From NCBI GenBank assembly GCA_017624835.1, contig JAGAMG010000011.1:62001-126000 (forward strand): a stretch of DNA of 64,000 bases, written 5' to 3'. The DNA comes from Lachnospiraceae bacterium. GTDB lineage: Bacteria > Bacillota > Clostridia > Lachnospirales > Lachnospiraceae. The position numbers and the translations under genes were made by a program. The notes beneath the pieces were generated by a model. The model saw only the letters and a list, made by a program, of their open reading frames with translations, was not told the origin of the DNA and did not search any database. Below are positions 1 to 64,000 of this stretch, piece by piece (position 1 is the first letter of the stretch; each line of letters opens with the position of its first letter).

Positions 1-501
1 GAGTCCACACATCCCTATTCCTCCACCTGGAAGGAATGGCCTGTTATGATTCGCCCCATTTGGTACTATTCCAATATCTTAAGCGATACCATGCGTGAGG
101 GTATTTCTGCCTTTGGAAATCCTTCCGTTTGGTGGATTGGCATCCCTGCATTTTTACATATGCTGTATTTGGCACTAAAAAAGAAAGACCGCACAGCAGT
201 CTTTCTCATAATCGGCTATCTAGCCCAATATTTACCTTGGTTTTTTGTAACTCGCGTTACCTTTATCTATCATTACTTCCCCAGTGTAGCATTTGTGGTG
301 CTTATGATTGCTCACAGCTTGATGCAATTCAAAAACCATTGCTCCTCCAAGGTCTTTGCTCTCATACTCAGCAGCTATGCTCTGGTTGCTTTTGGACTGT
401 TCCTGTTGTTCTATCCGGTACTTTCCGGTCAGCCCATTGAAGCTGAGTTTGCAATTCAACACCTTCGTTGGATGGACACCTGGGTATTAATTGCCGGATA
501 A
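1..501 (+). CDS. PMT-family (dolichyl-phosphate-mannose-protein mannosyltransferase-like) glycosyltransferase, C-terminal part
   Basis: The reading frame is open from base 1, so the 5' end lies outside the window. The visible 166 residues begin ESTHPYSSTWKEWPVMIRPI. A HPYSS-W-x-W-P segment before a row of membrane helices resembles the C-terminal four-helix region of PMT-family protein O-mannosyltransferases. At least three hydrophobic segments follow (near NPSVWWIGIPAFLHMLYLAL, AVFLIIGYLAQYLPWFF and VFALILSSYALVAFGLFLLF), separated by a YHYFPSV motif. Family members transfer a sugar from a lipid-linked donor to proteins at the outer membrane face; substrate and sugar cannot be told from this fragment. 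It is the only plus-strand gene in the window and converges on the chemoreceptor gene, with only seven bases between the two stop codons. Confidence 0.75.
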   Translation, partial: ESTHPYSSTWKEWPVMIRPIWYYSNILSDTMREGISAFGNPSVWWIGIPAFLHMLYLALKKKDRTAVFLIIGYLAQYLPWFFVTRVTFIYHYFPSVAFVVLMIAHSLMQFKNHCSSKVFALILSSYALVAFGLFLLFYPVLSGQPIEAEFAIQHLRWMDTWVLIAG

Positions 502-519
502 TCTCTGATTATTCGGCAA
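491..519. repeat. 13-bp inverted repeat spanning two convergent stop codons
   Basis: TTGCCGGATAATC, a TCT loop, then GATTATTCGGCAA. The arms pair over 13 bp with one G-U. The repeat covers the last codons and stop of the plus-strand PMT gene and of the minus-strand MCP gene. Neither strand has a downstream T-run, so it is not a classical intrinsic terminator. It may still act as a bidirectional 3' end or processing site for both messages. Confidence 0.6.
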
Positions 520-2014
520 GATAATTACTCTGTAATTCCTCTGCTGCCTTACCCATAATAGACATAACCTCTGCAACCATTTCCACACTATCCAGATTCA
601 CATTGCTGCTCTCTAAGGTTTCATTAGCACTGGCTGTTACCTCTTCTGTTAAGGCGGACATATTTTCAATCTTATCAATTACCTGCTTATTGGCATCCTT
701 TACAACATCTACTACTAATTCCAACTGCTTTGCCTGACCAACAATCTCCTGCGTGCTGTTATGTATCTTTTTGAAATTACCTGCAGTAGTATCCACATAC
801 TGGCTCTGCATTCTACTGCTATCCAACAAAGTATTCATAGCATCTGCAACCTCATTAATGGACTGGGATACATTGGCAATCAGCTGATTAATATCCTCTG
901 TAGCATGACTGGTCTGCGCGGCCAGACTGGAAATTTCAGAAGCAACTACCGCAAAGCCCCTTCCTGCTTCTCCTGCACGAGCTGCCTCAATACTTGCATT
1001 TAACGCAAGTAAGCTTGTCTGGTCGGATACATTACTGATTAAACTCATAATATCCTGCATTCTTACAGCATATTCTCCCAATTCGGTCATTTTATCAGCA
1101 GCCAAAGCTCCCGCTGCTTCAGAAGCCCGTACCTGCTCCAGCAAATCCTTCATAACCACATTGCTGGACTCTATCTCTTCCTCTGCATTATTGATTTCAT
1201 CCCGAATGGATGCTACTGCATCTCCAACCTCCTGAATACGCAAATCAATCTTATCGGTGCTATCCTTCTGTTCAGAAATGGCAACCACTGTATCATTGGT
1301 TCCACCTACCAAATCTTCCATGGCACGCTGAGTTAATCCGATGGAATCCTTTAAATACACGGTCTCTTTTACAGCAACCTCCATATTTTCCGTAATGGTA
1401 GAAGACACCTTAAGAACTGCCTGCAGGAGCGCTTCGGACTTCTTTCTGTCTTTTTCCGCTTTTTCATAGCTGGCACGATTGATTCTTACAATCTTATTGA
1501 TGGATAAAATCAAAAAGATACAGGTAAGCAAAATACAGGCAAGCATAATTTCTGCATTGGTCAATGTCACACCACTAAGCGCACCTGTTACCAGCTTCTT
1601 GATGGTTACAATCACATTCACCAAAAAAGCAAAAACAGCAATCCCAATGGATAATCTCATATCCGTATATACCATCAAAATTACAAAGAATACTATCACA
1701 TAACAAAAGGCCAAATCCGATGAGGTGGTAAACATTACATAGCAATACAAAAGTGCAAAACCGACACTGCTGATATAACGAATCAAGCCGGAATCCTTCT
1801 TATGCATAAATTCCACCAAGGATAACACAGTGGGCACAATACAAAGTGCCGCAACTATAAGATAGGAGCCCAGGCTTCTGGCATTTTTAATCACTTCCAA
1901 AAAGTAGGCTACCGCCAAAACACTATTCATGGTAACAAAACCAATTAAAGCTGTCTTATTTCTACTCTGCTCTGCAATTCGTTCATTCGCTAAATTCATT
2001 TTCTCTTTTGCCAT
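509..2014 (-). CDS. Methyl-accepting chemotaxis protein with multi-helix membrane sensor region
   Basis: This 501-residue chemoreceptor signals to CheA/CheW in the inner membrane. The C-terminal half holds the conserved hairpin tip (DQTSLLALNASIEAARAGE, then AGRGFAVVA), flanked by long coiled coils. The N-terminal 180 residues are a string of about six hydrophobic segments with very short connections. There is no extracellular Cache or four-helix ligand domain, and no clear HAMP. The sensor is therefore probably membrane-embedded, or the protein senses membrane or energy state; that is inference. The start is a well-placed ATG preceded by GGAGGTACTT. A sigma-A-like promoter lies directly upstream, so it is transcribed separately from the TPR/YD gene. 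The ligand is unknown. Confidence 0.92.
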   Translation of the reverse strand: MAKEKMNLANERIAEQSRNKTALIGFVTMNSVLAVAYFLEVIKNARSLGSYLIVAALCIVPTVLSLVEFMHKKDSGLIRYISSVGFALLYCYVMFTTSSDLAFCYVIVFFVILMVYTDMRLSIGIAVFAFLVNVIVTIKKLVTGALSGVTLTNAEIMLACILLTCIFLILSINKIVRINRASYEKAEKDRKKSEALLQAVLKVSSTITENMEVAVKETVYLKDSIGLTQRAMEDLVGGTNDTVVAISEQKDSTDKIDLRIQEVGDAVASIRDEINNAEEEIESSNVVMKDLLEQVRASEAAGALAADKMTELGEYAVRMQDIMSLISNVSDQTSLLALNASIEAARAGEAGRGFAVVASEISSLAAQTSHATEDINQLIANVSQSINEVADAMNTLLDSSRMQSQYVDTTAGNFKKIHNSTQEIVGQAKQLELVVDVVKDANKQVIDKIENMSALTEEVTASANETLESSNVNLDSVEMVAEVMSIMGKAAEELQSNYLAE

Positions 2015-2040
2015 AAGTACCTCCTTTGAATCCTGCTTAA

Positions 2041-2069
2041 AGTATACCTTGAAATGCTTTGAGAATCAA
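2041..2069 (-). promoter_or_regulatory. Sigma-A-like promoter for the MCP gene
   Basis: TTGATT (2064-2069), a 17-base spacer and TATACT (2041-2046), reading on the minus strand 27 bases before the MCP start codon. No sigma-D type element (TAAA...GCCGATAA) was seen here. Confidence 0.6.
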
Positions 2070-2100
2070 TATTTTTATCACAAATCCATGCAAAATTCTA

Positions 2101-3690
2101 TTATAAAGCATCCTCATTACATACATATACATATTCGGTTGTTTCAACAGACTCTACTTTTCCTGACTCTCCATAGGAACTATACTTGCACTGGTTTCCA
2201 AAAATGTCATATTCATATTCATACCAATGTCTGATACGTCCATTACCTTCATAGCTGATACTCTTTGTTATCTGCCCATTTTCATTATATTCATATTCAT
2301 AACGATAGGTAAGGGTACCATCCCCATTATATACATCCTGCTTCAACAGATTTCCGGCATCATCATAAACATAGTCATAGGTATAAACCAGTTTATCTAC
2401 CGTATCATATCCTTTACTCTTAATCAGATTTCCGGCCTCATCATAAGAATTTTTATAGCGATAGCTATAGCTGATATTTCCGGCAGCTTCATACACATCC
2501 TGTCTTACAGGATTTCCTGCACTGTCATAGGTATAATTATAACGATATATCAGCCTGCCGGCACCATCATAGCTTACATCGGAGGTCTGATTCCCGTTAC
2601 TGTCATAGGTATACTTAAAGGTATGCCTGATACTGCCATCGGAATCATAATTAATGCTTTTGATAATCTGTCCGGCTTTATTGTATTCATAATCATACTT
2701 ATAGCTATACTTTTGATTTCCCTTGGTATCATAGCTGATATTCAATACCGGATTACCGGCATTGTCATATTCACAACAATACTTTTTATTTCCCTTGGAA
2801 TCATAACTGATACTTTTTGTCTTATTCAAATTTTCGTTATATTCCGTTTCCTCTGCTAAAACCTTATCTTCTCCATCAAAAACCTTACTTTCCACATAGG
2901 AAATATTCTCTCTCAGATAAAGCTCCCTCTCCGTCAGCTCCGCACTTCCGGTATCCAAAGCACCATCTATCAAAGCCTGAACAGCCATCAGACAATTTCC
3001 CTCTGCCAGATAATTGTCTGAAGTACTTCGATAAACCTGTACCTTTAAATCGGATAGTTCACCTTCTCCCGTATCATCAATCCCTTTATTGATTGCTGTT
3101 AACGCCTTGGTACACTCTCCGGAATTTAAATAGGTATTTACTTCCTTGGTATAGATTTCCGTCTTCATATCCAAAAAGGACTGAGCCCCGGTATCCGCTG
3201 CTGCACTCTCTACAAGTGCATAGATATTCTCAAACTGATTATTTTGCAGACAATACTCCAAATCGGCTTCATATACCTTCACCAGCTTATCCGTAAGGGA
3301 GTTTTTCACCTCCTCCTCTTCTGCATTAAGCAAAATTCCATTCTTTAAATGTTCAATGGCATCGGTATACTCAGCTTCTGCCATACATACATCCGCATAC
3401 TTTACATATGCCTCAGTCAAGGACTCATCTAATTCCAAAGCATTTTTATAACAGTTCATTGCCTGCTCTGTATCTTGAGCTTCCAGATATTTTTCTGCCT
3501 TGTGCACCAGACTTCTGCTGGCAAAATAGTCTCCGGTAAAAAATACCGTTCCTGCAATTCCCAAAACTGCCACTATTATCACACCGATTAATATGGTTCC
3601 ACTATACCTTCCAATAAAACTCCTATGTCGTTTGGGTCTCTTTTCCAAACGAATCACTCTTGTTCCGCTTAAATCTCGATACATATCCAA
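2101..3690 (-). CDS. Membrane-anchored TPR protein with C-terminal YD (RHS-like) repeats, function unknown
   Basis: About 529 residues. A basic cytoplasmic N-terminus (KRPKRHRSF) is followed by one membrane helix (TILIGVIIVAVLGIAGTVFF). Then come about 200 residues of TPR-like helical repeats (for example AMNCYKNALELDESLTEAYV). The C-terminus has about seven tandem repeats of roughly 26 residues carrying YD-x-x-GN and YxYxY motifs, like the YD repeats of RHS/wall-associated proteins. There is no toxin tip or RHS core, so it is not an RHS toxin. The anchor puts the TPR and YD parts outside the cell. I chose the TTG at 3690 because an AGAGG site sits six bases before it and the promoter's likely transcription start falls near 3708; an ATG two codons later is also possible. 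Function is not recognised. Confidence 0.75.
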   Translation of the reverse strand: MDMYRDLSGTRVIRLEKRPKRHRSFIGRYSGTILIGVIIVAVLGIAGTVFFTGDYFASRSLVHKAEKYLEAQDTEQAMNCYKNALELDESLTEAYVKYADVCMAEAEYTDAIEHLKNGILLNAEEEEVKNSLTDKLVKVYEADLEYCLQNNQFENIYALVESAAADTGAQSFLDMKTEIYTKEVNTYLNSGECTKALTAINKGIDDTGEGELSDLKVQVYRSTSDNYLAEGNCLMAVQALIDGALDTGSAELTERELYLRENISYVESKVFDGEDKVLAEETEYNENLNKTKSISYDSKGNKKYCCEYDNAGNPVLNISYDTKGNQKYSYKYDYEYNKAGQIIKSINYDSDGSIRHTFKYTYDSNGNQTSDVSYDGAGRLIYRYNYTYDSAGNPVRQDVYEAAGNISYSYRYKNSYDEAGNLIKSKGYDTVDKLVYTYDYVYDDAGNLLKQDVYNGDGTLTYRYEYEYNENGQITKSISYEGNGRIRHWYEYEYDIFGNQCKYSSYGESGKVESVETTEYVYVCNEDAL

Positions 3691-3714
3691 CACTTTCCTC
3701 TTTTGCAATCCAAC

Positions 3715-3723
3715 ATTATAACA
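3715..3723 (-). promoter_or_regulatory. Extended -10 promoter for the TPR/YD gene
   Basis: TGTTATAAT on the minus strand is a perfect -10 hexamer with the TGn extension. The -35 is weak: a TTGACT lies upstream, but only 13 bases from the -10. Its position rules out a translation start at 3708. Confidence 0.5.
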
Positions 3724-3769
3724 TCCTAATAATAGTCAACATAAATTTTATTCTATCACATAATGGAAA

Positions 3770-5611
3770 TTATTGTAAAGTATTGTTTATAAATTCGATA
3801 GCTTCTTCTTGAAATTGTCTGGTATACAAATGATAATAAGCGCCTCGCCTGTCAATCAGCTCCTGATGATTTCCCTGCTCCACAATTTTTCCATCCTTCA
3901 CTACCAAAATTACATCTGCCTGTCGTATGGTAGAAAGTCTATGGGCAATCACAAAGGAAGTTCTTCCCTTCATCAAATTTTCTATGGCATCCTGAATCAG
4001 TTTTTCTGTTACCGTATCAATGGAGGAGGTAGCCTCATCCAGCACAAATATCCGGGGATTTGCTAAAATAGCTCTGGCAAAGGACAAAAGCTGCTTTTCT
4101 CCGGTGGAAAGCAAATCTCCTCCCTCGCCCACATCACTGTGATAGCCCTGATCCATTCTTGCAATTACCCCTTCTGCTGACACACTTTTTACAGCAGCTT
4201 CGATTTCTTCCATGGTAGCACCCGGATTGCCATATTTTAGATTTTCCATAACACTTCCAGAAAACAAATGGGGGGTCTGCAATACATAACCGATATTACT
4301 GTGAAGCCAAAGCTGGGAACGCTCTCTTGCATCCCTGCCATCAATCAAAATTCGCCCTGAGGTAGGTTCAAAGAAGCGACAAACCAGATTTACAAGGGTG
4401 GATTTTCCTGCACCGGTCTCTCCCACAATTGCAACATTGGTTCCCTGAGGTACATGAAGATTAAAATGCTCCAGCACATATTCCTCTCCGTCAGGGTACT
4501 TAAAAGAAACATCCTCGAAGGTAATATCCCCGTGAAGGGGCTCCCAATTTTCCTTTTTAGGTTCAAAGGAATCCCCGTATTTTTCAATTACTTCTTCACT
4601 ATCCCGCACATCCGATTCCGTTTCCATGAGTCTGGTAAAACGTTCCACATTTACCTGTACGGTAATCAAATCAGAAATAGCACGGACAATCCACTGCACA
4701 GGCTCCATCATTCCCAAAGCATAGGACATGAATACAGAAAGGGTTCCGATTTCAAATAAACCTTCTCCGGTAAGTTTTCCCCCTCTCCATAATACTAACG
4801 CCAATGCAAGGGATGCGGAAAAGGAAATCATGGAAGAAAACATGGCACGATAATGAGCTCCATGAACAGAGGTTTTTCGCATTTCTTCTGTGGTACCGTT
4901 AAAATTATCCTCCATTTTCTTTTCAATTACCAAGGTCTTGGTAGTCTTAGCTCCGGTAATACCCTCATTAAAATTACCGGTAATTTGGGAATTAATCTCT
5001 CTTACACGACGATTTATGGTTACCAGTTTTTTTTGAAAAAAGGCTGCAGCCAAAGCGGTCAATGGAATAATGGCAATCACCCATAATGCCAATTTCAAAT
5101 TGACTCCCAGCATAACCACTACTGCCCCCAAAATATAGGACAAATTCCAAACACCATCCATTAGTCCCCAGGATACCAGGGAACCAATCCTATTGGTATC
5201 ACTCATTACCCGGGCATGAATATATCCTACACTATTTTGGTTGTAATAGGAAAAGGCAAGGGTCTGCAAATGATTAAAGCTGGCTCTTTTCATATCCCTG
5301 CCCACATACATTTCTATCTGACATGCCTGATAGGCTGAAATAGTATTTGCCACCACCTGAAACGCCAACACTCCCAGATAAGAAAGAATAAACCACTTCA
5401 GTGTATCTAAGGTTTCCTCGCCAATAAAATGATTCAACGCATATCGTTGAAACAAAGGTAAAACAATATCAACAAATCCTCCCAAAAGTCCAAGTGTTAC
5501 CATACTGAATAAAATAAAGCGATAGGGCTTCAAATATGGAACTAACTTATTGATTCCAAAATAGGGAAGGGAAACATATTCTTTTTGTTCATCCTTTTTC
5601 TTCGTACTCAT
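3770..5611 (-). CDS. ABC exporter half-transporter, subunit B (canonical catalytic glutamate)
   Basis: 613 residues: six membrane helices in the first 330, then an ATPase domain. Walker A (GETGAGKST) lies near residue 399. The signature is altered (LLSTGEKQ instead of LSGGQ). Walker B is followed by the catalytic Glu (FVLDEATSSID), and the H-loop is IAHRLST. It lies 4 bp after the partner gene at 5616-7481, so the two are co-transcribed and very likely form a heterodimer. Its Walker A/Glu pairs with the partner's normal LSGGQ to give one working site; its altered signature completes the degenerate one. This matches BmrCD, LmrCD and TM287/288-type multidrug or peptide exporters. The substrate is not known. 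Confidence 0.93.
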   Translation of the reverse strand: MSTKKKDEQKEYVSLPYFGINKLVPYLKPYRFILFSMVTLGLLGGFVDIVLPLFQRYALNHFIGEETLDTLKWFILSYLGVLAFQVVANTISAYQACQIEMYVGRDMKRASFNHLQTLAFSYYNQNSVGYIHARVMSDTNRIGSLVSWGLMDGVWNLSYILGAVVVMLGVNLKLALWVIAIIPLTALAAAFFQKKLVTINRRVREINSQITGNFNEGITGAKTTKTLVIEKKMEDNFNGTTEEMRKTSVHGAHYRAMFSSMISFSASLALALVLWRGGKLTGEGLFEIGTLSVFMSYALGMMEPVQWIVRAISDLITVQVNVERFTRLMETESDVRDSEEVIEKYGDSFEPKKENWEPLHGDITFEDVSFKYPDGEEYVLEHFNLHVPQGTNVAIVGETGAGKSTLVNLVCRFFEPTSGRILIDGRDARERSQLWLHSNIGYVLQTPHLFSGSVMENLKYGNPGATMEEIEAAVKSVSAEGVIARMDQGYHSDVGEGGDLLSTGEKQLLSFARAILANPRIFVLDEATSSIDTVTEKLIQDAIENLMKGRTSFVIAHRLSTIRQADVILVVKDGKIVEQGNHQELIDRRGAYYHLYTRQFQEEAIEFINNTLQ

Positions 5612-5615
5612 AAAC

Positions 5616-7481
5616 TTATTCCGACTGTGCGGTATTCCCTCCTTCCTCTGCTAAAGACATCTGCATATCATAAATTTTACGGTAAACTCCATTTTGCTCC
5701 ATTAATTCCTTATGACTACCCATTTCCACAATTTCCCCCTTATCCATTACCATAATACAATCTGCCTGCATCAGAGTAGTTACTCTGTGGGCTATCAAAA
5801 TTACCGTGGACTCTCCCAGATTTTGTCTAAGCGCCTGACGGATTTTTGCATCCGTATCCGCATCCACCGCCGACAGGGAATCATCAAATACCATAATCGG
5901 TGTCCTTTGGGTCAGCATTCTTGCAATGGCAGTCCTCTGCTTTTGTCCGCCGGATAAAGTCACACCACGCTCTCCCACAAGGGTATCATAGCCCTTGGCA
6001 AATTCCGTGATTGCATCATCCACGCAAGCAATTGCGGCTGCCCTGCGTATCTCAGACAGACTCATTTCTTCTGTTGTCCTTCCGGATTTATTATCCATTG
6101 CAATACCGATGTTTTCCGCAATAGTTCTGGAAAAAAGAAAAGGCTCCTGCAACACCATGCCGATGTGGGAACGCACCCACTCCCCTTTCATATCCGCCAC
6201 ATTTACACCACCAATGGTAATAGTTCCATTTTCGGCAGGCAAATCATATAAACGGTTTAGCAGATACATTAATGTAGATTTCCCGGAACCGGTACTTCCC
6301 AAGATACCAAAGGTAGTTCCCTTGGGAATGGTAAAGCTGATATTCTTCAAAACAGGCTCCTCCCCATAGCCAAAGGAAACCCTGTCAAACACAATATCCC
6401 CATACATATCAGGAGTCAGCGGATTATTCACATCCATTTCTATCTGTGAATTCATAATATAACGAATACGCTCAATGGAAACCCCCGCCTTACTCATCTC
6501 AGAAATCATTCTCCCCAAATGCCTTACCGGCCAGATAAGCATGGAATTATAGGAAATAAAGGCAATAAACTCTCCTGCCGTCATTTCTCCGTTTACACAA
6601 AATACCGCTCCCAACACCACAATTGCCATTACCTGAAGCCCGGAAAACAAATCCCCCGCTCCCCAGAATAATGCCAGGAACTTACACAGATGCATCCATG
6701 CATCCGTATATATATTGTTCTGCTTTTCAAAACGGTCCTTTTCAAACTTTTCCCGTCCGAAGGCTCTTACCACTCTTACTCCCGTAAGATTTTCCTGAGC
6801 AATGGTAGAAAGCACACCTTCATTTTCATCACACCTGGTAAATCCGTCCCGGATATGGGAATGAAAATAGGCAGAATAGGTGATTACAATGGGAATAAAC
6901 ACCAATGCTACCACTGCCAGTTTCCCGTTCATGGAAAACATAAAAACCAATGCCATTACAATCAAAATCACAATTCGAAATACACTGGTAAGCTGCTCCG
7001 ATATAAAGTTCTTTATCATATCCACATCGGAAGTACACCGCTGAATAATATCACCGGTCTGATTTTTCATATGCCAGGAAAAGGGCAAGCGTTGAATATG
7101 GGAAAAGAGCCGATTTCTCATAGTACGAACGAGCCCCTCCGCGCCCTTGGCATTAAACAGCATAAAAAGATATCGAAACAGGGCACTAAACAATGCTACC
7201 ATCACTATTAAGCCGGCTATTAGCCAAAGATGCTCTTGTAGATATGGCACTCCGCCAAATGCTTCTACCTTTTCCATCAAAAAAACAGGTAACTTCAACG
7301 GCTCCTTGCCCAAAATACTATCCACAGTCATTCGAATCAACTGAGGCGAAATCATATCCAGTCCTGTCACTGCCATAGCTGATGCAATACTTATTATAAA
7401 ATAATGAATATTTCCTTTTAAGAATTCCAGCACCAAAGATACCTTTGTATAGGTGCCGGATTCCATCTTTTTATTTGTCAT
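5616..7481 (-). CDS. ABC exporter half-transporter, subunit A (degenerate ATP site)
   Basis: 621 residues with an N-terminal six-helix membrane domain and a C-terminal ATPase. Walker A is GSTGSGKST near residue 397, the signature is canonical LSGGQKQ, and the H-loop is IAHRVTT. After Walker B the catalytic glutamate is replaced by aspartate (MVFDDSLSAVD). That replacement is the usual mark of the non-hydrolysing site in heterodimeric exporters. The start ATG has a TTAGGAG ribosome site, and an extended -10 promoter lies about 44 bp upstream. No regulator gene is adjacent, so the substrate (drug, lipid or peptide) cannot be inferred from context. Confidence 0.93.
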   Translation of the reverse strand: MTNKKMESGTYTKVSLVLEFLKGNIHYFIISIASAMAVTGLDMISPQLIRMTVDSILGKEPLKLPVFLMEKVEAFGGVPYLQEHLWLIAGLIVMVALFSALFRYLFMLFNAKGAEGLVRTMRNRLFSHIQRLPFSWHMKNQTGDIIQRCTSDVDMIKNFISEQLTSVFRIVILIVMALVFMFSMNGKLAVVALVFIPIVITYSAYFHSHIRDGFTRCDENEGVLSTIAQENLTGVRVVRAFGREKFEKDRFEKQNNIYTDAWMHLCKFLALFWGAGDLFSGLQVMAIVVLGAVFCVNGEMTAGEFIAFISYNSMLIWPVRHLGRMISEMSKAGVSIERIRYIMNSQIEMDVNNPLTPDMYGDIVFDRVSFGYGEEPVLKNISFTIPKGTTFGILGSTGSGKSTLMYLLNRLYDLPAENGTITIGGVNVADMKGEWVRSHIGMVLQEPFLFSRTIAENIGIAMDNKSGRTTEEMSLSEIRRAAAIACVDDAITEFAKGYDTLVGERGVTLSGGQKQRTAIARMLTQRTPIMVFDDSLSAVDADTDAKIRQALRQNLGESTVILIAHRVTTLMQADCIMVMDKGEIVEMGSHKELMEQNGVYRKIYDMQMSLAEEGGNTAQSE

Positions 7482-7524
7482 AACAACTCCTAATATAATT
7501 ACTTTTTCTGTCTTTCTCCACAGA

Positions 7525-7533
7525 ATTATAACA
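7525..7533 (-). promoter_or_regulatory. Extended -10 promoter for the ABC exporter pair
   Basis: TGTTATAAT on the minus strand, with no good -35 at 17 bases. It lies between the tsf terminator and the exporter start codon, so the exporter is an independent unit. Confidence 0.5.
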
Positions 7534-7570
7534 CCAATGCTATCTCTAAGCTACTCATATCTACACAAAT

Positions 7571-7628
7571 AATAAAAACCCTTGAAATTATTAGAATATA
7601 ATCAATACTCGTAATAATCTCAAGGGTT
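7571..7628 (-). terminator. Intrinsic terminator after tsf
   Basis: Read on the minus strand, the arms AACCCTTGAGATTATTA and TAATAATTTCAAGGGTT pair over about 17 bp around an 18-base loop. TTTATT follows. It ends the rpsB-tsf unit. Confidence 0.85.
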
Positions 7629-7675
7629 ATACATGCTCAAAAAAATTATCAAGCTATTAAAGTTGTTTTGCTAAA

Positions 7676-8785
7676 TTAGCCAAGCTGAGCAGCTACCTCT
7701 GCTGCAAAGTCCTCGTTCTTCTTCTCAAGACCTTCACCGGTTTCGAAACGAACAAACTTCTTGATGGACAATTCTGCACTGTTCTCTTTAGCAACCTGAG
7801 CAATATACTGTGCTACAGTCTGCTTACCATCCTCTGCCTTAACATAGGTCTGGTCTAACAAACAGATTTCCTTAAGCTGCTTGGAAACACGACCATCAAC
7901 AAGACCTGCAAAAATCTTATTATCTACGATTGCAGCCTTATCTGCCATAGCAAGCTCTGCTAATGCAGCCTTTGCTTCTTTGGAAAGGAAGTTAGGTAAA
8001 TACTTCATGTTATCCTTCTTTTCCTCATATACAGCAATGTCTTCAGCACTCCATACTTTATCATTAACTGCCTTCTCAAGCAATCCCTTTAAAATAGGTA
8101 CAGGAAGTGTGAAAGTATCATTTAAAGCACTATCAACAGTAATCTCTTTCATCTTAGCAAGTTCGTCTGCAGAGATTTCGTCCCTGCTTGTGTACTCGGG
8201 ATTAAGAGCTGCAACCTGCATTGCAATGTTGGTCAAAGCTTCCTTCACTGCATCGTTAACAACATTGGTGTTTGCATCAACAATAACACCAATTCTACCG
8301 CCGCCGTGTACATAGGATACAACACAACCATTAGCAGCTTCAACCTTTTTAAATCTTCTGATATTCAGATTCTCACCGATAACTGCAACCTTCTCAATCA
8401 GAGCTTCCTTAACAGTCTTAGAAGTGTCTGCATTCCAAGCCTCAGCCATAAATGCATCCATATCTGCTGCGGAAGAGTTAACAGCCTGCTCTGCAACTGC
8501 TGCTACGAAATCCTGGAACTGCTCGTTCTTAGCAACGAAATCAGTCTCAGAGTTTACTTCTACAACTGCTGCTACAGTATCACCCTTAGTAGCAATGCGG
8601 CAAAGACCTTCTGCTGCAATTCTGCTAGCCTTCTTCTCAGCCTTAGCCTGTCCGTTCTTTCTTAAGAACTCAACAGCTTCATCCATATTTCCATTGGTCT
8701 CATTCAGAGCCTTCTTACAATCCATCATACCTGCGCCGGTCATTTCACGCAGTTCTTTTACCATTGCTGCTGTAATTGCTGCCAT
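7676..8785 (-). CDS. tsf: Elongation factor Ts with an internal insertion
   Basis: EF-Ts is the nucleotide exchange factor for EF-Tu. The N-terminal UBA-like domain and the TDFVAKNEQF core motif (residues 81-90) are intact. The C-terminal KEICLLDQ...TVAQYIAQV segment is the standard EF-Ts ending. At 369 residues it is far longer than E. coli (283) or B. subtilis (293) EF-Ts. The extra length is one block at about residues 224-288, rich in Ala, Lys and Glu, between the ELAKMKEI helix and the KIFAGLVDGR helix, i.e. in the coiled-coil/C-terminal module region. It lies 25 bp after rpsB and before a strong terminator, the usual rpsB-tsf pair; pyrH and frr do not follow. Confidence 0.97.
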   Translation of the reverse strand: MAAITAAMVKELREMTGAGMMDCKKALNETNGNMDEAVEFLRKNGQAKAEKKASRIAAEGLCRIATKGDTVAAVVEVNSETDFVAKNEQFQDFVAAVAEQAVNSSAADMDAFMAEAWNADTSKTVKEALIEKVAVIGENLNIRRFKKVEAANGCVVSYVHGGGRIGVIVDANTNVVNDAVKEALTNIAMQVAALNPEYTSRDEISADELAKMKEITVDSALNDTFTLPVPILKGLLEKAVNDKVWSAEDIAVYEEKKDNMKYLPNFLSKEAKAALAELAMADKAAIVDNKIFAGLVDGRVSKQLKEICLLDQTYVKAEDGKQTVAQYIAQVAKENSAELSIKKFVRFETGEGLEKKNEDFAAEVAAQLG

Positions 8786-8810
8786 TTTTATATCTTCCTT
8801 TCTATATTAA

Positions 8811-9572
8811 TTACTCTGCTTCTACAACCTCTTCGATATCCTCAGCTGCTTCTGCATCTACTGCAACATCCTCAGCTGCGTAAACAGCCTCACCCTGATT
8901 AGCTTCGATAACAGCGTCTGCCATCTTGGAAACGATTAACTTAACTGCTCTGATAGCATCATCATTACCGGGGATGATATAATCTAATTCTTCAGGATCA
9001 CAGTTGGTATCACCAATACCAATTAAGGTAATTCCAAGAGAATGAGCCTCCTGTACACAAATCTTCTCCTTCTTAGGATCTACAACGAAGATTGCATCAG
9101 GGATTCTGGTCATATTCTTGATACCGCCAAGGTTCTTCTCCAACTTATCCCATTCTTTCTTTAACTCGATAACTTCCTTCTTAGGCAATACATCGAAAGT
9201 TCCGTCTTCTGCCATGGTCTCGATAGCATGTAATCTATCAATACGGGACTGGATGGTCTTGAAGTTGGTAAGCATACCACCCAACCATCTCTCATTTACA
9301 TAGTACATACCGCAACGCTCTGCCTCAGTCTTAACTGCATCCTGCGCCTGCTTCTTGGTACCAACGAAAAGAATAGTACCGCCCTGTGCTGCGATTTCAG
9401 AAATTGCCTTGTATGCCTCATCAACTTTACCTACAGACTTCTGCAAGTCAATGATGTGGATACCATTTCTCTCAGTGAAGATGTAAGGAGCCATCTTAGG
9501 GTTCCATCTTCTGGTCTGATGTCCAAAATGAACACCTGCTTCAAGTAACTGTTTCATAGAAATAACGCTCAT
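8811..9572 (-). CDS. rpsB: 30S ribosomal protein S2
   Basis: 253 residues beginning [20 protein letters not shown], the hallmark S2 opening with the RRWNPKM motif after it. It has the conserved [13 protein letters not shown] and [12 protein letters not shown] segments and a GIPAV-like PDAIFVVDP block. The last 25 residues are an acidic tail ([16 protein letters not shown]) common in Clostridia. The start ATG has GGAGG seven bases upstream. A structured leader and a strong promoter precede it, so it is transcribed independently of the flagellar locus. Confidence 0.98.
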
Positions 9573-9579
9573 GTCTTTA

Positions 9580-9742
9580 CCTCCATTTGGTTAGAATCTT
9601 CCGTCATCCCTTACCGGGAAATTGTTTACAATTTCCTGTGTCGTAATCCGCGTTAAGAATCCGACAAGCTCTGATAACTATCCATCATTTCCTTTCGGAC
9701 ACCATTATCAAATCAGGATGCGTGTTTTTTAGTCACAACAGT
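9580..9742 (-). promoter_or_regulatory. Structured 5' leader of rpsB, candidate S2 autoregulatory RNA
   Basis: About 165 bases of untranslated RNA separate the likely transcription start from rpsB. It contains a perfect 8-bp hairpin, GGAAATTG-TAAA-CAATTTCC (9617-9636), and a GNRA-type loop, CC-GAAA-GG (9691-9698). An outer pairing CTGAT...ATCAG surrounds the latter, and a TGTCG...CGACA pairing lies in the middle. Ribosomal protein leaders of this length often bind the encoded protein to repress translation. I do not recognise a specific Rfam family, so this is inference from structure and position. Confidence 0.45.
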
Positions 9743-9745
9743 GCG

Positions 9746-9774
9746 ATTATAACATAAAAAAACCCCTATTGCAA
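9746..9774 (-). promoter_or_regulatory. Promoter of rpsB-tsf, overlapping the upstream terminator
   Basis: TTGCAA (9769-9774), a 17-base spacer and a perfect TATAAT (9746-9751). The -35 lies in the loop and inner arm of the terminator hairpin that ends the flagellar locus. Confidence 0.8.
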
Positions 9775-9783
9775 GGGGTTTTT
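9756..9783 (-). terminator. Terminator closing the fla/che locus
   Basis: AAAACCCC-TTGCAATA-GGGGTTTT followed by further Ts on the minus strand. It begins at the stop codon of the MltG-like gene. The A and T flanks are symmetrical, so it could work in both directions. Confidence 0.8.
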
Positions 9784-10414
9784 ACTTACCTATTATAATA
9801 TTTGCAATTTCAATTTCTGAAATCCCTTTGGGAATCTCATATACACCAGCTCGAACGCTTTTACTATAACCATTGTCACAGAGATAATCATCCAAAGGCT
9901 CTATATCTGTAATCAATCCGGCTTCATACAAAAGCCTGCATGTTGTATAAGAACAAATTCCTTCCGGTATCGTAAAAATTACAAGCTCAGGATTATCCGA
10001 TTCCTGTATAACAGCGCCCTCTTCTGCCGCCAATTCCTGATTGGGCACTCCTGTACTCTCCGTTGTAACAGGCAGTGGTGTCAATTCCTGCACCTCCATA
10101 CTTTCCGGTATAAGAGTTTCCGACGTCTGCGTTTGTGCTTCCGCTTGTTGACTTTGCCCTTCCGCTTCCTGTTTCTGTGCAACATCAAACTCTATTGTAG
10201 GCTTTACAGCTTCCTGCTCATCCGCTTGGGATTCCTTTTTCCCCTGCACATCCGCCAACGTAATAGAATCACTCTTTACCATACCTAATTGAAGAGCCCT
10301 TGCACATATTTCTTCATCAGTCAAACTTTCTTTTTCCTTAGGAAGAATACAAAAAATTATGGCAGTAATCAAAATCCCAAGCCCAAGTCCTCTTAAATAT
10401 GATTTTAACTTCAT
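9782..10414 (-). CDS. Membrane-anchored protein with a YceG/MltG-like N-terminal (LysM-like) domain, no catalytic domain
   Basis: 210 residues. A basic start and one membrane helix (GLGLGILITAIIFCIL) anchor it. A Gln/Glu/Thr-rich linker follows at about residues 60-135. The last 70 residues (FTIPEGICSYTTCRLLYEAGLI ... RAGVYEIPKGISEIEIANII) resemble the small LysM-like module found before the catalytic domain in MltG/YceG lytic transglycosylases. The catalytic domain is missing, so enzyme activity is not expected; wall binding outside the cell is a reasonable guess. It is the last gene of the flagellar locus, 17 bp after the SwrB-like gene, and a terminator overlaps its end. Function is not established. 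Confidence 0.7.
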   Translation of the reverse strand: MKLKSYLRGLGLGILITAIIFCILPKEKESLTDEEICARALQLGMVKSDSITLADVQGKKESQADEQEAVKPTIEFDVAQKQEAEGQSQQAEAQTQTSETLIPESMEVQELTPLPVTTESTGVPNQELAAEEGAVIQESDNPELVIFTIPEGICSYTTCRLLYEAGLITDIEPLDDYLCDNGYSKSVRAGVYEIPKGISEIEIANIIIGK

Positions 10415-10431
10415 AAATGTACATCCCTGCT

Positions 10432-11190
10432 TTAACTATTTTTAAACAAATCAATTACCAGCTTAACCTCACCAACTCCCAAACCAAGCTCTTTGGCAAT
10501 TGCCACATTCGATTTTCCTTGTCTATGAAGCTCCAATATTTTAACATTATTATTTCGCCTGTCACCTTCTGTATCCTGTATAAAGCTGATATCCTGATTC
10601 TCCTGATTAGGCTCCTGCCAATGCTCACTTTCTGCAAGCTTTTCCTGTTCGCTTTCAATTTCCATTTCAACGGATCTTTGCAATCTTTCAATTGCTGTTT
10701 CGGAATAACTTGCCGGAGTTTCAAAAACAACTCTTTCCGGTGCAAGCTTTTGAAAACTGCTAACTGCTGCTTCCACCCCTTTTGTTGTCTCTTCCGCTTC
10801 CTTTACTGTTTGATTTACCTTAGAAACCGTATCCTTTAAATTCGTATGCTTACTGTTTAACATATCATATAGGAAAAGCGCTTCCTCGTGATTTTTATGA
10901 ATTTCTTTCAGCACTGTATCTGAATATTCATTTACAGCCATTATTTTTTCATTGGTCAGTCGTTCCAACGAACGCTCCGTTTTTTCTACTGCATAGCCCA
11001 CCGCCTCATTCACAACATCCTCAACATGAGCTTTAATTTCACCAAATTCCTTGGAAACCATTTCTTTGATTTCTTCCTTTGCAAGAATCTTGGTCTCATC
11101 AGAGGTTGTTCCTTTTGTATCGGAAATAAAAAAGCTAACAGTAAAAACCACCAAACCTGCGAGTAAAATGATAATTTCAACTAATCCCAT
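10432..11190 (-). CDS. SwrB/YlxL-like (DUF6115-type) membrane-anchored protein with C-terminal helix-turn-helix
   Basis: 252 residues. An N-terminal membrane helix (VEIIILLAGLVVFTVSFFIS) is followed by a long charged coiled-coil region (about 35-130), a variable acidic linker, and a C-terminal segment GKSNVAIAKELGLGVGEVKLVIDLF that looks like a short helix-turn-helix. B. subtilis SwrB has the same layout and the same position between sigD and rpsB; SwrB promotes assembly of the flagellar export apparatus there. Orthology is inferred from layout and synteny, not alignment. It is longer than SwrB (about 167 residues), mainly in the linker. Confidence 0.6.
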   Translation of the reverse strand: MGLVEIIILLAGLVVFTVSFFISDTKGTTSDETKILAKEEIKEMVSKEFGEIKAHVEDVVNEAVGYAVEKTERSLERLTNEKIMAVNEYSDTVLKEIHKNHEEALFLYDMLNSKHTNLKDTVSKVNQTVKEAEETTKGVEAAVSSFQKLAPERVVFETPASYSETAIERLQRSVEMEIESEQEKLAESEHWQEPNQENQDISFIQDTEGDRRNNNVKILELHRQGKSNVAIAKELGLGVGEVKLVIDLFKNS

Positions 11191-11206
11191 GGTACAAATC
11201 CATTCC

Positions 11207-11509
11207 TTATATTTTCACGTCAAAACCTTGCTGTCCCTTTACAACCACACGGTCCGTTGTTTTCTGCTTTGGTTTTTTGCTTCCACCATTGCCATGATAT
11301 TCATTAGAGCCCTTTTCCTTAGCATCAAACTTTTTGTTATGCCAATCTGCATTGTCACTACTGTGAACATCTCGCATACGATGTTCTATTTCCTTCTTTT
11401 GCTCCTGACCGATTGTTGTCTGATGAATAAACCCTTTATTATCTTCATTCTGTTTTATTGTTGTAAAGTCCTGGGTTCTTGTAATGGTAGCAATCTGAAG
11501 ATTCGACAA
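11207..11509 (-). CDS. Small charged protein of the flagellar locus, unknown function
   Basis: 100 residues, soluble, with no membrane segment. The N-terminal third (TITRTQDFTTIKQNEDNKGF) looks ordered. The rest is lysine- and asparagine-rich, probably disordered, and ends KGQQGFDVKI. The start is TTG, preceded by GGAGG ten bases upstream. It lies between fapA (14 bp gap) and the SwrB-like gene (16 bp gap). Position and spacing argue that it is a real, co-transcribed gene. I do not recognise a characterised family. Confidence 0.65.
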   Translation of the reverse strand: MSNLQIATITRTQDFTTIKQNEDNKGFIHQTTIGQEQKKEIEHRMRDVHSSDNADWHNKKFDAKEKGSNEYHGNGGSKKPKQKTTDRVVVKGQQGFDVKI

Positions 11510-11523
11510 TTCCTTCTATCCTC

Positions 11524-13113
11524 CTATAACGGCGCCATCTTTACCTCTCCGGCAATTTTCTCAAATCTGCAATACTTGTAACTGCTTTGAATAATGGTGG
11601 AAACATCTCCAATAATAATTGTTGTTCCGGGATATACCTCTCCTGTAACCTTTACACAAGCCTTCTGCGCCGGATTTATCATTGCCTGCATGGATTTCAT
11701 CAAGGAATTCTTCTGTGCAAGCTCTTTCTTCTTTGTTTCCACAAGCTGTGCCTTTTGCTTTACAAACATAATCTGGTCTTCACTGAATTTCGCACCCTTA
11801 GCACGCTTTTCCGCGAAATTCTCCAATACCGGCTGTGCAGATTTGATATCCTGCACAATCTCCATAATATCCTTTTGTAACTGCACATATTCAGCCTTTA
11901 CCTGTGGACTCACACCCACCTCTACTACAGTAGATGAACCCATGACAGCGCCCAGAGTCTTTACTTCAATTCTATGTGCAGCCTGCACACGCCCACCGGT
12001 AATAAACCCTCTCTTACCGGAAACAATAATTTCTGTTCCTGCTGTTACTGTGCTGTGCAAAATAGATTCTGTACTCACATATCCGTCTGCTTCTGCAGTA
12101 GCATTCTCCAAAAATTTAGCAACAATATTACCGCCGGCCTGTAAGGTTCCCTTTGCCATACCATTCATGCCTCTTGCAATAATAATATTACCACCTGCCT
12201 GAATATGGGCACCTTCTACCACACCATTAATAATGACATTTCCGTTTGCCTTTACAATATAATTAGAAGATACATTACCATTTATCTGTACATTACCTTC
12301 AAACTCTATATTTCCGGTAGAAATATCTACATTTTCTACCTCGTAAACATCGGATACAAATACTTTATCATCCACCAACACCACATGTCCGTTTACCATG
12401 GAGCTGATAGAAAGCTTATCTGCGGACAGCTCAATATTATGACCATACTTTAAGCTTACCTTCTTTACATCTCTGGGCTTAATGCGGGCACCTGAAACAG
12501 TAAGACCTGCTTCTCCCAAATCTGCCGGAATAATCCTTGCAAGCACATCCCCCTTGCTACAGTGATTAATCATACTTAAATTAAAGAAGTCCACACTACC
12601 ATCATCTCGCATGGCAGGTTTTGCATGCACATCCGTGTTAAAATAATACTCAATCTTTGCATCCGTTCCATGACGTGGCTCTCGTCCTTCTGCTACAATC
12701 AAATCCGTCCCATAAATACCTTCCGACTGGAAATGATCCTGCAAAACATCCATACGGATACCTGATGTAATATTCTTGTAACGCAAATCCTTTATAAAAC
12801 CATCAAAGGTAAGCCTGCTTCCTGTCTCTGATGGCGGAATAAAACGTACAGTTGCAAGCATATTATCCTCACTGATTTCCACTGAGTACTGCTCCATAAT
12901 TTCAGGACATTCTTTCATTTCTAAAAAACACACAATCTCCCTATGTTCCACCACATGCTTCTTTAACATGCTGATATCATAGTTGATTTGTAGATTATCC
13001 AAATAAGCGGTAAGCTCATGCAATCTGATTTCTTCCCCACCTTCGCTGGGTGGCACTAACCTGACGCCTACACCACCGGTTGCCTTTACCAACTGAAAAT
13101 AGCCATTGCTCAT
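11524..13113 (-). CDS. FapA/DUF342 family polymer-forming protein
   Basis: 529 residues. The central region (about 230-380) has the regular Gly/Asn/Val pattern of a right-handed beta-helix, as in NGNVIINGVVEGAHIQAGGN and GTLQAGGNIVAKFLEN, typical of DUF342/FapA. The N-terminal region (about 1-200) includes RLTFDGFIKDLRYKNITSGI. The C-terminal part is a coiled coil with an MKSMQAMINPAQKA segment. Family members are linked to surface polymers, cell-shape or flagellar loci, but the biochemical role is unclear. It sits 19 bp after sigD, consistent with a late flagellar or surface role. Confidence 0.8.
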   Translation of the reverse strand: MSNGYFQLVKATGGVGVRLVPPSEGGEEIRLHELTAYLDNLQINYDISMLKKHVVEHREIVCFLEMKECPEIMEQYSVEISEDNMLATVRFIPPSETGSRLTFDGFIKDLRYKNITSGIRMDVLQDHFQSEGIYGTDLIVAEGREPRHGTDAKIEYYFNTDVHAKPAMRDDGSVDFFNLSMINHCSKGDVLARIIPADLGEAGLTVSGARIKPRDVKKVSLKYGHNIELSADKLSISSMVNGHVVLVDDKVFVSDVYEVENVDISTGNIEFEGNVQINGNVSSNYIVKANGNVIINGVVEGAHIQAGGNIIIARGMNGMAKGTLQAGGNIVAKFLENATAEADGYVSTESILHSTVTAGTEIIVSGKRGFITGGRVQAAHRIEVKTLGAVMGSSTVVEVGVSPQVKAEYVQLQKDIMEIVQDIKSAQPVLENFAEKRAKGAKFSEDQIMFVKQKAQLVETKKKELAQKNSLMKSMQAMINPAQKACVKVTGEVYPGTTIIIGDVSTIIQSSYKYCRFEKIAGEVKMAPL

Positions 13114-13132
13114 ATTCCTTCTCCTATCATGA

Positions 13133-13927
13133 TTAGTTGTCTGCCAATATTCCCATGTATTTTCCCATCTTATCCTTCATTTTCTGTAACGCCCTGGTAT
13201 GAAGCTGTGAAACTCGGGATTCCGACACCTCAAGAATACTGCTGATTTCTTTAAGTGTCAGTTCCTCATAATAATATAATGTAATGACTTTTCTTTCTTT
13301 TTCCGTAAGCAGCTCCAATGTATCCCCCAATACCTTGGTTAATTCCGCTTTCTCAATGCTTTCCTCCGGGCTGTCAAATCTTGCTGTCGTATTTCTACTA
13401 TAATCCTGAGATACATCACTGCCCTGCTCCATATACTCATTTAAAGATACCAATCCGGTAATCTTCATTTGTGACTGCCATTCCACATATTCCTCATCGG
13501 AAATTCCAAGAGCCCTTGCAATATCTTCATCAGTCGCTGCTTTTCCCGTATTTTGCTCTATTTCTTTAATTACGGTATCAATTTTTTTCTGTTTTTGACG
13601 TATGGTACGAGGTATCCAATCCATCTTTCTTATCTGGTCCAGAATGGCACCCCTGATACGAAGACTGGCATAGGTTTCAAACTTTACTTCTTTTAAGTAA
13701 TCAAACTTATCAATAGCATCAATTAAACCAAAGATTCCATAACTTACCAAATCTTCATATTCCACATTATAGCCTAAATACATACTAAGTCTTCCTGCCA
13801 CTACTTTCACTAACGGCGCATACTCTACAATGATTCTTTCCCTCATCTCAGGAGACTTACAGTTGGCATATTCTTCTAATAGTTTCTTTCTGCCGATTTC
13901 ATCCATGGAATTTTCCGTACCCTCCAT
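13133..13927 (-). CDS. sigD: Flagellar RNA polymerase sigma factor SigD/FliA
   Basis: 264 residues. It has regions 2 (VVAGRLSMYLG, EDLVSYGIFGLIDAIDKFD, ETYASLRIRGAILDQIR), 3 and 4 (LTEKERKVITLYYYEELTLKEISSILEVSESRVSQLHTRAL). WIPRTIRQKQKKI is typical of the FliA/WhiG group. It directs late flagellar, motor and chemotaxis genes and is held in check by FlgM, whose gene is not in the window. As in B. subtilis it sits near the far end of the fla/che locus, so its level depends on transcription through more than 30 kb. The start ATG at 13927 is kept; its ribosome site is poor, and an ATG seven codons in has a GGAGG that is rather distant. Confidence 0.96.
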   Translation of the reverse strand: MEGTENSMDEIGRKKLLEEYANCKSPEMRERIIVEYAPLVKVVAGRLSMYLGYNVEYEDLVSYGIFGLIDAIDKFDYLKEVKFETYASLRIRGAILDQIRKMDWIPRTIRQKQKKIDTVIKEIEQNTGKAATDEDIARALGISDEEYVEWQSQMKITGLVSLNEYMEQGSDVSQDYSRNTTARFDSPEESIEKAELTKVLGDTLELLTEKERKVITLYYYEELTLKEISSILEVSESRVSQLHTRALQKMKDKMGKYMGILADN

Positions 13928-13941
13928 CTAGCATCCAAACA

Positions 13942-14220
13942 TTACTGTTCTGACTTTTTTTCTTCTCCCTCGATGCTATCTGCATTTTCTTCCGAAGCAG
14001 CTTCCGCTTCCAATTCCTGCTCTTTTGCTTTTTCTGCATTCTGTCGTTCAAAGGAATCCAATGTCCCTTTCAAGACACTCCCCAAAATATAAAAAACGAC
14101 CAGCACAATTAACATAGAAGTTAATTGTCCTAATATGCTCTTATTCTGTATTAAATTTATGATGCAGGTAACCGCCCCGGCTACCAGCATCAATATTAAA
14201 GGTATGTATTTTCTCTTCAT
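13942..14220 (-). CDS. Small two-helix membrane protein of the flagellar locus, unknown function
   Basis: 92 residues. Two membrane helices (YIPLILMLVAGAVTCIINLI and LTSMLIVLVVFYILGSVL) are followed by a charged, Glu/Ala-rich tail. It lies 12 bp after cheD and 14 bp before sigD, with an AGGGGACGG ribosome site, so it is co-transcribed. The short hairpin topology with a long acidic C-terminus suggests a small membrane accessory protein; no known family is recognised. Confidence 0.65.
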   Translation of the reverse strand: MKRKYIPLILMLVAGAVTCIINLIQNKSILGQLTSMLIVLVVFYILGSVLKGTLDSFERQNAEKAKEQELEAEAASEENADSIEGEEKKSEQ

Positions 14221-14229
14221 GACCGTCCC

Positions 14230-14243
14230 CTGTTATATAACAG
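14230..14243. repeat. 14-base perfect palindrome at the cheD stop codon
   Basis: CTGTTATATAACAG, overlapping the cheD stop and lying just before the ribosome site of the next gene. Its function is unknown; a protein-binding site or a small mRNA hairpin are both possible. Confidence 0.4.
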
Positions 14244-14721
14244 TCTCACTCTTTCCTACTGCCCTGATATGAAATTCGCCTGTTTCCGGAAAAAAGGTTA
14301 CAGTACGACCGTAATTTTTCCCGGTATCCTCTGCCAATATGGGTATATTTAATTCCTTAAGCTTTTTCTTGGATGCTTCCACATTACGTCCACCAATCTG
14401 CATCATATCATTTTGGCTCTGAAAATTAAACATTGTGGCTCCACCGGCGATTTTAGCAACCATATTGCTTCGTCTCGCACCCAATTTTTCCATTTGGCGA
14501 ACTAACTCAACAATGCCCGTATCCGCAAATTTTGCTATATTCTGTTGACTATTTCGAATCGCAGTACTATCCGGCAACATAACATGTGCAAGTCCGCCAA
14601 TCTTGGTACCGGGATCCCTGATTGCAACGCCTACACAGGAACCAAGCCCCAAAGTGGTTACCCCATTAGGGCTTACACAGGTCTTCAAATCTGCCATTCC
14701 CACCTTAATTATTTCACTCAT
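14233..14721 (-). CDS. cheD: Chemoreceptor glutamine deamidase CheD
   Basis: 162 residues. It deamidates glutamines on chemoreceptors and is the partner of CheC. The catalytic Cys is in TLGLGSCVGVAIRD and the His in GLAHVMLPDS. The KIAGGATMF segment is also characteristic of the family. It follows cheC by 62 bp. In the B. subtilis type of adaptation, CheC, CheD and CheYP form a feedback loop on the receptors. Confidence 0.95.
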   Translation of the reverse strand: MSEIIKVGMADLKTCVSPNGVTTLGLGSCVGVAIRDPGTKIGGLAHVMLPDSTAIRNSQQNIAKFADTGIVELVRQMEKLGARRSNMVAKIAGGATMFNFQSQNDMMQIGGRNVEASKKKLKELNIPILAEDTGKNYGRTVTFFPETGEFHIRAVGKSETVI

Positions 14722-14783
14722 GTCCGCTTCCTTCTTTATTGTATAATACCTGTTTTACAGAATCACTAGTATTTTCTCCACCC

Positions 14784-15410
14784 TTACATATCTACGGGAA
14801 TTCCCAAAGATGTAAGTATCTTAGAATAAGATTCAATATCCGGTATCAAAATAAAGTAGCCATCGATTGAAATATCATCATAAAACTGTGACTGAATCAA
14901 TAAAATTCTGTCACAAAAAATTCCAAACTGTATTGCCGGAACACTCAAAATAGCGCCTGCCATATCAACAGTAAGTGCCGGAGGCGTTGGAAATATTTTT
15001 AAATTCGTCAAGGACGACAGGGAATTCAAATATGCACCTGTAATAATATTTCCCACTTCCTGCATTGCAGACAATTCAATATCTGAAAATGTATCCCCTT
15101 CGGGAGCCATTCCCATCATCAGCTTATTAATCAGATGCTTTGCACTTTGTTGCTCCACAAGAAACATCATACTTCCGGTAATATCACCCTCCACACCAAG
15201 ATAAACTCCCAGCATGATTTGCTCTTCACCGCCCATCAAAGCACCGACTTCCGAAAACTCCAACAGCTTAACCTGAGGAACCTTCATATCCACTTTACAT
15301 TGGAGCATTTGGGAAAGTGCCGTCATGGCATTTCCCGCTCCAATATTTCCGATTTCCTTTAATACATCAAAATAGTTTTCTGTAACTTTTTCCAGGCTGA
15401 TTTCACCCAT
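14784..15410 (-). CDS. cheC: CheY-P phosphatase CheC
   Basis: 208 residues. Two phosphatase motifs with Glu and Asn are visible: NYFDVLKEIGNIGAGNAMTA near the start and SAMQEVGNIITGAYLNSLS in the middle. CheC dephosphorylates CheY-P and is stimulated by CheD. It lies between cheW and cheD as in B. subtilis. Together with FliY, also encoded here, it provides signal removal in place of CheZ. Confidence 0.95.
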   Translation of the reverse strand: MGEISLEKVTENYFDVLKEIGNIGAGNAMTALSQMLQCKVDMKVPQVKLLEFSEVGALMGGEEQIMLGVYLGVEGDITGSMMFLVEQQSAKHLINKLMMGMAPEGDTFSDIELSAMQEVGNIITGAYLNSLSSLTNLKIFPTPPALTVDMAGAILSVPAIQFGIFCDRILLIQSQFYDDISIDGYFILIPDIESYSKILTSLGIPVDM

Positions 15411-15436
15411 AAACCGCTTCTCCTTATTACTTAAAG

Positions 15437-15937
15437 CTATACGTTGTCCTCAAGAGTAACAGAATTTAAATCTAAAAGGGAAATCAATTCGCCGTTATGC
15501 TTACCTACTCCGCTGATAAAAGTTGCTTTTCCTTCTGTAGAATCATGTGCAACTTTCTCAATCTGGCTAGTGCCAAGCGTTACAACTTCTTTCACCTCAT
15601 CAACGATAATTCCCACATTACCTTCCTGCTCCAATTTCAAAATAATTACTCTGGTAGCTCTGGTAATCTCATCAGCCGGTAAATCCATTTTTAAACGAAT
15701 ACTCATTACAGGAATTACCTCACCACGAAGGTTGATAACCCCCTTCAAATAAGCCGGCACCTTAGGTACTCTTGTAATATTCTGCATTCTTACAATATTA
15801 TCAATATATCCGATATCAATACCATACTGTTCATCACCCAAACGAATCACAATATATTGAACGGTTTCTTCAAAGGTTTTACGCTCATCACCGGCTTTGT
15901 TAAGTTCATTTATACTCATAAGCTGCTGCATATCCAT
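15437..15937 (-). CDS. cheW: Chemotaxis coupling protein CheW
   Basis: 166 residues, a single CheW beta-barrel domain (TVQYIVIRLGDEQYGIDIGYI, VINLRGEVIPVMSIR, VDEVKEVV). It links receptors to CheA at the membrane. The N-terminal extension of about 25 residues is short and polar. The gene follows cheA by 18 bp. The ATG at 15937 has a GGGAG site ten bases upstream. Confidence 0.96.
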   Translation of the reverse strand: MDMQQLMSINELNKAGDERKTFEETVQYIVIRLGDEQYGIDIGYIDNIVRMQNITRVPKVPAYLKGVINLRGEVIPVMSIRLKMDLPADEITRATRVIILKLEQEGNVGIIVDEVKEVVTLGTSQIEKVAHDSTEGKATFISGVGKHNGELISLLDLNSVTLEDNV

Positions 15938-15955
15938 ATGGTTATCTCTCCCTTC

Positions 15956-18049
15956 CTAAATTAAGGCATTGGCATCCAGAATCAATGCTACTTCGCCATC
16001 ACCAAGAATAGTCGCGCCACTGATAAATTTACATTGCTTAATGTATTTACCCAGGGATTTAATAACAATTTCCTGCTGTCCGATAAGCTCATCCACTACA
16101 AGACCAGCCATCTTGTCGCCCTTCTTAACGATAACCACAACAAGGTTGTCACTCTCAGTCTTGGTACTTTCAATTTCAAGTACCTCAGACATGCGAATCA
16201 AAGGAATAACAGTACCACGCAGGTGAATTACTTCTTTATTCTGTACCAGCTTAATATCACTGGGAGCAATATCCTCAATGGTCTGAATGGAACCCAAAGA
16301 GATTGCATATTTCTCACCACCAACAACTACCATCAATGCCTGTACAATAGCCAAGGTCAGAGGAAGACGAATGGTCCATGTACTTCCCTGTCCAAGCTGA
16401 GTCTTAACTTCAACCTCACCACTAAGGGATTCAATCTTGGAGCGAACTACGTCCAAACCAACGCCACGTCCGGAAACGTCTGTAACCTTTTTCGCAGTTG
16501 AAAAGCTGGGAAGGAATAATAAATTAATAATGTCCTTATCTGCCATGGTTGCAGCCTGTTCGGGAGTAATAGCACCACGCTCAATAGCTTTATTCTTAAC
16601 AGCTTCTACATCAATACCATTACCATCATCCCTTACTTCGATAACAACATTGTTACCTTCCTGATAAGCATCTAAGAATATAGAACCTGTCGCAGGCTTA
16701 CCACGTTTTACACGTTCCTCAGAGGATTCAAGACCATGATCTGCTGCATTACGCAATAAATGCATCAGAGGATCACCAATCTCGTCTACCACTGTACGGT
16801 CAAGCTCTGTTTCTTCACCGGACATATACAATTCCATCTTCTTATTTAAAGTCTTGGACAAGTCACGAATCATACGAGGGAACTTGTTTACTACACTTTC
16901 AATAGGCACCATTCGAACCTTCATAACAGATTCATGCAGATTGGTGGTAACACTTTCCAGATACTCAATATGCTCATTTACATTGCCGTTGTTTACCTGC
17001 TGTTCCTGATTGGAAGCTGCCACCAATGAATTTTTAGCAATAATCAACTCACTTACCAGATTCATCAATACATCCAGCTTTTCAATATCCACACGAACAG
17101 TACGATTTACAACAGGTTTTCCGGGTGTTGCTTTCTTTTCAGTCTTTGCAGGAGTTTTTGCTGCTGCAACCTGTCTGTTTTCCTCCACTGCCACACTGGT
17201 TTCTGCTTTCTTCTCAACATTACTTGCAACAGTGTCTTCCTCTACAGGACGATAATTCTTAGTCTTTTCTACATCTAACAATGCACCTGTTACTTTTGCA
17301 ATTTCAGATACACTTTCTGCTGCTGCAATCACATCCTTTAAATCTGCCTCGGATACGACTATAAGAGTAAAGTCCCTATCAAATTTCTCATCCTCAACAT
17401 CCTGTGCACTGGGAGCGGACACGATAATCTCGCCCTTTTCTTCCACAGCCTTAAATACTAAAAATGCTCTTGCTGCCTTTAAAATACAGGTTTCCTGTAC
17501 AACAACATTCAAGCCGTATACGTTCTTTCCCTGTTTCTTAGCCTCTCCGATTACACGAATCTGAGAATCATCCAATGCAATATCATTCCACTTTTCGTCA
17601 GAATTTTCTGTTGCAGGAGCAGCCTTAGGTGTTTCTGTCGGAGCAGACGCAGGGGCAGACGCACTCTTTCCGTTTAAAATATCATTCAACTGTTTAATTA
17701 AAGGTTCATTTTCATTGGTTCCTTCATCAGCAGTTTCCTGTATATTATTATTATACTCTTCAAGTGCATCCAAACACTGGAAAAGTACATCAATCATTTC
17801 AGGTTTTACACTGATATTACCGTTTCGAACCTCAGAGAACACATTCTCCATGTCATGTGTTAAATTCTGCATTCTCTTATAACCCATGGTTCCTGCCATA
17901 CCCTTTAAGGAATGTGCTGCACGGAAAATCTCGTTTACAGTATCCATGTTGTCAGGGTTGGATTCCAATTCCAGAATCTGTGTGTTTAAGTTCTGTAAAT
18001 GTTCTTTTGTTTCATCCAGGAAAATTTCAAGATATTGGCTTACGTCCAT
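15956..18049 (-). CDS. cheA: Chemotaxis histidine kinase CheA
   Basis: 697 residues in the standard P1-P5 order. The HPt domain has the phosphorylated His at residue 46 (RAAHSLKGMAG). A CheY-binding P2 follows a Ser/Ala/Pro-rich linker. The P3 dimerisation helices are next, then the kinase domain with N box (LMHLLRNAADHG), G1 (DDGNGID) and G2 (GRGVGLDVV), and a C-terminal CheW-like domain. I chose the ATG at 18049 because GGAGG lies five bases upstream and family members start at this point. An in-frame ATG 45 bases upstream, overlapping cheB, has no such site. The kinase phosphorylates CheY and CheB. Confidence 0.97.
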   Translation of the reverse strand: MDVSQYLEIFLDETKEHLQNLNTQILELESNPDNMDTVNEIFRAAHSLKGMAGTMGYKRMQNLTHDMENVFSEVRNGNISVKPEMIDVLFQCLDALEEYNNNIQETADEGTNENEPLIKQLNDILNGKSASAPASAPTETPKAAPATENSDEKWNDIALDDSQIRVIGEAKKQGKNVYGLNVVVQETCILKAARAFLVFKAVEEKGEIIVSAPSAQDVEDEKFDRDFTLIVVSEADLKDVIAAAESVSEIAKVTGALLDVEKTKNYRPVEEDTVASNVEKKAETSVAVEENRQVAAAKTPAKTEKKATPGKPVVNRTVRVDIEKLDVLMNLVSELIIAKNSLVAASNQEQQVNNGNVNEHIEYLESVTTNLHESVMKVRMVPIESVVNKFPRMIRDLSKTLNKKMELYMSGEETELDRTVVDEIGDPLMHLLRNAADHGLESSEERVKRGKPATGSIFLDAYQEGNNVVIEVRDDGNGIDVEAVKNKAIERGAITPEQAATMADKDIINLLFLPSFSTAKKVTDVSGRGVGLDVVRSKIESLSGEVEVKTQLGQGSTWTIRLPLTLAIVQALMVVVGGEKYAISLGSIQTIEDIAPSDIKLVQNKEVIHLRGTVIPLIRMSEVLEIESTKTESDNLVVVIVKKGDKMAGLVVDELIGQQEIVIKSLGKYIKQCKFISGATILGDGEVALILDANALI

Positions 18050-18083
18050 CTTATCCTCCGTTCCGCCGCCAGCGGCATTTTCA

Positions 18084-19166
18084 TCATTGGTCATTTAATC
18101 CAACGTGTAATATTACTTCCTGTGCAATCTGATCCAATGGAACCACCTGATCAGATAAACCTGCTGTTACCACACTCTTGGGCATTCCATATACAGTACT
18201 GGTATTCTGATCCTGAGCGATCACATGCACTTTTTTCTTAGTTTCCAGGTTCTTGATTCCCTCTGTTCCGTCAGCTCCCATACCGGTCATTACCACACAT
18301 ACAATGGTATCAAACCGGCTTTCCATAAGGGATTCATACATATAATTGGCACAGGGCTTAACCCCTTCTCTGTTAGGCTCATCTGAAAGATGTATGGTAT
18401 ACTTGCCATTATTATTTTTTACATTCATGTGCTTACCGCCCATGGCAATATATACAGTTCCTTTCTTTAATTCCTCGCCTTCCTGTGCTTCCTTAACCGT
18501 TACCTGACTCATATCATTTAACCGCTCTGCCAAAGATGCTGTAAAGCCCTTGGGCATATGCTGCACCACCAATACCGGTGCATCCAGTTCAGCAGGTAAC
18601 TTAGGAATCACGGATTGAAGTGCCTTAGGACCGCCTGTAGAGCTGGCCAATGCTACAATTTTGCTGCCGGGTACCTTTACTGCATGCTTTTTCACAATAT
18701 CCACCATTTTTATAGTGGTTCGTCTGTCAGCTATCACCTTTTCTCTGGTTTCAAAAACAGGCGGATTGCTGTTTGCTACCACATCCAGCGTGCGAAGCAT
18801 ATCTTCTTTAAAGGAATCCACGCGACAATCAAGGGCATTGTCAGGCTTGTGTATGAAATCCATTGCTCCCAGTTCCAGAGCATCAAGTGTTGTCTTGGCA
18901 CCCTCTCTTGTATCTGTACTGGCCATCATTACCTTTGCCGGAATTTTGTATTTTCGCAATTCTTCTAAAAGCTGCAAACCGTTCATTTTCGGCATATTCA
19001 CATCAAGAACAACCGCATCATAAGTATTCCTGCTCAGTAAATCAAAAGCCTCCAAACCATTAGTAGCCCGGGCAACAACCTGAAATCTCTTGTCGCTATT
19101 TATTATATCACACAACACTCTTCTCATGAGTGCAGAATCATCAACTACAAGTATTTTTTTTGTCAT
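18084..19166 (-). CDS. cheB: Chemoreceptor methylesterase CheB
   Basis: 360 residues. The receiver domain has Asp55 (VVLDVNMP). A linker leads to the methylesterase domain with the catalytic Ser in ASSTGGPKAL (about 176), His203 in VVQHMPKGF, and an Asp in MGADGTEG. It removes receptor methyl groups. The methyltransferase gene cheR is not in the window, so the opposing enzyme must be elsewhere. The start follows the PilZ gene by 23 bp. Confidence 0.96.
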   Translation of the reverse strand: MTKKILVVDDSALMRRVLCDIINSDKRFQVVARATNGLEAFDLLSRNTYDAVVLDVNMPKMNGLQLLEELRKYKIPAKVMMASTDTREGAKTTLDALELGAMDFIHKPDNALDCRVDSFKEDMLRTLDVVANSNPPVFETREKVIADRRTTIKMVDIVKKHAVKVPGSKIVALASSTGGPKALQSVIPKLPAELDAPVLVVQHMPKGFTASLAERLNDMSQVTVKEAQEGEELKKGTVYIAMGGKHMNVKNNNGKYTIHLSDEPNREGVKPCANYMYESLMESRFDTIVCVVMTGMGADGTEGIKNLETKKKVHVIAQDQNTSTVYGMPKSVVTAGLSDQVVPLDQIAQEVILHVGLNDQ

Positions 19167-19189
19167 TTTCGTTATTTTTCTGTAAATTT

Positions 19190-19909
19190 CTACAGAAGCC
19201 TCTCTTTCTTCCGACTTTTACGTTCTTCTTCAAAAATAAACTTTATAATACTCTCTCTAACATCCTTGTCCATATTATAATATTGCACTCTATGCTCATA
19301 ATAGGTTTCCGGACGATTTTCCACCTTCTTTACTGTCATAACCTTGCTGATGATTTCATATTTCTTCTGTTCTTCTTCTTGTTTTAAATAATAACTGCAA
19401 TATAGCAAGCTCTCCGGCTCATAACATTGTCTTGCCAAGAAACGCAGTCCCCCTCCGCTGATATCCACAATTAACGCATCGTTCATGGGCAGTTCTATCT
19501 CAAGATTATAGATTCCTTGTCCATCCAACAACTGTATATCCTCTTCTTCCAGGCAACGAACTTTCATATCCAAGGCACAGCTAAATCGAAAATACTCTCG
19601 CCGCTGATATTTTTGGAGATTTGATAAGAGCTCCAAAACCAAAATATATACATTATTACTTTTATAACGATCTATAATTCTGGCTACACATTCATATAAT
19701 CCATTAATCCCATAAAATACCACAATCCATTCACTATCCACGGGAAGCAGAACCAACTTTGAATTTTCTATAGGCATTGCTATTTCCATAGTATCCTCGG
19801 ACAAAATCTCATGAATACTACTATGATATATTTTTTCTGCTTTTTCGCCGGCTTTCCCAAAAGTCTGCATTTGAATTTTATTGCCAATTTCTACATATGT
19901 TGACAACAT
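19190..19909 (-). CDS. PilZ-domain c-di-GMP-binding protein (YcgR/YpfA-like flagellar brake)
   Basis: 239 residues. The N-terminal YcgR-like domain (about 1-100) is followed by a PilZ domain with both c-di-GMP motifs: RRxxxR as in YQRREYFRF, and DxSxxG as in DISGGGLRF. YcgR/YpfA proteins bind c-di-GMP and slow the flagellar motor. Its place inside the fla/che locus, between flhG and cheB, supports that role. The ATG at 19909 is used because GGAG lies eight bases before it; a GTG two codons earlier sits on the ribosome site. This gene is not in the B. subtilis operon. Confidence 0.88.
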   Translation of the reverse strand: MLSTYVEIGNKIQMQTFGKAGEKAEKIYHSSIHEILSEDTMEIAMPIENSKLVLLPVDSEWIVVFYGINGLYECVARIIDRYKSNNVYILVLELLSNLQKYQRREYFRFSCALDMKVRCLEEEDIQLLDGQGIYNLEIELPMNDALIVDISGGGLRFLARQCYEPESLLYCSYYLKQEEEQKKYEIISKVMTVKKVENRPETYYEHRVQYYNMDKDVRESIIKFIFEEERKSRKKERLL

Positions 19910-19939
19910 GGGCACTTCTCCTTCAAATGATTTTATCCC

Positions 19940-20809
19940 CTATAATCTTTGAATAATATGGGAAAAAAACGCTGCCATACCTCGTTTGGGCTGTTTTTCT
20001 ACCTCTTCCTTCTCCATCAGACGCATAGCAATTTTCTCATAAGCAAGACTTGCCTTACAGCCGGGATTTTGTAAAGATACCGGCATCTGTTGCATTACAG
20101 CCTTTGCCACCTGCGCATCCTGAGGAACAGAGCCCAAATAGGTCATAGGAACCTTTAAATAACGGGTTACTACCGCATTTAATTTTTCAAAGAGTACTTC
20201 TCCTTCTGCCTCTTTTTCCACTCTATTTGCAACCATTTTTACTTTTGTCATATCTTCTTTAAATCTGGGATGCCTGTACAACACCTTTAACAGGGAATAT
20301 GAATCCGTAATGGAGGTAGGCTCGGGAGTAGTAACTAAAAGTATTTCCCCACTGGCAACCAAAAACTCAAGTACTGCGTCCGCAATACCTGCTCCTGTAT
20401 CTACAATAATCACATCTGCAATGGAATCCAACTCTGAGAGATTTTGTATAATATAATCCAAATAATCCTTACTCAGATTGGACATACCTGCAATTCCGGA
20501 ACCACCGGAAATAAAACCAACATCCATTGGCCCCCAAGTAATAATTTCTTTTATATTTTTTCCCTGATAAATCAAATCACAAAGATTATGCTTGGGTACC
20601 GCTCCAAACATAATTTCAATATTTGCCAAACCAAAATCCGCATCAAGAATAATAACTCTTTTTCCCATCTTGCGAAAATGAATTGCCAAATTAATTGACA
20701 TATTTGATTTACCAACACCACCCTTACCACTCGTAACTGTTATTACCCGGGCAAGAGGACGATTTTGTTTATTTGCTTTTATAATTCTTAACTGTTCTGC
20801 CTGATCCAT
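19940..20809 (-). CDS. flhG: Flagellar number regulator FlhG (YlxH/MinD-like ATPase)
   Basis: 289 residues. Deviant Walker A is SGKGGVGKSN (residues 27-36), with the MinD-type switch motif VIIVDTGAGI and a C-terminal amphipathic tail (AAFFSHIIQRL) for membrane binding. FlhG controls flagellar number and placement, acting on FlhF and the switch protein. It lies 28 bp after the flhF reading frame. Because flhF is interrupted here, FlhG may lack its normal partner. Confidence 0.95.
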   Translation of the reverse strand: MDQAEQLRIIKANKQNRPLARVITVTSGKGGVGKSNMSINLAIHFRKMGKRVIILDADFGLANIEIMFGAVPKHNLCDLIYQGKNIKEIITWGPMDVGFISGGSGIAGMSNLSKDYLDYIIQNLSELDSIADVIIVDTGAGIADAVLEFLVASGEILLVTTPEPTSITDSYSLLKVLYRHPRFKEDMTKVKMVANRVEKEAEGEVLFEKLNAVVTRYLKVPMTYLGSVPQDAQVAKAVMQQMPVSLQNPGCKASLAYEKIAMRLMEKEEVEKQPKRGMAAFFSHIIQRL

Positions 20810-20837
20810 AATCTATTCTCCATTTGTTAAGGAACCG

Positions 20838-22067
20838 TTAAATCTTTCCTCCCAACAGTTGTTTAACAGTTTTCTGAGGATGAAACATCTCTATGTCATC
20901 CGGCACATTCTGTCCATATGCTGTATACGCAATATTAGTTCCCGTCCCCAATTTAACATTTAACAGATTTCCCAAACGATCTGTTTCATCCAATTTGGTA
21001 AAGATAAGCTGATAATCCACGATTTTCTGATAAGTCTCTGTTATCATAAGCAAATCAGGATATTTGGTGGTAGCACTAACTACCAGAAATACCTGATACT
21101 CTACTGTTCCCTTCAGAGAATCTAACAAATCCTTCATTTTTTGAAGCTGCTCATTATTCTAATGAGAATGTCCCGTTGTATCTACAAAAATATAATCATA
21201 CTCTGCAAAATCAGTAATTGCTCTTTCCAATTCATCAATAGTATAGATAACTCTAAAAGGTACTTCCAAAATGTTAGCATAAGTACGAAGCTGCTCTGCT
21301 GCTGCAATACGAAAGGTATCCGCTGTTAAGAGGGCAACCTTATTTTTCTCATCCATGGAAAAATTGCTGGCAAGCTTTGCAATAGTAGTGGTCTTTCCCA
21401 CTCCGGTAGGACCGATAAACAAAACAATCTTGGGTCCTTTCTCTGCCGGTACAATCCCTTCCGGCTTACCGAATTTTAATATCATTTTCTGATATACATT
21501 TGCCAAAATATAATCAATGGGCATATTGGCTTTTTTATTTTTGTCAATCTCTTCCAGCATCTGATTGGCATATTTTTCATCCACTTCATTATCCAGCATT
21601 ATATTATAAAGTAATCGCAAAAACTTATCCTGCTCGGAAAGCTCATCCGACTCTTCTGCTGCTTCTTCATTCCCATCCGCAGCCTCATGTGCTTCCTGTT
21701 TTGCCTTTTCAGCAGCAGCTTTCTCTTCTTCTGCCTTTCTCATTTGGCTTTCCAGCAAAACCTGAAGACTATCCAGCTTCTTTTCAAGACTTTCCGTATT
21801 AGCATTTTGAGCATCCGCATCTTCCCTCATTGGCGAAAGCTTTGGCTCTGCTACCAGTGTTCTTGCAGAAGACTCTTTGGGTACAATTCTTCCATGGTCT
21901 TCTTCCAACGCAACAGTCACTTCTATCTGTTTTGCGCTAAAAAGAGCTGATAAGCCCTTTTTCTTTAGCACTCTTACGTTCATGATCACACAGCCTTCCC
22001 CAAGCTCTTTCCTGGCTGCTGCAACCGCTTCCTCTTCTGTTTTTCCGATAAATTTCTTAATAATCAT
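20838..22067 (-). pseudogene. flhF: flhF, interrupted by one in-frame amber codon
   Basis: FlhF is an SRP-type GTPase that sets flagellar placement. The N-terminal domain (IIKKFIGKTEEEAVAAARKE), a charged linker, and G1 (GPTGVGKTT, about 219-227) through G3 (DTTGHSH, 296-302) are intact. The next codon, at 21159-21161, is TAG. The same frame then continues with NNEQLQKMKDLL, the G4 motif FTKLDE and the C-terminus, giving 409 residues if read through. The change is most simply CAG to TAG. No good internal restart follows: the next in-frame ATG, at 21137, has no ribosome site. The gene overlaps flhA by one base. It may be a true nonsense mutation, a sequencing error or read-through. Confidence 0.88.
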
Positions 22068-24106
22068 TACGCTGTCACCATCCCTACCGACTGTAATTCC
22101 ACGCTTGACTCAATCTCATTATAGGAAACAACAATTAAATCCTTATAATAATCCTCTGTTAAACGCTTAAAATACATTCTCACTATCGGCGAAGTTATAA
22201 TAATTGGAATTTTTCCAAGATTCTCAAGCTTTTTCACTTCATTTCCCACCGAATCCACAATTGCTCTGGCTCTGGCAGGGTCTAAATTTAAGAAAGCTCC
22301 CGTTTCAGTCTGTTTTACACTTGCCATAATCTCCTGCTCCACCTTTGGATCCAATGTTACCACACTGGTAGTCTCATGGGGCGGGAAATATTTGGTAGAT
22401 ATGGCTCGTTTCAAACTCTGTCTGACATATTCTGTTAAAATATCTGTATCCCTTGTGGTAGACGCATAATCTGCCAGAGTTTCCATAACCGTTAACAAAT
22501 CTCTTATGGAAATTCCTTCCCTTAACAGATTTTGTAATACCTTTTGGATTTCTCCCAATCCCAACAGCTTGGGTAATAATTCCTCCACCAAAGAGGGATG
22601 TGTTTCCTTAAGATTGTTAACCAGATTCTGTACATCCTGACGGGTCAACAGTTCTGCAATATGCTGTCTGATAATCTCAGTCAAATGGGTTGCAATAATA
22701 GAGGGCGGGTCAACCACTGTATACCCAAGGCTTTCCGCTCTTTCACGCTGTCCCTCTGTAATCCAGATTGCCGGTAAATGGAAGGACGGCTCAAAGGTAG
22801 GAATACCGGTGATTTCTTCCTCCACATAACCGGGATTCATTGCCATATAATGGTCAAAAAGGATTTCTCCCTCCGACACCTGAATTCCTTTAATTTTAAT
22901 GATGTACTGATTGGGATTAAGCTGAATATTGTCACGCAGACGAATAATAGGAACCACCGTACCAAGCTCCAATGCAATCTGCCTACGAATCATCACAACA
23001 CGATCCAGCAAATCTCCGCCCTGATTCACATCAGCAAGAGGAATAATACCATAGCCAAACTCTAATTCAATAGGATCCACCTGCAAAAGGCTGTTGACAT
23101 TTTCCGGCTGTCTGATTTCTTCTGCCGCCTGTTCATCCATATCCACCTCCTGCTCGATCTTAGAGGTTTCAATAGTACTTGCGATGGTTCGTCCTGCAAT
23201 AATAAACATCAGACCCAAGCCTACAAAAAGAATGGTATTTAAGGGGGTGCAAAATCCCAATGCTGCAAGCATTGCACCAACCAAATACAATGCCTTGGGT
23301 ACACCAAAAAGCTGTCCAACTAAGGCAGTACCAAAATCCGCATCCTTGCTACCCTTGGTTACCAAAATACCGGTGGACAAGGATATTAACAAAGAGGGAA
23401 TCTGGCTTACCAAACCATCACCAATGGTAAGAAGCGCATACTTATTTAATGCCTCTCCTACATCCATACCACCTCTGGTCATACCCATGATAATACCGCC
23501 AACGATATTTACAGCAGTAAGAAGCAAACCCATGGTGGCATCTCCCTTTACGTACTTAACCGCACCATCCATGGAGCCAAAGAAGCTTGCCTCTTCCTGA
23601 ATCTTTTCACGACGTTTTTTTGCCTCTGCATCGGTAATAGCTCCCGTATTCAAATCTGCATCAATTGCCATCTGTTTACCGGGCATAGCATCCAAGGTAA
23701 ATCTTGCAGATACTTCTGACACACGTTCGGAACCTTTATTGATTACCATAAACTGAACCATAATCAGAATAATAAATACAACCACACCGATAACAAGGTC
23801 GCCACCACCCACATATTCACCAAAAGTAGCAACCACATTACCTGCATATCCGTCACGCAGAATTAATCTTGTAGAGGATACATTCAACGCAATTCTGAAA
23901 ATAGTAGTAAACAAAAGCATGGTCGGAAAATAACTCATGTCCAATACTTCCTTACTAAACATGGTTCCAAACATAATTGTTATAGCAATAGCAATATTAA
24001 TTGCCAAAAAAACATCCAAAAGCCATGTGGGTATGGAAATAATCAGCATCAAAAAGGCAGCCATTATATATAAAGCCACGGCTAAATCCGCTTTTCTCAA
24101 CTTCAT
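22067..24106 (-). CDS. flhA: Flagellar type III export gate protein FlhA
   Basis: 679 residues. The first 330 form about eight membrane helices with the FHIPEP-type cytoplasmic loop between helices 4 and 5 (RFTLDAMPGKQMAIDADLNTG). The C-terminal cytoplasmic domain (about 350-679) docks chaperone-substrate complexes. FlhA forms the nonameric export ring and uses the proton motive force. It lies 46 bp after flhB and overlaps flhF by one base (TAATG). Confidence 0.98.
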   Translation of the reverse strand: MKLRKADLAVALYIMAAFLMLIISIPTWLLDVFLAINIAIAITIMFGTMFSKEVLDMSYFPTMLLFTTIFRIALNVSSTRLILRDGYAGNVVATFGEYVGGGDLVIGVVVFIILIMVQFMVINKGSERVSEVSARFTLDAMPGKQMAIDADLNTGAITDAEAKKRREKIQEEASFFGSMDGAVKYVKGDATMGLLLTAVNIVGGIIMGMTRGGMDVGEALNKYALLTIGDGLVSQIPSLLISLSTGILVTKGSKDADFGTALVGQLFGVPKALYLVGAMLAALGFCTPLNTILFVGLGLMFIIAGRTIASTIETSKIEQEVDMDEQAAEEIRQPENVNSLLQVDPIELEFGYGIIPLADVNQGGDLLDRVVMIRRQIALELGTVVPIIRLRDNIQLNPNQYIIKIKGIQVSEGEILFDHYMAMNPGYVEEEITGIPTFEPSFHLPAIWITEGQRERAESLGYTVVDPPSIIATHLTEIIRQHIAELLTRQDVQNLVNNLKETHPSLVEELLPKLLGLGEIQKVLQNLLREGISIRDLLTVMETLADYASTTRDTDILTEYVRQSLKRAISTKYFPPHETTSVVTLDPKVEQEIMASVKQTETGAFLNLDPARARAIVDSVGNEVKKLENLGKIPIIITSPIVRMYFKRLTEDYYKDLIVVSYNEIESSVELQSVGMVTA

Positions 24107-24152
24107 GCTCCTTACTCCTTTCCATTCTTCATTCTATTTATCCCTTAATATT

Positions 24153-25262
24153 TTACACTTTTCCCTGTAAATGATATACAAACGCCAGCACCTCTGCCAC
24201 TGCCTGATAAAGCTCCGGCGGAACCGCCTGTCCCACATCAACATTCGCATACAGCATACGTGCCAACGGCTTATTTTCAACAATTTCTATATGATTCTCT
24301 TTGGCAACCTCTTTTATCTTTGCTGCCAGAAAATCTTCACCCTTCGCAATTACAATGGGCGCATCCGCCACATCCGGATCATATTTAATCGCCACTGCAT
24401 AATGAGTAGGGTTCGTAATAACCACATCCGCCTGTGGAAGGTTCTGCATCATTCTTCTCTGAGATGCTTCTCGCATCTTTTGACGAATTTTTCCCTTAAT
24501 CTGCGGGTCACCTTCCATCATCTTATATTCATCCTTAACTTCCTGCTTGGTCATCTTCATATCTTTATTGAACTTATACTTCTGATAAATAAAATCAGCC
24601 GCTGCGATAACCATGCAAACCAAAGAAATTCGGATTCCCAAATCCGTAACAATTTCAGCCAGCAATCCCAATACCTGCATAAGTTCCATGTCATAAAGCT
24701 GAAATATCAAAACCCACTTATCCTGCAAGTAATTATAACACACATATGCGATTAATCCAATCTTGGCTACGGATTTTACTAACTCCACAAGTGAATTCAC
24801 AGAAAAAATCTTTTTAAAGCCGGACAAAGGATTTAGCTTACTTAGTTTAGGCTTCATGGGCTTTGTTGTAGGATGCCATTTTACCTGTACCAAATCACTA
24901 AGAAACGCTATTATCATACCTATTAACAATATAGGCGCTATTATCTTCAAGGTCTGTAACAGCATTTCAACAAACACCAATTTGGTATCATTTTCCGGCA
25001 TAAATCCATGCCAAAAGGTCGCAACCTCCGGAATTCTGGTATATATGACATCAAAAACAGATAAGAATTGTTTACCCATGTTGCCAACCCAAAACTTTAA
25101 AATCAGAAACAGTGCCAAAAGTCCTAATCCATTGGCAACCTCTCTACTTTTGGCAACCTGACCCTCATTTCTGGCATTCTCAAGTTTTTTAGGAGTGGCA
25201 GGTTCTGTTTTTTCCCCGCCCTGACCATCAGCAAAAAATTGAAGGTTATATTCTAATATCAC
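24153..25262 (-). CDS. flhB: Flagellar export switch protein FlhB
   Basis: 369 residues. A short polar N-terminus (GGEKTEPATPKKLENAR) precedes four membrane helices, then a cytoplasmic domain with the autocleavage motif NPTH at 284-287 (VVITNPTHYAVAIKY). Cleavage switches export from hook to filament substrates together with FliK. It overlaps fliR by four bases (ATGA). Length and motifs are normal. Confidence 0.98.
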   Translation of the reverse strand: MILEYNLQFFADGQGGEKTEPATPKKLENARNEGQVAKSREVANGLGLLALFLILKFWVGNMGKQFLSVFDVIYTRIPEVATFWHGFMPENDTKLVFVEMLLQTLKIIAPILLIGMIIAFLSDLVQVKWHPTTKPMKPKLSKLNPLSGFKKIFSVNSLVELVKSVAKIGLIAYVCYNYLQDKWVLIFQLYDMELMQVLGLLAEIVTDLGIRISLVCMVIAAADFIYQKYKFNKDMKMTKQEVKDEYKMMEGDPQIKGKIRQKMREASQRRMMQNLPQADVVITNPTHYAVAIKYDPDVADAPIVIAKGEDFLAAKIKEVAKENHIEIVENKPLARMLYANVDVGQAVPPELYQAVAEVLAFVYHLQGKV

Positions 25263-26041
25263 ATCATACCTCCAATAAATAAATCTATCATTTTTTTCAT
25301 TTCCTGATAAACAAAATCAGCAGCTCCGGCCAATAATGAAGTAGTCAAAAACATTACGGATAAGCCTACCAGAATTTTCACCTGAATACCCACTGCAAAC
25401 ATATTAACCTGTGGTGCTATCTTTGCCATAACTCCCAAAACAACATTTAACAGCAATATGACACAAAAAATCGGCAATACAATGCGAAAGCCGATTAGAA
25501 TGAAATCATTCATAAATGTAATCATGGAATTCAGCAGACTATCCGCCCGAAAAATTGCTCCGTTTACCGGTATCAAGCTAAAACTGTCCGATAAAGCTCC
25601 CATGAAATAACGATACATTCCGGATGCCACCATTATCATCATAAAAAAATACTGGTAATAAGCACCTGTAATACTTACACTCTCCTTGGTGGTCGGATCC
25701 ATCAATGTAACCATTGATAATCCGGTTTCCATATCTGCTAATCGTCCGGCAAAATTTACAATGGACAAACAAATATTTGCTCCCAATCCCAATACTAAAC
25801 CGGTAACAGCTTCCTTCATTACAATTAGGGCATATTCCATTACTGTATCATATATAATTGCAGGTGCCGGTGTCAGTACCTGATATAATAGCATGGATGT
25901 AAAAAAACTAATTCCTATCTTTACTCTCCCCGGCGTATTATTCATTCCAAAAAAAGGAGCTATGTACACAAAACAGGATACCCTGGTTAATATTAATAAA
26001 AAATATTCCAAATCATAGATTGAAAAAGAATAATCTATCAT
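25259..26041 (-). CDS. fliR: Flagellar export protein FliR
   Basis: 260 residues, almost wholly hydrophobic, with the FliR family signature near the middle (LGLGANICLSIVNFAGRLADMETGLSM). It forms the export gate core with FliP and FliQ. It lies 14 bp after fliQ and overlaps flhB, the standard order. Fused FliR-FlhB forms are known in some clostridia; here they are separate genes joined by ATGA. Confidence 0.97.
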   Translation of the reverse strand: MIDYSFSIYDLEYFLLILTRVSCFVYIAPFFGMNNTPGRVKIGISFFTSMLLYQVLTPAPAIIYDTVMEYALIVMKEAVTGLVLGLGANICLSIVNFAGRLADMETGLSMVTLMDPTTKESVSITGAYYQYFFMMIMVASGMYRYFMGALSDSFSLIPVNGAIFRADSLLNSMITFMNDFILIGFRIVLPIFCVILLLNVVLGVMAKIAPQVNMFAVGIQVKILVGLSVMFLTTSLLAGAADFVYQEMKKMIDLFIGGMM

Positions 26042-26055
26042 AGAGACGACTCCTT

Positions 26056-26328
26056 CTATCTATGTATATATAAACTAAAACTTGACCACAGTTCCACAGC
26101 AAACTCCACCATCATTGTCATCATCCACTGTCCTAATATTATCAAAGCAGTAAAAACACAAATAATCTTGGGTACAAAGGTCAAAGTCTGTTCTTGAATG
26201 GACGTAACCGTCTGAAAAATACTGATAATTAAACCCACTACCAAAGAAACCAACAAAACAGGCAGGGATACCTTGATAATCAGAAACAATGCCTTATTTG
26301 CCATTTCTACAACTGCATCAACAGTCAC
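26056..26328 (-). CDS. fliQ: Flagellar export protein FliQ
   Basis: 90 residues with two membrane helices (LFLIIKVSLPVLLVSLVVGLIISIFQ and FVPKIICVFTALIILGQWMM) and the SIQEQTLTFVPK loop typical of FliQ. It is part of the FliPQR gate. It follows fliP by 25 bp. Confidence 0.97.
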   Translation of the reverse strand: MTVDAVVEMANKALFLIIKVSLPVLLVSLVVGLIISIFQTVTSIQEQTLTFVPKIICVFTALIILGQWMMTMMVEFAVELWSSFSLYIHR

Positions 26329-26353
26329 CTAACCACATCCTCTCTAACTGCCG

Positions 26354-27214
26354 TCAGTAAAATGTCCTAACAAGCTGCTCAATAATTAATGCCCAGCCAT
26401 CTGCCAATACAAAGAGTAAAATCTTAAATGGCATAGAAATAACTGTAGGTGGCAACATCATCATACCCATACTCATCAACGTGGATGCTATTACCATGTC
26501 AATTACAATAAAGGGAATATAAACCATAAACCCTATCCAAAAGGCCACTCTTAATTCACTTATCATAAAGCTGGGAATTAAAACAGAATTGGGAATGGAT
26601 TCCAATGTGCCATCCCACTCCAACCCTGCAATATCCATAAACATTTCAACATCCTTCAGCTGGGTTTGAGGATACATAAATTCCCTTAGGGGCTGCATTC
26701 CCAATTCCAATGCCTCTTCTTGGGTTATTATCCCCTCTTCAAAAGGCACCACTGCTTCATCATACACTCTTGTAATCGTAGGCTCCATAATAAAGAACGT
26801 AAGAATCAACGCCAAACCGATTAAGATTTGATTTGGCGGTGAGGTCTGTGTATTTAAAGCCGCACGGGTAAAATGAAGTACTATAATGATTCGCGTGAAC
26901 GACGTCATCATAATAATAATCGTCGGTGCAAGCGCTATTAATGTAAGTGTAATCAGAATCCTAAGAGAGCCATTTACCTGTCCATTACCGTCATTATAGG
27001 TAATGTTAAGGGAATTAACCGTATTTAACTGATTCATTTCCTCATGCGTCTGTGCACTTCCCGGTTCATTAATGATAGTCGAAACCTGAGTATCTCCCGT
27101 TCTATAATCCGATGCCTGCACCTTTACAGGCACAGAAATGCACAATATGCCCACCGTAACCAGCAGGCATACTATTTGTATTATTTTTTTCCAGTCAGCA
27201 ATCTTTTTCTTCAT
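26354..27214 (-). CDS. fliP: Flagellar export protein FliP
   Basis: 286 residues. An N-terminal signal-like segment (IIQIVCLLVTVGILCISVPVKVQA) is followed by the FliP core: SFTRIIIVLHFTRAALNTQTSPPNQILIG without gaps, then the last membrane helices ending MMLPPTVISMPFKILLFVLADGW. FliP is the main component of the export pore. It follows fliO by 17 bp. Confidence 0.98.
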   Translation of the reverse strand: MKKKIADWKKIIQIVCLLVTVGILCISVPVKVQASDYRTGDTQVSTIINEPGSAQTHEEMNQLNTVNSLNITYNDGNGQVNGSLRILITLTLIALAPTIIIMMTSFTRIIIVLHFTRAALNTQTSPPNQILIGLALILTFFIMEPTITRVYDEAVVPFEEGIITQEEALELGMQPLREFMYPQTQLKDVEMFMDIAGLEWDGTLESIPNSVLIPSFMISELRVAFWIGFMVYIPFIVIDMVIASTLMSMGMMMLPPTVISMPFKILLFVLADGWALIIEQLVRTFY

Positions 27215-27231
27215 GTATCTTATTCCTTCAG

Positions 27232-27597
27232 TCAGCTTTCTTTACTGGAATCTTTTTTTAAAGTGCGTTCTAAAAAAAACTTAAATCCTAAGTTTTCCTG
27301 TAAACAACGCCTGTCCCTAAGCTGCTCCATCGGCACTTCACCCAACATGGTCACTGTATCCTTGCAATTAGCAATAACCATATAGGTTTCTCCTACTCGC
27401 ACTATCTGAATATATTTATTATTTGATATGCGAGTAGTTTCTAATACCTCTATATTACAGTTAGCACTTTGCTGCTTCTGATAACCTGCAAGCCACTTTG
27501 TAACAACCGCAGTCACTCCCAACACCAGAACAAATACCACTAAAACAGTAATTAATTGTGCATAACTGTCAACTTTTCCTGTCAAAAGAATGGTCAT
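27232..27597 (-). CDS. fliO: Flagellar assembly protein FliO/FliZ
   Basis: 121 residues. A single N-terminal membrane helix (LITVLVVFVLVLGVTAVVT) is followed by a small cytoplasmic beta domain (IEVLETTRISNNKYIQIVRVGE) and a basic tail. It helps assemble the FliP ring. The start codon overlaps the cheY stop (TAATG). B. subtilis calls the equivalent gene fliZ (fliO). Confidence 0.9.
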   Translation of the reverse strand: MTILLTGKVDSYAQLITVLVVFVLVLGVTAVVTKWLAGYQKQQSANCNIEVLETTRISNNKYIQIVRVGETYMVIANCKDTVTMLGEVPMEQLRDRRCLQENLGFKFFLERTLKKDSSKES

Positions 27598-27959
27598 TAA
27601 CCAATTACCTTCTTTACAGCCTCAATAACACGTTCTGCCTGAAAAGGCTTTACGATAAAATCTTTAGCACCTGCCTGAATGGACTCAATAACCATTGCCT
27701 GCTGTCCCATTGCGGAACACATAATAACACGTGAAGTACCATCCAATTTTTTAATCTCCTTAAGAGCCTGAATACCATCCATCTCAGGCATGGTAATGTC
27801 CATAAGAACCAAATCAGGTGCTAATTCTTTGAATTTTTCAACAGCTTTTGCGCCATTTTCTGCTTCACCTGCAACATTATAACCATTCTTGGTCAAAATG
27901 TCCTTAATCATCATTCTCATAAACGCCGCATCATCACAGATTAAAATATTTTTTGCCAT
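27597..27959 (-). CDS. cheY: Chemotaxis response regulator CheY
   Basis: 120 residues, a single receiver domain. The acidic pocket is CDDAAFMR, the phosphorylated residue is Asp54 (LVLMDITMPEMDG), and the conserved Lys is in KDFIVKPF. Phosphorylated by CheA, it binds FliM/FliY to bias rotation. The ATG at 27959 is used because GGAGG lies eight bases upstream; the longer in-frame start at 27974 overlaps that site. The position between fliY and fliO is as in B. subtilis. Confidence 0.97.
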   Translation of the reverse strand: MAKNILICDDAAFMRMMIKDILTKNGYNVAGEAENGAKAVEKFKELAPDLVLMDITMPEMDGIQALKEIKKLDGTSRVIMCSAMGQQAMVIESIQAGAKDFIVKPFQAERVIEAVKKVIG

Positions 27960-27994
27960 TTGCTCATCCTCCATTTACATAATAAGTAATTTTC

Positions 27995-29290
27995 TTACTT
28001 AATTATTTCTGTTACTCTAACACCAAAGCTTTCTTCAATTACAACAACCTCACCTCTGGCAACAAATTTTCCGTTAACCAAAACATCTATAGGTTCACCT
28101 GCAATACGATCCAATTCAATAATCGTACCCGGTGCAAAGTCGAGAATTTCAGAAATAGACTTTGAAGTGCGTCCCAATTCTACGGTTACCTCCAGGGGAA
28201 CATCCTTAATCAGCCCGATATTTTCCTGACCGGCAACATTTGACATATCCGTAGAAAAATTCTGGAACTGAGCAGGTTGTACATTTACACTCTGCATGTT
28301 GTTCTGTGGCATACCACCCATCATAGGATTCATTCCCATCATAGGGTTCATACCCATCATGGGATTCATTCCCATCATAGGATTCATTCCCATCATTGCA
28401 TTCATGCCCATAGTATTCATAGCGCTCATATCAGCCTGTCCCATCATAGGATTCATTCCCATCGGATTCATTCCCATAGCATTCATATCAGACTGACCTG
28501 CGGGAGCACTAATAGGCACTGATGCCTGAGCCGGTGTAGGTGCAGCTTCAGGTGCAGTTGCTTCTGCCGAACCACCTGTCTGATTGCCAATAAAGGTATC
28601 AACCAAATGTTTTGAAAATTCAATAGGATACAACTGCATAATGGTACTGTCAACCAAATCTGCAATCTGCATACGGAATGTAATCTTCACGAAGGTTCCA
28701 CCTAAGAAAGGGGCTACCTCTTCACCACTCTTATATTTTGTCAAATCAACTAATGAAGAATCCGGTGGGCTAATATCAATGGTTTCCTGCAACATTGTGG
28801 AAAGTGAGGTTGCAGCAGACCCCATCATTTGGTTCATTGCTTCTGAAATTGCACTTAAATGAAGTTCACCCAACTCTACATCCGTATTGGTACCATCTCC
28901 ACCCATCATCAAATCAGTGATGACTTTTACATCCTGTTCTTTTAAAATGAGAATATTAGTACCATCCAATCCCTGTGTATACTTAATTTGAATAAATACA
29001 CAAGGTCTTTCATAATCCCCCAATAAAGTTTCCCATTTAGCAAGAGTTACTCTTGGGGTAGTAATATTTACTTTTCTGTTTACCAGTGAATATAATGTTG
29101 TTGCAGAAGACCCCATACTAATATTGGCCATCTCACCAATTGCATCCTTTTCAACTTCTGTCAACAAACTTTCGTCTATATCGCCTGCCCCGGTAGCATA
29201 CACGTCATCTGCGGCATCTTCCATTTCCTCAGTCACGTCCATACCGTTCAACAGCGCATTTATCTCGTCCTGAGATAACATCCCATCCAT
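27995..29290 (-). CDS. fliY: Flagellar switch protein FliY with methionine-rich linker
   Basis: 431 residues. It begins with a CheY-P-binding peptide (LSQDEINALL), like FliM. A CheC-like phosphatase domain follows with two E/N motifs (VEKDAIGEMANISMGSSATT and SAISEAMNQMMGSAATS). The low-complexity linker at about 267-327 is built from MMGMNP hexapeptides. The C-terminal FliN domain (KDVPLEVTVELGRTSKSISE ... VNGKFVARGEVVVI) is intact. FliY is both a C-ring component and the CheY-P phosphatase at the motor. It starts 3 bp after fliM. Confidence 0.96.
   Translation of the reverse strand: MDGMLSQDEINALLNGMDVTEEMEDAADDVYATGAGDIDESLLTEVEKDAIGEMANISMGSSATTLYSLVNRKVNITTPRVTLAKWETLLGDYERPCVFIQIKYTQGLDGTNILILKEQDVKVITDLMMGGDGTNTDVELGELHLSAISEAMNQMMGSAATSLSTMLQETIDISPPDSSLVDLTKYKSGEEVAPFLGGTFVKITFRMQIADLVDSTIMQLYPIEFSKHLVDTFIGNQTGGSAEATAPEAAPTPAQASVPISAPAGQSDMNAMGMNPMGMNPMMGQADMSAMNTMGMNAMMGMNPMMGMNPMMGMNPMMGMNPMMGGMPQNNMQSVNVQPAQFQNFSTDMSNVAGQENIGLIKDVPLEVTVELGRTSKSISEILDFAPGTIIELDRIAGEPIDVLVNGKFVARGEVVVIEESFGVRVTEIIK
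28317..28475 (-). repeat. 18-base tandem repeats in fliY (MMGMNP hexapeptides)
   Basis: Five adjacent units of the form CCCATCATAGGATTCATT (plus strand) lie at 28317-28406 with few changes; a further unit is at 28440-28457 and partial ones follow. Unit length is a multiple of three, so copy-number change would keep the frame. Confidence 0.9.
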
Positions 29291-29293
29291 TGT

Positions 29294-30274
29294 TTACTCC
29301 TCCTCTCTGATTACTGATGTAATCCGGACGGCATAAGAGTCTTTATTCGCGCCGGGTAATGCGGTAAATTTCCTTATATTACCTACATATACATCCATAT
29401 CAGTATCTACTCTTGAATCTAAGCGAATGCAATCTCCTATCTGTAGATTTAAGAAATCTGAAACCGACAAGGTACTCTTACCAAGTACCGCCTTGATAGG
29501 CACATCCACCTTGCGAATCATTGCTTCAAGCAATTCTTCGCAATCTTCATCCTGATTCTCCTGCATTGTGGAGAACCAATATTTTGTATTCAACTTATCC
29601 ATTACATCTTCCAGAGTAAAGAAAGGAAGACAAACATTAATAAAGCCTTCGATATCTCCGATTTTCATATTCAATGTCACAATAGCAATCATATCATTCG
29701 GAGCTATTACCTGTGCGAACTGTGAATTGGTCTCCAGCCTGGTTAACACAGGTTCTACTTCTATAACGTTTTTCCATGGTTCTCGTAAAAGCTGTGTGAG
29801 CATTACAAGTATCTTTTGAATAATTGAAAGCTCTATCTCTGAGAAATCCCTGTTCTTCTCCAACGGTATTCCCGAGCCCCCCAGCATTCTGTCCAGCATG
29901 GCATATCCTAAATTTGTAGCCAAATCAATGAGTATTGTTCCATTCAATGGCGCAAAATTTATAATACCTAAAATAACCGGATTAGACAATGCGTTAGAAA
30001 ACTCACTAAATGTTACCGTTTCCGAACTGGCAACTGACACCTGTACATTCTTTCGAAGGTACGCCGGAAGATTTGTAGAAACCAATCTTCCATAATGTTC
30101 AAATATAATTTCCAGAGTTCTTAAATGCTCTTTCGAGAACTTTGTAGGGCGGCTGAAGTCGTAATCCTTTACTTTTTTCTCATCTTCTCCCTGTATCTGG
30201 TCTGCATCCAATTCACCGGTTGATAACGCAGCCAGCAGGTTATCTATCTCGCTTTGGGAAAGAACCTCGCCCAC
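29294..30274 (-). CDS. fliM: Flagellar motor switch protein FliM
   Basis: 326 residues. The N-terminal CheY-P-binding peptide is LSQSEIDNLLAAL. The middle domain (YDFSRPTKFSKEHLRTLEIIFEHYGR, with GGSGIP) and a C-terminal SpoA/FliN-like domain (KAVLGKSTLSVSDFLNLQIGD) complete it. It forms the C ring with FliG and FliY. It lies 36 bp after fliL. Confidence 0.98.
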   Translation of the reverse strand: MGEVLSQSEIDNLLAALSTGELDADQIQGEDEKKVKDYDFSRPTKFSKEHLRTLEIIFEHYGRLVSTNLPAYLRKNVQVSVASSETVTFSEFSNALSNPVILGIINFAPLNGTILIDLATNLGYAMLDRMLGGSGIPLEKNRDFSEIELSIIQKILVMLTQLLREPWKNVIEVEPVLTRLETNSQFAQVIAPNDMIAIVTLNMKIGDIEGFINVCLPFFTLEDVMDKLNTKYWFSTMQENQDEDCEELLEAMIRKVDVPIKAVLGKSTLSVSDFLNLQIGDCIRLDSRVDTDMDVYVGNIRKFTALPGANKDSYAVRITSVIREEE

Positions 30275-30310
30275 AAAAGCTCACCTCCTATAACGGTTTA
30301 TTTTTTATCA

Positions 30311-30820
30311 TCAGCCAAACTTTACATCGTTTATAGCTACATTATATATAAAATCTGACTGGAACAAATCCTGAACCGATTTTAGGATTTCAGCCTTCAA
30401 TCCTTCAATATCATTTCTGCACTCGATTTCGGTATGGGACATAACCACTGTTCTGACCGTATCCTCAATCAAACTCTTTCTTTCCGCTATGGTCTCGCCA
30501 TAGGTCTTGTAATCATCATGCTCCGTATTCATGGAAAACGCAATCTTAAATAACATATAAGTAGTTTTTTCACCATCACTCTTTAACGGGATGGTCAACA
30601 CTTCTTCAATTGCATACACCTGCGTGTTTTCCAACGAAATAGGTTCCACTTCTTCTTGCCCCGGCACCGTCAGTTCCAAATTTAATGCTGTCGCAATATT
30701 TGTCACCAAATCAGCCGTTTTCCTGTTTGTACTCATCACACTGAACATCATAATACTGGTCAGAACAATGTTCACAATCAGTAGTGCCAATATCAGCACC
30801 GTCAACAGATTTTTCTTCAT
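30311..30820 (-). CDS. fliL: Flagellar basal body-associated protein FliL
   Basis: 169 residues. One membrane helix (LTVLILALLIVNIVLTSIMMF) precedes an extracytoplasmic domain ending in the usual short helix and FQSDFIYNVAINDVKFG tail. FliL rings surround the stator and support torque. It lies 56 bp after motB, next to the stator genes. Confidence 0.93.
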   Translation of the reverse strand: MKKNLLTVLILALLIVNIVLTSIMMFSVMSTNRKTADLVTNIATALNLELTVPGQEEVEPISLENTQVYAIEEVLTIPLKSDGEKTTYMLFKIAFSMNTEHDDYKTYGETIAERKSLIEDTVRTVVMSHTEIECRNDIEGLKAEILKSVQDLFQSDFIYNVAINDVKFG

Positions 30821-30876
30821 ACTTCCTTCTTTCCAGCCGAATATTACATCCGCCTTATATTTTATTTTCCCCTGTC

Positions 30877-31701
30877 TTAGGATGGATTATATATCCTTAT
30901 TTCTACTCTTCGGTTCTTACTCCGTCCTTCTGCTGTTGCATTATCAGCTATCGGAACACGCTCTCCCATTCCGGCATGCTTTAATCTTACCGGATTTAAT
31001 GAAGTATTCTCCGTCAAGTAATAAAACACCGATAATGCTCTGGCACTACTCAACTCCTCATTATCAGCAAATTTTGCACTACTAATGGGAACATTGTCCG
31101 TATGTCCTTCTATCTCAATGGTTGTCCCTACTCCGTAGTGTTCCAAAATCACACCTACTTTGTCCAAAACTGTTTTAGACTCTTCCTTCACATCTGCTTT
31201 TCCGGAATCAAACAGTAATGCACCTTTCATACTTAGCTGTACATATTGTGCATTAAAACTGACTTCAATTTGCTCCGTCAGATTGTTTTCATTTACAGTC
31301 TCCTGTACCATTTCAGCTAAGATTTCATTTTCTTTGAGTTGTTGCTGTTCTAATTCTTCCTGCATCTCTTCGGGAGATTTTTCATATTCTTCTGCCTTTT
31401 GTTCTCCATCCACTTCACTTTCAGCAGTCTTACCCATACTATTTATGTACTGATCCAATTCATTCAACTGACTCACACCGGCACTTATCAACACACCATC
31501 ACCAATTGCCGTAGCCCCCGCATCAAAAATACTGAAGGTACTGCTCATGGATGCCACCAATTCATTGTACTTAGCCTCATCCACAGTAGACATGGAAAAC
31601 AACATTACGAAGAAACACAGCAGTAGATTCATTAAATCACTAAAGGTCGTCATCCACGCGGGAGAACCGGGTGCCGGCATATCTTCTTTTCTTTTTGCCA
31701 C
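30877..31701 (-). CDS. motB: Flagellar stator protein MotB
   Basis: 274 residues. The single helix carries the proton-accepting Asp22 (TFSDLMNLLLCFFVML). A Glu-rich plug/linker leads to a C-terminal OmpA-like peptidoglycan-binding domain (EIEGHTDNVPISS ... SSARALSVFYYL ... NRRVEIRI). It anchors the stator to the wall. It overlaps motA by one base. B. subtilis has motAB outside the fla/che operon; here the pair is inside. Confidence 0.97.
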   Translation of the reverse strand: MAKRKEDMPAPGSPAWMTTFSDLMNLLLCFFVMLFSMSTVDEAKYNELVASMSSTFSIFDAGATAIGDGVLISAGVSQLNELDQYINSMGKTAESEVDGEQKAEEYEKSPEEMQEELEQQQLKENEILAEMVQETVNENNLTEQIEVSFNAQYVQLSMKGALLFDSGKADVKEESKTVLDKVGVILEHYGVGTTIEIEGHTDNVPISSAKFADNEELSSARALSVFYYLTENTSLNPVRLKHAGMGERVPIADNATAEGRSKNRRVEIRIYNPS

Positions 31702-32504
31702 TACTCTTCGCCTCCAGCTTCCTCTTCGTTCACTTCAACTCTGTCCTTAGGTGCCAGGAAGGATTTTAGTTTTTCTTCAATTACACGAGGATTTTCACCT
31801 GCCTGAATTGACAAAAGACCTTCAATCATAACTTCCTTCTGCATGGTTTCATCAGCATTGTTTGCTTTTAGCTTATTAGCAACAGGAATACATATCCAGT
31901 TTGCCAAAATGGAACCATACAATGTTGTAATCAGTGCCACCGCCATTGCAGGACCTAAGGTGGAAGGGTCATCCATATGATAAAGCATATCTACCAGACC
32001 AACCAAAGTACCAATCATACCCCAGGCAGGACCCATGGAACCTAATGTCTCCCAAAATCCGATTACATCCTTATGTCTACCCTCTATACTAATCAGCTCT
32101 GTTTCCATAATTGCACGTACTAATTCAGGATCAGTACCGTCTACAATCAAAAGAATACCCTTCTTCAAAAACGGTTCATCCAAATCCGCTGCAGCTTCTT
32201 CCAAGGAAAGAAGACCTTCCTTACGGGCTATGTTGGATAATTCAATTATCTTACGAATCATTTCCGATGTATTCAATTCCGGTTGCTTAAAAATAAGCAT
32301 AAAGGACTTTAATCCACCTATATAATTCTGCAAGCTTACGGAAGCCAATGTACAGGAAAACGCTCCTCCAAATGTAATAATTGCCGAGGGGGGATCCAGA
32401 TACTCATGCAGTCCCCCGATACCGGCACTACTTATGATACCAAATGTAAGCATTGCAAATCCTAATATAATACCTAATAAAGACGCTATATCCACAAAAA
32501 TCAC
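31701..32504 (-). CDS. motA: Flagellar stator protein MotA
   Basis: 267 residues with four membrane helices and a cytoplasmic loop between helices 2 and 3. The SMGPAWGMIGTLVGLVDML segment and LYGSILANWICIPVANKL are MotA hallmarks. With MotB it forms the proton channel driving rotation. The start lies 23 bp after flbD. Confidence 0.97.
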   Translation of the reverse strand: MIFVDIASLLGIILGFAMLTFGIISSAGIGGLHEYLDPPSAIITFGGAFSCTLASVSLQNYIGGLKSFMLIFKQPELNTSEMIRKIIELSNIARKEGLLSLEEAAADLDEPFLKKGILLIVDGTDPELVRAIMETELISIEGRHKDVIGFWETLGSMGPAWGMIGTLVGLVDMLYHMDDPSTLGPAMAVALITTLYGSILANWICIPVANKLKANNADETMQKEVMIEGLLSIQAGENPRVIEEKLKSFLAPKDRVEVNEEEAGGEE

Positions 32505-32527
32505 CTAACATTCTGCAATTTTTTGAA

Positions 32528-32713
32528 TTACTCTGCAAAAATATCCTTTCTATACAATTTTACAAGATTTTTTATCTCTTGTCTACTTTCTTTTACAATT
32601 ATTTTTTTTCCCGTGGTAAGTGTGATTACCGTATCGGGAGTTTCCTCCACAATTTCAAACAAATGTGGATTTACTAATATCTTTATTCCATTAATTTTTG
32701 TTACTTCTATCAA
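32528..32713 (-). CDS. flbD: Flagellar protein FlbD (YlzI/SwrD type)
   Basis: 61 residues: MIEVTKINGIKILVNPHLFE followed by EETPDTVITLTTGKKIIVKE. This is the short FlbD family found after flgE in Firmicutes; the B. subtilis homologue SwrD raises stator power. Its position directly before motAB fits that role. Confidence 0.9.
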   Translation of the reverse strand: MIEVTKINGIKILVNPHLFEIVEETPDTVITLTTGKKIIVKESRQEIKNLVKLYRKDIFAE

Positions 32714-32771
32714 TCAGAAAACCTCACTTTCCTTCAGTTTCCTCTCCCATCAAATACGCCCTCATGTAAAC

Positions 32772-32800
32772 AAGGGACGAAGAGCACTTCTCCGTCCCTT
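32772..32800 (-). other. Intercistronic hairpin between flgE and flbD
   Basis: AAGGGACG and CGTCCCTT form an 8-bp stem around a 13-base loop, 11 bases after the flgE stop. There is no T-run, so full termination is unlikely. It may set mRNA stability or lower downstream expression relative to the hook gene. Confidence 0.45.
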
Positions 32801-32811
32801 TATTCTATTTT

Positions 32812-34566
32812 TTAACGTTTCAGGTTGGTTAACTCTTCAAGCATGGTATCTGATACAGTAATAATTCTACTATTTGCCTGGAATCCACGCTGTGTAGTAA
32901 TCATTTCGGTGAACTCTGCAGACAAATCTACATTACTCATCTCCAACTGTCCGGTGGACATATAACCACCATTAGCAGTAATGTCCACACCAATTCCGTC
33001 AAACTCACCGGAGTTTAAGGTTGCAGAATAAAGGTTATCACCCTGCTTTTCCAAACCTGCTGCATTTGCAAAGGATGCTGATGCAATCTGACCTAAAAGC
33101 TTGGTCATACCATTATCATAGCTTGCATAAATCATACCATTATTCTGAACGGACACACCAATCATATCACCCAGACGACGGCCTGAACCAATACCATCTG
33201 CATCACCACTGGTAGCACCAATGGTAGAAGTTCCCTTATTATCAAAACCGGAACATGTTGAAAAATCAATCTCAATATTGCTGAAATTACCGGATAACAG
33301 GGACAAATTCAAATTAGCAGTGGTACTGGTAGGATCATTGGTTCCAATTCCATTAAAGTAACCATTGTTAGGGTTAAAGTAAATGGTACTACCACTGTAC
33401 TCTCTACCACAGGCAGTAAATCTTTCATTGTTTACGCCGCCACTTGCAAGAGAAGGGAATACATCATTGGTCTGATCCAGTACACCATTATTATTTGCAT
33501 CCGTAGTTTCAAAGGTCGGAGAAGCACCTGCCAATGCTTCCAAAGCTGCCTCTACAGACATGGTATCACCTGCTGTAACATTACTTGCAATATGTAAGCT
33601 TAAAAATTCATCGGTAGAACCTTCGAAACCATATGCTGCTGCAATAGCATCCAATCCCTTTTGCTTATCCTCCGGTGTTGTACTAGCATTAAAAATGGTT
33701 GCTACATTTGCCACTTCATTACCGGTGGTTTTTTCACTTAAGATTTTACCTGTTGCATCCCAAACATAGGTAGCACTGTTAAATACAACTTCTCTCTCCT
33801 GTTCCTGATAAGTAGGAGTACCGAATAAATCCACATCATCGGGAAGCTCCAGTTCATTACCTGCGGAATCAAGAATACTTGATAACTCCACACTGTAAGT
33901 ATTGGGGTCATCGGACTGCATAAAGGTAAACTTAGCAGTATAGCTGTAACCCAATGCATCATAGAAGTTTAAGTTAATGGACTTACCGCTTGCACTGGTA
34001 ACATCGGAATCATTCTGATCCAGGATACCTGCAATATAAGCCTTGGAGGTTGCCTCCGGAGGATAGGTCATATTTGCTTCACTCATAATACGAAGGGCAC
34101 TAACGGTATCCTGCTTGATATCCATAGTCTCTTCATCCACCTGCCAGCCCATTACATTATAACCGGTACTGGTCATAGCAAGATTACCGGCTCCATCTAC
34201 ATAGAAAGAACCGTCTCTGGTAAAGAAATTCTCTCTACCATTATTTACAACGAAGAAGTTCTCTCCTGTAATCATGATATCGAAAGGATTTCCTGTGGAC
34301 TGCGCGGAACCCTGTCCTGTAATATTAATATTGATTGCGCCACCCTTAACACCAAGACCAATCTGTCTTGCGTTTACACCACCGGTACCGGTGGTAGCGT
34401 TAGGACCACTAGCCTTCTGAGTGGTCTGGCTCATTAATTCACTAAAGGTCATAGAGCTTGATTTGAATGCTACGGTATTAACGTTTGCAATATTATTACC
34501 GATTACATCCATTCTTGTCTGGTGTGTCTTTAAACCTGCCACACCAGAATACAATGATCTCATCAT
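32812..34566 (-). CDS. flgE: Flagellar hook protein FlgE
   Basis: 584 residues. The N-terminal rod/hook motif (MRSLYSGVAGLKTHQTRMDV, then GNNIANVNTVAFK) and the C-terminal heptad region (LEMSNVDLSAEFTEMITTQRGFQANSRII) are conserved. The middle is long and variable, with a FlgE-type LNFYDALGYSYTAKFTF segment. It is exported by the type III apparatus and polymerises into the hook. It is longer than B. subtilis FlgE because of the variable surface region. GGAGG lies ten bases before the ATG. Confidence 0.97.
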   Translation of the reverse strand: MMRSLYSGVAGLKTHQTRMDVIGNNIANVNTVAFKSSSMTFSELMSQTTQKASGPNATTGTGGVNARQIGLGVKGGAININITGQGSAQSTGNPFDIMITGENFFVVNNGRENFFTRDGSFYVDGAGNLAMTSTGYNVMGWQVDEETMDIKQDTVSALRIMSEANMTYPPEATSKAYIAGILDQNDSDVTSASGKSINLNFYDALGYSYTAKFTFMQSDDPNTYSVELSSILDSAGNELELPDDVDLFGTPTYQEQEREVVFNSATYVWDATGKILSEKTTGNEVANVATIFNASTTPEDKQKGLDAIAAAYGFEGSTDEFLSLHIASNVTAGDTMSVEAALEALAGASPTFETTDANNNGVLDQTNDVFPSLASGGVNNERFTACGREYSGSTIYFNPNNGYFNGIGTNDPTSTTANLNLSLLSGNFSNIEIDFSTCSGFDNKGTSTIGATSGDADGIGSGRRLGDMIGVSVQNNGMIYASYDNGMTKLLGQIASASFANAAGLEKQGDNLYSATLNSGEFDGIGVDITANGGYMSTGQLEMSNVDLSAEFTEMITTQRGFQANSRIITVSDTMLEELTNLKR

Positions 34567-34647
34567 AGTATTTGTTCCTCCTGTTTCTGAAACGGAACCT
34601 GTTTCCCTCTGTCATTCAGGAAACCTAAACCTCCATTCAGGTCCGGT

Positions 34648-35064
34648 TTACATTATCACTGCTCCGTTTATATTTGTAAAAACATTATCACTTGTTTCTG
34701 TGCTGTCCATCGCGGTTACAACTGTCTGGTTCGGTATATTTACAATAAATGCCAGCGAATCCACAATGACCAACGAGTCCTTGATTCCTTTCTGTCCTGC
34801 TTTTCTGGCTCCATCATTTAAGCGTTCCAGCTGTTCCGTACTCAGTTCAATATTTCTATCCGCAAGTCTGCCCATTGCATGCTTGGAGAATTTTAATTCC
34901 TCCGTCTTCCCTGCATAGAGATTTTGTTGCAATGCCTTGTTCTGTAATATATCAGAAAAGGACGGTACATTCTCCTTAGAGACAGAAATATTTTTTTGTT
35001 GTCTGCTTAAATATTGGTCAGCCAGCTGGTCAATGGAAAGGAATTGATTTTTTTGAATCTCCAT
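34648..35064 (-). CDS. Flagellar operon protein, TIGR02530 family
   Basis: 138 residues. The core (LKFSKHAMGRLADRNIELSTEQLERLNDG ... DSLVIVDSLAFIVNIPNQTVVTAMD) is the family signature. It occurs between flgD and flgE in many Firmicutes. Its role is not established; it may help hook assembly or export. It is soluble and has no signal peptide. Confidence 0.85.
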   Translation of the reverse strand: MEIQKNQFLSIDQLADQYLSRQQKNISVSKENVPSFSDILQNKALQQNLYAGKTEELKFSKHAMGRLADRNIELSTEQLERLNDGARKAGQKGIKDSLVIVDSLAFIVNIPNQTVVTAMDSTETSDNVFTNINGAVIM

Positions 35065-35099
35065 ATTCCTGCAACTCCCATATTCGTACTGTGCTTTTA

Positions 35100-35837
35100 T
35101 TATACTGTTGTACCGCCGTTTTCTGAGCCCTCGGTTCCTTCTGCATTATTCTCAGAACCTTCTGCATTTTCAGTATCCTTGTTTTGATTATCCTGTGACT
35201 CTGCAAGTCTCAGTTCTTTAACCTTGGCAATATATTTCTCCAGAATTGTAACAACATCCTTTGCCACAAAGGTCTTCTCATAATCATTCATTCCGTTATA
35301 GGTCTTTTCCAATTCATCCACCTTATCTGCATCTGCAAGACCAAGTCCCATAATATTAGGAAGCTTATTCACTGCCACATTGAAATCATATGCCTTATTA
35401 TAAGCATCCAAATAGGTTCCGTCTGCAACGGTATCAAGGTCATCCAATGCATAGAGCTGTTCTTCAATGGATAAATATGCTTTATTATTTTCATAAACCA
35501 CATAATCCACTTTACCCTGCACCAGATTTGTTACTCCCTTAGAATCAGTGGTCTTTACATAAACCTGCTGTCCCACCAAAGAGCTTGCTCTCTGTAAGTC
35601 CATACTTGCAGACATATTCTGCATCTGTTCTACCTGTGAGAACTGTGCATACTGGGATATATACTCCGTATTAGAGGTAGGCTGTAAGGGATCCTGATAT
35701 TTCATCTGTGCAACCAAAAGCTGCAAAAAGGCTTCCTTATCCATGCTGTCATTACTGGAAACAGCTTGATTTTTCAAGGAATTCTGGGAAGTAGTTTCTA
35801 CAACCTTTCCATTTTCAACAGGTGCTACTAATGCCAT
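35100..35837 (-). CDS. flgD: Flagellar hook capping protein FlgD
   Basis: 245 residues. The FlgD N-terminal motif (DKEAFLQLLVAQMKYQDPLQP, SQYAQFSQVEQMQNMS) is clear. The C-terminal 60 residues are helical, then a Glu/Asn/Gly-rich tail (NAEGSENNAEGTEGSENGG) that is unusual for the family. FlgD caps the growing hook. I use the ATG at 35837, eight bases after AAAGGAG; the GTG three codons earlier overlaps that site. Confidence 0.93.
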   Translation of the reverse strand: MALVAPVENGKVVETTSQNSLKNQAVSSNDSMDKEAFLQLLVAQMKYQDPLQPTSNTEYISQYAQFSQVEQMQNMSASMDLQRASSLVGQQVYVKTTDSKGVTNLVQGKVDYVVYENNKAYLSIEEQLYALDDLDTVADGTYLDAYNKAYDFNVAVNKLPNIMGLGLADADKVDELEKTYNGMNDYEKTFVAKDVVTILEKYIAKVKELRLAESQDNQNKDTENAEGSENNAEGTEGSENGGTTV

Positions 35838-35876
35838 GTTTTTCACTCCTTTCTAAAATATAATTTTCTTAATCTC

Positions 35877-37274
35877 TTACGCGGTGTAATCCACCGTATT
35901 ACCATTTGCGGTCATCATCTCAGCTACCAGATTATCTTCCTGGGACAATTCTTCCGCCTCTTCTAAGCCGGACAGTTCATTCAAATTAATCCGCCTGGTT
36001 CTGTTTTTCTTCTCAGGCTCTTCCTGATGACTGCCTCTGCCCTGCTCAAGATTTCTGTTAAACTCCTGGGTCTGCACGGATACTTCAATAGCTTCTACCT
36101 TTACACCCTGTTCAGCAAAATTCTCTTTCAGCTGTACCATCTGACTTTCCAAAGCTGCTTTTACCGCTTCGTTCTGAGTAATAAAATTAGCTGTAACTAC
36201 GCCGCCCTTAGAAGATACATGAATCTGAAGGGTTCCCAAATTTTCGGGATGAAGCTGCATTTCTACATCGGATACGCCGGGCTTAATCTGAATCTTCATA
36301 TAATCCATAATCTGACGCATAATATCCTGAGTATCAGCCTCCCATGCAGCACCTGTCTGCACCTGTGCCACCTCTGGTTGCATTCCGTCAAGCTTCAGAT
36401 TCTGCAGAAGCAAATTACCTGTCTGTTCACCCGAATTTCCGGCACTATGCTCTTTACCGTCTCCGGCTTTCGCACCATTTGCAGTCTCCTGTACCTTAAT
36501 TCCGGTTTCCACTTCCTGCTGCACAGTTTCCGGATTTACAACATTATTTTTTTGATTCTGCATTGCTTCCTCTGTAGTATCCGCAGTTTCCACTGTCACT
36601 TCTACTACGGGTTGCTCCGTCATGTCTGCAACATCTTCTGCTCCCAAAAGCATACCTTCAAATTGCTTTTTTGCTTCGTTAAGCATTTGAGCAAGCTGTT
36701 CTTTAGACAACTGTAACTCATTGCCCACTTCACTAAGCAAGGTTTGCTGTGCATCCATTAACTGCTTGAAATCAGCATACATTTCCTCATTCATTAACAA
36801 TGCCATGGTATCCTGTGCACCGGACAGCTTCAACAGCAAGGCACTTAACTGCTCCGGATTCAATATATCCAAAGTAGTCATGTTCATGGCTTCCATGGTA
36901 AGACTCAGTTCTTCTACAGTCATCCCAAAAGCATCCGCTACCTGCTGCATCATATCCGTTGCCGCAGTTCCCAATACTTCCATAGCTTCTTGGGTCTGTT
37001 CCTCAGTTAATTCGGTATTCTCCGCCTTAGGCTTTTCCGTCTCCTTTACAGGCTTACGCACTGTTTCCTGAGCCTTACGAGCCTCTTCCTGAGGATTTAC
37101 CTTCTTGGTGTCCACTGTAGAATTTTCCTTTTCAGACTCAAAAGAATTCTGAGTAGTCTGATGATTCCATACACTTTGAAAGCTTACCTGTGCTGTTTCA
37201 CTTGCCGCCTTTATGCTGTTAGGCATTTCAGGGCTTAACACGGTAGTTACATCTTTGATAGATGTGGTTCTCAT
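35877..37274 (-). CDS. fliK: Flagellar hook-length control protein FliK
   Basis: 465 residues. The N-terminal two thirds are Gln/Glu/Thr-rich and low complexity, as in other FliK rulers. The C-terminal domain (LHPENLGTLQIHVSSKGGVVTANFITQNEAVKAALESQ) is the Flg_hook domain that contacts FlhB to switch export. A lysine/arginine-rich segment (EEPEKKNRTRRINLNE) follows. The ribosome site is AAGGAGG. It precedes flgD by 30 bp. Confidence 0.93.
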   Translation of the reverse strand: MRTTSIKDVTTVLSPEMPNSIKAASETAQVSFQSVWNHQTTQNSFESEKENSTVDTKKVNPQEEARKAQETVRKPVKETEKPKAENTELTEEQTQEAMEVLGTAATDMMQQVADAFGMTVEELSLTMEAMNMTTLDILNPEQLSALLLKLSGAQDTMALLMNEEMYADFKQLMDAQQTLLSEVGNELQLSKEQLAQMLNEAKKQFEGMLLGAEDVADMTEQPVVEVTVETADTTEEAMQNQKNNVVNPETVQQEVETGIKVQETANGAKAGDGKEHSAGNSGEQTGNLLLQNLKLDGMQPEVAQVQTGAAWEADTQDIMRQIMDYMKIQIKPGVSDVEMQLHPENLGTLQIHVSSKGGVVTANFITQNEAVKAALESQMVQLKENFAEQGVKVEAIEVSVQTQEFNRNLEQGRGSHQEEPEKKNRTRRINLNELSGLEEAEELSQEDNLVAEMMTANGNTVDYTA

Positions 37275-37309
37275 TTGTTTCCTCCTTTCTTCAGATTTTT
37301 ATATAAAGA

Positions 37310-37338
37310 ATAATATCCCTGTCTGCATTTTCCTGCAA
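37310..37338 (-). promoter_or_regulatory. Possible internal promoter before fliK
   Basis: TTGCAG (37333-37338), 17 bases, TATTAT (37310-37315) in the 104-bp gap between the YlxF/MotE-like gene and fliK. This is one of the larger gaps in the locus. Confidence 0.35.
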
Positions 37339-37378
37339 AAACAATAGATACTATTTTTTATATCAGTTTTTCAATATC

Positions 37379-38257
37379 CTATTTCGTTTCAGGATTCAAT
37401 ATTTTGGTCAACTTACCGGCAACCTCCGCATCCATAACACCCATGATAGCGCCTCGTTCCTCGGCATTCATGACTCTTAAAATTCTGGCAACCAGTTCCA
37501 AATCATTTTCCATTGCTTCAAAGATACCAGCCGCCTGCTTCGGCTTCATTTGAGAATAGGTTGATGCATAATCCTGAATCTCCTGACTCTCTTCTAACTG
37601 TACCACTACCTGTTTATAGATATGCTCGGCAATTGCAGGACTCATTTCTTCATAATATTTACGGAACTCCTCTGCACCGGGTCCTTTTTCCGCATAAACC
37701 ACTTCTTCATAAAATTCTGTTCGAATTCTCTGGAAATCCACCTGTGCTGCTTCAAATTCCTGTAAACGAAGCACTTCCGCTTTCAGTGTATTTAATTCCT
37801 CATCCTTAGCTGCGGATGAAGTCTGTAAGCTTTCTATTTGCAGCTCCAATGCCTTAATCTGCGCCACAGCTTCGGGAAGACTGGTATAACCCCCATAGCT
37901 TTCCGTATCCGCAGTCTCTGTCAATGGTGTATTGGGTAAAATTTTATTTACCACAGGTACATCCTTAAGGATGGGCGTAAAAACAGAGCTTCCCAAACCG
38001 CCAATATCCAATTTTATAACAACACAAACCACAGCCAGCCAGATAATAACAATAAAAAGTGTGGCACCAAAGGTAAGCAAACCATTGCTTTCTTCTTCCT
38101 CTGAAAGCGCCTCTTCCTGCCTTGCAATTTCCTTAGCCCTGCGTTTTGCTTCCTTTCGTTGGGAGCGTTGCTCTTTTTTTAATTGTTTTCTTTCATTCTG
38201 CAAGCGACTCTTTTCTGATTGTGCCGCTAATTCTTCCGGTGTCATTTCTCTTGCCAT
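37379..38257 (-). CDS. YlxF/MotE-like flagellar protein with MgtE-N-like domain
   Basis: 292 residues. A basic, charged cytoplasmic N-terminus (about 1-62) precedes one membrane helix (LTFGATLFIVIIWLAVVCVVI). A coiled coil follows (about 120-175). The C-terminal region resembles an MgtE N-domain (YSQMKPKQAAGIFEAMENDLELVARILRVM). It lies between fliJ and fliK, as ylxF does in B. subtilis. MotE proteins in other bacteria chaperone MotC; the exact role of YlxF is not settled. It overlaps fliJ by one base. Confidence 0.8.
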   Translation of the reverse strand: MAREMTPEELAAQSEKSRLQNERKQLKKEQRSQRKEAKRRAKEIARQEEALSEEEESNGLLTFGATLFIVIIWLAVVCVVIKLDIGGLGSSVFTPILKDVPVVNKILPNTPLTETADTESYGGYTSLPEAVAQIKALELQIESLQTSSAAKDEELNTLKAEVLRLQEFEAAQVDFQRIRTEFYEEVVYAEKGPGAEEFRKYYEEMSPAIAEHIYKQVVVQLEESQEIQDYASTYSQMKPKQAAGIFEAMENDLELVARILRVMNAEERGAIMGVMDAEVAGKLTKILNPETK

Positions 38258-38712
38258 TATTCCTTCACCTGCCGCTTCTGACCATAGGTATAACTAGTCA
38301 GTTCATCCACAGCCTTACCTTCCTGTCTGTTTTCTTCCTGCAGAAAACTTTCAAATGCTTTTTCCCTCAATGTTTCATGCATCTTGCGTTCCTTCATCAC
38401 CTCTGCAAGCTGCTCTCTGGCATACTCCACTCTGGCCTCTGCACGTTTTACCTGATTCTTTTGCTCTACTATGTACTGCTCCATCATTAATATGGCATTT
38501 TTATTGTCCTCAATATCCCTAACATGCAAAGCACCCATCAAAAGCCCCCTTGCCTCTTCTTCATAGGCTTCCTTGCGGCCATATAAACCAGAAAGCTTTT
38601 GTTCTTCCTCATTTAATGCATTCTGAGCCGCTGAAAACTCCTGCTTTGCCTGTGTTTCCATCTTAAGCTTTATATTCAGAATACTCTGCATGGAATATTG
38701 AAACTTTGCCAT
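38257..38712 (-). CDS. fliJ: Flagellar export protein FliJ
   Basis: 151 residues, one long alpha-helical coiled coil (FQYSMQSILNIKLKMETQAK ... RAEARVEYAREQLAEVMKER), the FliJ pattern. It is the stalk-like component that links the FliI ATPase with FlhA. It starts 2 bp after fliI. Confidence 0.92.
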   Translation of the reverse strand: MAKFQYSMQSILNIKLKMETQAKQEFSAAQNALNEEEQKLSGLYGRKEAYEEEARGLLMGALHVRDIEDNKNAILMMEQYIVEQKNQVKRAEARVEYAREQLAEVMKERKMHETLREKAFESFLQEENRQEGKAVDELTSYTYGQKRQVKE

Positions 38713-38714
38713 TA

Positions 38715-40049
38715 CTATTTATCCTCAAAAAGTGCTTTCATCATTTCCACACTTTCTTCAAATCCATATTTTTCTTCCACATCCTGACGCAAAAATTCAT
38801 TTACCGCATCAATCTTGGAAATCGCATAATCAATGGATGGATTACTTCCACTCTTATACGCTCCGATATTAATCAAATCTTCTGCCTCATTATATGTAGC
38901 AAGAACATTTTTCAGCTTACCGGCAGCCTGCTTGTGCTCCTTCTCTGCAATCTGACTCATACATCGGGAAATACTCTGCAAAATATCAATTGCAGGATAA
39001 TGATTTTTATGTCCCAGCTTACGATTCAACATAATATGTCCATCCAAAATACTTCTGGCTGTATCCGTAATGGGTTCATTAAAATCATCACCATCTACAA
39101 GGACAGTATATAATCCGGTAATAGAGCCTTTAGAAGCACGTCCTGCACGCTCCAACAGCTTGGGCATTTCTGAATATACACTGGGCGGATATCCTCGGGT
39201 TACCGGTGGTTCCCCACTGGCCAAGCCAATCTCTCTCTGAGCCATGGAAAAACGCGTCAGGGAATCCATCATTAAAAGTACATCCTTACCCTGATCTCTG
39301 AAAAACTCAGCAATCGCTGTAGCCGTCTGAGCAGCCTTTTTACGTTCCAGTGCCGGTCTGTCCGAAGTAGCAACCACTACAATTGACCGCTTCATACCTT
39401 CTTCACCCAAATCACGTTCAATAAACTCTCTTACCTCTCTGCCACGCTCACCAATCAAAGCTATTACATTAATATCAGCCTTTGTATTTCTTGCAAACAT
39501 ACCCATCAAGGTGGATTTTCCTACACCTGAGCCTGCAAAAATACCAATACGCTGTCCCTTACCCACTGTAATCAGACCATCCACAGCCTTCACTCCAAGG
39601 GGAAGTACTTCATCAATAATGGCTCTGCTCATAGGTGCCGGTGGTGTTGCTTCCACCAAGTAATTGGCTCCTTCAATCTGGGTTCCGTCTATTGCTTTCC
39701 CCAAACCATTTAATGCCTTTCCCAACAGCTGCTCACTTACCTTAACGGTTAATGGCGCACCCGTATTTTCTACAATACAGCCCAATCCGATTCCATCCAC
39801 TGCATCATAGGGCATCAAAAGTGTTTTTCTGTCTTTAAATCCAACCACTTCAGCAAAAATGGGCTTTATCTCTTCCCCATCTTCTGCTTCCGGTAAAATA
39901 CGACATATATCACCCAATTTTGCATCAGGCCCCGCCGACTCAATGGTAAGACCTACCACATTTACAACCTTACCCATTTTACGAAAAAAGGTTTTATCTA
40001 TTATTTTATTGTATTTTTGAAAATCGATTATCTTATTCAAGCTATTCAC
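38715..40049 (-). CDS. fliI: Flagellum-specific ATP synthase FliI
   Basis: 444 residues, related to the F1 beta subunit. Walker A is GIFAGSGVGKSTLMG near 168-182, and Walker B is in DVLLMMDSLTRF. The family TGLYTVLVDGDDFNEPI segment is present. It powers unfolding and delivery of export substrates with FliH. The GTG at 40049 is used; a TTG three codons later has a better placed AGGTGA site and may be the true start. Confidence 0.97.
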   Translation of the reverse strand: MNSLNKIIDFQKYNKIIDKTFFRKMGKVVNVVGLTIESAGPDAKLGDICRILPEAEDGEEIKPIFAEVVGFKDRKTLLMPYDAVDGIGLGCIVENTGAPLTVKVSEQLLGKALNGLGKAIDGTQIEGANYLVEATPPAPMSRAIIDEVLPLGVKAVDGLITVGKGQRIGIFAGSGVGKSTLMGMFARNTKADINVIALIGERGREVREFIERDLGEEGMKRSIVVVATSDRPALERKKAAQTATAIAEFFRDQGKDVLLMMDSLTRFSMAQREIGLASGEPPVTRGYPPSVYSEMPKLLERAGRASKGSITGLYTVLVDGDDFNEPITDTARSILDGHIMLNRKLGHKNHYPAIDILQSISRCMSQIAEKEHKQAAGKLKNVLATYNEAEDLINIGAYKSGSNPSIDYAISKIDAVNEFLRQDVEEKYGFEESVEMMKALFEDK

Positions 40050-40065
40050 CTAAATGACACTTCAC

Positions 40066-40911
40066 TTATTTTTCATAAGACAATAATTTTAATTTTTGCC
40101 TTAATTCCACAAGCTGAGTTCCCAAACCACAATCAAAAATACCACCCTCTGTTTCTATCAGGCATTCATTTGCGGCAAGTGTCACATCTTCCACAATTTC
40201 TACTGTACTGTTAGGGGAAATAGCCCCTTCCATAACCTCTGCTTTATGTTCACTGACATAGGAGAAATCTTCTTTTGATACATGAACCAAAAAGTCACGA
40301 TTTCCTTCCGTTTTACGCATGGTAGATGCAATCAAATGACACAGAATTTCCTTTTGCGTCTGAAGCTCCACTCCAAAAATGTGCTCATAAATACCGGTTA
40401 TGGTATCCACAAATTGGGGTTCTAACTCATCCAATAATTGCTGGTATTCTCTTTCCAACAATCTATTCTTCTCAGCATATTCTGCTTCCAGTCTGGCAGC
40501 TTCCTTTCTGGTCTGTTCCATACCTTCTGCATATCCCTGCTGTCTGGCCTGTTCTAACACCTGAGTTTTTTCCTGTTCTGCTGAAGAAGCTGCAAGCTGC
40601 TTGATTTCCTCTGCTTGGGCATTGGCATTGGCAATAATTTCCTCCGCCTCCAGCCTTACCTGTTCCAGGTAGTTTTCTGCATCTGCACCGGATTTGATTA
40701 CATTGCTATGTATACCATCTTCGTCATTAAGTAACCCATCCGTTTCAACAACCTCTGCTGTAAGTCCGGAAACAAATCCATCTCCCGTAGACTGCTGATT
40801 CAGAATCCCCAATGCCTCCAACCGCTTTAACATTAATTCATTTACATTAATGACTCTTGCATCATCCTGCGTTAAATTCGTATAACCACTTTTTAACAGA
40901 TTACTAGACAA
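40066..40911 (-). CDS. fliH: Flagellar export regulator FliH
   Basis: 281 residues. The N-terminus (SSNLLKSGYTN, VINVNELMLKRLE) is followed by a long Ala/Glu/Gln-rich helix (about 90-160) and the C-terminal FliH/V-ATPase E-like domain. It inhibits and positions FliI. I use the TTG at 40911: GGAGGTGA lies eight bases upstream, whereas the GTG at 40950 lies inside fliG without a ribosome site. The start codon overlaps the fliG stop. Confidence 0.88.
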   Translation of the reverse strand: MSSNLLKSGYTNLTQDDARVINVNELMLKRLEALGILNQQSTGDGFVSGLTAEVVETDGLLNDEDGIHSNVIKSGADAENYLEQVRLEAEEIIANANAQAEEIKQLAASSAEQEKTQVLEQARQQGYAEGMEQTRKEAARLEAEYAEKNRLLEREYQQLLDELEPQFVDTITGIYEHIFGVELQTQKEILCHLIASTMRKTEGNRDFLVHVSKEDFSYVSEHKAEVMEGAISPNSTVEIVEDVTLAANECLIETEGGIFDCGLGTQLVELRQKLKLLSYEK

Positions 40912-41923
40912 TGATTTCGTCACCTCCACCTCTGGAAATAACAATTTCACCGGAATCCTCCAGCTTACGGATAATATTTACAATCTTCTGCTGTGCTTCT
41001 TCCACGTCCTTCATACGAACAGGACCCATGAATTCCATATCTTCCTTAATCATAACAGCAAGACGCTTGGACATGTTATTGAAAATCGCTGTCTGTACCT
41101 GTTCATTTGCACCCTTAAGTGCAATTGCAAGGTCATTATTATCCACATCACGAAGCACTCTCTGAATCGCTCTGTCATCCAACAAGAGAATATCTTCAAA
41201 TACGAACATCTTCTTACGGATTTCATCAGCAAGCTCGGGCTCTTCGATTTCCAAGGTTTCCATAATATGCTTCTCTGTACCACGGTCTACGGTATTCAAA
41301 ATTTCTACAACCGCATCCACACCACCAATAATGGTGTAGTCCTGATTTACCAGACTTGCTAACTTGGATTCCAACACTTTTTCCACTTCCTTGATTACAT
41401 CCGGGCTGGTTCTGTCCATTACCGCAATACGTCTTGCTACCTCAGCCTGTCTGTCAGGAGGCAATGCAGAAATAATCATAGCTGCCTGTCCCGAAGAGAG
41501 ATAGGACAAAATCAAAGCAATGGTCTGAGGATGTTCGTCCTGAATAAAATTTATCAACTGAGAAGCATCCGTCTTACGCACAAACTCGAAAGGCTTTACC
41601 TGCAGTGATGCTGTCAGCTTGCCGATAACATCCATTGCCTTCTCGGAGCCCAATGCCTTTTCCAAAAGTTCCTTTGCATAGGTAATACCGCCTTCTGCAA
41701 TATACTGCTGTGCAAGACACACTTCATAAAATTCATTAATAACTTCTTCTTTCACCTGAGGAGTAACACTTCTGGTGTTTGCAATTTCCAAGGTGAGTTC
41801 TTCTATTTCTTCTTCTTTTAAATGCTTAAAGATACCTGCGGAACGTTCGGGTCCCAGAGAAATCAACAAAATTGCTGCTTTCTGAAGTCCCGATATACCG
41901 TTTTCTCTTGCTGCTCTAGCCAT
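40904..41923 (-). CDS. fliG: Flagellar motor switch protein FliG
   Basis: 339 residues in three domains. The N-terminal region (LQKAAILLISLGPERSAGIFKHL) binds FliF. The middle carries the EHPQTIALILSYL motif. The C-terminal torque helix has MKDVEEAQQKIVNIIRKLEDSGEI, and the charged torque residues lie in DDRAIQRVLRDVDNNDLAIALKG. It starts 15 bp after fliF. Length and motifs are normal. Confidence 0.98.
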   Translation of the reverse strand: MARAARENGISGLQKAAILLISLGPERSAGIFKHLKEEEIEELTLEIANTRSVTPQVKEEVINEFYEVCLAQQYIAEGGITYAKELLEKALGSEKAMDVIGKLTASLQVKPFEFVRKTDASQLINFIQDEHPQTIALILSYLSSGQAAMIISALPPDRQAEVARRIAVMDRTSPDVIKEVEKVLESKLASLVNQDYTIIGGVDAVVEILNTVDRGTEKHIMETLEIEEPELADEIRKKMFVFEDILLLDDRAIQRVLRDVDNNDLAIALKGANEQVQTAIFNNMSKRLAVMIKEDMEFMGPVRMKDVEEAQQKIVNIIRKLEDSGEIVISRGGGDEIIV

Positions 41924-41938
41924 AGTCCGTTTCCTCCT

Positions 41939-43552
41939 TTAACCCCAATCCTCATTCAGCCAATTTCGTAACAAAGCAGCTGCCAATTCAGGATTATCAT
42001 CCACAAACTTCTCAATCAGCTTGCGTGTTTCTGACTTAGCTTCCACTTCAATATTGTCTAATTCAGATTCAGGCGTGGACTGTAACAGGCTTTCCACAGA
42101 AAGTTCTTCCTCGGATTCCACTTCCTGACCGCTTCTCATGCTTCTGAGTACCACAATTGCAAGCAATGCTAAAATTACAATCAGCATAATAACGCTTAAA
42201 GTACTCTGCCATGAAATTGCCAAGCCTTCCTTATCATAAAAAATCGGACTTTCATAAGCGATAATAGTAATACTTTCCTGATTAATACCGGTAGCATCCG
42301 CAATCAGCTTGTACAGTTCGGGATCTACCTCACGCTTTACATCGGCCTTATTTGCTTCCTTATATTCCTCCCATGTAATGCCATCCAAAAGTCCCTGATT
42401 TTCAATAGTTTCCTCATAAATTTCCTTAAAGGTAATAGCTGAAATGGACACAGAGGATGAACTATATTTAATAGCCCCCGCCGGTGTATCCTTACTTAAA
42501 AGGGATTCATTGGGCAGATAATCAACTAAGGTCTCTTCCTGAGAGGAATTACTGCTACTGGAATCGGGAGATACATAAGTAGTACCATCCGTTGAATCCG
42601 TACCGCCGTTACTGTCAGTACCGGGAATTCCGCCACCATCGCTGGTATTTTCAGACTCGAAGGTTTCTTTATGAGCTATCATACCTTCTTCTCTGCCGTC
42701 ATTTGCGTAATATTCTTTCACAGTCTCCTGATAATTTGCAAAATCCATATCAAGATGACTGGTTACTTCTACGCTGTTAAACTGATTGGTTCCGTAAAGT
42801 ACCTTCTTTACCTGATTGGCAACATAGGATTCTGCCTGATTCTGCAATTCCTGCATGGAGCTGGCAATACCAGCGGTACTGTAATCATCTCCACCGGTAA
42901 ACAACAGATTAGAATCCGAATCCAAAATGGTAATGTTTGCAGTAGTGTCATTACCCAAAATAGTTGCTGCCGCTCTTGCCATATTTGCTGCATTCGCAGA
43001 AGTAAAGGTTCCGTCCAATTCCAATTGGATGTAAGCAGAGCTTTCTTCTTTTTTAGCAGCCAAAGTGCCATCTTGAACAGCCAAATCAAGATGGACTCTT
43101 ACGCTTTTAACAGCAGACATACAACTAAAGGTTTCTGTAATATAACTTTCCAAATATGCCTTATATAATTTTTCCTTATCCGACGCTGTAGTGGACATGC
43201 TTCCGCTCAAGAAGTCTTCCAATTTCACACCGGAAGGCATAACTCCCGCAGATGCAATGGCAAGATTTGCCTGTGACTCCTGACTCGCCTCTACTTCAAT
43301 CTTTAATCCATCAGAGGACTCCACATGTTCAATCCCTGCGCTCTCCAAAGCCTCCACTACTTCTGCTGCCTGTTCCGCATCCTCACAGGTCACCAAATGT
43401 ACATACTTTGGTTGCGACATAAAATACATAAAAATCGCAAACGCAAAAATGATAACAGCCCCTATACCGATAATAATGCTCTTTTGTTTGGAGGTGAACT
43501 TATTCCACCACTCCATTATTTTAGCAGGTATTTCCCTCAACCTGTCTGCCAT
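41939..43552 (-). CDS. fliF: Flagellar MS-ring protein FliF
   Basis: 537 residues. The first helix (IIIGIGAVIIFAFAIFMYFM), the YscJ/FliF domain (AEQAAEVVEALESAGIEHV ... VRVHLDL), a Ser/Thr/Gly-rich disordered stretch (about 305-340), the second helix (LSVIMLIVILALLAIVVL), and a C-terminal FliG-binding tail (VDDNPELAAALLRNWL) are all present. It forms the MS ring that nucleates the flagellum. Confidence 0.97.
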   Translation of the reverse strand: MADRLREIPAKIMEWWNKFTSKQKSIIIGIGAVIIFAFAIFMYFMSQPKYVHLVTCEDAEQAAEVVEALESAGIEHVESSDGLKIEVEASQESQANLAIASAGVMPSGVKLEDFLSGSMSTTASDKEKLYKAYLESYITETFSCMSAVKSVRVHLDLAVQDGTLAAKKEESSAYIQLELDGTFTSANAANMARAAATILGNDTTANITILDSDSNLLFTGGDDYSTAGIASSMQELQNQAESYVANQVKKVLYGTNQFNSVEVTSHLDMDFANYQETVKEYYANDGREEGMIAHKETFESENTSDGGGIPGTDSNGGTDSTDGTTYVSPDSSSSNSSQEETLVDYLPNESLLSKDTPAGAIKYSSSSVSISAITFKEIYEETIENQGLLDGITWEEYKEANKADVKREVDPELYKLIADATGINQESITIIAYESPIFYDKEGLAISWQSTLSVIMLIVILALLAIVVLRSMRSGQEVESEEELSVESLLQSTPESELDNIEVEAKSETRKLIEKFVDDNPELAAALLRNWLNEDWG

Positions 43553-43623
43553 GGTATTTCTCCCCAGCTTTCTTAAGTATTTCTATTTATTCTGAATCGA
43601 TAACACGATTCTCACACAGATTA

Positions 43624-43965
43624 TTAAATCTGCATCTGCATTAATTCCTTATAAGCCTCAAGCACCTTATCTCTGATAGCCACTGTATACTGTAATGCTG
43701 TAGATGCCTTTTGTAAAGCTATGGACAAATCATGTGTATTTTCTGTTTCTCCCAAAGCAAATCTGATTTCCTCATTCTCCGCATCGGAAAGATAACTGTT
43801 TGTAGTCTTTAAATTATCCATTGCTGAACTGAGGAAAGAATCAAACAAGGTTCCCTCCGCCTTATCCGTCTTCCCTGCCAGTGTTCCTGTCAGTGTTGAT
43901 GGATCAATCTTTAAAGTATTGCCCAAACCATTTAAATTCAACGCGCTAATTGATGTCAAATCCAT
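43624..43965 (-). CDS. fliE: Flagellar hook-basal body protein FliE
   Basis: 113 residues. The C-terminal motif (HDLSIALQKASTALQYTVAIRDKVLEAYKELMQM) is the FliE signature. It links the MS ring to the rod. It lies 35 bp after flgC and 71 bp before fliF. Confidence 0.95.
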   Translation of the reverse strand: MDLTSISALNLNGLGNTLKIDPSTLTGTLAGKTDKAEGTLFDSFLSSAMDNLKTTNSYLSDAENEEIRFALGETENTHDLSIALQKASTALQYTVAIRDKVLEAYKELMQMQI

Positions 43966-44000
43966 TACTTATGTACTCCTCTCATACCAAATCCTGTTTT

Positions 44001-44456
44001 TTACTGCTGTGTAATCTGTAATCCCTGAAGCGCAATTGCCTTGCTGGCAGTAAACGCCGTGGAATTTGCTTCATAAGCTCTGCTGGCATCAATAAGATTA
44101 GTCATTTCCGTTACAATATTCACATTCGGATAGGTCACATATCCATTTTCATCTGCATCGGGATGAGCCGGATCATATACCATCTTCATCTCAGAATTGG
44201 TATCCTCATAAATCCCATCAACCTTAACACCCTGTCCGCTATATGCATTATAACCATTAGTCACATGCCCTAACACCTTATTAAAAGGAGTCTGTGAACC
44301 CTTCTGTGCAAAAGTTACCACCTTACGACGATACGGAGTACCATCCTCTGTTCTGGTAGTCTGGGCATTTGCCACATTTTCAGAAATAATATCCATACGA
44401 AGTCTCTGGGCAGTCATACCGGACGCATTTACATTAAAAGCAGAAAACATACTCAT
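44001..44456 (-). CDS. flgC: Flagellar proximal rod protein FlgC
   Basis: 151 residues. It has the N-terminal rod motif (NVNASGMTAQRLRMDIISENVANAQTT), YPNVNIVTEMTNLIDASRAYE and a C-terminal helix (ASKAIALQGLQITQ). It is a rod subunit exported early. It follows flgB by 19 bp. Confidence 0.96.
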   Translation of the reverse strand: MSMFSAFNVNASGMTAQRLRMDIISENVANAQTTRTEDGTPYRRKVVTFAQKGSQTPFNKVLGHVTNGYNAYSGQGVKVDGIYEDTNSEMKMVYDPAHPDADENGYVTYPNVNIVTEMTNLIDASRAYEANSTAFTASKAIALQGLQITQQ

Positions 44457-44475
44457 AATTCATTCCATTCCTTTC

Positions 44476-44865
44476 TTACTTTATAACAGCCTTAAGATTG
44501 GCAAATTCCTGTCTGATTCCAGCCAATAACCCTTGATATTTCAGCTGATTTTCGGCAAGATATACATTTTCATTTTCAATATCCACATTATTACCATCCA
44601 GGCGGTAAGAATAATTGGCATAATCTGTATAGGGCTTCCCTTCCAAACGTCTGGAACTTGCAGCCGCAACCTTGTCATCCATGGTTACATATCGGTTATA
44701 GCCAAGAGCCCTTTTCAATTCTGACTCAAATGCCACATCCTGTCTTTTGTAACCCGGAGTAGCAACATTTGCAATATTGTTGGAAATCGCTTCATTGCGT
44801 AACCAGCTTGCATCAGCTGCCTTGTCCAACACGTTTATGTAATCAAATGCATTCGTATTAATCAT
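44476..44865 (-). CDS. flgB: Flagellar proximal rod protein FlgB, first gene of the fla/che locus
   Basis: 129 residues. The rod motif (LRNEAISNNIANVATPGYKRQDVAFE) and NVDIENENVYLAENQLKYQGL are conserved. The ATG at 44865 is chosen because GGGAG lies seven bases upstream; a longer in-frame start at 44910 lies in the promoter region. A sigma-A-like promoter precedes it, so the main flagellar transcript probably begins here. Confidence 0.95.
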   Translation of the reverse strand: MINTNAFDYINVLDKAADASWLRNEAISNNIANVATPGYKRQDVAFESELKRALGYNRYVTMDDKVAAASSRRLEGKPYTDYANYSYRLDGNNVDIENENVYLAENQLKYQGLLAGIRQEFANLKAVIK

Positions 44866-44923
44866 AGAATAACTCCCTTCATCCATATGCATAAGACGGG
44901 GTACACCCATCCCACTCTATTCT

Positions 44924-44951
44924 ATTATACGGTTTTTCCGACAAAATACAA
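44924..44951 (-). promoter_or_regulatory. Promoter of the fla/che locus (before flgB)
   Basis: TTGTAT (44946-44951), 16 bases and a perfect TATAAT (44924-44929). It is sigma-A-like; no sigma-D motif was seen. The -35 abuts the hairpin that overlaps the codY terminator. Confidence 0.7.
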
Positions 44952-45013
44952 CCCGTTTTTTAATTTTTTATTAAAAAACAAACGGGATTTATTGTTACCA
45001 ACAAATCCCATTT
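44952..45013 (-). terminator. codY terminator with an overlapping competing hairpin
   Basis: On the minus strand the arms AAATGGGATTTGTTG and CAATAAATCCCGTTT (44980-45013) pair over about 15 bp and are followed by TTTTTT. The 3' arm (CCCGTTT) is also the 5' arm of a second hairpin ending AAACGGG (44952-44986), so the two structures cannot form together. Confidence 0.7.
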
Positions 45014-45048
45014 CAGCTCCTCTCAAATTTTCTTTTGAAAATATGCAG

Positions 45049-45837
45049 TTATCCTCTTTGGTTTTGACGCTTCAACTCTTCTATCTCATCAAATACCACA
45101 TCATTTAACACTTTAATATAGGTTCCCTTCATACCGGAAGACCGGGATTCAATCACTCCCGCGCTTTCAAATTTACGAAGGGCATTTACAATCACAGAAC
45201 GAGTAATTCCCACTCTGTCCGCAATCTTGCTGGCAACCAAAATCCCCTCCATACCGTTTAACTCATCAAAAATATGAGTAATTGCTTCCATTTCAGAAAA
45301 AGAAAGAGTACTGATAGCCGATTTAACCACTGCCACCTTACGATTTTCCTCCGCACTCTCTTCATTAACGGCACGAAGCATTTCCAAGCCCACTACGGTG
45401 CTTCCATATTCACACAAAATAATATCGTCAATATCATACTGCTGGTCGCATTTGTAAATAAACAATGTACCCAAACGTTCTCCTGCAATTTCAATGGGAT
45501 TGATAATCGCCTGAAACTTTCTGGTATCAATATTTTCAAAACCCAAAGTCTGGAGATTTACATTTTCCTTTGTAGAAAGCACACCCAACAGACGTTCATT
45601 TAACATATTGTCAATAAAACCGCCTACTGTTTCATTAATTAACTCATGAATTGTTTCAACGCCCTCTGCTTTGCCGATTCCCAAAACCTTACCCTTGCGG
45701 CTGATTACCAGCACATTGGAATTCAGTATTTCACGCATTACCTTACAGATATCGTTAAATACAACCTTGCTGGAATTGTTATTATGCAATAACTTTCCTA
45801 TTTTTCTAGTCTTATCCAATAGTTGCACACTGCTCAT
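45049..45837 (-). CDS. codY: GTP- and branched-chain amino acid-responsive repressor CodY
   Basis: 262 residues. The N-terminal GAF domain is followed by a C-terminal winged helix-turn-helix with the CodY recognition segment (ASKIADRVGITRSVIVNALRKFESAG). CodY represses nutrient-scavenging, competence and often motility genes when nutrients are plentiful. The second ATG (45837) is used because GGAGG lies seven bases upstream; the first is too close to that site. It lies directly before the fla/che promoter, as in B. subtilis, where CodY binds the fla/che promoter. Confidence 0.96.
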   Translation of the reverse strand: MSSVQLLDKTRKIGKLLHNNNSSKVVFNDICKVMREILNSNVLVISRKGKVLGIGKAEGVETIHELINETVGGFIDNMLNERLLGVLSTKENVNLQTLGFENIDTRKFQAIINPIEIAGERLGTLFIYKCDQQYDIDDIILCEYGSTVVGLEMLRAVNEESAEENRKVAVVKSAISTLSFSEMEAITHIFDELNGMEGILVASKIADRVGITRSVIVNALRKFESAGVIESRSSGMKGTYIKVLNDVVFDEIEELKRQNQRG

Positions 45838-45900
45838 ACTCATTCCTCCGTTACTTTCCGTCTACAACTCAAAACAATTAGGGTCTTACAATACAAATTT

Positions 45901-45929
45901 ATTCTAACACATATAATTTCAGATTACAA
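45901..45929 (-). promoter_or_regulatory. Promoter of codY
   Basis: TTGTAA (45924-45929), 17 bases, TAGAAT (45901-45906), about 63 bases before the codY start. Confidence 0.6.
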
Positions 45930-46012
45930 TGTCTAAATTGTTAACTTATTTGTATTTTTTGTGATTTATGAGACAATTTCAATTCAAAATCTAAGATTTT
46001 CGTTCTTGTATA

Positions 46013-46050
46013 CAAAAATCAGGTGTATTCTCTCACTAAGAACACACCTG
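46013..46050 (-). terminator. Intrinsic terminator after topA
   Basis: CAGGTGTGTTCT and AGAATACACCTG form a 12-bp stem with a 7-base loop, followed by ATTTTTG on the minus strand. Confidence 0.85.
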
Positions 46051-46081
46051 AACCAATAGTTTACAGTCTATTTGGCAATCA

Positions 46082-48166
46082 TTATAATGTTTCACTTTTA
46101 TGATTCTCTTTATTCACAACATGCCCGCATTGTTCTTCCATACAAACCAGCTTATTTCCTTTTTCCAGCAGCATAGAACCGCATTTAGGGCAAACTTCTC
46201 CCGAGGGCTTCTGCCATACCATAAAATCGCAGTCCGGATTTCCGATACAGCCAAAATATTTTCTGCCCTTTTTGGTCTTCTTAAGTACAATATCCTTACT
46301 GCACTTGGGACATGCCACACCTATTTTTTCAAAATAGGGCTTGGTATTGCGACAATCCGGGAAACCGGGGCATGCAAGGAAACGACCATGGGGACCATAT
46401 TTGATTACCATATTCCTTCCGCAATTTTCACAGATTTCCTCTGAAACCTCGTCTTCAATCTTAACCTGTTCCAGTTCCTTCTCTGCATTTTTTACAGCCT
46501 CATCCAAATCCGGATAGAAATTGGCAATAATAGTCTTCCACTTTACAGTACCTTCCTCCACACCATCCAGCAGTGCTTCCAGATTTGCAGTGAAATTCAC
46601 ATCCACTATGCTAGGGAATGCTTCCTTCATCATATTGTTAACCACTTCGCCCAGCTCTGTTACATACAAGTTTTTATTTTCCTTTGCCACATAACGTCTT
46701 GCCAGAATGGTAGTAATGGTAGGTGCGTAGGTACTGGGACGACCAATCCCCAGCTCCTCCAAGGCTCTTACAAGGCTTGCTTCCGTATAATGAGCAGGGG
46801 GCTGTGTAAAATGTTGCTTGGGTTCAAAGGAAATATGTTCCAAAATACTCCCCTGCCCCAATTCACCGGTAAAGGTGTTCTCTTCTTCTTTTTCATCCGC
46901 CTGAATATACACACTCATAAAGCCGTCAAAAATCATTTTGGATGCTGCCAATGTAAATATCTGGTCATTTGCCTGAATTTTCACAGAAGTGGTTTCATAT
47001 TTTGCGGCACTCATACGGCTTGCCACAAAACGCTTCCATATTAATTGGTATAAACGGAATAAATCTCTGGGAAGCTCATCCTTTATAGCCACCGGAATCC
47101 GCTCGGGATCCGTAGGACGAATTGCTTCATGGGCATCCTGAATCTTTTTATCATTTTTCTTTTCACCGGTTACCTCTGCCTGATATTCTTCCCCATGGTG
47201 AGCTGCAATATAATCCCTCGCCATACGCTCCGCTTCCTCGGACACGCGGGTGGAATCCGTACGCAAATAGGTAATCAGACCAACCGTACCCTCTCCCTTA
47301 ATATCAACACCTTCATAAAGCTGCTGTGCCAGACGCATGGTTTTCTGGGTGGAAAAATTCAGTACCTTACTAGCCTCCTGTTGAAGGGTGGAGGTGGTAA
47401 AAGGCAGAGGCGCCTTTTTCAAACGCTCCCCTCTCTTCACTTCCTTTACAATATACTCTGCCCCCTTCAAGGAATCTATAATCTTATCTACCTGTTCCTT
47501 GCCGGTAATTGCCTGCTTTCCATCCACAGTACCATAATATTTTGCACAAACAGGCTTCCTTTCTCCTTTTGCCTTTAAATTAGCATCCAAGGACCAATAT
47601 TCCTCAGGAATAAAAGCGTCTATCTCCGCTTCTCTGTCACAGATAATACGCAAGGCTACGGATTGCACACGCCCGGCACTTAGACCACGTTTAATCTTTG
47701 CCCATAACAGAGGTGAAATCCGATATCCTACCATACGATCCAAAGCACGACGCGCCTGCTGGGCATCCACCAGATTCATATTAATTTCTCTGGCATTTTT
47801 CAGAGATTCCTTTACTGCATTTTTGGTAATTTCATTAAAGGTGATACGATATACCTTCTTTTCCTGAAGCTTTAACGCAAAATAAAGATGCCAGGAAATC
47901 GCTTCTCCTTCACGGTCAGGGTCAGTTGCCAGATATATTTTTTCTGCCTTTTTTACTTCCTTGCGAAGATTTGCAAGGATATCTCCCTTTCCTCTGATAG
48001 TTATATATTTGGGTTCATAATCATTTTCCACATCAATTCCCAGCGTACTTTTGGGCAAATCACGAACATGTCCGTTGCTGGCTGCAACCTCATAATTTGC
48101 GCCCAGGAATTTTTTAATGGTTTTTACCTTTGCCGGTGACTCAACAATCACTAAATATTTTGCCAT
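46082..48166 (-). CDS. topA: DNA topoisomerase I
   Basis: 694 residues. The N-terminal TOPRIM domain (YLVIVESPAKVKTIKKFLG, DPDREGEAISWHL) and the catalytic tyrosine segment (GLITYLRTDSTRVS, near 300) are present. Three C-terminal cysteine clusters follow (CENCGRNM, CPKCSKDI, CPKCGSML). It relaxes negative supercoils. It has its own promoter and terminator. In B. subtilis dprA is directly upstream of topA; here ispG, polC and a tRNA lie between them. Confidence 0.98.
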   Translation of the reverse strand: MAKYLVIVESPAKVKTIKKFLGANYEVAASNGHVRDLPKSTLGIDVENDYEPKYITIRGKGDILANLRKEVKKAEKIYLATDPDREGEAISWHLYFALKLQEKKVYRITFNEITKNAVKESLKNAREINMNLVDAQQARRALDRMVGYRISPLLWAKIKRGLSAGRVQSVALRIICDREAEIDAFIPEEYWSLDANLKAKGERKPVCAKYYGTVDGKQAITGKEQVDKIIDSLKGAEYIVKEVKRGERLKKAPLPFTTSTLQQEASKVLNFSTQKTMRLAQQLYEGVDIKGEGTVGLITYLRTDSTRVSEEAERMARDYIAAHHGEEYQAEVTGEKKNDKKIQDAHEAIRPTDPERIPVAIKDELPRDLFRLYQLIWKRFVASRMSAAKYETTSVKIQANDQIFTLAASKMIFDGFMSVYIQADEKEEENTFTGELGQGSILEHISFEPKQHFTQPPAHYTEASLVRALEELGIGRPSTYAPTITTILARRYVAKENKNLYVTELGEVVNNMMKEAFPSIVDVNFTANLEALLDGVEEGTVKWKTIIANFYPDLDEAVKNAEKELEQVKIEDEVSEEICENCGRNMVIKYGPHGRFLACPGFPDCRNTKPYFEKIGVACPKCSKDIVLKKTKKGRKYFGCIGNPDCDFMVWQKPSGEVCPKCGSMLLEKGNKLVCMEEQCGHVVNKENHKSETL

Positions 48167-48215
48167 TATACCGTCCCCTTGTCATTTCTGTTCTCGACCG
48201 ATGCAATCGTGAACC

Positions 48216-48244
48216 ACTATACACCAAAAAAAGTTGAGGCGCAA
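48216..48244 (-). promoter_or_regulatory. Promoter of topA
   Basis: TTGCGC (48239-48244), a 17-base spacer with a T7 run, and TATAGT (48216-48221). It lies downstream of the tRNA terminator. Confidence 0.65.
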
Positions 48245-48308
48245 GTTTTTTCTAAAATTTTAACAATCTGTTCAAAAGCCTATGGCATTTTTTCATAGTT
48301 TTATACAA

Positions 48309-48344
48309 TAAAAAATGCCCGAAACCTTTACTCGGTTTCCAGCA
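48309..48344 (-). terminator. Terminator of the tRNA-Glu transcript
   Basis: TGCTGGAAACC and GGTTTCGGGCA pair with one mismatch around a GAGTAAA loop, followed by TTTTTTATT on the minus strand. The interval 48167-48601 otherwise holds the tRNA, its leader, and the tRNA and topA promoters. Confidence 0.8.
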
Positions 48345-48378
48345 CTTCTTAGGGTTGGGCTATTCATAAAATAGTCAA

Positions 48379-48450
48379 CAGCTCGTAGGGGAATCGAACC
48401 CCTGTTTCCGCCGTGAGAGGGCGGCGTCTTAACCGCTTGACCAACGAGCC
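48379..48450 (-). tRNA. tRNA-Glu (anticodon CUC)
   Basis: 72 bases in a normal cloverleaf. The acceptor GGCTCGT pairs with ACGAGCT. The D arm is GTCAAGCGGTTAAGAC, the anticodon stem CCGCC/GGCGG with loop CTCTCAC, and the T arm AGGGG-TTCGATT-CCCCT. The anticodon CUC reads GAG. CCA is not encoded. It is a lone tRNA with its own promoter and terminator between polC and topA. Confidence 0.96.
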
Positions 48451-48456
48451 ATATCT

Positions 48457-48497
48457 GCAAGCACCGCTTATTTTTATGTGTCATCCGCGGTACTTGC
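48457..48497 (-). repeat. Inverted repeat in the tRNA-Glu leader
   Basis: GCAAGTACCGC and GCGGTGCTTGC pair over 11 bp with one G-U around a 19-base loop, between the -10 element and the tRNA 5' end. Most of the first arm lies within the transcript. It may form a leader hairpin next to the RNase P site, or be an operator. Confidence 0.5.
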
Positions 48498-48499
48498 TT

Positions 48500-48528
48500 A
48501 TAATAATACATAATCAAAAAAAATGCAA
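48500..48528 (-). promoter_or_regulatory. Promoter of tRNA-Glu
   Basis: TTGCAT (48523-48528), a 17-base spacer and TATTAT (48500-48505). Confidence 0.65.
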
Positions 48529-48601
48529 GTACTTTTCTCAAATTTTTTTAAAAAATTTTATTTTTCGAAAAATTCGAGCATTTTCAAAGTATTTTCCCCT
48601 A

Positions 48602-51600
48602 CTATATCAGGTCAAACAAGCTAATCTGATTGGACTCCGGCAGATTTCCCAAAAGATTCAGAGAGTCCATAAGCTCTATAACAGTTTTGGACACCTTGGT
48701 ACGCTGCCTAAAATCATCCTTAGAAAGGAAGGGACCATCCTTTGCAGCCTCCACAATGGCATCCGCCGCCTTCTCTCCCAAGCCTTCTATACTACTCAAG
48801 GAAGGCATCAGCTTTCCATCCACAATCTGGAACAGCCTGGACTGAGCGCGAAAAATATCAATGGGCTCAAATTCAAAGCCTCTTGCATACATCTCCTGTA
48901 CGATACGCATATCACTATAGGCATCCTTCTCCTTATTGGACAAGGTATCCGAACGCTTCTTGTAATCCGCCATAATATTTTCCAGATGCTTCTGTCCCTG
49001 ACACATAATTTCATAAGAAAAAGCCTTGGCTCGAATACTAAAGAACGCTCCATAATATGCCAACGGGTAATAAATCTTACAATAGGCAATTCTCCATGCC
49101 ATCATAACATACGCCACCGCATGAGCCTTAGGGAACATATACTTAATCTTTTCACAGGACCACACATACCAATCCGGTACCCCATGGTCAAGCATATCCT
49201 GTTTCCACTCCGGCCACTTATCACTCTTTCCCTTTGCTACAACGCCCTTTCGCACTGCTTCCATAATCTTAAAGGAAGCATCCGCTTCCACTCCCATACG
49301 AATCAAATAGGTCATAATATCATCACGGGTACAGATTGCAGTAGAAATGGTTGCCTTTCCTTCCTGAATCAGGGTCTGGGCATTGCCCAGCCATACGTCC
49401 GTACCGTGGGAAAGACCGGCAATTCTCACCAGGTCGGAAAAGGTCTGGGGCTTAACATCAATTACCATCTGCATCGCAAAATCCGTTCCAAACTCCGGTA
49501 TCCCCAATGCTCCCAGCTTAGTACCTCCGATTTGCTCCGGTGTAATGCCCAAAGCCTCCGTATTTTGGAACAGGGACATAACCCCCTTGTCATCCAAAGG
49601 AATGGTAACCGGATCCAATCCCGTCATATCCTGTAGCATACGAATCATGGTAGGATCATCGTGTCCCAGAATATCCAGCTTTAACAGGTTATGGTCAATG
49701 GAATGGTAATCAAAATGTGTAGTTATGGTACTGGTAGTCATATCATTTGCCGGATGCTGTACCGGCGTAAAGGAATTAATATCCTGTCCGATGGGCAATA
49801 CGATAATACCTCCGGGATGCTGTCCGGTACTTCGTCTGATACCCGTACATCCTACCGTAATTCGGTTAATTTCACTGGTTCGTTTATGAACACCGCGCTC
49901 CTCGTAATAGTTTTTCACATATCCAAAGGCAGTTTTATCCGCTAATGTACCAATGGTACCGGCACGGAAGGTTTGTCCCGCACCAAAAATTACTTCCGTA
50001 TATTTGTGTGCCTTGGACTGATACTCACCGGAGAAATTCAGGTCAATATCCGGCTCCTTATCTCCCTTAAATCCCAGGAAAGTCTCAAACGGAATATCAA
50101 AGCCATCCTTATGCAGAAGTTCTCCACATACGGGACAATTCTTATCCGGCATATCAATTCCTGCATTTCCTGCATAGGCCTTTACATCCTCCTCGTCAAA
50201 ATCCACATAATGACATTTGCTGCAATAATAATGTGGTGGCAGGGGATTTACCTCCGTAATTCCCGACATGGTTGCCACAAAGGAGCTTCCAACGGAACCT
50301 CGGGAACCTACCAGATAACCGTCCTCCACGGACTTCCATACCAACTTTTGGGCAATAATATACATTACCGCAAAACCATTACTGATAATGGAATTCAATT
50401 CTCTTTCCAAACGTTCCTCAACAATCTTAGGCAAATCGGGACCATAAATATCATGCGCTTTATTATAACAGATATCACGCAACGTCTTATCACTATCCGG
50501 AATCACAGGAGCACATTTATCCGGTCGCACCGGGGCAATGGTTTCCACCATATCCGCAATCATATTGGTATTGGTGATAACCACTTCCTTCGCCTTATCA
50601 CTTCCCAGATAAGAAAACTCCTCCAGCATTTCCTCCGTGGTATGTAAATACAGAGGAGCTTGGTCATCCGCATCGGAAAAGCCCTTTCCTGCCATAATAA
50701 TCCGTCTGTAGATTTCATCCTCCGGGTCCAGGAAATGCACATCACAGGTTGCCACCACCGGTTTATGGAACTGCTCTCCCAGCTCCACAATCCGTCGATT
50801 GATATTCAAAATATCTTCCATGGAATTGACACTTCTTACTCTGTCGGATTCTATCATAAACTTGTTATTGCCTCTGGGCTGGATTTCCAAATAATCATAA
50901 AAATTAACCAGCCTTGCAATTTGGGCATCGGACTGACCATCCAATAATGCCTGATACAATTCTCCTGCTTCACAAGCACTTCCCAAAATCAGTCCTTCCC
51001 GATATTTCATTACCAGACTCTTGGGAATCCTGGGATGTCGGTTAAAATAGGTCAAATGGGACTGAGATACCAAACGATAGAGATTAATGCGCCCCAAATC
51101 ATTTTTAGCCAAAATAATGGCATGATGGGAGGGAAGCTTGCGAATTACCTCCACACTGGCTGCCCCCATGGCATTTACCTGTGTCAATGTAAATGCGCCC
51201 TCTTCTTCCAACATCTTAATAAATTTCACAAAAATATGAGCGGTACACTCTGCATCATCCACTGCACGATGATGATTGTCCAAGGAAATCCCCAAGGTCT
51301 TGGCAACTGCATCCAAAGTATGCTTTGCCTGATCCTTTAGGAGCATTCTGGAGATACCTACTGTATCCACATAAGTAAAATCCTGTGGGTATCCCTGTCG
51401 CCTGCAATTTTCCATGATAAAACTCATATCAAAATTGGCATTATGAGCCACTAGAATACAGCCTTCACAAAATTCCAGAAACTGTGGCAGAATCACATCT
51501 ATCATAGGAGAATCTATTACCATATCATCTCTGATTCCTGTCAGCTTTTCAATTTCAAAAGGAATAGGCACATCAGGATTTACAAAGGTGGAAAAACGAT

Positions 51601-53257
51601 CCACAATATTCCCTCCCGACACCTTTACCGCACCAATTTCGATGATGCGATTATTTACCGGAGAAAAACCTGTGGTTTCAATATCAAACACCACAAAATC
51701 ATCCTGTAAATCCTGCCCCCTGTCATTGGTTACAATTTCCCTAAGGTCATCCACCAAATAAGCTTCCACTCCATAGATAATCTTAAAAAATTCCTGCTTA
51801 TCCGGCTCCGGCTCGTCTGCCTCCTTGCGTTTTCCCTTTTCCGCCTTCCACAAATCATCCCATACATGGTTTGCATCCGTAAATCCCTGTACCGCACCAT
51901 GGTCTGTTATGGCAATGGCACGATGTCCCCACTTATGAGCTCTTTTTACAATATCCTTAGCTTCGGAAACACCGTCCATATCACTCATTTTAGTATGACA
52001 ATGAAGCTCCACTCTTTTGTGAGGTGCTGTATCCACACGACCGACTCTAAAATCAGGAATCTTTTTAATGCCGGCTACGGAACCAATGGTCAGCTCATGA
52101 TCAAATTTATCAATCAGACTAATCCCCTTCAGTTTAATAAAAGCTCCTGATTTTACCCCTGCAAGGATTTCCTTTACCTGTTCATTTCTGGCAAAAAGCT
52201 TTACCGTCATAGTATCCGTAAAATCCGTTACGTCAAAGATAATAATGGTCTTTTCATTTTTGATTTCCCGGGTATCCAGACTTAATATCTGCCCTCTGAT
52301 TACCACTTCGCCGATTTCTCCGATGATATCCTCTATCTTCATGGCATCCTCGTCAAAATCACGTCCATATATCACATCCGGATTATCCGAACGTTTTACC
52401 TTACCAAAATCGCCACCCTTACGAAATTCACCCTTTTTAAACTCGCCACGTTTAAATTCTGTTTTGCCTTGAAAGCTCTTGGTAGTGCCCGCGGAGGACG
52501 CTTTGCCCGAACCATTCCCGGCTCCACCGGTAATTCCGCCTGTATTACTGCTGTTCTTCTGCACTCCCTCTTTTACATCCGCCAAATTATCAGGATTGCC
52601 CGATTCTGCTTTACCTCCGTCAGCAACAGTCTCCACCGCTACAGTAGTTCCTTCATAATCCGCTTCGCCACTACCGCCCTTCACACGACTATAAATGGCA
52701 TTCACCTTCATACGGATTTTCAAAGCATCCTCTTCCTCAAACTTACCGGTTCTGGCTTCTCTATAGTCAATCACTACTTTTATGTTCAGCCCACAGCGCT
52801 CAATCAACACTTTTTCCAAAACTCGGATAAGCTCTTCCTCCTTACTCCGATTCAGAACGGTGTCTTCCACAGTAATTAACACCTTTTCCGGCTCCGGATA
52901 GGTAATCTCAGCTGTTTTAAAGGCAGTATATTCAATATGGCTGTATTCTTTTAATTCTGCCAATATACTATCCCGATAAATATCCAATAGCTTTTCTGCA
53001 TTATATTGGGAGGACAATTCAAAGTGCTCGTAAACCTTAACAGTCAGATTGGCATTGGGAAAAAGCTGTTCCTTTATCTGTCTCTCCGTCTCCCAAATAT
53101 CTTCCTTCACAATCAACCTTGTACTGAAAATATAAATGCGTAAGAAATCCTTCCTTTTAGTGGCAGAAACCTTTTCCACACTGGTTTGTTCCATAATATC
53201 ATGAATGAATTTATTTAATTTTAAAGAAGGAAATACATCAAAAAATGGTTTTCCCAT
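48602..53257 (-). CDS. polC: DNA polymerase III alpha subunit, Gram-positive type PolC
   Basis: 1551 residues, the replicative polymerase of low-GC Firmicutes. The N-terminal domain is followed by a Gly/Ser/Lys-rich linker (about 192-290) containing KRGEFKKGEFRKGG. Then come the OB and PHP domains (HCHTKMSDMDG, about 417), split by a DnaQ-like 3'-5' exonuclease (FVVFDIETTGFSP, about 520). The polymerase core follows (DIDLNFSG; MFPKAHAVAYVMMAWRIAY). The ATG at 53257 is chosen because AGGTGA lies upstream of it; a GTG directly after the ispG stop lacks a site. It follows ispG almost without gap. Confidence 0.98.
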   Translation of the reverse strand: MGKPFFDVFPSLKLNKFIHDIMEQTSVEKVSATKRKDFLRIYIFSTRLIVKEDIWETERQIKEQLFPNANLTVKVYEHFELSSQYNAEKLLDIYRDSILAELKEYSHIEYTAFKTAEITYPEPEKVLITVEDTVLNRSKEEELIRVLEKVLIERCGLNIKVVIDYREARTGKFEEEDALKIRMKVNAIYSRVKGGSGEADYEGTTVAVETVADGGKAESGNPDNLADVKEGVQKNSSNTGGITGGAGNGSGKASSAGTTKSFQGKTEFKRGEFKKGEFRKGGDFGKVKRSDNPDVIYGRDFDEDAMKIEDIIGEIGEVVIRGQILSLDTREIKNEKTIIIFDVTDFTDTMTVKLFARNEQVKEILAGVKSGAFIKLKGISLIDKFDHELTIGSVAGIKKIPDFRVGRVDTAPHKRVELHCHTKMSDMDGVSEAKDIVKRAHKWGHRAIAITDHGAVQGFTDANHVWDDLWKAEKGKRKEADEPEPDKQEFFKIIYGVEAYLVDDLREIVTNDRGQDLQDDFVVFDIETTGFSPVNNRIIEIGAVKVSGGNIVDRFSTFVNPDVPIPFEIEKLTGIRDDMVIDSPMIDVILPQFLEFCEGCILVAHNANFDMSFIMENCRRQGYPQDFTYVDTVGISRMLLKDQAKHTLDAVAKTLGISLDNHHRAVDDAECTAHIFVKFIKMLEEEGAFTLTQVNAMGAASVEVIRKLPSHHAIILAKNDLGRINLYRLVSQSHLTYFNRHPRIPKSLVMKYREGLILGSACEAGELYQALLDGQSDAQIARLVNFYDYLEIQPRGNNKFMIESDRVRSVNSMEDILNINRRIVELGEQFHKPVVATCDVHFLDPEDEIYRRIIMAGKGFSDADDQAPLYLHTTEEMLEEFSYLGSDKAKEVVITNTNMIADMVETIAPVRPDKCAPVIPDSDKTLRDICYNKAHDIYGPDLPKIVEERLERELNSIISNGFAVMYIIAQKLVWKSVEDGYLVGSRGSVGSSFVATMSGITEVNPLPPHYYCSKCHYVDFDEEDVKAYAGNAGIDMPDKNCPVCGELLHKDGFDIPFETFLGFKGDKEPDIDLNFSGEYQSKAHKYTEVIFGAGQTFRAGTIGTLADKTAFGYVKNYYEERGVHKRTSEINRITVGCTGIRRSTGQHPGGIIVLPIGQDINSFTPVQHPANDMTTSTITTHFDYHSIDHNLLKLDILGHDDPTMIRMLQDMTGLDPVTIPLDDKGVMSLFQNTEALGITPEQIGGTKLGALGIPEFGTDFAMQMVIDVKPQTFSDLVRIAGLSHGTDVWLGNAQTLIQEGKATISTAICTRDDIMTYLIRMGVEADASFKIMEAVRKGVVAKGKSDKWPEWKQDMLDHGVPDWYVWSCEKIKYMFPKAHAVAYVMMAWRIAYCKIYYPLAYYGAFFSIRAKAFSYEIMCQGQKHLENIMADYKKRSDTLSNKEKDAYSDMRIVQEMYARGFEFEPIDIFRAQSRLFQIVDGKLMPSLSSIEGLGEKAADAIVEAAKDGPFLSKDDFRQRTKVSKTVIELMDSLNLLGNLPESNQISLFDLI

Positions 53258-53269
53258 TGTATCTTTCAC

Positions 53270-54346
53270 CTAATTCCAATTATCTAATTCTTCTTTTAAC
53301 GCTGCAAGCAACTGTTCCTCCGGAACCTTGCGGATAATCTCGCCTTTACGGATGAGAAGCCCCTCTCCGATTCCTCCCGCAATACCCAAATCCGCTTCCT
53401 TGGCTTCTCCCGGGCCATTTACCACACAGCCCATTACCGCCACTTTAATATCCAGAGGATAATCCTCCACTAATTTTTCCACCTTGGATGCCAAACCGAT
53501 TAAATCAATCTGGGTTCTTCCGCAGGTAGGACAGGAAACCACCTCAATCCCCCCCTTGCGAAGTCCTAACGTACGCAAAATCAACTTGGCAGATTTGATT
53601 TCTTCCACCGGATTACCGGTTAAGGATACACGAATGGTATCACCGATACCCTGATTCAAAATCAGTCCCAATCCGATGGCAGACTTAATATTTCCGCTAT
53701 TTACCGTACCGGATTCTGTAATTCCCACATGGAGAGGATATACGGTCTTACCTGCCAAAAGCTCATGAGCCTTCACACACATCAACACATCTGAGGATTT
53801 AATACTGATAACCAGATTATCATAGCCCAAATCCTCTATGATACGCACCTTATCCAAGGCGCTTTCCACAATGCCTTCCGCAGTAACACCACCATATTTT
53901 TCTACCAGGGGCTTTTCCAGGGAACCACTGTTTACCCCCACTCTGATGGGGATATTTCGCTCTTTTGCCACATCCACAACTGCCTTAACCCGTTCCACAC
54001 TACCGATATTGCCGGGATTAATCCGAATCTTATCCGCACCGTTTTCCATGGCTGCAATTGCCATTTTATAATCAAAATGAATATCTGCCACAAGAGGAAT
54101 GTGAATCTGTTTTTTGATTTCTGCTACAGCCTTAGCAGCTTCCATGGTAGGCACTGTACATCTGATGATTTCACAGCCCGCCTTTTCCAGTTCCAAAATT
54201 TGGGCTACTGTTGCCGCCACATCATCCGTCTTTGTATTTGTCATGGATTGTATTAAGATAGGATTGCCGCCACCAACTTTTCTGTCTCCAATCTGAATTA
54301 CCTTTGTATTCTCTCTGAATGTATTTGTCTGAAGCTTGTTTTCCAT
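53270..54346 (-). CDS. ispG: 4-hydroxy-3-methylbut-2-enyl diphosphate synthase (flavodoxin)
   Basis: 358 residues. A TIM-barrel domain (PLVADIHFDYKMAIAAMENGADKIRINPGNIG) is followed by the Fe-S domain with CPTCGRTQIDL and AVMGCVVNGPGEAKEADLG. It is the penultimate step of the MEP isoprenoid pathway and uses a 4Fe-4S cluster. In many Firmicutes ispG lies before polC, as here. Confidence 0.98.
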   Translation of the reverse strand: MENKLQTNTFRENTKVIQIGDRKVGGGNPILIQSMTNTKTDDVAATVAQILELEKAGCEIIRCTVPTMEAAKAVAEIKKQIHIPLVADIHFDYKMAIAAMENGADKIRINPGNIGSVERVKAVVDVAKERNIPIRVGVNSGSLEKPLVEKYGGVTAEGIVESALDKVRIIEDLGYDNLVISIKSSDVLMCVKAHELLAGKTVYPLHVGITESGTVNSGNIKSAIGLGLILNQGIGDTIRVSLTGNPVEEIKSAKLILRTLGLRKGGIEVVSCPTCGRTQIDLIGLASKVEKLVEDYPLDIKVAVMGCVVNGPGEAKEADLGIAGGIGEGLLIRKGEIIRKVPEEQLLAALKEELDNWN

Positions 54347-54405
54347 AATACTTACATACCTTTCTTTTTTGGTATTCCCATCATATCATATTGATAGTGA
54401 TATTT

Positions 54406-55542
54406 CTATATGGCTTTTCTACCAAAATATCCATTGCTCTCCTGCACCGCCACATCCATCAGACAAAGCTTCATTAACTTAATATTCAGTTCACTAATCC
54501 CAGTGCCATCCGCCAGCTTTGCCCATATTTCCTCTACGGATTTTGGCATATAATCCAACAATTCATAAATCCGCTGTAATTCCTCCGGTAATTTTAAGAG
54601 CACGCTTTTTTCCTTAGGGTTTTCCATACCGGAAACGCTCTGATTCCTTCTTTCTATCTTTACAGGCAGCCGATTCCCCTCCCATAGTTCTCGGATTTCT
54701 GCCAAAAATTCTTCCGGGGACAGCAATATCCCCGCTCCCTGCTTCAAAAGTCCGTTACATCCGTCACTGAGTCTGTCTGTAATCCTTCCGGGTACCACAT
54801 ACACTTCCTTCCCCTGCTCCAATGCCATATCCACTGTAATTAATGTTCCGCTTTTATTTCTTGCTTCTATTACTACCACAGCATCCGCCAGACCACTTAC
54901 GATTCTGTTTCTGGGCGGAAAATTTTGCGCCTTGGGCAAAGTTCCGGGCGGATATGACGATAAAATGCATCCACGTTCCAGTATTTTATGATAAAGAGCC
55001 TGATTTTGCTTTGGATAACAAATATCCACACCACAACCAAGTACCCCGGTGGTACTCCCTCCTGCAAGCAATGCAGCCTCCTGACTGATACCATCAATTC
55101 CTCTTGCCATACCGCTGATTACCTGTACTCCCCTCTCTCCCAAAAACCTTCCCAATTCCCCGGCTACATAGCTTCCATACTCTGAACAGTCTCTGGCTCC
55201 GATTATAGCTACAGAAAGAATATCATTTGAAGGTAAGGCTCCTTTATAAAAGATTCCATAGGGTGCATCCGGTATCATCATTAGTCTGTCCGGATAGTCT
55301 GCATCCTCCCTAGTTAAAAATACAATTCCTTTTTCCTTAAGCTTCCCATATTCCTTATCAGGAATCCAATTTCTTCTGCTATTTCTTACTTCTGCCAATT
55401 GACCTTCCTTTAATAGTTCCGCCAATTCCCCGTCCTTTGCTGTATAAACATCCTTTGCACTCCCAAACCGTCCAAGAAGCTTTTCTATGCTGCGATTCCC
55501 TATCCCCGGAATACTACAGAGCCAATAATCATATCTTCGCAA
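54406..55542 (-). CDS. dprA: DNA processing protein DprA
   Basis: 378 residues. The Rossmann-like core (VAIIGARDCSEYG, VISGMARGIDGISQEAALLAGGSTTGVLGCGVDICYP, FPPRNRIVSGLADAVVV) is complete. An N-terminal HhH-like segment (SIPGIGNRSIEKLLGRFGS) and a C-terminal winged-helix-like region (YELLDYMPKSVEEIWAKL) flank it. It loads RecA on incoming single-stranded DNA. The TTG at 55542 is chosen because GAGGGGG lies eight bases upstream and the start falls 17 bp after comM; the open frame further upstream overlaps comM. Confidence 0.93.
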   Translation of the reverse strand: MRRYDYWLCSIPGIGNRSIEKLLGRFGSAKDVYTAKDGELAELLKEGQLAEVRNSRRNWIPDKEYGKLKEKGIVFLTREDADYPDRLMMIPDAPYGIFYKGALPSNDILSVAIIGARDCSEYGSYVAGELGRFLGERGVQVISGMARGIDGISQEAALLAGGSTTGVLGCGVDICYPKQNQALYHKILERGCILSSYPPGTLPKAQNFPPRNRIVSGLADAVVVIEARNKSGTLITVDMALEQGKEVYVVPGRITDRLSDGCNGLLKQGAGILLSPEEFLAEIRELWEGNRLPVKIERRNQSVSGMENPKEKSVLLKLPEELQRIYELLDYMPKSVEEIWAKLADGTGISELNIKLMKLCLMDVAVQESNGYFGRKAI

Positions 55543-55559
55543 GCCATCTTCCCCCTCTC

Positions 55560-57134
55560 TCAGATTCCCTTCCAATAATCCTGTGCCGGTCTGTAACAGG
55601 CCGCTTCCAGTAAATGCTCCTCTCTTATTTCCATACAGCCTTCCAAATCTGCAATGGTTCTTGCCACCTTCAAAATACGATGGTAGGCTCTGGCTCCCAA
55701 CTCCAGCTTGTGATACAGCATCTCCATAAATGCCTTCTCCGCCTTTCCCAGACAGCAAAAGCGTTCCATATCAGCCGCCGAAATCTCTGCATTAAAATGA
55801 TAATCCGTTTCACCAAATCTTTCTTCCTGTATCTTTCTGGCAAAAACCACTTGCTTACGAAGCTGCTCACTACTTGCAGGCAGCATTTTTGCCCTGCTGC
55901 TCTCCTTCTTTCCTTGCTCCTGTAATCTCCCAATATCCACATTCTGTAGCTCCACACACAAATCCATTCTGTCCAAAATAGGTCCCGATACATGTGCCAT
56001 ATATTTTCTCACCTGCACCTCCGTACAACGACACTTATTTTTATCCGGATAATATCCACAGGGACAGGGATTCATTGCAGCTACCAGCATAAAATGAGCC
56101 GGGTAGGTAACTGTTCCCCCATTTCTGGCAATATGTACCTGATGTTCCTCAATTGGCTGTCTCATACAATCCAAAATATTTCTTTGAAATTCCGGCAATT
56201 CATCCAAAAAGAGTACCCCTCTGTGAGCAAGAGAAATCACTCCCGGCTTCGGTATGGCATTACCGCCAATAAGAGCTGCCTGAGATATGGTATGATGGGG
56301 CGCCTGAAAGGGACGTTTGGTAATCAGAGCTTCTCCCTCTTTAAGCAAGCCTGCCACACTGGCAACAGTGGTCACCTCCAGACTCTCCTCCAGAGTAAGT
56401 CTTGGTAAAATGCCGGGAATTCGTTTTGCAATCATGGATTTCCCCACTCCCGGCGGTCCTGCCAACAGTAAATTATGGAAACCTGCTGCCGCTATCAACG
56501 CTGCTCTTTTTGCATTTTCCTGTCCCCTTATCTCTTCAAAATCCCCTGTTTTCTCCTCTTCAGTTTTTTGAAAAATATCATCCGTCTCCAATAAAATTCG
56601 GGGCAATATATTATCTTGATCTTTTTCCTCTTGAAAAAAGGCTATCAATTCCCGAATATTTTCCACTCCCCGCACTGTAATCCCCGGAATCACAGCACCT
56701 TCTGATACATTGGACTTTGGAATCACACATTGCTTTATTCCATTTTTCACTGCTTCCCGGACAATAGGAAGCACGCCCCGCACCTTTTTTATTTCACCGT
56801 TTAATCCCAACTCTCCCAAAAAAAGAGTATCTTTTATCGCACCCTCTCTAACCTTACCTAATGCATTAAGGATTCCAACAGCAATGGGTAAATCAAAGGC
56901 GGTTCCTTCTTTTTTCCTGTCCGCCGGTGACAAATTCACGGTAATACGCATGGGCGGAATATCCAGACCGGCATTTTTCAGTGCTACGCAAACACGCTCC
57001 TTGGATTCTCTCACCTCGCTGCCCAACAACCCCACCATACTAAAAGCAGGAAGTCCCCGGTCAATGTCCACCTCCACTCCTACCAAATAGGCAGAAATTC
57101 CCAACAACGCACCTGATGTAATTGTACAAAACAT
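55560..57134 (-). CDS. comM: YifB/ComM-family Mg-chelatase-like AAA ATPase
   Basis: 524 residues. The N-terminal Lon-protease-like fold (about 20-160) precedes an MCM/AAA core with Walker A LLLAGPPGVGKSMIAKR and Walker B GVLFLDELPEF. A zinc-like segment (NPCPCGYYPDKNKCRC) and a C-terminal helical domain follow. ComM of transformable bacteria promotes branch migration during recombination. It is directly upstream of dprA, a conserved DNA-uptake pair. No comE or comG uptake genes lie in the window, so natural competence is not shown. Confidence 0.93.
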   Translation of the reverse strand: MFCTITSGALLGISAYLVGVEVDIDRGLPAFSMVGLLGSEVRESKERVCVALKNAGLDIPPMRITVNLSPADRKKEGTAFDLPIAVGILNALGKVREGAIKDTLFLGELGLNGEIKKVRGVLPIVREAVKNGIKQCVIPKSNVSEGAVIPGITVRGVENIRELIAFFQEEKDQDNILPRILLETDDIFQKTEEEKTGDFEEIRGQENAKRAALIAAAGFHNLLLAGPPGVGKSMIAKRIPGILPRLTLEESLEVTTVASVAGLLKEGEALITKRPFQAPHHTISQAALIGGNAIPKPGVISLAHRGVLFLDELPEFQRNILDCMRQPIEEHQVHIARNGGTVTYPAHFMLVAAMNPCPCGYYPDKNKCRCTEVQVRKYMAHVSGPILDRMDLCVELQNVDIGRLQEQGKKESSRAKMLPASSEQLRKQVVFARKIQEERFGETDYHFNAEISAADMERFCCLGKAEKAFMEMLYHKLELGARAYHRILKVARTIADLEGCMEIREEHLLEAACYRPAQDYWKGI

Positions 57135-57257
57135 AAAAAACTCCTCCAGAATAAAATTATGAGTAAAATATAAAACTAATAATGGATTAAAATTTGAATA
57201 TAAATTTGATTTGAATAGGAAGCTTATGATAAAGCTTTAGAAATATGATATATAGAT

Positions 57258-57298
57258 TTGAGGAACAGAAGCCTGATAAACCAAACCTCTGCCCTCAA
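57258..57298 (-). terminator. Possible terminator after the HD-GYP-like gene
   Basis: TTGAGGGCAGA and TCTGTTCCTCAA form an imperfect stem around a loop of about 18 bases, starting 11 bases after the stop codon. No T-run follows. Confidence 0.35.
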
Positions 57299-57309
57299 TT
57301 AAATTTTTA

Positions 57310-58407
57310 CTAAAAGCCTGCTCTTCGCAATGCTTCATTATCCATAACATACCGGTTATCCAGTGTCTTCATAATATCCTCTACCTGAATATCCTCATAA
57401 ATTCTCAGGGACAAATCTAAAATACTGTTGTCTCTAAAACTTAATACCATGGGTCTTAATATATTGTCCGTATTTTCTTTTAAAACCATGGCCTTTTCCC
57501 CGGTATTTAATTCAACACTGACTCCCGGGAATAATACATTGATTGACTGTAATAACGCATTTACCACCTTCGGATCATAAATTTCAGGATGCTCCATAAA
57601 TTCCCGAACTGCTTTTACTTCCGATTTTGCAGTCCCCTGAAGATTCATGGCAGTAATCTCATCATACCGATTAGCAACCAGCAGAATCTGCGCACCTGTA
57701 TGCATCTTCATATTTGCATTATTTTCCTCAAGATTAAACATTATCATTTGTTTTCTTAATGCCTGTGTACAGATACGCTTGACAGCTGTCCCCTCTGAGC
57801 CCAATGCCTTTTCAATAATGGACATGGAATTTAGCTGAACCTGATATAACCTGCGAAGTTCATCCTCATCCTCAGCTTCTCCATATACACTTTCACCGGG
57901 ATAATTTAATTTACCCACATCATGTACCAAAGCTGCTCTAACTGTCTGCTGACGTTCCTCCACACGAACATTCAACACGTTACAAATCATAGTACAAAGA
58001 ATTGCCACATTTAAGGCATGCTTGTACACATAATCCTCTTTGCTTCGCAGATTTTGATAAAAATTAATCTTGCCATCCAGATGACCAAACTTTTTAATAA
58101 TATTATTTACAATAAATTCCAACTGTGACTGACTATGGCTTGTACTGATTTTTTTCAATTCATCCTCAATATTTCCCACGGTCACAGTCTGAAAACGCTC
58201 AAACTCAACATCCTCCTCAGATATAGGTGGAAGCGGTTCTGCCGGCTCTAATACATAGATTCCTAACAAATTAAAATTTTTGATACTGGGAATGGATGTG
58301 GAAGACAACACGGTATCCCTGTCAAACAACAATACACCCTTCTTACTATAAATAGGTCTTGCCAATCTCATTCCTGACTTTATATCTTCTGTTTTTACAA
58401 ATTTCAT
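57310..58407 (-). CDS. HD-domain protein related to HD-GYP phosphodiesterases
   Basis: 365 residues. The N-terminal 100 residues (VKTEDIKSGMRLARPIYSKKGVLLF) are the small domain common before HD-GYP. The HD domain has VYKHALNVAILC and AALVHDVGKLNYP. The downstream HHE...GYP loop is not recognisable: the region reads GESVYGEAEDEDELRRLYQ, then a helical segment. Metal binding is thus only partly supported, and c-di-GMP hydrolysis is uncertain. The ATG at 58407 has GGAGG six bases upstream; the ORF opens nine codons earlier. It has its own promoter. Confidence 0.8.
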   Translation of the reverse strand: MKFVKTEDIKSGMRLARPIYSKKGVLLFDRDTVLSSTSIPSIKNFNLLGIYVLEPAEPLPPISEEDVEFERFQTVTVGNIEDELKKISTSHSQSQLEFIVNNIIKKFGHLDGKINFYQNLRSKEDYVYKHALNVAILCTMICNVLNVRVEERQQTVRAALVHDVGKLNYPGESVYGEAEDEDELRRLYQVQLNSMSIIEKALGSEGTAVKRICTQALRKQMIMFNLEENNANMKMHTGAQILLVANRYDEITAMNLQGTAKSEVKAVREFMEHPEIYDPKVVNALLQSINVLFPGVSVELNTGEKAMVLKENTDNILRPMVLSFRDNSILDLSLRIYEDIQVEDIMKTLDNRYVMDNEALRRAGF

Positions 58408-58453
58408 CTTTACCCTCCAATACGGGCAGAGCAAAGCCCTGCCCCATGGACAT

Positions 58454-58482
58454 ATTATACTCCATTACATTTCAATTTACAA
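58454..58482 (-). promoter_or_regulatory. Promoter of the HD-GYP-like gene
   Basis: TTGTAA (58477-58482), 17 bases and a perfect TATAAT (58454-58459), 47 bases before the start codon. Confidence 0.7.
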
Positions 58483-58513
58483 GATAAATAAATACAGAAT
58501 ACAGTTTCTTTGT

Positions 58514-59149
58514 CTATTTTTTATCAAAACAACTCCGCAGCTTTAAAAGTGCCCGTTTCTCAATCCGCGAAACATAGCTTCTCGAGATTCCAAGCAACGC
58601 CCCTATCTCACTTTGGGTAATTTCCTTTTCTCCGTTTAAACCGTATCTCAAAATCAATATCTGCCGTTCTCTTTCCGTTAAATTCTCCTCCAATAAGGAA
58701 AATAATTTTTTCAGATTCTCCGCAAGCTCCATGCTATCTACAATATCAGGCTGATCCTGCTCTATAATATCCAGCAAATGAATCTCATTACCTTCCTTAT
58801 CCTGTCCGATGGGTTCAAACAAGGATACTTCCTTTGAGGTTTTCTTTTTACTGCGCAAAAACATGAGAAGCTCATTATCTATACAACGACAGGCATAGGT
58901 GGCAAGTCTGCCCTTTCCTGCATCAAAAGTATCTATAGCTTTAATCAGACCGATGCAGCCTATGGATATCAAATCCTCCATATCCTCCTCCACGTTCTGA
59001 TATTTTTTCGCAATATGAGCCACCAAACGCAAATTTCGCTCTATCAGCATCTCCTTTGCCAGCCTTGCCTCTTCCACGCTGCCCATTCTGAGCAACCGAA
59101 TATACTCTGCTTCTTCTCCTGAGGTCAGGGGTTTTTGAAATGTTTTCAA
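58514..59149 (-). CDS. sigK: Sporulation sigma factor SigK without a pro-sequence
   Basis: 211 residues. Region 2 (ERNLRLVAHIAKKYQNVEEDMEDLISIGCIGLIKAIDTFDAGKGR) and region 4 (LTERERQILILRYGLNG, SRSYVSRIEKRALLKL) match SigK/SigE; the PIGQDKEGNEIHLLDI segment favours SigK. It starts at KTFQKPLTSGEE, the point where B. subtilis mature SigK begins, so the hydrophobic pro-peptide is absent, as in C. difficile. The start codon is TTG with GGAGG six bases upstream. The gene is not split by a skin element. It lies 68 bp after hemW. Confidence 0.88.
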   Translation of the reverse strand: MKTFQKPLTSGEEAEYIRLLRMGSVEEARLAKEMLIERNLRLVAHIAKKYQNVEEDMEDLISIGCIGLIKAIDTFDAGKGRLATYACRCIDNELLMFLRSKKKTSKEVSLFEPIGQDKEGNEIHLLDIIEQDQPDIVDSMELAENLKKLFSLLEENLTERERQILILRYGLNGEKEITQSEIGALLGISRSYVSRIEKRALLKLRSCFDKK

Positions 59150-59217
59150 AAATAACCTCCACGGATTACTCTTAACAATAGTCTATGTGGAAAAAACCAT
59201 TCTCGTGCCTGTCAATC

Positions 59218-60378
59218 CTAATCAAAAAGAAACTGAGACATGACATAATTGCTGACATCAAGTCCCTTTTCAGTTAACTGTAAATAACTGCCTTTCTCAT
59301 TTTCTTTAAATCGCAAAAGACCTGTTTCCAGATTTTTATCAATCACCTCTCCATATACCTGTTTCAGGCTTTTCCCAAAATAAGCCTGAAATGCTTCGCA
59401 GCTGACTCCCGCTGTCATGCGAAGTCCCAAAAACATGGTTTCCTCCATCTGTTCTTCTACAGAAAGAACTTGCAGCTCCTCCCTGCACCCCAATGGATTT
59501 TCTATATACCATTTTAATTCATCCGTATTCCGAAAGCGTATATTCTCAACCAATGAGGCGGCTCCTATTCCAAAGCCCACATAGGATTTACGAGTCCAAT
59601 ATCCACAGTTATGACGGCATTCCATCCCTTCCAGGGAATAATTGGATATTTCATATCTGTGATATCCGGCTGTTTCCAGAATCCGTCCGGTTTCCTCATA
59701 CATATGCCGCTCCGAGTCTTCGTCCGGCAAATCCAGCTTTCCTTCCGCTTCCCATTTAGCAAAGACAGTTCCTTCCTCCACAATCAGACTATATGCTGAA
59801 ATATGCTCCGGCATGGGCTGTAGATTGAGCACCCGGTATAAAGTATTTCGGTAGGAATCTAAATCCTGCCCCGGCAAGGCACTCATAACATCCACATTTA
59901 TATTGGTAAAGCCCAGCTCCCTTGCCAGACTATAGGTATCTAAAAACTGCTCATAGGTATGAATCCTTCCCAAGGTTTGCAGTTCCCTATTCTCCGCAGA
60001 TTGTAGACCGATACTCAGCCGATTCACCCCCGCCTGATAATAGTTCTGTAGCTTTTCCCTATCCACAGTACCGGGATTTACTTCTATGGTAATCTCTGCA
60101 TTTTCCTGCAAATCATATTCCTCTTTTACTATCCGAAGCAGCTTGGCAATGCCAGCCTCCGGTATAATGGATGGCGTTCCGCCACCAATAAAGACGGAAA
60201 CCACTGTGTAGTCCTGATATTCTGCCGCTCTTCCCTCTAATTCCGCAAAAAGTGCCCCCATGTAAGCCTCCTGCTGCTCCCTCGTACAGGGTGCAGAAAG
60301 GAAGTCACAATAGTTGCACTTTTTTACACAAAAGGGAATATGAAAATACAGCTCTAACTCTTTCTTCTCTATTTTCAT
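59218..60378 (-). CDS. hemW: Radical SAM protein HemW (HemN-like)
   Basis: 386 residues. The radical-SAM cluster is Cys17-x3-Cys21-x2-Cys24 (PFCVKKCNYCDF). The GGGTPS motif and EVNPGTVD follow. HemW proteins bind haem and act as haem chaperones; they lack the extra features of true coproporphyrinogen oxidase HemN. The lepA-hemW order is conserved in Firmicutes. It lies 18 bp after lepA. Confidence 0.93.
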   Translation of the reverse strand: MKIEKKELELYFHIPFCVKKCNYCDFLSAPCTREQQEAYMGALFAELEGRAAEYQDYTVVSVFIGGGTPSIIPEAGIAKLLRIVKEEYDLQENAEITIEVNPGTVDREKLQNYYQAGVNRLSIGLQSAENRELQTLGRIHTYEQFLDTYSLARELGFTNINVDVMSALPGQDLDSYRNTLYRVLNLQPMPEHISAYSLIVEEGTVFAKWEAEGKLDLPDEDSERHMYEETGRILETAGYHRYEISNYSLEGMECRHNCGYWTRKSYVGFGIGAASLVENIRFRNTDELKWYIENPLGCREELQVLSVEEQMEETMFLGLRMTAGVSCEAFQAYFGKSLKQVYGEVIDKNLETGLLRFKENEKGSYLQLTEKGLDVSNYVMSQFLFD

Positions 60379-60396
60379 ATTTAATATCCACTCTCT

Positions 60397-62214
60397 TTAT
60401 TTTCTGTCATCCAGCTTTAATACACTCATAAATGCCTTCTGAGGAATTTCCACATTACCAATCTGGCGCATACGTTTCTTTCCCTCTTTCTGCTTTTCCA
60501 ACAGCTTCTTCTTACGGGTAATATCACCGCCGTAACACTTGGCAAGAACATCCTTACGCATTGCTTTCACCGTTTCCCGGGCAATAATCTTACCGCCCAC
60601 CGCTGCCTGAATGGGTATTTCAAACAGATGTCTGGGGATTTCATCCTTTAACTTCTCACACATTTTTCTGCCACGTTCATAGGCAGAATCAGCATGTACA
60701 ATGAAGGAAAGGGCATCCACCTCTTCTCTGTTGATGAGAATATCCAATTTTACCAGGCTGGACTGCTCATAGCCCTTGATGTCATAGTCAAAGGAAGCAT
60801 AGCCTCTGGATCGGGACTTCAAGGCATCAAAGAAATCGTAAATAATTTCATTTAAGGGCAGCTCATACTTTAATAAGGCTCTGGTTCCCTCAATGTATTC
60901 CATGCCTAAGTAACGGCCACGTCTTTCCTGACAAAGCTCCATAATGGAACCGATAAATTCAGAAGTTACCATAATCTCTGCACTTACTATAGGTTCTTCC
61001 ATATAATCTATTTCAGAGGGGTCGGGCAAATTGGAAGGATTGGTCAGTTCAATGACCTCTCCGTTTAATTTGTGCACCTTATAAATAACACCGGGAGCGG
61101 TGGTTACCAAATCCAGATTGTACTCTCTCTCCAAACGCTCCTGAATAATCTCCAAATGTAGCAGCCCCAAAAAACCGCAACGGAAGCCAAAGCCCAATGC
61201 CACGGAGGTCTCCGGCTCATAATTTAAAGAGGCATCGTTTAATTGCAGCTTCTCCAAAGCATCCCGCAAATCAGGATATTTTGCACCATCTGCCGGATAC
61301 ATTCCACAGTAAACCATGGATTGTACCTTTTTATAGCCGGGCAAAGGCTCTGCACAGGGACGATTGGCATCGGTTACCGTATCACCCACTGCCGTATCCT
61401 TTACATTTTTAATAGAAGCGGTAATATATCCAACCATTCCGGCACTTAATTCCTCACAGGGAATGAACTGTCCTGCACCAAAATAGCCCACTTCCACAAC
61501 CTCTTCCTTTGCCCCGGTTGCCATCATTCGTATCACGGTACCCTTTTTCACAGTACCCTCCATAATACGGCAGAAAATGATGACACCCTTGTAGGGGTCA
61601 TATAGGGAATCAAAAATCAATGCCTGCAAAGGATTGTCAGGATTTCCAGTGGGAGCCGGAATCTTGGTTACAATCTGCTCCAGCACCTCTTCAATACCAA
61701 TTCCGTTTTTAGCCGAAATCAAAGGTGCCTCCTGAGCTTCTATCCCGATTACATCTTCAATCTCTTCAATAACACGTTGGGGCTCCGCGCTGGGCAAATC
61801 TATCTTATTGATAACAGGGAACACATCCAGATTGTGATCCAATGCCAAATATACATTTGCCAAAGTTTGGGCTTCAATGCCCTGTGCCGCATCCACCACC
61901 AGAATTGCACCATCACAGGCAGCCAGGGAACGGCTTACTTCATAATTGAAGTCCACATGTCCGGGAGTATCAATAAGATTAAAAATATACTCCTCTCCAT
62001 CCTGCGCCCTGTAAACAGTACGCACGGACTGCGCCTTAATGGTAATTCCTCGTTCTCTTTCCAATTCCATATTATCCAGCACCTGCGCCTGCATTTCCCT
62101 GCTGGTAAGCAAGCCTGTTTTCTCAATAATACGGTCTGCCAGGGTGGATTTTCCATGGTCTATATGTGCAACAATACAAAAATTGCGGATTTTACTCTGA
62201 TCAATAACTGCCAT
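60397..62214 (-). CDS. lepA: Elongation factor 4 (LepA)
   Basis: 605 residues. The GTPase domain has G1 [14 protein letters not shown]3 [11 protein letters not shown] and NKIDLPSA. The EF-G-like domains and the LepA-specific C-terminus ([25 protein letters not shown]) are present. It back-translocates or remodels stalled ribosomes. It has its own promoter and is co-transcribed with hemW. Confidence 0.98.
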
Positions 62215-62252
62215 TGGTCTTTCCTTTCTGCTTTTCGCTCAAAATCAATAAG

Positions 62253-62281
62253 ATTGTAGCAGAATTTTAAGTTATTGTCTA
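62253..62281 (-). promoter_or_regulatory. Promoter of lepA-hemW
   Basis: TAGACA (62276-62281), 17 bases, TACAAT (62253-62258), 38 bases before the lepA start. Confidence 0.6.
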
Positions 62282-62307
62282 CTCTTTCCCGATTCTAAAG
62301 CCCACGC

Positions 62308-63603
62308 CTACTGCCCCGTCAGCACCATATCCAGAATATGCGCCAAAGGATCACAGGCATTCATAGCTTCCTCCACAGTATTGTTTTGGGCTCCCAATTC
62401 AATCAACAAGGTTTTGGGACGTAAATGCATATTATATCGATACCCTTTCAGATAATTTTTTCTGGTAAGTCCCGGATAATATTCCTCCGCCTTTAGCTTC
62501 ATTTGAAAGGAGAATGCTAGATTTTCCTCTTGATTCTCATTATAAAGATAGGAAATATCACCGGTCTTACGGGTTCTGCTGAGTCCGTTAAAAAACATAA
62601 ACCTGGCTGTGGGTCTGCCATCCAAATCCATTACCAGTCTGGTTTCCTCCGCCATCTGATCCCTATGTAAATCAATTACTACTTCTATGGAAGGATTTTC
62701 TGCCAGCACCTGTTCTATTGCCGGTAGCGAGGCAGAATAAGCATCATCCCTGGAATCCACATCATATTGCCCGGTGTGATGCATTACCTGATAGCCATAG
62801 GTTTCCGTTAAAATTTGCGCCAATCTGTCACCCACGCCGATAATGGAGGTTGCCGCATCTCCCGGAACGGAATCGGCAAAGGCTTCCTGAGAATGAGTAT
62901 GATAAATCAATATCTGAGGAGCATCCCCTTCCTTACTGATGGTCATATCATGGGCTAAAAGCTTATTTACATCCAATTGCTCATTTCCCGCCATGGTATT
63001 GGAATCAATGGTATAAAAATCCGTTACCAATTTTTCATAATTTTGCAATTCCTCTATGTTAACAGGGCTCTGTAGGGTATGAGGAATAAATGCTCCATTA
63101 CTACCTTGTAATTCTTCCATAGCCAGCATTGCCGCCTCATTTTCCGCCTGCAAGAGAGCATCCAGGGACATTGCATCCGTTTCCTCTGTATTATTCTTGT
63201 TTGCAGTAACCGTGTCTGTATTGGAAGGCACCTGCATGCTCTTCCCTGTTTCTTCCTCAGCCAACAACGTTCCTTCCTTTGCCTCCTCCAAAAGAATTTC
63301 ATCAAGAGATAACATTTCATCTTCCAAAAGTTTCTCCTTTTTTTGCTCCAATACATAACCATACAAAGGTACAAGCTCCGTAATTTGTCTATCTGCAAAC
63401 CAAATCTCTTCCGAACGCTTTTCCTGTACAAAGACAAAGGAGGGAATAAAATTTTCATATAAAGAATTACTAAACCGAGTTGCCACACTCTGCTTTACTA
63501 TTTCCCCCATGGAGCTTCCTGCCAATCGAAGCTCCTTTTCCACAGATAGAAGAAAAAGAAAGAGAATTGCCAAGCCTCCAAGCCATACAGTGGGTTTCCC
63601 CAA
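62308..63603 (-). CDS. spoIIP: Stage II sporulation protein P (cell-wall hydrolase)
   Basis: 431 residues as annotated. One N-terminal membrane helix (VWLGGLAILFLFLLS), a Glu/Met-rich middle and the C-terminal amidase/endopeptidase domain (QILIYHTHSQEAF, EVVIDLHRDQM, TLLIELGAQNNT) are present. With SpoIID and SpoIIM it thins septal peptidoglycan for engulfment. The TTG at 63603 has no ribosome site. A TTG with an AAAGGAAG site lies upstream at about 63625 but in another frame, separated by an A7 run at about 63607-63613; one base fewer there would join them. The start is therefore uncertain. Confidence 0.88.
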   Translation of the reverse strand: MGKPTVWLGGLAILFLFLLSVEKELRLAGSSMGEIVKQSVATRFSNSLYENFIPSFVFVQEKRSEEIWFADRQITELVPLYGYVLEQKKEKLLEDEMLSLDEILLEEAKEGTLLAEEETGKSMQVPSNTDTVTANKNNTEETDAMSLDALLQAENEAAMLAMEELQGSNGAFIPHTLQSPVNIEELQNYEKLVTDFYTIDSNTMAGNEQLDVNKLLAHDMTISKEGDAPQILIYHTHSQEAFADSVPGDAATSIIGVGDRLAQILTETYGYQVMHHTGQYDVDSRDDAYSASLPAIEQVLAENPSIEVVIDLHRDQMAEETRLVMDLDGRPTARFMFFNGLSRTRKTGDISYLYNENQEENLAFSFQMKLKAEEYYPGLTRKNYLKGYRYNMHLRPKTLLIELGAQNNTVEEAMNACDPLAHILDMVLTGQ

Positions 63604-63668
63604 AGTTTTTTTCTGATTTACTTTGCAACACTTCCTTTCTGCCGAGCTGTTTATAATATATGCCCTTC

Positions 63669-64000
63669 TTAAGTTTCCAATGACTCCATGGTTTTTTCCA
63701 TTGCAATATTGATTCCTTCCGAAACAGTAAAACTTACCCGTTTAATTACCGCATCAATATCCTTCCCCGTCATATACATGTTGTTCAGCTCTGCGAAAGC
63801 AAGTCTATGATGTCCCATATATTTTACTCTTTCAAATTCCTTGTCTTCTTTCAAAAGCTTTTCCAAGGCATCCCCCACAATGGTTGCTGCATCCACCACT
63901 GTAGGAACACCGATTGCAATTACCGGTATCCCCAAAGTATCCTCTGTCAGGGCATTTCTATGATTTCCCACACCGGAACCGGGCTGTATTCCCGTATTGG
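63669..64000 (-). CDS. gpr: Germination protease GPR, C-terminal part
   Basis: The frame runs off the right end of the window, so the N-terminus is missing. The visible residues begin [20 protein letters not shown] and continue [20 protein letters not shown], a strongly conserved GPR block. GPR degrades small acid-soluble spore proteins during germination. It lies directly upstream of spoIIP, the usual Firmicutes order gpr-spoIIP-lepA-hemW. Confidence 0.95.

Follow-up and report, generated by a model that had tools for sequence, protein, structure and literature searches.

The gene for the flagellar protein FlhF, in the window analysed here (a stretch of 64,000 nucleotides from the genome of a Lachnospiraceae bacterium), is interrupted by one in-frame stop codon. 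The whole frame lies on the minus strand at 20838-22067, and its 1230 bases read as 302 residues, a TAG as codon 303, a further 106 residues, and a terminal stop. The frame translation and the ORF list both place the TAG at 21159-21161 on the minus strand, and translation confirms an earlier claim that the frame is open on both sides of this lone codon. The 5' piece (21159..22067, minus strand, stop included) codes for 302 residues that alone exceed the cut-off of the NCBIfam FlhF model TIGR03499 (216.8 versus 174.15 bits) and end in DTTGHSH. The 3' piece (20838..21158, minus strand) consists of 106 open codons followed by a normal stop. Its product starts with NNEQLQKMKDLL and contains FTKLDE, and the closest solved structure is the FlhF of PDB 2px0 (5.2e-14). 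These piece ends are the ones given in the preliminary description of this DNA. A second copy of FlhF was not found in the genome at a threshold of 1e-30.

The stop falls inside the GTPase domain. The SRP54 GTPase domain PF00448 has 196 positions, of which the 5' piece matches 1-96 and the 3' piece 99-196 (55.4 bits), with almost none missing. A frameshift or longer damage in flhF was considered and is ruled out because the pieces abut within a single domain, at its positions 96 and 99. The 5' piece contains the B domain, a linker, the N domain, and, of the G domain, the half that bears G1-G3, and the 3' piece carries G4 (TKLDE) and the G5 region (YGQNVP); we take these motif positions from general knowledge of SRP GTPases. 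Since the TAG comes after G3 and both G4 and G5 lie past it, a continuous G1-G5 domain is absent from the product, and the division of PF00448 bears out the view that the truncated protein lacks the last two motifs.

One could consider that the two pieces are made separately, by a restart of translation past the stop, and form a working split GTPase. There is an in-frame ATG at 21135-21137, the eighth codon past the TAG, that could serve as the start. However, inspection by eye revealed no strong ribosome site at this ATG, as had been noted earlier; the break passes through the G-domain core; and a stop inside FlhF is seen in no other genome of the genus. An enzyme assembled from two halves in this way is highly improbable.

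The neighbourhood of flhF is that of an ordinary flagellar operon. The gene sits between flhA, identified by profile, and a gene in the flhG position, recognised by its position and by a MinD-type profile. On the same strand, flhA (22067..24106) is intact and full length (TIGR01398, 827.5 bits versus a cut-off of 772.1) and overlaps the start of flhF by one base. The MinD/ParA-like ATPase gene (19940..20809, minus strand) is intact as well and begins 28 bases after flhF; MinD-type profiles match it below their cut-offs, and it is presumably flhG, a name that we give by position. The gene order around flhF is kept in the nearest relative (genome G030), in which the ORF at the flhG position is 89% identical to the one in the window and 98% covered. 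Between these nearest relatives (contig C19 of G030 versus window 19940-24106), the identity of FlhF is 64%, compared to 92% for FlhA and 89% for the flhG-position protein. Around flhF, there are 22 promoter-like matches (14.6 expected) and 3 terminator-like sites (3.6 expected), with none of the latter within 21100-21200; one weak promoter-like match (9/12) overlaps the TAG.

The other flagellar genes had been described as intact, and for those that were compared, this is the case: of 20 ORFs for flagellar and chemotaxis proteins, most agree with their profiles, and one flagellin gene is found, free of stops. The statement is limited by the profiles for three genes. FliR is slightly below its cut-off (165.5 versus 168.6), a hook-type protein at 32812-34566 passes a subfamily model only, and a 144-residue ORF at 44476-44910 has no Pfam match at 1e-8; the relative's ORF for the last of these is fully covered at 84% identity.

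TAG is an ordinary terminator in this genome. ORFs of 100 or more amino acids were picked mechanically and without overlap in 454 kb, made up of the window and 20 further stretches (15.5% of the assembly); TAG terminates 85 of these 361 ORFs, a count that includes the flhF 5' piece and perhaps some ORFs that are not genes. In the window itself, the figure is 16 of 55 ORFs chosen in the same manner, again with the 5' piece counted. The fliG ORF (40904-41923), for example, does end in TAG, as the preliminary description had it. Release factor 1 is encoded without interruption and scores 521.3 bits versus a cut-off of 423.25.

The machinery for an alternative reading was looked for as well. In the genome (84.81% complete), the best match to the pyrrolysine enzyme PylS reaches 22 bits versus a cut-off of 178.15; the E-value of this search is loose, with all 14 control genomes giving a match and one of them exceeding the cut-off. 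The anticodons of the 30 tRNAs found do not include CUA; this set is incomplete and lacks tRNAs for Ala, Asp, Ile, Phe, and Tyr. With TAG a common terminator, release factor 1 intact, PylS below its cut-off, and no CUA among the tRNAs found, general recoding and pyrrolysine were dropped as explanations. Recoding of TAG is not supported, which was also the earlier view, and the genome search for a suppressor tRNA or pyl genes, suggested in the preliminary description, came out negative within these bounds.

A narrower possibility is that the UAG at codon 303 is read through, by a suppressor tRNA, by pyrrolysine, or in a leaky context, yielding a certain amount of full-length FlhF as a form of level control. 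All 106 downstream codons are open, and G4 and the GQ of G5 are kept; a suppressor could be missed in the incomplete tRNA set; and the 100 bases past the stop fold with a z of -2.48 as a single sequence. Yet in the comparison with relatives, the z is -2.49 here and has a mean of -1.10 for the same stretch in 88 relatives, and 12 of these, which have no stop, fold as well or better, so the suggestive RNA structure was dropped. The PylS score, the anticodons, the intact release factor, and the ordinary use of TAG described above also argue against read-through, as does the absence of the stop from every relative. The programmed read-through offered earlier as one possibility thus finds no support, and read-through of any kind is very unlikely. 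A more elaborate version, in which a leaky UAG at codon 303 sets how much functional FlhF is present relative to a surplus of truncated protein still able to recruit basal-body parts, thereby changing flagellar number in the lineage, deserves hardly any weight.

The genus offers a ready comparison. The query was 24 aligned FlhF proteins, run against a set of 138 genomes at a threshold of 1e-30, and 109 of the genomes gave a match. A stop within the match occurs in one of the 109, the present genome, and in none of the other 108; four of these 108 matches span part of the model, and one of the four (G020) lies entirely past the stop column. We take the interruption to be more than a chance feature. 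The stop is present in the assembly and private to this genome among the FlhF matches searched in the genus. An alignment was made of 88 of the 108 other matches. One of the 89 sequences fetched (L151, from genome G007) was omitted by a frame filter and is listed as stop-free in the genus search, and 19 further matches, including those of G112 and G135, are outside the alignment. This comparison with close relatives, which had been proposed at the outset, finds a sense codon at the stop column in all 88 aligned sequences: Gln in 70, Lys in 14, Arg in 3, and His in 1. The residue replaced is most likely Gln, as had been supposed. The contig search for flhF relatives used the 5' piece alone as its query. 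Copies of flhF from the same species were found neither in viral contigs, by exact pattern, nor in plasmids; neither is a likely location. The nearest flhA in the genus, that of G030, is 80% identical at the DNA level, which leaves no second genome of the species in this set.

The presence of flagellar genes varies across the genus. Among genomes with a completeness of 90% or more and no more than 5% contamination, FlhF is found in 51 of 66 and flhA likewise in 51 of 66; the listed rows for the two genes agree, and flagellar genes seem to go missing as a set. In about one-fifth of the genus, FlhF gave no match at 1e-30 (29 of 138 genomes, and 15 of the 66 of good quality); flhA is likewise absent from 15 of those 66. 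This suggests repeated wholesale loss of flagella in the genus.

A stop seen once, in one genome, could also be a product of sequencing. On this view, the TAG arose through miscalling of a base or faulty assembly, or it comes from a minority strain whose variant entered the consensus, and flhF is intact in the population. The assembly is a draft of 55 contigs and 2.93 Mb, 84.81% complete; the event concerns a single codon in an otherwise conserved, syntenic gene; and the stop is in no other genome of the genus, all of which count in favour of an error. The same 454 kb was scanned for interrupted genes using coding bias, a candidate being an in-frame stop flanked to either side by 40 or more open codons. 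Six candidates were obtained, flhF among them. Three outside the window were ordinary gene ends when read by eye, and the two others in the window, judged from the ORF table and profiles, are ordinary gene boundaries too, one where cheA ends ahead of the following ORF and the other between fliM and fliY. This leaves flhF as the sole gene found to be split by an in-frame stop, in a scan that is blind to frameshifts.

The nearest relative gives a second view of the same question. Its contig has 86 ORFs, of which 49 match the window and 45 are collinear with it from 7.7 to 54 kb; the four excluded comprise three out of gene order (3.8-7.1 kb) and one at the window edge. Coverage is at least 95% for 44 of the 45 collinear ORFs and 62% for the remaining one. 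Three matches hold a stop, namely flhF, one that starts upstream of the ORF at 8811-9572, and one that overruns the ORF at 27232-27597; by coordinates, flhF has the sole interior stop among the 45. The assembly is not obviously noisy, because no other split gene was seen in 454 kb.

Conservation past the stop was compared with that before it. In the 3' piece, 3 of the 37 columns conserved at 95% or more are altered, and 3 of 88 relatives alter as many. At a threshold of 90%, 3 of 41 columns are altered and 11 of 88 relatives have as many; at 98%, the numbers are 1 of 27 columns and 12 of 88 relatives. In the 5' piece, 1 of 59 columns is altered at the 95% threshold, and 51 of 88 relatives have at least as many. 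The mean identity of the 3' piece is 0.632 here versus 0.658 in the others (18 of 88 are no higher), and that of the 5' piece is 0.740 versus 0.732. Residues 382-383 of FlhF (window 20919-20924) are T-A, compared to V-T in nearly all relatives. Residue 383, which precedes the GQ of the G5 region by two residues and is one of the three columns altered at 95%, is Ala here and Thr in all 88.

These figures hint at a mild relaxation of constraint on the 3' piece at most, and one that depends on the threshold. Relaxed selection, raised in the preliminary description, is weakly supported: 3 of 88 relatives are as divergent at 95%, 11 of 88 at 90%, and 12 of 88 at 98%. The slight, weak excess of changes at conserved columns would not be explained by a single base error and counts to that extent against an erroneous base. 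Taken as a whole, the conservation data do not tell a real flhF mutation from an error, and an assembly or consensus error would appear identical to one. We regard an error or a minority variant as the leading alternative, though a rather unlikely one. The stop is probably a recent nonsense substitution, limited to the species or the strain. One finding against a recent substitution is that an intact flhA beside a broken flhF is unusual, given the equal presence of the two genes among the good-quality genomes; this is compatible with an error too.

If the nonsense substitution is real, its consequences can be outlined. Because release factor 1 is intact and TAG is used in the ordinary way, translation would end at residue 302. 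The product would comprise the B domain, the N domain, and half of the G domain, without G4 and G5, and judging from the protein family, it would neither bind GTP nor form the GTP-dependent dimer. In a study of Pseudomonas aeruginosa, flagella were still made when FlhF lacked its G domain, but in about 65% of cells the flagellum was misplaced to a non-polar site; the B and N domains, in contrast, were required for flagellar assembly (PMC12713375). By analogy, control over the location of flagella, and perhaps over their number, would be lost. A half domain that is unstable may lead to total loss of FlhF and a cell equivalent to an FlhF null, and a stable one to flagella in the wrong places or numbers. 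Ribosomes leaving about 320 bases before the end of flhF could also lower the expression of the gene in the flhG position. An altered number or placement of flagella in the present species is inferred from such parallels. FlhF of B. cereus is described as having a role in the number and position of flagella and in swarming (PMC5069341), and a review has FlhF and FlhG acting in polar and peritrichous species, with the spatial cues and partners in B. subtilis unclear (PMC12826062).

A real stop would provide a natural FlhF truncation within an otherwise open flagellar operon and a natural test of flagellar assembly without a GTP-binding FlhF in this Lachnospiraceae bacterium. If it is not real, it amounts to a single position of a draft assembly that needs verification. 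Among the matches listed in the literature search, the titles and abstract openings included no comparable case of a premature stop or nonsense mutation in flhF, or of UAG or pyrrolysine in this gene, and the search found no paper on Lachnospiraceae flagellar genes with loss of motility.

The known system closest to the locus is FlhF itself (TIGR03499; PDB 2px0), with which it shares the domain order, the motifs, the place between flhA and the flhG-position gene, and the single copy; it differs in the stop that parts G1-G3 from G4 and G5 in the G domain. Natural loss-of-function flagellar mutations, such as those reported in long-cultured Vibrio cholerae (PMC10654082), have in common with it disabling changes in motility genes, whereas here there is one Lachnospiraceae draft genome, known from its sequence alone. 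With UAG recoding, by pyrrolysine or amber suppression, it shares a UAG in frame with open and conserved codons past it, but PylS is below its cut-off, no CUA tRNA is among the 30 found, release factor 1 is present, and TAG is a common terminator. In all likelihood, the flhF stop reflects a recent mutation of an ordinary kind, or else a slip in the assembly, rather than a new reading of the code.
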